Positions 1-21,812 of a DNA stretch of 21,812 nucleotides are shown one piece after another. Position numbers and translations under genes: made by a program. The stretch's first letter is position 1. The number at the start of each line of letters is the position of its first letter. A model generated the notes under the pieces. The model was not told where the DNA came from, ran no database searches, and worked only from the letters and a program-made list of their open reading frames with translations. The DNA is from Candidatus Latescibacterota bacterium (lineage in GTDB: Bacteria; JAAXHH01; JACQVL01), in assembly GCA_016209865.1 (NCBI GenBank), contig JACQVL010000115.1, positions 1 through 21,812 of the forward strand. Direction: 5' to 3'.

Positions 1-1042
<1,042 letters not shown>

Positions 1043-1094
1043 AACCCGACTCCTGGGCAACGATGAATGATGAATGCGGAACGATAAATTGAAA

Positions 1095-2009
1095 TCAAGA
1101 AACCTTCGGTGGACGTTTCTGCAGCCTGGGGATCATCGCCTGAAACAGCGTGACCATCTCCCGGAGCGCTCGCGGGATGTAGTCCATCTTGAGGAAGACC
1201 AGGCCGAGGTCACGGTAGAGCCGGTGTCCAGCGACTCGGGCGAAGTGGAGCTTGCCGGCCTGCACCTCCCGCACGATCGACTGATACGGGATGATCGTAA
1301 GCCCCAGGCCGATCTCGACCAGCGGCTTGATTATTTCGACGTTCTCCATCTCCATGATGATCTGAGGGGTCAAGTGCTGGTCGGCGAAGAACTGATCGAT
1401 CACCTTGCGGGTGTTCGACCCGCGTTCGAACAAGATGAGCGGGGTTGCCGCTAAGTCTTGCGGGGAAATCTGGCGCTTCGTCCCCAGCGGATGCTTCATC
1501 CCGGTCACGACTACCATCTCCTCCCGGAGGATGGAGATGACCTGCAGGTCGTTGGCGACGATGGGGAGGGTGAGGAATCCCAGGTCGATCTCGTTGTTGC
1601 GGATCTGCCGGATGATCGGTTCGCTGTTGCCCGTCGAGACCGTCAGCTTGATGCTGGGATAGAGGGTCTTGTACCGTTTGAGGAGCTGGGGGAGTAAGTA
1701 GGTGCAGACCGACATCCCGCCGGCGATCCGGAGGCTCCCGTGGCTGAGCTGGCCATTGGCGGAGACCTCCAGGACGGCCTCTTCGATATCGCGAAAGAGC
1801 CGGTGGCAGTGTTTCACCAGAGCCTGTCCGGCTTCCGTCAGGAACACCCGTTTGTTGACCCGCATCAGCACCTGGACGCCCAGTTCCTCTTCCAGCAGCT
1901 TGATCTGCCGGCTGATGGCGGACTGGGACACATGCAGCCGGTCCCCCGCTTTCGTGAAACTCCCCGTCTCGGCGATCGCCTGAAACATCTCGAGCTGACG
2001 AAGATCCAT
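1095..2009 (-). CDS. LysR-family transcriptional regulator, divergent from gltB
   Basis: A DNA-binding regulator of 304 residues, normal length for LysR proteins. The N-terminal winged helix-turn-helix (about residues 1-62) starts [18 protein letters not shown] and contains the recognition-helix stretch [19 protein letters not shown] periplasmic-binding-like effector domain follows (about 90-295). The ATG at 2009 is chosen because GGTGGAG sits 4 bases upstream; an ATG 21 bases further upstream has no such site. The gene is transcribed away from gltB across a 274-base AT-rich gap, as gltC is from gltAB in Bacillus. Control of glutamate synthase plus autoregulation is therefore the likeliest role (inference from position only). 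The effector is not predictable from sequence, and CbbR- or CysB-like roles remain possible. Confidence 0.93.
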
Positions 2010-2084
2010 GCGTCTCCACCCATCAATCACTTTTTTAGATAGAGATGATCGGATAATTCTACTTTACTTATTTGAAATACTATT

Positions 2085-2100
2085 GTAACATTACGGTAAC
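2085..2100. promoter_or_regulatory. GTAAC direct repeat, candidate LysR operator half-sites
   Basis: GTAAC occurs at 2085-2089 and again at 2096-2100. The 11-base period puts both copies on one face of the helix, in the AT-rich centre of the divergent promoter region. LysR proteins bind sites with a T-N11-A core in such positions. Assignment as an operator is inference; a 5-base repeat can occur by chance. Confidence 0.3.
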
Positions 2101-2271
2101 TTTTCAGGAATTTTTCCGCCGTGTTCGATTCTGATCCCAGATAGCATTCCGAGTAGCGGACTCCCTGTCATCAAAATACCAGCGAACCGAACGAACGCAA
2201 GGGGTTTTTACGGGGCAGCCGGACGGGGCGGCTGAGCGTGTATCCTGCGGATCATCCACGATCTATCGTGC

Positions 2272-2277
2272 GAGGTG
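2272..2277 (+). promoter_or_regulatory. Ribosome binding site deciding the gltB start
   Basis: GAGGTG lies 6 bases before the ATG at 2284. An in-frame GTG at 2275 overlaps this element and has no ribosome binding site of its own, so the ATG is preferred and the catalytic cysteine becomes residue 18. Confidence 0.6.
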
Positions 2278-2283
2278 TCCACC

Positions 2284-5200
2284 ATGCGCAGACGTTATCA
2301 GGGACTGTACGACCCTCAATACGACCGCGATGCCTGCGGCGTCGGGGTGGTTGCCAACCTCAACGGTCAGAAAACGCACGATATCGTGCGGAACGCCATC
2401 CGAGTCCTCATCAACCTGGAGCATCGTGGCGCGTGCGGCTGCGATCCTGAGACGGGCGATGGCGCCGGCATCCTCCTCCAGATGCCGCATGAATTTTTCA
2501 CTCGACAGTGCGAGTTTGAGGGGATCCATCTGCCCCCGCCGGGGGATTACGGCGTCGGGATGGTGTTTTTGCCCCAGGAGGCCGGACAGCATCGGGAGTG
2601 CGAACGTCTGATCTCGCAGGTGGTGCGGGACGAGGGCCAGCGGTTCTTAGGATGGCGCGATGTCCCGGTCGATCACGCCCAGATCGGACGGGTGGCCCGT
2701 GAGGTCGCGCCCATCATCCGCCAGTTCTTCGTCGGCCGCGGGGAGAGCCTGCGCGACCCGGCCCCGGTCGAGCGCGAGCTCTTCGTCGTCCGCAGCGACC
2801 GGCGGGTGGTCGACTGGCAGCGTGAGGCGGCGAAAGCGCAGTTCGAGCGGAAGCTGTATGTTATCCGCAAAGTCATCGAGTCTCGCGTCCGCGCCCAACA
2901 GTTCGAAGACGGCGGCGATTTCTACATCCCCAGCCTGTCCAGCAAGACGATCGTGTACAAGGGTCTGTTGATGGCGGGCCAGCTTGACGCGTTCTACCGC
3001 GACCTCTCCGACGAATCCGTCGTCACCGCGTTAGCTTTAGTCCATTCGCGGTACAGCACGAACACCCTCGGCTCCTGGAAACTGGCGCACCCGTACCGGA
3101 TGCTCTGCCACAACGGGGAGATCAACACCCTGCGCGGGAACATGAACTGGATGCGCGCCCGCGAAGCGCTCTTCTCCTCCCCGCTTTTCGGGGACGACAT
3201 GAAGAAGCTCCTCCCCATCATGATCGAGGGGTCGAGCGATACCGCGTGCATCGACAACACGCTCGAACTCTTAGTCGCCACCGGGCGTTCTCTTCCGCAC
3301 GCGATCATGATGCTCATCCCGGAGGCCTGGGAGAACCATGAGTCGATGCCGGAAGAAAAAAAGGCGTTCTATGAATACCACTCCTGCCTGATAGAGCCGT
3401 GGGATGGCCCGGCGCTCATCGCGGCGTGCGACGGGGAGCGCATCTGCACCTCGCTGGATCGCAACGGTCTGCGCCCGTTCCGGTACGTCGTCACCGACTA
3501 CGGGTTCGTCGTGGGGGCCTCCGAGACGGGTGTCCTCGACGACATCCCGGCCGACCGCATCCTGAAGAAAGGCCGTCTCCAGCCCGGACGCCTCTTTCTC
3601 ATCGACACGACGGAAGGCCGGATCATCGAGGACGAGGAGATCAAGCACACGATCTGCACCCGGCGGCCGTACGGCAGATGGCTGGCAGAACAGAAGGGGA
3701 CGCTTGACGACCTGCCGGTCCCTGAGGACGTGCCGGGCCTGGGCCTCGACACCCTTGAAGAACGCCAGCGCGCCTTCGGGTACACGAGCGAAGAGCTGAA
3801 GATCCTCCTCACCCCGATGGCCCGCGACGGGGAAGAGCCGGTCGGGTCGATGGGGAACGATGCCCCCTTAGCCGTGCTGTCGAACCGTCCGCAGTTGCTG
3901 TTCCACTACTTCAAGCAACTGTTCGCCCAGGTGACGAACCCGCCGCTCGACGCCATCCGCGAGGAACTGGTCACCTCGCTGGAGAGCTTCATCGGCTCGG
4001 AACAGGACATCTTCGACGAGACACCGCTGCACTGCCGTCAGCTCCGTCTGAAGTATCCGATCCTCTCCAACGCGCAACTGGCCAGGGTCCGCCAGCTCGA
4101 CCGGCCGGGCCTGAGGGCGGCGACGCTGTCCACGCTCTTCCAGAAAGCCGAGCCGGACGGCGCGCTCGAGCAGGCGGTCGAAGCCCTCTGCCAGCAAGCC
4201 GCTGAGGCCGTCCGCAGCGGAGCGACGATCCTCATCCTGTCGGATCGCGGGGTCAACGAAGAGATGATCTCCATCCCCAGCCTGCTGGCCGCCGCCGCCG
4301 TGCACCATCACCTCATCCGCGAGGGATTGCGGACGAAGACCGGCCTCGTCGTCGAGTCGGGTGAACCGCGCGAGGTCATGCACTGCTGCCTGCTCATCGG
4401 CTACGGCGCTGGGGCGGTCAACCCCTACCTGACGCTCGAGACGGTCGAGCACCTGCGCCGTGAAGGGTTCATTCCCGGCAACCTCAGCGCCGAGCAGGTC
4501 GAGAAACACCTCCTCAAGGCGTTGAACAAAGGCATCCTGAAGACGATGTCGAAGATGGGGATCTCGACGATCCAGTCGTACCGGGGCGCGCAGATCTTCG
4601 AGGCGATCGGGATCAACAAGCGGGTGATCGACCGGTATTTCACGTGGACGGCCTCCCGCATCGAAGGGATCGGCCTGGTGGAGATCGAACAGGAAGCCCG
4701 GATGCGCCATCTGCACGCGTATCCCGACGTCCAGGTGCCCGCCAACCTCGTCCTGGATGTGGGCGGATATTACCAGTGGCGGCGCGGTGGGGAGTTCCAC
4801 CTGTTCAACCCCGACACCATCAGCAAGCTGCAGGTCGCCTGCCGGACGGGCGATTACAAAGTCTATAAGGAGTACGCGGCCCTGATCGACACCCAGCAGA
4901 AACAACTCGCCACCCTGCGCGGGCTGTTCGAGTTCAAGCCGGCCCAGTCCCCGGTCCCGCTCGAAGAGGTCGAGCCCGCTTCGGACATCGTGAAGCGGTT
5001 TGCGACCGGGGCGATGTCGTTCGGGTCGATCAGCAAAGAGGCGCACGAGAACCTGGCGATCGCCATGAACCGGATCGGGGGGAAGAGCAACTCCGGCGAG
5101 GGAGGCGAAGACCCCGCTCGGTATTATCCCGCCCCTGACGGCACCTGGCGGAACAGCGCGATCAAGCAGGTGGCGTCCGCCCGGTTTGGGGTCAACAGCA

Positions 5201-6939
5201 ACTACTTAGTCAACGCCTCCGACCTGCAGATCAAGATGGCGCAGGGGGCGAAGCCGGGAGAGGGCGGACAGCTCCCCGGCCATAAAGTGTTCGAGCACAT
5301 CGCCAGGGTCCGGAAATCCACCCCTGGCGTCGGACTGATCTCCCCGCCGCCGCATCACGACATCTACTCCATCGAGGACCTGGCGCAGCTCATCCACGAC
5401 CTGAAGAACGCCAACTCCCGCGCCCGGATCCACGTCAAGCTCGTCGCAGAGGTGGGGGTCGGCACGGTGGCGGCTGGCGTCTCGAAGGGCAAGGCGGACG
5501 TCGTCCTCATCAGCGGGTACGACGGCGGGACGGGGGCGTCTCCGGAATCGTCGATGAAGCACGCCGGGATTCCCTGGGAGTTAGGACTGTCCGAGACGCA
5601 GCAGGTGCTCGTCCAGAACGACCTGCGCGGCCGGATCGTCGTGCAGACGGACGGCCAGTTGAAGACCGGCCGGGACGTGGCGATCGCGTGCCTGCTCGGC
5701 GCGGAGGAGTTCGGGTTTGCCACCACCTCGCTCGTCGCCAGCGGGTGCATCATGCTGCGAAAGTGCCATCTCAACACCTGCTCGGTCGGGATCGCCACCC
5801 AGGACGAGGAGCTGCGGAAGCAGTTCACGGGCAAGCCGGAGCACGTCATCAACTTCATGTTCTTCATCGCGGAACACCTGCGCGAGATCATGTCCCAGCT
5901 CGGGTTCCGGACGATCAATGAGATGGTCGGGCGGGTGGATTGCCTCGACACGCGGACGGCGATCGAGCACTGGAAGGCGAAAGGACTCGATTTCACCAAA
6001 CTTTTGACGAAACCGGACGCCCCGCCGCACGTGGCCACCTACTGCCGCGAGCAGCAGGATCACAGACTGCAGTACGCGCTCGACAACCATCTGATCGAAC
6101 TCTCGAAGGAGGCGCTGGAGCACAAACAGCCGGTCGTCATCCATCATGCGATCCAGAACATCAACCGGACGGTGGGGACGATGCTCAGCTCGGAGGTGTC
6201 GCGCCGGTACGGAGAGGCAGGGCTGCCGAACGACACCATCCAGGTCTTCCTGCACGGGTCTGCCGGTCAGAGCTTCGGGGCGTTCCTCGCCCCGGGCATC
6301 TCCCTCTCCTTAGAGGGCGATTCGAACGATTACACGGGCAAGGGGCTCTCTGGCGGCCGGATGGCGATCTTCCCGTCGCGCAACGCCAAGTTTAAAGCGG
6401 AGGACAACATCATCATCGGCAACGTGGCGCTCTACGGCGCGACCGCCGGCAAAGCGTTCTTCTGCGGCCGCGGCGGCGAACGGTTTGCCGTCCGCAACAG
6501 CGGCGTGGAAGCGGTCATCGAGGGCCTGGGCGACCACGGCTGCGAGTACATGACCCGCGGGTGCGTCGTGGTGTTAGGGTCGGTCGGCCGCAACTTCGCG
6601 GCCGGGATGAGCGGCGGGATCGCGTACGTCCTGGATGAGGCGGGGGTGTTTCCCACCCTGTGCAACCACCAGATGGTCGACCTCGAACCCGTCGACACGG
6701 ACGAGGACATCCAGAAGCTGCGCGGCCTGATCGAGGAGCACGTCCGCTACACCCAGAGCCAGCGCGGCCAGTACGTCCTCGATCACTGGTCGGACTTGCT
6801 CCCCAAGTTCGTCAAAATCATGCCGGTCGATTATCGTCGCGCCATGATGGAACTGGCGGCCAAAGCCCAGCAAGGGGTGAACGGCACGAACGGCCACCCC
6901 CAGGAGACCGCGCCGGCCGCGCAGGAAGCCGCGATGTAA
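2284..6939 (+). CDS. gltB: Glutamate synthase (NADPH-type) large subunit
   Basis: Makes two glutamates from glutamine and 2-oxoglutarate; with GltD it completes ammonium assimilation in the cytosol. The 1551 residues match the usual 1480-1560. In order: a short propeptide and the amidotransferase domain with nucleophile C18 (in RDACGVGV), which must be exposed by cleavage; the central domain; the FMN-binding synthase domain from about residue 900, with [20 protein letters not shown] and [11 protein letters not shown]; the 3Fe-4S site C-x5-C-x4-C (C1155, C1161, C1166); and the C-terminal GXGXG beta-helix domain, about 1260-1500. No key residue is missing. The C-terminal tail of about 20 residues is rich in Ala, Gly and Asn and is probably flexible. 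gltD follows after 77 bases. Regulation by the divergent LysR protein is likely but inferred. Confidence 0.98.
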
Positions 6940-6969
6940 ACGATGCATGATGAAGACCGTCCCGGTGTC

Positions 6970-6989
6970 ATTCCCGCGAAAGCGGGAAT
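6970..6989. repeat. REP-like palindrome in the gltB-gltD gap
   Basis: ATTCCCGC and GCGGGAAT form a perfect 8-bp stem around a GAAA tetraloop. It lies within the longer phrase starting GTCATTCCCGCGAAAGCGGG, which belongs to a dispersed intergenic repeat family known from many proteobacterial and related genomes (similar to the dRS3 core of Neisseria). It separates two subunit genes of one enzyme. There is no T-run after the hairpin, so it is unlikely to be a strong terminator; mRNA stabilisation or mild attenuation is possible. Confidence 0.8.
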
Positions 6990-7016
6990 CCACTCATCAT
7001 TGCTTGGATAACCACG

Positions 7017-8474
7017 ATGGGGAAAACGACAGGCTTTCTCGAAATCTCCCGCAAGGTGGCTGAATACCGTCCGGTTGAAGAGCGGGTGAAGGACTGGGAA
7101 GAGTTCTGGCCGCTGCTCCCTGAGGAGGAGGCCCGCGCGCAAGGCGCGCGCTGTATGGACTGCGGGACGCCGTTCTGCATGAGCGGCCACGGGTGTCCGT
7201 TAGGGAACATCATCCCGGAGTTTAACGACCTGGTCTACCGGGGACAGTGGAAGCGGGCGCTCGACGTCCTGCACGCGACCAACAATTTCCCGGAATTCAC
7301 CGGCCGGCTCTGCCCGGCGCCCTGCGAGGCGGCGTGCGTCCTGGCCATCAATCAGCCCGCCGTGACGATTGAGCAGATCGAACGGCAGATCGTCGAGCAC
7401 GGGTTTGCGGAAGGCTGGGTGACCGCCAGGCCCCCGACAAGACGCACCGGGAAGAAAGTGGCGGTCATCGGCTCCGGCCCGGCCGGCCTTGCCGTGGCCC
7501 AGCAACTGAACCGTGCCGGTCACACCGTCACCGTCTTCGAGCGCGCGGAGGTCATCGGCGGCCTGCTGCGGCTGGGCATCCCGGATTTCAAACTCGAAAA
7601 ACACATCGTCCAGCGCCGGATCGACCTGATGGCCGCCGAAGGGATCATCTTCAAGCCGGGGACGAACGCCGGGACGAACTATCCCGTCGAGGAACTGCGT
7701 ACGAACTTCGACGCGATCTGCCTGACGGCCGGGGCGACGCAGCCTCGTGACCTGAAGGTGCCCGGCCGCGAGCTGCGGGGGGTCCATTTCGCGGTGGAAT
7801 TCCTCTCCCAGCAGAACCGCCTGAACGCGGGCGTCCCGATCGACCCGGCGGAGCGCATCACCGCCGACGGGAAGGCGGCGGTGATCTTAGGCGGCGGGGA
7901 CACGGGCGCGGACTGCTTAGGGACAGTCCATCGCCAGGGCGCGGCGCAGGTCTACCAGTTCGAGCTCCTGCCCGAGCCGCCGCCGGAGCGTAAGCCGAAC
8001 AACCCCTGGCCCGAATGGCCTCGGGTGTTACGGCTGTCCGCCGCCCATAAAGAAGGGGGCGTCCGGGATTACAACATCCTGACCAAAGCGTTCACCGGGG
8101 ACGAACACGGCCACGTGCGCACGCTCCAGGGCGTGCGTCTCGAATGGGGGCCGCCCGATGAACAGGGCCGTCCGAAGATGATCGAGATTCCGGGGTCGGA
8201 GTTCGAGATCGAGACGCAGTTGGTCCTCTTAGCGATGGGGTTCCTCGGCCCCGAACGGAACGCCCTGATCTCAGGCCTGGGTGTGGAGATCGACGGCCGC
8301 GGGAACATCGCCTGCGGCGCGAATTACATGTCCAACGTCCCCGGCGTGTTCGCGGCGGGGGATTGTCGCACCGGGCAGTCGATCGTCGTCCGGGCGATCG
8401 CGGACGGCCGGAGGGCCGCCCGGGCGATCGATGCCTGGCTGATGGGCTCCAGCGAGCTGCCAGCGCCGTTGTGA
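7017..8474 (+). CDS. gltD: Glutamate synthase small subunit
   Basis: The electron-input subunit of glutamate synthase: it takes electrons from NAD(P)H through FAD and passes them via iron-sulphur clusters to GltB. The 485 residues are typical. The N-terminal domain carries cysteines C46, C49, C54, C60 and C99, C103, C107, consistent with the two 4Fe-4S clusters of the family. The FAD-binding GSGPAG lies at 152-157, the NAD(P)H-binding LGGGDTG at about 290-296, and the C-terminal FAD motif GVFAAGDCRTG near 445. The ATG at 7017 has only a weak ribosome binding site (TTGGAT), and a REP-like hairpin lies just upstream, so coupling to gltB is loose. Its stop codon is embedded in a GATTGCGG repeat. 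The GC-rich block ends soon after this gene. Confidence 0.97.
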   Translation: MGKTTGFLEISRKVAEYRPVEERVKDWEEFWPLLPEEEARAQGARCMDCGTPFCMSGHGCPLGNIIPEFNDLVYRGQWKRALDVLHATNNFPEFTGRLCPAPCEAACVLAINQPAVTIEQIERQIVEHGFAEGWVTARPPTRRTGKKVAVIGSGPAGLAVAQQLNRAGHTVTVFERAEVIGGLLRLGIPDFKLEKHIVQRRIDLMAAEGIIFKPGTNAGTNYPVEELRTNFDAICLTAGATQPRDLKVPGRELRGVHFAVEFLSQQNRLNAGVPIDPAERITADGKAAVILGGGDTGADCLGTVHRQGAAQVYQFELLPEPPPERKPNNPWPEWPRVLRLSAAHKEGGVRDYNILTKAFTGDEHGHVRTLQGVRLEWGPPDEQGRPKMIEIPGSEFEIETQLVLLAMGFLGPERNALISGLGVEIDGRGNIACGANYMSNVPGVFAAGDCRTGQSIVVRAIADGRRAARAIDAWLMGSSELPAPL

Positions 8475-8504
8475 TTGCGGATTGTCGATTGCGGATTGCG
8501 GAAT
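8473..8504. repeat. GATTGCGGATT short tandem repeat at the gltD stop codon
   Basis: GATTGCGGATT is present at 8473-8483 and 8487-8497, followed by a degenerate copy at 8495-8504. The gltD stop TGA (8472-8474) overlaps the first copy. Similar simple repeats lie at the ends of other genes here. No coding potential is apparent. Confidence 0.7.
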
Positions 8505-8520
8505 GAGTAGCCCGCACTCC

Positions 8521-8546
8521 ACGCTTCCTCAAGCGTTTCTCCTCTC
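8521..8546 (+). terminator. Weak candidate terminator after gltD
   Basis: ACGCTT and AAGCGT pair across a CCTC loop (8521-8536), followed by a pyrimidine-rich TTCTCCTCTC. The stem is only 6 bp and the T-run is interrupted, so termination would be weak at best. Position after gltD and before the AT-rich island is fitting. Confidence 0.35.
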
Positions 8547-8578
8547 GTCTCACCTCATACTCTGTCACAAAAATCTGA

Positions 8579-8584
8579 TTGACA
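8579..8584 (+). promoter_or_regulatory. Candidate -35 box (TTGACA) for the restriction-modification genes
   Basis: A perfect TTGACA lies 26 bases before the GTTAGGC core site. The -10 region at normal spacing (around 8602-8608, ATTCAT or TTCATT) matches the consensus poorly. If real, the promoter lies outside the putative cassette, as would be expected for an inserted cassette that depends on host transcription. Confidence 0.3.
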
Positions 8585-8609
8585 TCAGCCTCTCTCTTTC
8601 CATTCATTA

Positions 8610-8616
8610 GTTAGGC
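8610..8616 (+). other. Integron-type core site GTTAGGC at the left edge of the island
   Basis: GTTAGGC fits the recombination core GTTRRRY used by integron integrases and is the canonical form seen at attI1. It lies exactly where the AT-rich island begins, 16 bases before the first ATG of the restriction-modification pair. A 7-base degenerate motif alone is weak; it gains weight from the attC-like half at the other edge. Confidence 0.45.
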
Positions 8617-8617
8617 A

Positions 8618-8636
8618 GGCATATCAGTGTTATGCC
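8618..8636. repeat. Inverted repeat GGCATA/TATGCC over an upstream ATG
   Basis: GGCATA (8618-8623) and TATGCC (8631-8636) form a 6-bp inverted repeat with a 7-base loop. It covers the ATG at 8632 and lies directly after the core site. It could be a translational control hairpin or an operator for the restriction-modification genes; no controller protein gene was seen. Confidence 0.35.
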
Positions 8637-8669
8637 AGAGTACTATGTTCACAGAAAGCAGTACAAAGA

Positions 8670-9098
8670 GTGACGATTTTCCAGCGATACGGTAGACTAT
8701 ATATGAGGTGGATCAATGATGTCGCTGCCATTATCGGCCTTCCAAGCGATACATTGGTAAACATCAAAGGCGTCGTGTTTGAGGCACGACAAGGTTATAA
8801 AAGCAAGGACTCAAAGCGTCAAAATGCTGACCTCGCAAATGCGTCAAAGGCATATGCCCATCTCTATATACCAACCCTTCTTCTCTTCTCAACACAGATT
8901 GACAGCGATGTCACCCACAGATATAAGGAAAACTTATGGCTTCTGTTAACAGGTACCGTAGATGGCCCGCCCACTGTCAGTACTTATGCGTTCTGCAGAG
9001 AAATTATTGGTTATGACTTGGCCGATTTCTTTCAACAGTATTCCCCGCAAATCAAGGCTGAGATCGAAACTGTTCTCAAGGCTCTTCTTAGTGCTTGA
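8670..9098 (+). CDS. Putative small restriction endonuclease (possibly with a frameshifted 5' end)
   Basis: The 142 residues have no motif I can assign with certainty. The call rests on position: the stop lies 7 bases before a DNA methyltransferase start, in an AT-rich island. A conserved-looking charged stretch, VFEARQGYKSKDSKRQNAD (residues 36-54, with E38, K44, K46, D47), could be a PD-(D/E)XK-like nuclease centre but lacks a clear classical spacing. It is followed by a hydrophobic strand (IPTLLLFSTQID). The GTG start has no good ribosome binding site. An ATG at 8632 opens a 13-codon frame (MPEYYVHRKQYKE) that stops at a TGA overlapping this GTG; adding one base there (TGA to TGGA) would join both frames into one protein of about 156 residues. 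The gene may therefore be a pseudogene, a sequencing error, or a translationally coupled pair. Confidence 0.6.
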   Translation: MTIFQRYGRLYMRWINDVAAIIGLPSDTLVNIKGVVFEARQGYKSKDSKRQNADLANASKAYAHLYIPTLLLFSTQIDSDVTHRYKENLWLLLTGTVDGPPTVSTYAFCREIIGYDLADFFQQYSPQIKAEIETVLKALLSA

Positions 9099-9105
9099 AG
9101 GTTAT

Positions 9106-10347
9106 ATGCTAATCCCACACAGACTCGGACTGTTTGAACACCTCACCCACAAAGCCAATCTCAAGCATACGCGGTACGGCTGGCTTCGCCTCACACCCGC
9201 TTATTCAGTGCATCTTGTTGCGAATCTATTGGATTCGATATCACTGAAAGATGCAGTTGTACTCGATCCATTCTGTGGGACAGGAACTACCGCCCTGGTT
9301 TGCGCTGAACGCGGGATCAAAGCCGACACAACGGACATCAATCCTTTTCTTACTTGGTTAGCATCGACTAAGACACAAATGTACAATGAGAAGGAGCTTG
9401 AGACGTTTAGATTCATATCTGATCAAATTAGGAAGACGCTCTGCAATGGTCATATACATCAACTCTTCTGGATACCATCAATTCATCAAATCGAAAAATG
9501 GTGGGATGAAATGACGTTGCGAACGCTTAGTTACGCTTTCTTTCTAATCAATCAAAGGAAAGATGATATCCCGATACCTTCTATTGATCTTTTGAAAATC
9601 GTATTCTGCCGGGTAATGATAGCCCATTCGAGCGCCAGCTTTGGTCATCAATCTATGTCTTTCAAAAAGAAGAGCGATAATAATGGTCTCTTTGAGAAAA
9701 CAGTGGAAGATATTGCTGTGACGTGGGGAAAGACCTGTTCTGACGTTTATAGTGCAGCTTGTTCACCTATAGCCATCCAACCTCGTGTACTGCTTTGCGA
9801 TGCTCGCCAATTAGTCGAGTCACTTCCACGCGACTACTATACTTGTGTTATCACTTCCCCCCCATATCCAAACCGGATGAGCTACATTCGAGAATTACGA
9901 CCTTATATGTACTGGCTTGGATATCTACAAGATGGCAGAGAAGCTGGAGAACTTGACTGGAAGGCTATTGGAGGTACCTGGGGGTGCGCAACAAGCAAGG
10001 TGAGCAAGTGGGAACCAGAGCTTGATCGACCTCTCCCTTACACAGGATTCGCCGAAATTATAGAGAATATTGCACAAAAAAGTCCAATTCTCGCCCGGTA
10101 TGTCCACAAATATTTCTATGACATGGTTGAGCACATTGAGCAAGTTTTCGCTGTGCTGAAATCGGGAGGGACAATCAATTACATTATTGGCAACTCCAAA
10201 TTCTATGACGTTTTATTACCAGTTGAAGCTATTTTCGCATCCCTATTCACGAAGAAGGGATTTGAGAACATGTCGATCAAGACAATTCGTAAGAGAACTT
10301 CAAAGAAGGAATTATACGAATATATCGTTTCTGCGAGGAAGCCATAG
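9106..10347 (+). CDS. Site-specific DNA amino-methyltransferase (N4-cytosine or N6-adenine)
   Basis: The 413-residue protein transfers a methyl group from SAM to an exocyclic amino group of a base in a specific DNA site. The SAM-binding motif I, DPFCGTGTT, starts at D54, followed by motif II-like TTDINPF. The catalytic TSPPY is at 250-254, continuing PNRMSYIRELRPYMYWLGY. TSPPY is most typical of N4-cytosine enzymes such as M.PvuII but is not exclusive. Motif I precedes motif IV by about 196 residues, leaving room for a target-recognition region between them. The ATG at 9106 is chosen over an earlier in-frame ATG (8962) because GAAGG lies 4 bases upstream and the longer frame would overlap the preceding gene by 137 bases. 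It is paired with the upstream putative endonuclease; the target site cannot be told. Confidence 0.88.
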   Translation: MLIPHRLGLFEHLTHKANLKHTRYGWLRLTPAYSVHLVANLLDSISLKDAVVLDPFCGTGTTALVCAERGIKADTTDINPFLTWLASTKTQMYNEKELETFRFISDQIRKTLCNGHIHQLFWIPSIHQIEKWWDEMTLRTLSYAFFLINQRKDDIPIPSIDLLKIVFCRVMIAHSSASFGHQSMSFKKKSDNNGLFEKTVEDIAVTWGKTCSDVYSAACSPIAIQPRVLLCDARQLVESLPRDYYTCVITSPPYPNRMSYIRELRPYMYWLGYLQDGREAGELDWKAIGGTWGCATSKVSKWEPELDRPLPYTGFAEIIENIAQKSPILARYVHKYFYDMVEHIEQVFAVLKSGGTINYIIGNSKFYDVLLPVEAIFASLFTKKGFENMSIKTIRKRTSKKELYEYIVSARKP

Positions 10348-10380
10348 TGAAGCGATATTGTAGGATGGAAACCACTAACA

Positions 10381-10430
10381 TTTACGTTGGATCCAAGCCC
10401 GTCTAACAACGCGCTGCAGGCCGACGTAAA
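10381..10430. repeat. Near-perfect inverted repeat around the attC-like half site
   Basis: TTTACGTTGG (10381-10390) pairs with CCGACGTAAA (10421-10430), giving 10 bp with one G-U pair around a 30-base loop that holds GTCTAAC. It could act as a transcript-end hairpin for the methyltransferase, although no T-run follows, or be part of a rearranged recombination site. Confidence 0.5.
10401..10425 (+). other. attC-like left half (R'' and L'' boxes)
   Basis: The stretch starts GTCTAACAACGCGCTGCAGG and ends GGCCGAC. GTCTAAC fits the inverse core RYYYAAC and GGCCGAC the inner box. Both resemble the left half of known attC sites, such as that of aadA cassettes, which also begins GTCTAACAA and continues to GCCGACG. 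The expected complementary right half ending in GTTRRRY is not found before the next gene, so this is at best a truncated site. It lies 53 bases after the methyltransferase stop. Confidence 0.5.
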
Positions 10431-10464
10431 CCGCTCTTCTCTTCTGCAACACAAGGAGTTCCCC

Positions 10465-10842
10465 ATGCGCCAGTGCCTGATTGGTCTCATCCCTGTCCTG
10501 CTTGCGCTCTCCGGGTGTGCGGCGCAGCATGCGCTCGTCGCGGCAAGCGCAGCCCCCGCCGATGCCCCCGCCAAGACCCTCACGATCATCGCCCGGAAGT
10601 ACCACTTTACCCCGAAGGAGATCGTCGTCAAACGAGGAACCCTCGTCCGGCTGACGCTGAAAAGCGAGGACGTCACGCATGGGTTCGCGTTGAAGAGCGC
10701 CGGGATCAACGTCAAGCTGCCGCCCGGCCAGACGGTCGAGGTGACGTTCTACGCCAGCCAGCGCGGGGAAGAAGGGTTCGCCTGCTCGAATTTTTGCGGC
10801 ATCGGCCATCTCGCCATGGACGGACGGATCATCGTGCAATAA
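10465..10842 (+). CDS. Stand-alone CuA-site cupredoxin lipoprotein (COX2-like domain)
   Basis: This 125-residue protein begins with a lipoprotein signal; the lipobox LSGC puts the lipidated cysteine at C18, followed by an Ala/Pro-rich linker. From about residue 38 a cupredoxin fold is predicted. The copper site is complete for binuclear CuA: H72 (in VTHGF) and C107, C111, H115, M118 arranged C-x3-C-x3-H-x2-M, as in the periplasmic domain of cytochrome c oxidase subunit II and in nitrous oxide reductase. Plastocyanin-type blue copper proteins lack the second cysteine. No oxidase subunit II membrane helices and no oxidase genes are present. Likely role: electron carrier or copper-binding protein at the outer face of a membrane (inference). 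AAGGAG 6 bases before the ATG at 10465 fixes the start; a longer frame from 10387 has no signal-peptide logic. Confidence 0.88.
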   Translation: MRQCLIGLIPVLLALSGCAAQHALVAASAAPADAPAKTLTIIARKYHFTPKEIVVKRGTLVRLTLKSEDVTHGFALKSAGINVKLPPGQTVEVTFYASQRGEEGFACSNFCGIGHLAMDGRIIVQ

Positions 10843-10844
10843 CC

Positions 10845-10873
10845 TTGACACCGTACGGCGCCCCCGCTATTTT
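10845..10873 (+). promoter_or_regulatory. Sigma-70-type promoter for the glycan/radical SAM operon
   Basis: A perfect -35 TTGACA (10845-10850) is separated by exactly 17 bases from TATTTT (10868-10873, 4 of 6 matches). It begins directly after the stop codon of the CuA gene and would give a leader of about 75 bases before the ATG at 10957. It is the best promoter match I found in the window. Confidence 0.6.
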
Positions 10874-10919
10874 ATGAAAGAACTCGCTTTCTCCCCTCAT
10901 CGAGAGTGTTCTCAGGACT

Positions 10920-10929
10920 GTCGGCCGAC
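10920..10929. promoter_or_regulatory. Perfect 10-bp palindrome GTCGGCCGAC in the operon leader
   Basis: This self-complementary decamer lies about 40 bases downstream of the presumed transcription start. Just before it, GAGA and TCTC pair around GTGT (near 10902-10913). A role as repressor site or leader hairpin is possible; in GC-rich DNA chance is also possible. Confidence 0.3.
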
Positions 10930-10956
10930 CGGACTCACCGTCGATAGAGCGCCGCT

Positions 10957-13086
10957 ATGCGTATCGGGATGGATGCGACCTGTCTCCCTCAGGCCCCGGC
11001 CGGAGTGGGCCGGTATCTTCGCGGCCTCCTCACCGCGCTGGCCGGATTGGACACTTCGCACGAGTACGTCGTCTTCATCAAAGAGTCGGATCGCGCCTGG
11101 TTCCGAGCCCTCGAACATCCCCGGCTGACATGGGTGACGATCCCCCACACCATCCGGCCGGCCCGGCTGCTCTGGGAACTGGTCATGACGCCACGGGTCA
11201 TCGACCAGTTCCGCCTCGACGTCTGGCATGCCCCCCATTACATCGTCCCGCTGTCCGCCGGGCGCTGCCGGGTGGTCGTGACGTTCCACGACATGACCTT
11301 CCATCTCTTCCCGGAATGGTACTCCACGCTGAAGCGCATGGCCTTCCAATGGGCGTTGCCGCGCGCAGCCCGGACCGCACATCGCATCATCGCTGATTCG
11401 TACACCACCAAAGAGGACATTACCCATCTCCTTCATGTCGAGCCGGACCGGATCACGGTGATTCATCCCGGTCTCGATCCGGCGTTCCGTCCGGTCGAGG
11501 ACGCCGCCGTCCTGGCGGCGGTCCGGGCGCGATACCGTCTGGACGCGCCTTACATCCTGGCGGTGGGGACGCTCGACCGGCGGAAGAACCTGCTCACTCT
11601 CGTCCGGGCGTACGACGCGCTCGTCGAGCGAGAGCAGGCAGACTGCCTCCTCGTCCTGGCCGGGCAACGGGGGAATGACGCGCCAGCGCTCCTCCAGGAG
11701 ATCGCGGCGCGACGGCTGCATGATCGGGTGCGTCTCGTCGGCTACGTGGCGGACGAGGACCTGCCAGCGCTGTACACCGGAGCCCGACTGTTCGTCTCCG
11801 CGTCACGGTACGAAGGCTTCGGGTTCCCCGTCCTGGAGGCGATGGCGTGCGGCACCCCCGTCCTGACCTCCCCCTCTCCGTCGGTCATGGAAATGGCCGG
11901 CAACGACGGCGTCATCCTCGACCCGCTCGATGCGCAGGAGTGGTGCGACCGTATGGCCGGCGCGCTGGTCCGCCCAGCTTCCCGTCTCAACGACGGGTCC
12001 CCGTTCGCCGCCCAGTACTCGTGGACCGAGGCGGCACGGCAGACGCTCCGGGTGTACGAGGAGGTCTTCGGCCACGAGGGGACATCCCCCGCCTCGAACG
12101 GGGGCGCCCCGCTCGCTGCTCCTCCTCTCGATCGCTTATTCGACGACGAGGCTCGTCCTCAGCCTCCTTCCAATGGCGTTGTCTCTGATGGGTTACACCG
12201 GGCGATCCTCAAGACGATCGTCTACTCGGACCTGTTCGACTATCCCCTGTCGGCGGCTGAGACCCATCGCGGCCTCATCGGACATCGAGCGGAGCCGGAC
12301 GAGGTGACGGCAGCGCTGCAGTCCCCCGCGCTGTCGGAGAAGATCGCCGAATTGAACGGCCTGTACATGCTGAAAGGACGGGAAACCCTGGGCGACGCCC
12401 GGGCCGTCCGGGCGGCCCGTGCTGCTCAGTTGCTCACGCGCCATCGTCCCCTCCTGCGATGGCTGTGCGCCTGCCCGTTCGTCCGCATGGTCGCCCTGTC
12501 GGGCGGGATCGCGTTCGAGAACTGCGGGGAGGAGAGCGATATCGACCTCTTCGTGATCGTGGAGGGAGCGCGCATCTGGAGCACGTATGCCTTCCTGGCC
12601 GGCGTGGCCAAGCTGATCGGCAAACGAGACCTCCTCTGTTTGAACTACCTCATCGGCCGGACGGATTACTGCGTGGAGGAGCACGATTTCTTCACCGCCC
12701 ATCAGATCGCCAGTCTCAAGCCGATCTACGGCTGGGAGCGATTCCGGCGGTTCACGGCGGCCAACGGGTGGGTCACCGCTCACCTCCCGCAGTGGAACGG
12801 TCACGCCAACGGGACGGTGAACCACCGGGCTTCGGAAATCGTCCTCTCCCCGTGGGCTGCCCGTCTCAAGCGCGGGATCGAGTTCCTGCTCGGCCTCCCG
12901 GTCTTTCATCCGATCGACTGGTCGATCTACCGGCTCTACCGTCGTCGGATTCTCCGCAAGGTCGCCGGACGCACACACAGCGGGGTCCGGTTAGGACGGC
13001 ACCTGATCAAGCTCCACACGACCGACCACGGGGGCCAACTGTTGGAGCGCTTCGAGCGTCGTGTGGCAGAGGTTGAACATGGCTGA
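10957..13086 (+). CDS. GT4-family glycosyltransferase fused to a nucleotidyltransferase-like domain
   Basis: The 709-residue cytosolic protein has two halves. Residues 1 to about 372 are a GT-B glycosyltransferase of the GT4 type: N-terminal GVGRYLRGLL loop, ILAVGTLDRRKNL at the domain junction, and the donor-site E-x7-E (E286, E294) in SRYEGFGFPVLEAMACG. A low-complexity linker (about 373-410) leads to a winged-helix-like segment (ILKTIVYSDLFDYPLSAAET). A polymerase-beta-like nucleotidyltransferase signature follows: SGG at 515-517 and SDIDLF with acidic residues D528 and D530. As separate proteins, such YSDLFDYPL/nucleotidyltransferase-like proteins occur beside sugar-transfer genes in other lineages (recollection, not checked). 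The fusion suggests coupled sugar activation and transfer, but the second activity is unproven. It is the first gene of the operon, and its stop overlaps the next start by 8 bases. Confidence 0.88.
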   Translation: MRIGMDATCLPQAPAGVGRYLRGLLTALAGLDTSHEYVVFIKESDRAWFRALEHPRLTWVTIPHTIRPARLLWELVMTPRVIDQFRLDVWHAPHYIVPLSAGRCRVVVTFHDMTFHLFPEWYSTLKRMAFQWALPRAARTAHRIIADSYTTKEDITHLLHVEPDRITVIHPGLDPAFRPVEDAAVLAAVRARYRLDAPYILAVGTLDRRKNLLTLVRAYDALVEREQADCLLVLAGQRGNDAPALLQEIAARRLHDRVRLVGYVADEDLPALYTGARLFVSASRYEGFGFPVLEAMACGTPVLTSPSPSVMEMAGNDGVILDPLDAQEWCDRMAGALVRPASRLNDGSPFAAQYSWTEAARQTLRVYEEVFGHEGTSPASNGGAPLAAPPLDRLFDDEARPQPPSNGVVSDGLHRAILKTIVYSDLFDYPLSAAETHRGLIGHRAEPDEVTAALQSPALSEKIAELNGLYMLKGRETLGDARAVRAARAAQLLTRHRPLLRWLCACPFVRMVALSGGIAFENCGEESDIDLFVIVEGARIWSTYAFLAGVAKLIGKRDLLCLNYLIGRTDYCVEEHDFFTAHQIASLKPIYGWERFRRFTAANGWVTAHLPQWNGHANGTVNHRASEIVLSPWAARLKRGIEFLLGLPVFHPIDWSIYRLYRRRILRKVAGRTHSGVRLGRHLIKLHTTDHGGQLLERFERRVAEVEHG

Positions 13087-14539
13087 TATCTTATTCTCTC
13101 ACTCCTATTTTTTGCGGTTCGACCCCAAGCAATGGGAGACGATGCAGCCGTACCCGCCGCTCGGCACGCTGTACGCGGCCAGCTACACGCGGCAGCGGGG
13201 CTACTCCGTCGCGCTGTTCGACAGCATGCTGGCGGCCGGACCGGATGAGTTCCGCGCCGCGCTCGACGCCCACCAGCCCCGGTTCGTCGTGCTCTACGAG
13301 GACAGCTTCAACTACCTCAGCAAGATGTGCCTCACCCGGATGCGGGAAGCGGCGTTCGTCATGGCCGGTCTGGCGAAGCGCCAGGGGGGCTGTACCGTCA
13401 TCGTCTCCGGGTCGGACGCGACCGATCACAAGGCGGCGTACCTGGCGCATGGGGCGGATTATCTCCTGATCGGGGAAGGGGAGATCACCCTCGTCGCCCT
13501 GCTCGACGTGCTCTCCGGGCGGTCCCGGACATCGCTCGACGACGTCCCCGGCCTGGCGTTCATCCGTGACGGGACGCTCCGGCAGACAGGGGAACGAGAG
13601 TTGCTCCGCGACCTCGATGTCCTCCCGCCGCCTGCTCGCGACCTGCTCGACATCCCGCTGTATGAGCGGGCCTGGCGGACGCGCCACGGGTACTTCTCGA
13701 TGAACGTCGTGACGACGCGAGGATGCCCGTTCAAGTGCAACTGGTGCGCCAAGCCGATCTACGGAAACCGGTACAACAGTCGCAGCCCGGAGCGCGTCGC
13801 CGCCGAGCTGCGGGAGTTGAAGACGACCTGCCGGCCGGATCATCTCTGGTTCGCGGACGACATCTTCGGCCTGAAGCCCGGCTGGGTCGAACGGTTCAGC
13901 CGGTGCGTCATTGAGCAGGACGCGGTCATCCCTTTCAAGATTCAGGCACGGGTCGATCTGTTGGACGAGGACGTCGTCCGGGCGCTGAAAACGGCCGGGT
14001 GCCGGTCGATCTGGGTAGGCGCGGAATCCGGGTCGCAGAAGATTTTAGACGCGATGGACAAGGGGACGACGGTCGAGCAGATCCACACGGCAGCTGCACG
14101 GCTCCACCGGCACGGCATCGAGGTCGGGTTCTTTCTGCAGTTCGGCTATCCCGGCGAGACGTGGGAGGACATCGGCAAGACGATGCTGATGGTTCGGGAC
14201 TGCCGGCCGGACGACATCGGGATTTCTGTCTCCTACCCGCTGCCCGGGACGATGTTCTACGAGCGGGTCAGGCAGGAGTTGGGGGAAAAGCGGAACTGGA
14301 CGGACAGCGATGATCTTGCGATGATGTTCCGGGGGACGTACTCCCCAGAGTTCTACCGGACGCTCCACCGTGTCGTGCACGGACGGTTCCGGGTGCAGAA
14401 AGGGTTGGATGCGTTCGCTGAGTGGCTGCGGCATCCGGCGCGGTTGGACGGGCAGCGGATGCGGACAGTGGCGGCGGCGGCGTCCGGCGCGGCGATGGCG
14501 GCGGTCGGGGGCGTGCGGCTGAGACGGCTGAGGCATTAA
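13079..14539 (+). CDS. B12-binding-type radical SAM protein 1
   Basis: The 486 residues form an N-terminal Rossmann-like domain of the cobalamin-binding type (about 1-145, with MQPYPPLGTLYAASY and LIGEGE) and a radical SAM domain. The 4Fe-4S motif C-x3-C-x2-C is C216, C220, C223 (RGCPFKCNWC); later ESGSQKILDAMDKG marks the barrel. Such enzymes cleave SAM to a 5'-deoxyadenosyl radical and often methylate or rearrange unactivated carbons. The Rossmann domain has no DxHxxG cobalamin-ligand motif, so cobalamin, if bound, would be base-off without a protein histidine, as proposed for several BchE-like enzymes. The ATG at 13079, inside the upstream gene, has GAGG 6-7 bases before it. It resembles protein 3 (start 15972) most. 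The substrate is unknown; a glycan or its lipid carrier is inferred from neighbours. Confidence 0.9.
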   Translation: MADILFSHSYFLRFDPKQWETMQPYPPLGTLYAASYTRQRGYSVALFDSMLAAGPDEFRAALDAHQPRFVVLYEDSFNYLSKMCLTRMREAAFVMAGLAKRQGGCTVIVSGSDATDHKAAYLAHGADYLLIGEGEITLVALLDVLSGRSRTSLDDVPGLAFIRDGTLRQTGERELLRDLDVLPPPARDLLDIPLYERAWRTRHGYFSMNVVTTRGCPFKCNWCAKPIYGNRYNSRSPERVAAELRELKTTCRPDHLWFADDIFGLKPGWVERFSRCVIEQDAVIPFKIQARVDLLDEDVVRALKTAGCRSIWVGAESGSQKILDAMDKGTTVEQIHTAAARLHRHGIEVGFFLQFGYPGETWEDIGKTMLMVRDCRPDDIGISVSYPLPGTMFYERVRQELGEKRNWTDSDDLAMMFRGTYSPEFYRTLHRVVHGRFRVQKGLDAFAEWLRHPARLDGQRMRTVAAAASGAAMAAVGGVRLRRLRH

Positions 14540-14545
14540 TTCCCT

Positions 14546-15961
14546 ATGTCATCCCATCGCATCCTCCTCTACAACCCGCACGCGGTGTTTTACACGATGC
14601 CGCTCGGCCTGCTCGCCGTCGGGTCGGCGCTCGACCCGGCCCGGTACACCGTCGACATCGTCGACGCCCGGCTGGAGCGCGACCCGCTCACCACGGTGCT
14701 CAGCCGCATCGACGGGGCGCTCTGCTTAGGGGTGACCGTCCTCACCGGAGGCCCGATCCGGGACGCGCTGCGGGTGTCCCGCGCGGTCAAGGCGAAGCGG
14801 CCCGACCTGCCGGTCGTCTGGGGCGGCTGGCATCCGTCGCTCTTCCAGACGGCGTGTCTGGACGAGCCGGGCGTGGACGTGACGGTGGCCGGACAGGGAG
14901 AGGACACGTTCGCGGAGATCGTCGCCCGGCTGGCGGCGCGGGAGCCGCTCGACGGCTGCGCGGGATCGGCATTCCGCCGGAACGGGTCGGTCGTCGTCAA
15001 CCCGCCGCGCCGGCTGCGTGACGTGAACGAGTTCCCGGCGCACGATTACGACCTCATCCCGGTCGAACGGTACTTCCAGTTGAAAGGACAGCGGCAGGTC
15101 GATTACATCTCGTCCCAGGGCTGCCGGTTCCGGTGCGCGTTCTGCGCCGACCCGTTCGTCTACGAGCGCGGTTGGGTGGGACTGTCGCCGGAACGGATGG
15201 GACGGGAAGTGGCAGCACTGTTCGCGCAGTACCGGTTTCGGGAACTCGCGTTCCAGGACGAGACGTTTTTCACGAGCGCGAAACGGGTGGATGCGATCTG
15301 CGACGCGTTCTTAGCGGCGGGACTGTCGATCACCTGGACGGCGACGATGCGGGCAGACCAGGCCACCCGGATGAATGATGAGCTGTTCGCCAAAGCCAAA
15401 CGTTCCGGCCTCCGGCGGGTGATGATCGGCGTCGAGTCCGGCTCCCAGCAGATGCTCGACTGGATGGAGAAAGACATCACCGTCGAGCAGGTGCTCATCA
15501 GCGCGGAGCAGTGCGTCCGGCACGGGATCGGCGCGATCTTCCCGTTCATCGTCGGGTTCCCCGGCGAGCCGGACGAGAGCGTGGCGGCGACGATGCGGCT
15601 GGTGAAGCAGTTGCGCCGGATGAGTCCGCAGTTCGAGACACCGATCTTTTTTTATCAACCGTATCCCGGCTCACTCATCGCGGACGAGGTCGCACGAGCC
15701 GGTTATCCGATGCCGCAGACCCTCGACGAATGGGCAGAGTTCGACTATGTGGGATCGTACGGTTCCTGGGTGAGCCGTAAGAAATGGCGGATGATGCAGC
15801 GGTTTACATTCTACCAGCGCCACGCATTCGGCGTGCATCCCAGCCCGCTCCATCGCCCGCTCCAGGCGCTCTCCCGATGGCGGTGCGACCGGGACTTCTA
15901 CGAACTGCCGATAGAGAAGACAGTCGTTGAATGGCTCCGGCCCGCGCCACAATTATCATGA
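14546..15961 (+). CDS. B12-binding-type radical SAM protein 2
   Basis: The 471 residues have a cobalamin-type Rossmann domain (starting ILLYNPHAVFYTMPLGLLAVGSAL; VWGGWHPSL near 90; GQGEDTFAEI) and a radical SAM domain with C193, C197, C200 (QGCRFRCAFC) and GVESGSQQMLDWMEKD. It belongs to a different subfamily from protein 1: the VWGGxxPSL and GQGExTF signatures are shared instead with the truncated protein at 20642. The C-terminal part (IFFYQPYPGSL and a basic helix-rich tail) may hold substrate specificity. It starts 6 bases after the previous stop and is certainly co-transcribed. A weak GAGG further upstream is its only ribosome binding site, suggesting translational coupling. Substrate unknown. 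Confidence 0.9.
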   Translation: MSSHRILLYNPHAVFYTMPLGLLAVGSALDPARYTVDIVDARLERDPLTTVLSRIDGALCLGVTVLTGGPIRDALRVSRAVKAKRPDLPVVWGGWHPSLFQTACLDEPGVDVTVAGQGEDTFAEIVARLAAREPLDGCAGSAFRRNGSVVVNPPRRLRDVNEFPAHDYDLIPVERYFQLKGQRQVDYISSQGCRFRCAFCADPFVYERGWVGLSPERMGREVAALFAQYRFRELAFQDETFFTSAKRVDAICDAFLAAGLSITWTATMRADQATRMNDELFAKAKRSGLRRVMIGVESGSQQMLDWMEKDITVEQVLISAEQCVRHGIGAIFPFIVGFPGEPDESVAATMRLVKQLRRMSPQFETPIFFYQPYPGSLIADEVARAGYPMPQTLDEWAEFDYVGSYGSWVSRKKWRMMQRFTFYQRHAFGVHPSPLHRPLQALSRWRCDRDFYELPIEKTVVEWLRPAPQLS

Positions 15962-15971
15962 GTGAATTCCC

Positions 15972-17366
15972 ATGGACCTCCTCCTCGCCCACGGCTACTT
16001 CCTCGACGACGACCCGAAAGAGCGGCGAATCATGAAGCCCTACCCGCCGCTCGGTCTGCTGTACCTCTCGGCGTACCTGAAATCCAGGGGGTTCGCGGTC
16101 GAGGTGTTCGATTCCACCTTCCGGCCCCGTCAGGAATTCCGGACGCTCCTTGACACGCGGCATCCCTCAGTCGTCGGGCTGTATTGTAATCTGATGACAA
16201 AGCCGACCGTACTCAGGATGATGGCGGAGGCGAAGGCAGCCGGGGCGACGGTGATCGTCGGCGGGCCGGAACCCCCGTACTACGCGGAACAGTTCTTAGA
16301 ACACGGGGCAGACGTCGTCGTCATCGGCGAGGGGGAAACGGCGCTGGAAGACCTCCTCCCGGCGATCCAGCAGCGCGGCGCGCACGACCTGTCAGCCGTT
16401 CGCGGGATCGTGTACCGGACGGACGACGGCACGGTCGTCCGCACGGAGGATCGGCCGTACGTCCCCGACCTCAACGCCCTCCCGTGGCCCGACCGCGCGG
16501 CGATCGACATTCGACAGTACCTCGACGTGTGGCGGGCGCATCACGGTCTGGGATCGATCTCCCTGATTACCGCGCGCGGATGTCCCTACCGGTGCACCTG
16601 GTGCAGCCACTCCGTCTTCGGGGAGACGCATCGCCGCCGCGCGCCCGCGCTCGTCGCGGATGAAGTCGCCCATCTCGTCGAGACGTACCGTCCGGACATG
16701 CTCTGGATGGCGGACGATGTCTTCACGATCAACCATCGCTGGCTGTTCCAGTATGCCGACGAGATGAGCCGGCGGGGGCTCCGCATCCCGTTCGAGTGCA
16801 TCTCCAGGGCGGATCGGCTGAATGAACCGGTGATCGAGACGTTAGCCGGCCTCGGCTGCTTCCGGGTCTGGATCGGGTCGGAGAGCGGCTCACAGCGCAT
16901 CTTAGATGCGATGAAGCGCGACGTAACGGTCGAGTGCATCCGGTCGATGACGAAGACCGCGCAACGACACGGTCTGCAGGTCGGCCTGTTCGTCATGTTA
17001 GGCTACGAAGGGGAGGACGTATCGGACATCGACGCGACGATCCAGCATCTGAAGCAGACGGGGGCGGACACGTTCCTGACGACCGTCGCGTATCCGATCA
17101 ATGGCACTCCGTACTACCGGGAGGTCGAATCCCGGCTGATCGACCGGCTGCCCTGGGAGTCCCGCACCGAGCGGGACCTCTCCGTGAAAGGCCGGCATTC
17201 TCGCCGGTTCTACCGGTTCGCCGATCGCCGGATGGTGCATGAAGTCGCGCTCCATCGCGCCTGGCACAGCCCACGGCGGGACTACACGGCGCTCGCCAAG
17301 GCGTTCATCAACGCGCGGATCGGGCGCTGGGGGATGCGATGGACGCGGAACGAGGTGGAGGTGTGA
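15972..17366 (+). CDS. B12-binding-type radical SAM protein 3
   Basis: The 464 residues follow the same plan: cobalamin-type Rossmann domain (LLLAHGYFLDDDPKERRIMKPYPPLG, with VIVGGPEPPY and VIGEGE), then the radical SAM motif C204, C208, C211 (RGCPYRCTWC) and GSESGSQRILDAMKRD. Its N-terminus and tryptophan-containing cluster loop closely match protein 1 (13079), so the two probably arose by duplication and may act on related positions. The start lies 10 bases after the previous stop. The stop overlaps the next gene's GTG start in a GTGA arrangement, typical of translational coupling. Substrate unknown. Confidence 0.9.
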   Translation: MDLLLAHGYFLDDDPKERRIMKPYPPLGLLYLSAYLKSRGFAVEVFDSTFRPRQEFRTLLDTRHPSVVGLYCNLMTKPTVLRMMAEAKAAGATVIVGGPEPPYYAEQFLEHGADVVVIGEGETALEDLLPAIQQRGAHDLSAVRGIVYRTDDGTVVRTEDRPYVPDLNALPWPDRAAIDIRQYLDVWRAHHGLGSISLITARGCPYRCTWCSHSVFGETHRRRAPALVADEVAHLVETYRPDMLWMADDVFTINHRWLFQYADEMSRRGLRIPFECISRADRLNEPVIETLAGLGCFRVWIGSESGSQRILDAMKRDVTVECIRSMTKTAQRHGLQVGLFVMLGYEGEDVSDIDATIQHLKQTGADTFLTTVAYPINGTPYYREVESRLIDRLPWESRTERDLSVKGRHSRRFYRFADRRMVHEVALHRAWHSPRRDYTALAKAFINARIGRWGMRWTRNEVEV

Positions 17367-18145
17367 ACCCGTTTGACACCATCGCCCCGGCGTATGACGA
17401 TACCTTCACGCACAGCCGGGTCGGCCAGTACCAGCGTGCAGTTGTCGCTGAGATCATGGCGCGCCGGTTCACACCAGGGATGCGGGTGCTGGAGATCGGC
17501 TGCGGCACCGGAGTCGATGCGGTCTGGCTGGCCCGGCGCGGGGTGTCGGTCGTGGCGATCGACACGGCGCCCGCGATGGTCGAGGTCGCCAGGCGGCGTG
17601 TCGAGGCGCATGGGGTCCAGGACCGGGTAGACGTCCGTGAGCGATCCGTTCAACAACTCGACCAGGAAGCGTTCGACGGGCTGTTCGATGGCGTGTTCTC
17701 CAATTTTGGCGTGCTGAACTGCGTCCCCGACCTGCGCTCTACCGGGACGGTGCTGGCCCGGCTGGTTAAGCCCGGCGGGTTCGCGGTGCTCTGCCTGATG
17801 GGCCCCTGGTGCGCTTGGGAGATCGTCGCGCACCTGGCGCAGCGCCATGTCAGGCCAGCGTTCCGGCGGCTTACTCGTGGGGGAGTGGAGGCCCGTGTGG
17901 GCACCGAGACGGTGCATGTCGTGTACCCATCGAGCCATTCCGTCGCCGCTGCGTTCGCTCCGTCCTTCAGGCTGATGGGGATCACCGGCGTCGGGGTCTT
18001 CATCCCGCCCTCCTACCTGGAGCCGATCGTTGATCGCTTCCCCCGTGTATTCCAGACATGCTGGACGCTGGAGCGCGCCGTGAACCGGCGGTATCCGTTC
18101 AACCGGCTCGGCGATCACTACTGTCTGGAGCTGCGACGGACGTGA
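17363..18145 (+). CDS. Class I SAM-dependent methyltransferase
   Basis: The 260-residue soluble enzyme starts NPFDTIAPAYDDTF, a common opening of small-molecule methyltransferases of the UbiE/Methyltransf_11 type. Motif I VLEIGCGTG is at residues 42-50, the acidic end of strand 2 is in VVAIDTAPAM, and FSNFGVLNCVPD resembles motif IV. The C-terminal part is long and basic and could bind an acidic or lipid-linked substrate. GTG at 17363 is chosen because it makes a 4-base GTGA overlap with the preceding stop and has GAGG 7 bases upstream; an ATG at 17339 is the alternative and adds 8 residues. An O- or C-methylation step on the glycan is likely (inference). A 25-bp inverted repeat follows its stop. 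Confidence 0.88.
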   Translation: MNPFDTIAPAYDDTFTHSRVGQYQRAVVAEIMARRFTPGMRVLEIGCGTGVDAVWLARRGVSVVAIDTAPAMVEVARRRVEAHGVQDRVDVRERSVQQLDQEAFDGLFDGVFSNFGVLNCVPDLRSTGTVLARLVKPGGFAVLCLMGPWCAWEIVAHLAQRHVRPAFRRLTRGGVEARVGTETVHVVYPSSHSVAAAFAPSFRLMGITGVGVFIPPSYLEPIVDRFPRVFQTCWTLERAVNRRYPFNRLGDHYCLELRRT

Positions 18146-18146
18146 T

Positions 18147-18248
18147 GATTTTGGATTTTAGATTTTGGATTGAACACCATTGTCTTTCTCACATCCAAAG
18201 TCCTTGTCACATCTTTAATCCAAAATCCAAAATCTAAAATCCAAAATC
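18147..18248. repeat. Perfect 25-bp AT-rich inverted repeat
   Basis: The arms at 18147-18171 and 18224-18248 are exact reverse complements and are built from GATTTTGGATT units; a further CCAAAAT unit extends the right arm inward. The 52-base spacer has no coding potential. The left arm overlaps the methyltransferase stop codon region and the right arm ends 9 bases before the next ATG. It could fold as a long hairpin in the mRNA, separating operon halves, or be a small non-autonomous repeat element. Confidence 0.85.
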
Positions 18249-18257
18249 GGTTTCTCC

Positions 18258-19376
18258 ATGCGCATCGGCTACATCGTGCCCGGATTCCCCGCCGACGAGC
18301 GCGATTGGTTCACTCCGGCCATCGCGGACACGATTCGGTGCATCAGGACGCGGCATGACGTTCGTGTCATCACACTGCGATACCCGCGCGAGACGAGGGA
18401 GTACACGGTGCACGGTATCCCGGTCATCGCCGTCGGCGACCGGGGGTTCACGACGCTCCGGCGGGGACTCCGGCGGGTGCTCGACGAGCACCAGCGGCGA
18501 CCGTTCGATCTTCTGCACGCCTTCTGGGCGACGGAGGCTGGAGCGGTCGGGGCGGCGGCGGCGCGGCGACTCGACCTGCCCCTGGTTGTCACCTGTGCGG
18601 GGGGAGAACTCGTCGCACGGGAAGACCTCCGGTACGGGGACTGGCGGTCGCTCCGGGCGCGCGTCCTGATCCGGGCGGCGTTGAATCGAGCAGACAGTAT
18701 CGTCGTTGGTTCAGCGTCTCAACGTGCGCTGGTGGCTGGCCGGAAGGCAGCCTGGGGGACGAAGACGGCCTGCATTCCGCTCGGCATCGATACTGAGAAG
18801 TTCCGGCCCGCGCCGACGGGCGTCCAGATCCGCACGTTTACGATCCTCTCCGTCGCCGGCCTGATCCCGGTCAAGAATCACCGGATGCTCTTTCGCGCCC
18901 TGACACGACTGCGAGACCGGCCGTGGCGGCTTGACCTCGTCGGGGACGGCCCGTTGAAAGAAGACCTTCGAGCTAACGCTCGATCCCTCGGCATCGTGGA
19001 GCGTCTCCACTGGCACGGTTGGGTCCACCATGATGAGGTGGCCGTTTACTACCAGCGCGCCGATGCGTTCGTGACGACATCTTATCATGAAGCTCAGTGT
19101 GTGGCGTTGCTCGAAGGAATGGCGTGCGGGCTGCCGGTCGTCTCGACGGCGGTCGGGCTCGTCCCGGAGGTGATCGAGTCGGGCGTGAACGGGGTCTGCG
19201 TCCCATGCGAGAATGATGAGATGCTGACGGAAGGACTCGCCATGTTCCTCGACCGTCCTGAACGAACGGTCGCTGCCGGGGAACACAGCCGGTTCCGTGC
19301 GCTCGCGTACGATCGGCGGTTGATGGTCGCGCGGCTGGAGGAGGAGTACGAGAAACTGTCCGGGGGAAAAGCATGA
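18258..19376 (+). CDS. GT4-family glycosyltransferase
   Basis: The 372-residue GT-B retaining glycosyltransferase transfers a sugar from a nucleotide donor to an acceptor at the cytoplasmic face. The N-terminal domain starts MRIGYIVPGFPADERDWF. The donor domain begins near residue 195 (ILSVAGLIPVKNHRMLF), with LVGDGPLKEDL and the E-x7-E pair E278/E286 in SYHEAQCVALLEGMACG. Substitution of the usual EGFG after the first glutamate by EAQC is common in this family. The ribosome binding site is weak and an AT-rich hairpin lies immediately upstream, so this gene and those after it may be expressed differently from the upstream genes. It is followed after 16 bases by the flippase gene. Confidence 0.92.
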   Translation: MRIGYIVPGFPADERDWFTPAIADTIRCIRTRHDVRVITLRYPRETREYTVHGIPVIAVGDRGFTTLRRGLRRVLDEHQRRPFDLLHAFWATEAGAVGAAAARRLDLPLVVTCAGGELVAREDLRYGDWRSLRARVLIRAALNRADSIVVGSASQRALVAGRKAAWGTKTACIPLGIDTEKFRPAPTGVQIRTFTILSVAGLIPVKNHRMLFRALTRLRDRPWRLDLVGDGPLKEDLRANARSLGIVERLHWHGWVHHDEVAVYYQRADAFVTTSYHEAQCVALLEGMACGLPVVSTAVGLVPEVIESGVNGVCVPCENDEMLTEGLAMFLDRPERTVAAGEHSRFRALAYDRRLMVARLEEEYEKLSGGKA

Positions 19377-19392
19377 GAGGGCGGGCGACACG

Positions 19393-20658
19393 GTGAGGCG
19401 GCTCGCCAGGAATACCGTTTTGTTGCTCGCGGGCAACCTCTCACAGGCCGGTCTCGGACTGCTGACGGGCGTGATCTTGGCCCGGTATCTGGGAGCGACC
19501 GGGTTCGGACAGTATGCGTTCGTGATGACGACGGTCAGCGTGTTCGGGCTGTTCGTCGAGCTGGGGTTTAATACCTTCCTCACACGCGACGTGGCGCGCG
19601 ACCGGCGCCGGGCGACCCGCTACTTGCTCGGCTCATTGATCGCCAAACTCGGCCTGACCATCCTGACGACAATCCCGTATCTACTCCTGGTGTGGGGCCT
19701 GGGAGGACACCGGGACGAGCAGGTTCTTACGGCGATGTGCGCCGGGCCGATCCTGTTTCTGGTCATCGCGTTCAACGCGTCGTTCGCGTCGATGTTCCGA
19801 GCCTTCGAAGCGATGGGCGATCTGCTTCTCCTGAACGTCGCGGCGGCCGTGAGCCAGGTGGCCGGTCTGTTCGGGCTGGCGACGGCCGGGTACGGGGTGA
19901 CCGCCTTAGTCGGGTGGACGGTCTGTGTGCAGGTGGGACGGCTGGGGGCGAGCTGGCTGCTGTTTCGCCGGTTGATCGGCCGGGACAAGAGGGATGGGCA
20001 CGACGAATCCCTGCCTGGGGAAGCCTCGCTCATCCCGTTCAGTCTCACCCTCATCAAGCAGGCGTTCCCGTTCGGACTGGCGTCGATCATCATTACCCTG
20101 TACGCACGTGCGGATATTCTGCTCCTGTCGTTCCTGGCGGGCGATCGGGCGGTCGGATACTACAGCGCCGTCTACCGCTTTTTCGATACCCTGCGGATGC
20201 CGCCGGGCGCGTTCTTGGGGGCGTACCTGCCCGTGATCTCACGGGCAGGGGTCGAACGAGACCGGACAGGTCTGATCGAGTCATGCCGGACAGCCCGTTC
20301 CTGGCTGCTCGTCTATGGGACCGGATGTGCTCTGGTTGTTGCGCTTCTCGCCCGGCCGGTGGTGCTCTGGCTGTACACTGAACAGTTTGCCACGTCGATC
20401 CCGGTGCTCCAGGTGCTCATCTGGGCGCTCGTCCCGAGTGTCGCGAACGACCTCACCCTACACTATTTTTATGCGGTCGGGCGAGAGCGCGTCGCTCCGA
20501 CGGTCATGTCACTCGGTCTGGTCGTGAACGTGGGGTTGAACCTGTGGCTGATCTCTCGGTATGGGGCGCTGGGAGCCGCGATCTCCATGCTCGTCTCGGA
20601 ATGGATACTCTGCGTCGTGTTCTGGAGAGAAGGAAACCGTCATGATCATCCTGTATAA
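19393..20658 (+). CDS. Polysaccharide/lipid-linked oligosaccharide flippase (Wzx-like, MATE/MVF fold)
   Basis: The 421-residue membrane protein moves lipid-linked saccharides across the inner membrane. About 12 hydrophobic segments can be followed from residue 7 on. The opening (LLLAGNLSQAGLGLLTGVILARYLGATGFGQYAF) is the typical first helix pair of polysaccharide-synthesis flippases, with the LGATGFGQY turn; further helices include FPFGLASIIITLYARADILLLSFL and the C-terminal pair ending near 410. GTG at 19393 is the best available start; a GAGAGG element lies about 12 bases before it, somewhat far. No Wzy polymerase or O-antigen ligase gene is visible in the window. The end overlaps the next gene by 17 bases. 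Confidence 0.9.
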   Translation: MRRLARNTVLLLAGNLSQAGLGLLTGVILARYLGATGFGQYAFVMTTVSVFGLFVELGFNTFLTRDVARDRRRATRYLLGSLIAKLGLTILTTIPYLLLVWGLGGHRDEQVLTAMCAGPILFLVIAFNASFASMFRAFEAMGDLLLLNVAAAVSQVAGLFGLATAGYGVTALVGWTVCVQVGRLGASWLLFRRLIGRDKRDGHDESLPGEASLIPFSLTLIKQAFPFGLASIIITLYARADILLLSFLAGDRAVGYYSAVYRFFDTLRMPPGAFLGAYLPVISRAGVERDRTGLIESCRTARSWLLVYGTGCALVVALLARPVVLWLYTEQFATSIPVLQVLIWALVPSVANDLTLHYFYAVGRERVAPTVMSLGLVVNVGLNLWLISRYGALGAAISMLVSEWILCVVFWREGNRHDHPV

Positions 20659-21812
20659 TCCAAGAGCAACGGCCCCTACGGCCCGCCGATTTCCGTTGTC
20701 CGTCATGGCGATCGGGGCAGTCCTGGACGATGATACGTATACGATCGTGGATGGGAACGCCTGCGACGATCCGTATCAGGTTATCGCAGACCTCATCCGT
20801 TCCGACGCATCCGTGGATATCGTCGGGGTGACAGTCATGCCGGGCCCGCAGCTCCAGCAGGCGGTTCCGGTCTGCCGCCGACTGAAAGCGGAATTCCCGC
20901 ACGTCACGATCGTCTGGGGGGGCTATTTCCCTTCGCTCTACCCGGACGCCGTCCTGCGGGCCGAGTACGTGGATTTCGTCGTCCGGGGACAGGGAGAAGA
21001 GACGTTCACTGAACTCCTCACGGTGTGCCGGACTGGAGGCAGTTTTGCCGGGATTCCGGGCCTGTCATTCAAGGAAAATGGCAACATCCGACACAACCCC
21101 GAACGAGTCTGGAAAGGACCGGATGCGTTCCCGGTCTATCCGTACCACAAGATCGACGCGCCGCGCTATATCTTGCCGAGTTTTTTAGGCGACCGGACGG
21201 CCGTCCATCAGGCCAGCATCGGGTGTCCGTTCAAGTGTAACTTCTGCGGAGTCATCACCGCCTATGGCAGCCGGGAGAAGATGGAATCCCCGGAACGGAC
21301 TGCCGGAACGCTCCACTTCTTGAAAGAGCGGTACGGGGTCAACGCCATCCAATTCTACGATAACAATTTTTTCTTGGGGGAAGCGCATACCGCTGAACTG
21401 TGCGAGCGGATGATTCCGCTCGGCATGAATTGGTGGTGCGAGGCCCGGATTGATGCATTACTCCGGTATTCAGACGCGACGTGGAGAAAAATCCGGGACA
21501 GCGGCTGCCGGATGGTCTTCACCGGGGCGGAGTCCGGGTCGGACTGGGTTCTCCGGCAGATGTCGAAGCACTTAACGACAGCCCAAACGCTGGAGTTGGC
21601 CGAGCGGGCCAGACGGTGGGGGATCATCCCGGAGTTCTCTTTTATCCTGGGCAACCCGAACGACCCGGAACGGGACATCCGGGAGACGATCGCGTTCATC
21701 CGTCGTCTCAAGACGATCAACCCTGATTGCGAGATTATCATCTACCATTACACGCCGACACCGCAACGGAACAAATCGTACGGAGGCATCGACGGCAGGT
21801 TCGAATTCCCGG
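20642..21812 (+). CDS. B12-binding-type radical SAM protein 4 (truncated by window end)
   Basis: About 390 residues are visible, open to the window end. The N-terminal domain (IILYNPRATAPTARRFPLSVMAIGAVL, VWGGYFPSL, GQGEETFTEL) is cobalamin-type Rossmann. The radical SAM motif is C195, C199, C202 (IGCPFKCNFC), followed by FYDNNFFLGEA and GAESGSDWVLRQMSKH. Shared signatures put it in the same subfamily as protein 2 (14546). The ATG at 20642 lies inside the end of the flippase gene with AAGGA about 8 bases upstream, so co-expression is likely. C-terminal features cannot be judged. Substrate unknown. Confidence 0.9.
   Translation, partial: MIILYNPRATAPTARRFPLSVMAIGAVLDDDTYTIVDGNACDDPYQVIADLIRSDASVDIVGVTVMPGPQLQQAVPVCRRLKAEFPHVTIVWGGYFPSLYPDAVLRAEYVDFVVRGQGEETFTELLTVCRTGGSFAGIPGLSFKENGNIRHNPERVWKGPDAFPVYPYHKIDAPRYILPSFLGDRTAVHQASIGCPFKCNFCGVITAYGSREKMESPERTAGTLHFLKERYGVNAIQFYDNNFFLGEAHTAELCERMIPLGMNWWCEARIDALLRYSDATWRKIRDSGCRMVFTGAESGSDWVLRQMSKHLTTAQTLELAERARRWGIIPEFSFILGNPNDPERDIRETIAFIRRLKTINPDCEIIIYHYTPTPQRNKSYGGIDGRFEFP

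Follow-up and report, generated by a model that had tools for sequence, protein, structure and literature searches.

What does a bacterium make with an operon that sets four cobalamin-type radical SAM proteins among two glycosyltransferases, a methyltransferase, and a flippase? The stretch of DNA that raises this question (the window) is an entire contig of 21,812 bases (C53) from a genome, G000, that is assembled in 356 contigs and 83% complete. An initial annotation, made from the letters of the window, proposed that the locus makes and exports a glycan or glycolipid whose sugar or lipid part is modified by radical chemistry. We find that the operon is genuine and beyond chance: partners of its first radical SAM gene (rS1) recur near that gene in other phyla, and rS1 and the last radical SAM gene (rS4) occur together. 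We further suggest, with a probability of roughly 0.6, that the operon belongs to a widespread, unnamed pathway for a cell-surface glycan or glycolipid containing a radically modified unit.

Organization of the Operon

Eight genes, all on the + strand, run from position 10957 to the end of the contig.

10845..10873, +, promoter-like site TTGACA-17-TATTTT, 83 nt 5′ of the operon's first ATG; a consensus match only
10957..13086, +, fusion gene: GT4 glycosyltransferase (about residues 1–380) plus winged-helix/nucleotidyltransferase region, NT (about residues 390–709); from domain match, alignment, and predicted model
13079..14539, +, rS1, B12-binding radical SAM protein; alternative start GTG 13061
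14546..15961, +, rS2, B12-binding radical SAM protein
15972..17366, +, rS3, B12-binding radical SAM protein
17363..18145, +, MT1, class I SAM methyltransferase; alternative start ATG 17339
18258..19376, +, GT4b, GT4 glycosyltransferase
19393..20658, +, Wzx-type flippase (Polysacc_synt/MATE-like); Polysacc_synt, 119 bits
20642..21812, +, rS4, B12-binding radical SAM protein, 3′ part missing at the contig end
21487..21812, +, overlap with bases 1–326 of C105, another contig of this genome; the match runs end to end at 92.9% identity

Genes overlap at three junctions (fusion gene/rS1, rS3/MT1, and flippase/rS4), and the remaining junctions are gaps of 6–16 nt, with the exception of 112 nt ahead of GT4b. 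The rS4 gene is cut by the assembly because the contig ends at 21812. Both GT4 enzymes exceed the Pfam cut-off for Glycos_transf_1 (106 and 120 bits), and the methyltransferase and the flippase are likewise found by domain matches. The inventory of the initial annotation (eight co-directional genes, four B12-type radical SAM proteins with CxxxCxxC, two GT4 enzymes, a methyltransferase, a Wzx-like flippase, and gene overlaps) holds throughout, with one amendment: the first gene, read there as a GT4 enzyme, does contain a GT4 part, but its C-terminal winged-helix/NT domain had been overlooked. To the 5′ side of the operon lie gltB and gltD, and a DNA methylase gene, poorer in G+C (about 44% vs. 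about 64%), separates gltD from the operon.

The NT region aligns with stand-alone proteins that adjoin rS1 at other loci. The same GT4-NT fusion occurs in three other genomes (G013, G001, and G205), and an NT+GT4 fusion is found at one further locus (L067). A Pol-beta-type motif, G-x(n)-D-x-D, is present, its G120, D132, and D134 being invariant across 37 NT sequences. In the predicted model (pLDDT 90.7) the N-terminal part resembles winged helices, and about residues 91–212 can be aligned with ANT and MNT nucleotidyltransferase structures at modest Z scores of 7–7.7. A Foldseek search of the region gave no match below E 0.001, which is not evidence of a new fold. From sequence and model we infer that NT combines a winged helix with a Pol-beta-type nucleotidyltransferase-like domain; it could be regulatory rather than nucleotide-transferring.

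The Four Radical SAM Proteins

All four proteins contain CxxxCxxC and exceed the Pfam cut-offs for both the radical SAM domain (PF04055, 56–85 bits vs. 29.5) and the B12-binding domain (PF02310, 38–67 bits vs. 32.1); by domains and motif they qualify as members of the cobalamin-dependent radical SAM family. When 140 radical SAM open reading frames from the window and related loci are placed in a tree, rS1, rS2, rS3, and rS4 separate from one another, and every one of the four groups also contains sequences from other copies of the cluster. They are four separate subfamilies, as judged in the case of rS2 from the tree.

None of the four reaches the cut-off of an NCBIfam equivalog model (HpnJ, BchE, AprD4, HpnR, PhpK, MgmA, and others). 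The highest score is 134 bits, for rS3 against BchE (cut-off 481), and the best match for both rS1 and rS4 is HpnJ, far under its cut-off at 131 vs. 577.6 bits. Since the nearest solved structures (AprD4, MgmA, CysS, OxsB, TokK, and TsrM) mix methyltransferases with a ring-contracting enzyme and a diol dehydratase, the reaction is not readable from similarity. AprD4 (6fd2), the radical SAM diol dehydratase of apramycin biosynthesis, is the top PDB sequence match for rS1 and rS4 and the second for rS3; it has the B12-type domain and radical SAM core in common with them, but identity is about 20% over the alignment, and it belongs to a soluble antibiotic cluster whereas the context here is one of glycan genes. 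MgmA (9ccb), the methyl-coenzyme M reductase glutamine C-methylase, heads the structural matches of the rS1 model (E 5.8e-23) and the sequence matches of rS3. It is a B12 radical SAM C-methyltransferase, but it acts on protein, identity is 20%, and rS1 scores 108 bits against the MgmA model, whose cut-off is 360. The supply of B12 proved uninformative as a discriminator among readings: CobS was found only in G000, and B12 can be taken up.

Conservation of the Gene Neighborhood

A profile search of genome contigs with rS1 found at least 574 relatives. We examined the best 80 of these loci, which span Chloroflexota, Bacteroidota, Ignavibacteria, and Acidobacteriota and in which the same partners recur; counts are from the 55 of them that are at least 14 kb long. 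Because the loci were picked by rS1, rS1 itself is no evidence, but its partners are. Among the core partners, NT is present at 49 of the 55 long loci, MT1 at 44, rS4 at 29, and rS3 at 12; at least two B12 radical SAM proteins are encoded at 32, and a SPASM radical SAM protein at 22. The accompanying glycan genes vary from phylum to phylum: 46 of the 55 loci have a glycosyltransferase of some kind, 25 a Wzy-type polymerase/ligase, 18 a flippase (flippase-only profile), and 13 a polyprenyl-phosphate sugar transferase of the PF02397 type, counts that rely on profiles built from those same loci. An amidohydrolase (13/55) and a nucleoside phosphorylase (10/55) also recur, never both together; the phosphorylase was seen here only in Chloroflexota, so this exclusion may follow phylum.

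Closer to home, we compared 16 genomes of the phylum, all in one order. Two of them, G001 and G013, have the GT4-NT fusion followed by rS1, near gltD, and other contigs of theirs hold rS3, rS4, MT1, GT4b, or a flippase. Within this order rS1 and rS4 are absent wherever the cluster is absent. The initial annotation had named two findings as counting against its proposal: radical SAM genes in related genomes without the sugar genes, and a best match to a known cofactor pathway. The first was not seen within the order, and no cofactor-model cut-off is reached by rS1–rS4.

In a sample of 384 genomes spread over the domain and not picked for rS1, rS1 is present in eight (E 1e-120 or better) and rS4 in seven (E 1e-100 or better), and all seven rS4 genomes also carry rS1. 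The expected co-occurrence is 0.15, giving a hypergeometric probability of 3.5e-14, a figure to be read as a guide, since relatedness among the genomes breaks independence. All five of the further genomes searched for MT1 have it. The amidohydrolase is present, one copy each, in six of nine genomes with the cluster set; in five genomes it shares a contig with rS1, rS4, or MT1, and the G000 copy is on C105, behind the end of rS4. As a matched control we took three other G000 loci with B12-binding radical SAM proteins (on contigs C189, C104, and C214): this small control of three loci showed no glycosyltransferase, flippase, NT, or MT1 in 13–17 kb.

The glycan context claimed by the initial annotation is borne out by the frequency of glycosyltransferase and Wzy-type genes at the long loci, but not by G342. 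In this genome, which is not closely related, each of the core genes (rS1, rS4, NT, and MT1) is on a different contig, and within 10 kb of either rS1 or rS4 neither a glycan gene nor a glycosyltransferase was found. The core unit, it follows, does not need adjacent glycan genes.

A Likely Continuation of the Operon

Contig C105, found via the rS4 profile, begins inside rS4. It carries the end of that gene, a methyltransferase, a PMT-type glycosyltransferase, the amidohydrolase (a copy identified by profile match only), a GT2 glycosyltransferase, a GDSL-type protein, a DUF3473 polysaccharide deacetylase, and a SPASM radical SAM protein. Its join to the window is supported by a single contig of G001 that carries the end of rS3, MT1, GT4b, a PMT-type glycosyltransferase, a methyltransferase, the amidohydrolase, a GT2 glycosyltransferase, the deacetylase, a FemAB-like protein, and a SPASM radical SAM protein. 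On this sequence evidence C105 is the likely continuation of the window. The overlap, at 92.9%, is not exact, which suggests that C105 is sister-strain sequence; such divergence would explain the assembly break at the window end. The initial annotation had proposed looking beyond 21812 for, among others, a polymerase and further radical SAM genes. C105 adds the SPASM protein, the glycosyltransferases, and the deacetylase, but neither the window nor the annotated part of C105 shows a Wzy polymerase or an initiating sugar transferase.

A Proposed Pathway for a Modified Surface Glycan

Gene content, family membership, the conserved neighborhood, and the shared inheritance of rS1 and rS4 are established by the comparisons above; the substrates, reaction types, order of steps, role for NT, and final product that follow are our proposal. 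We suspect that the core of NT, rS1, rS4, and MT1, often joined by rS3, rS2, additional class I methyltransferases, and a SPASM radical SAM protein, makes an uncommon unit by one radical step after another; these steps would most likely be C-methylation or a related change of the carbon skeleton, with a sugar or sugar-lipid as substrate. Sugars would be attached to a lipid-linked precursor in the cytoplasm by the GT4 enzymes, and the Wzx-type protein would flip that precursor across the membrane. Enzymes on the outer side might then extend or trim the product, among them the PMT-type glycosyltransferase and polysaccharide deacetylase of C105 and the Wzy-type proteins of relatives. The recurrence of glycan genes in other phyla speaks for a glycan or glycolipid as initially proposed; which part is modified, sugar or lipid, and by what reactions we offer as prediction.

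Wzx/Wzy-dependent exopolysaccharide and O-antigen loci have GT4 enzymes and a Polysacc_synt flippase in common with the operon, and relatives of the operon add Wzy_C and PF02397 genes. The window differs in having neither polymerase nor initiating transferase in view, and we know of no standard Wzx/Wzy locus in which several B12 radical SAM genes are found together. The literature covered, open-licence papers only and so a weak absence, holds no description of such a radical SAM/flippase/glycan cluster. As far as that coverage goes, the initial annotation's statement that the gene set matches no named pathway is upheld, and no named system that we searched fits the cluster.

Alternative Products

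The radical enzymes might instead modify a lipid (a membrane lipid or a carrier) that the glycosyltransferases glycosylate and the flippase moves, yielding something like a bacteriohopanepolyol or a ladderane. HpnJ, HpnR, and the ladderane-associated B12 radical SAM model represent lipid enzymes, and all 33 rS1 sequences compared match the NCBIfam models for BchE, HpnJ, and the ladderane-associated protein, 27 of them also matching HpnR; moreover, the predicted model of rS1 ends in long helices. We nonetheless consider a lipid product unlikely, since every equivalog cut-off is missed by far, eight of the nine cluster-bearing genomes have no hopene cyclase match, and no lipid-synthesis genes were recognized among the annotated recurrent partners. 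The nearest known system of this kind is the bacteriohopanepolyol pathway (HpnH, HpnG, HpnI, and HpnJ), in which a radical SAM step goes together with a nucleoside phosphorylase, a glycosyltransferase, and a B12 radical SAM protein. Its likeness to the operon lies in this combination and in HpnJ being the best match of rS1 and rS4; the flippase, the frequent Wzy-type genes, and the unmatched cyclase set the operon apart. Hopanoid biosynthesis as such was rejected: squalene-hopene cyclase is unmatched in G000 (83% complete) and in seven others, and G001 has one match below the cut-off.

A small glycosylated molecule that resembles an aminoglycoside or nucleoside and is secreted through the MATE-like protein seems to us improbable. 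It would accord with AprD4 as top sequence match of rS1 and rS4, the AprD4 substrate being the aminoglycoside precursor paromamine, with the structural resemblance of NT to aminoglycoside nucleotidyltransferases, and with a deaminase-like amidohydrolase. Yet the flippase belongs to the Polysacc_synt family, many relatives adjoin Wzy-type, sugar-transferase, and several glycosyltransferase genes, and the AprD4 cut-off is missed (81 vs. 500 bits). More doubtful still is a peptide or protein that the unit modifies and that is then glycosylated and exported: the SPASM proteins at the long rS1 loci and the FemAB-like and PMT-type proteins on the G001 contig would suit it, but the GT4, Wzx, and Wzy-type genes favor a lipid-linked glycan. 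Finally, the neighborhood could be due to chance, the radical SAM genes belonging to a cofactor or RNA pathway that has nothing to do with the genes around them. The commonness of B12 radical SAM genes and the dispersed core of G342 might be cited for this reading, but it is largely refuted by recurrence in several phyla, by co-inheritance, and by the GT4/NT fusions.

Adenosyl By-Products and Cultured Relatives

B12 radical SAM methyltransferases release 5′-deoxyadenosine and SAH, and in hopanoid synthesis HpnG processes an adenosylated intermediate. The recurrent amidohydrolase, or the nucleoside phosphorylase in some Chloroflexota, may do one or the other for the proposed glycan pathway: clear 5′-deoxyadenosine and SAH, or process an adenosylated intermediate. 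The amidohydrolase is deaminase-type, with the cog0402-type residues H58, H60, H169, E172, H199, and D249 invariant in five relatives. Its closest solved relative, TM0936 (1p1m), deaminates SAH (PMC10992897), and the 5′-deoxyadenosine that radical SAM enzymes leave behind is toxic (PMC6079011). The recurrent amidohydrolase shares the active-site pattern of TM0936-type SAH/MTA deaminases and is a candidate for the same specificity; in G000 the gene lies on C105, outside the window. The closest solved relative of the phosphorylase is a methylthioadenosine phosphorylase. We lean, by a modest preference, toward by-product removal.

A bolder form of the glycan pathway, present in at least four phyla and so far unrecognized, is one in which as many as four different B12 radical SAM enzymes work in turn on a single surface sugar or glycolipid unit, by C-alkylation, deoxygenation, or ring rearrangement, and which has its own enzyme for the disposal of adenosyl by-products. 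We hold this tentatively, at somewhat less than even odds. If it is true, this would be a chemistry new to the surface glycans of bacteria. The broader proposal, if true, would mean that bacteria from several widespread phyla carry a surface component whose carbon atoms are modified in ways outside the reach of ordinary sugar chemistry. It also offers four uncharacterized B12 radical SAM subfamilies whose genetic context is defined, and it ties radical SAM chemistry to a dedicated clearance of adenosyl by-products in a way that can be put to the test. Some of the at least 574 rS1 relatives are in cultured strains (Niastella, Mucilaginibacter, Longitalea, and Terrimonas), so the product can be searched for directly.

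A reduced form of the cluster recurs in Anaerolineae (L064, L065, L069, L080, L085, L089, L098, L123, L137 and other loci), where a Wzy-type gene, a GT2, the winged-helix/nucleotidyltransferase region (NT), rS1, the class I methyltransferase MT1, a flippase and a nucleoside phosphorylase are found together; rS1 is the only one of the operon's four B12-binding radical SAM proteins (rS1-rS4) in this form. The core genes are dispersed in G342, a genome listed as 100% complete and not closely related to that of the window: rS4, rS1, NT and MT1 are spread across four contigs (C25, C32, C41 and C46), and the 10 kb to either side of rS1 and of rS4 yielded no glycan gene. On an acidobacterial contig (L106), one 927-aa open reading frame matches both GT4 and rS1, a possible GT4-rS1 fusion.

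Window positions 21487-21812 match positions 1-326 of G000:C105 (L157), the likely continuation of the operon, at 92.9% identity, the contigs overlapping end to end as if two strains had been co-assembled. C105 also encodes an FGE-sulfatase-domain protein and a sulfatase (L157:6030-8027 and 13007-14377).

Upstream, between gltD and the operon, lies a DNA methylase gene (PF01555; window 8962-10347) with a G+C content of ~44%, compared with ~64% for the contig. In genome G001, gltD directly adjoins the GT4-NT gene, with no DNA methylase gene between them.
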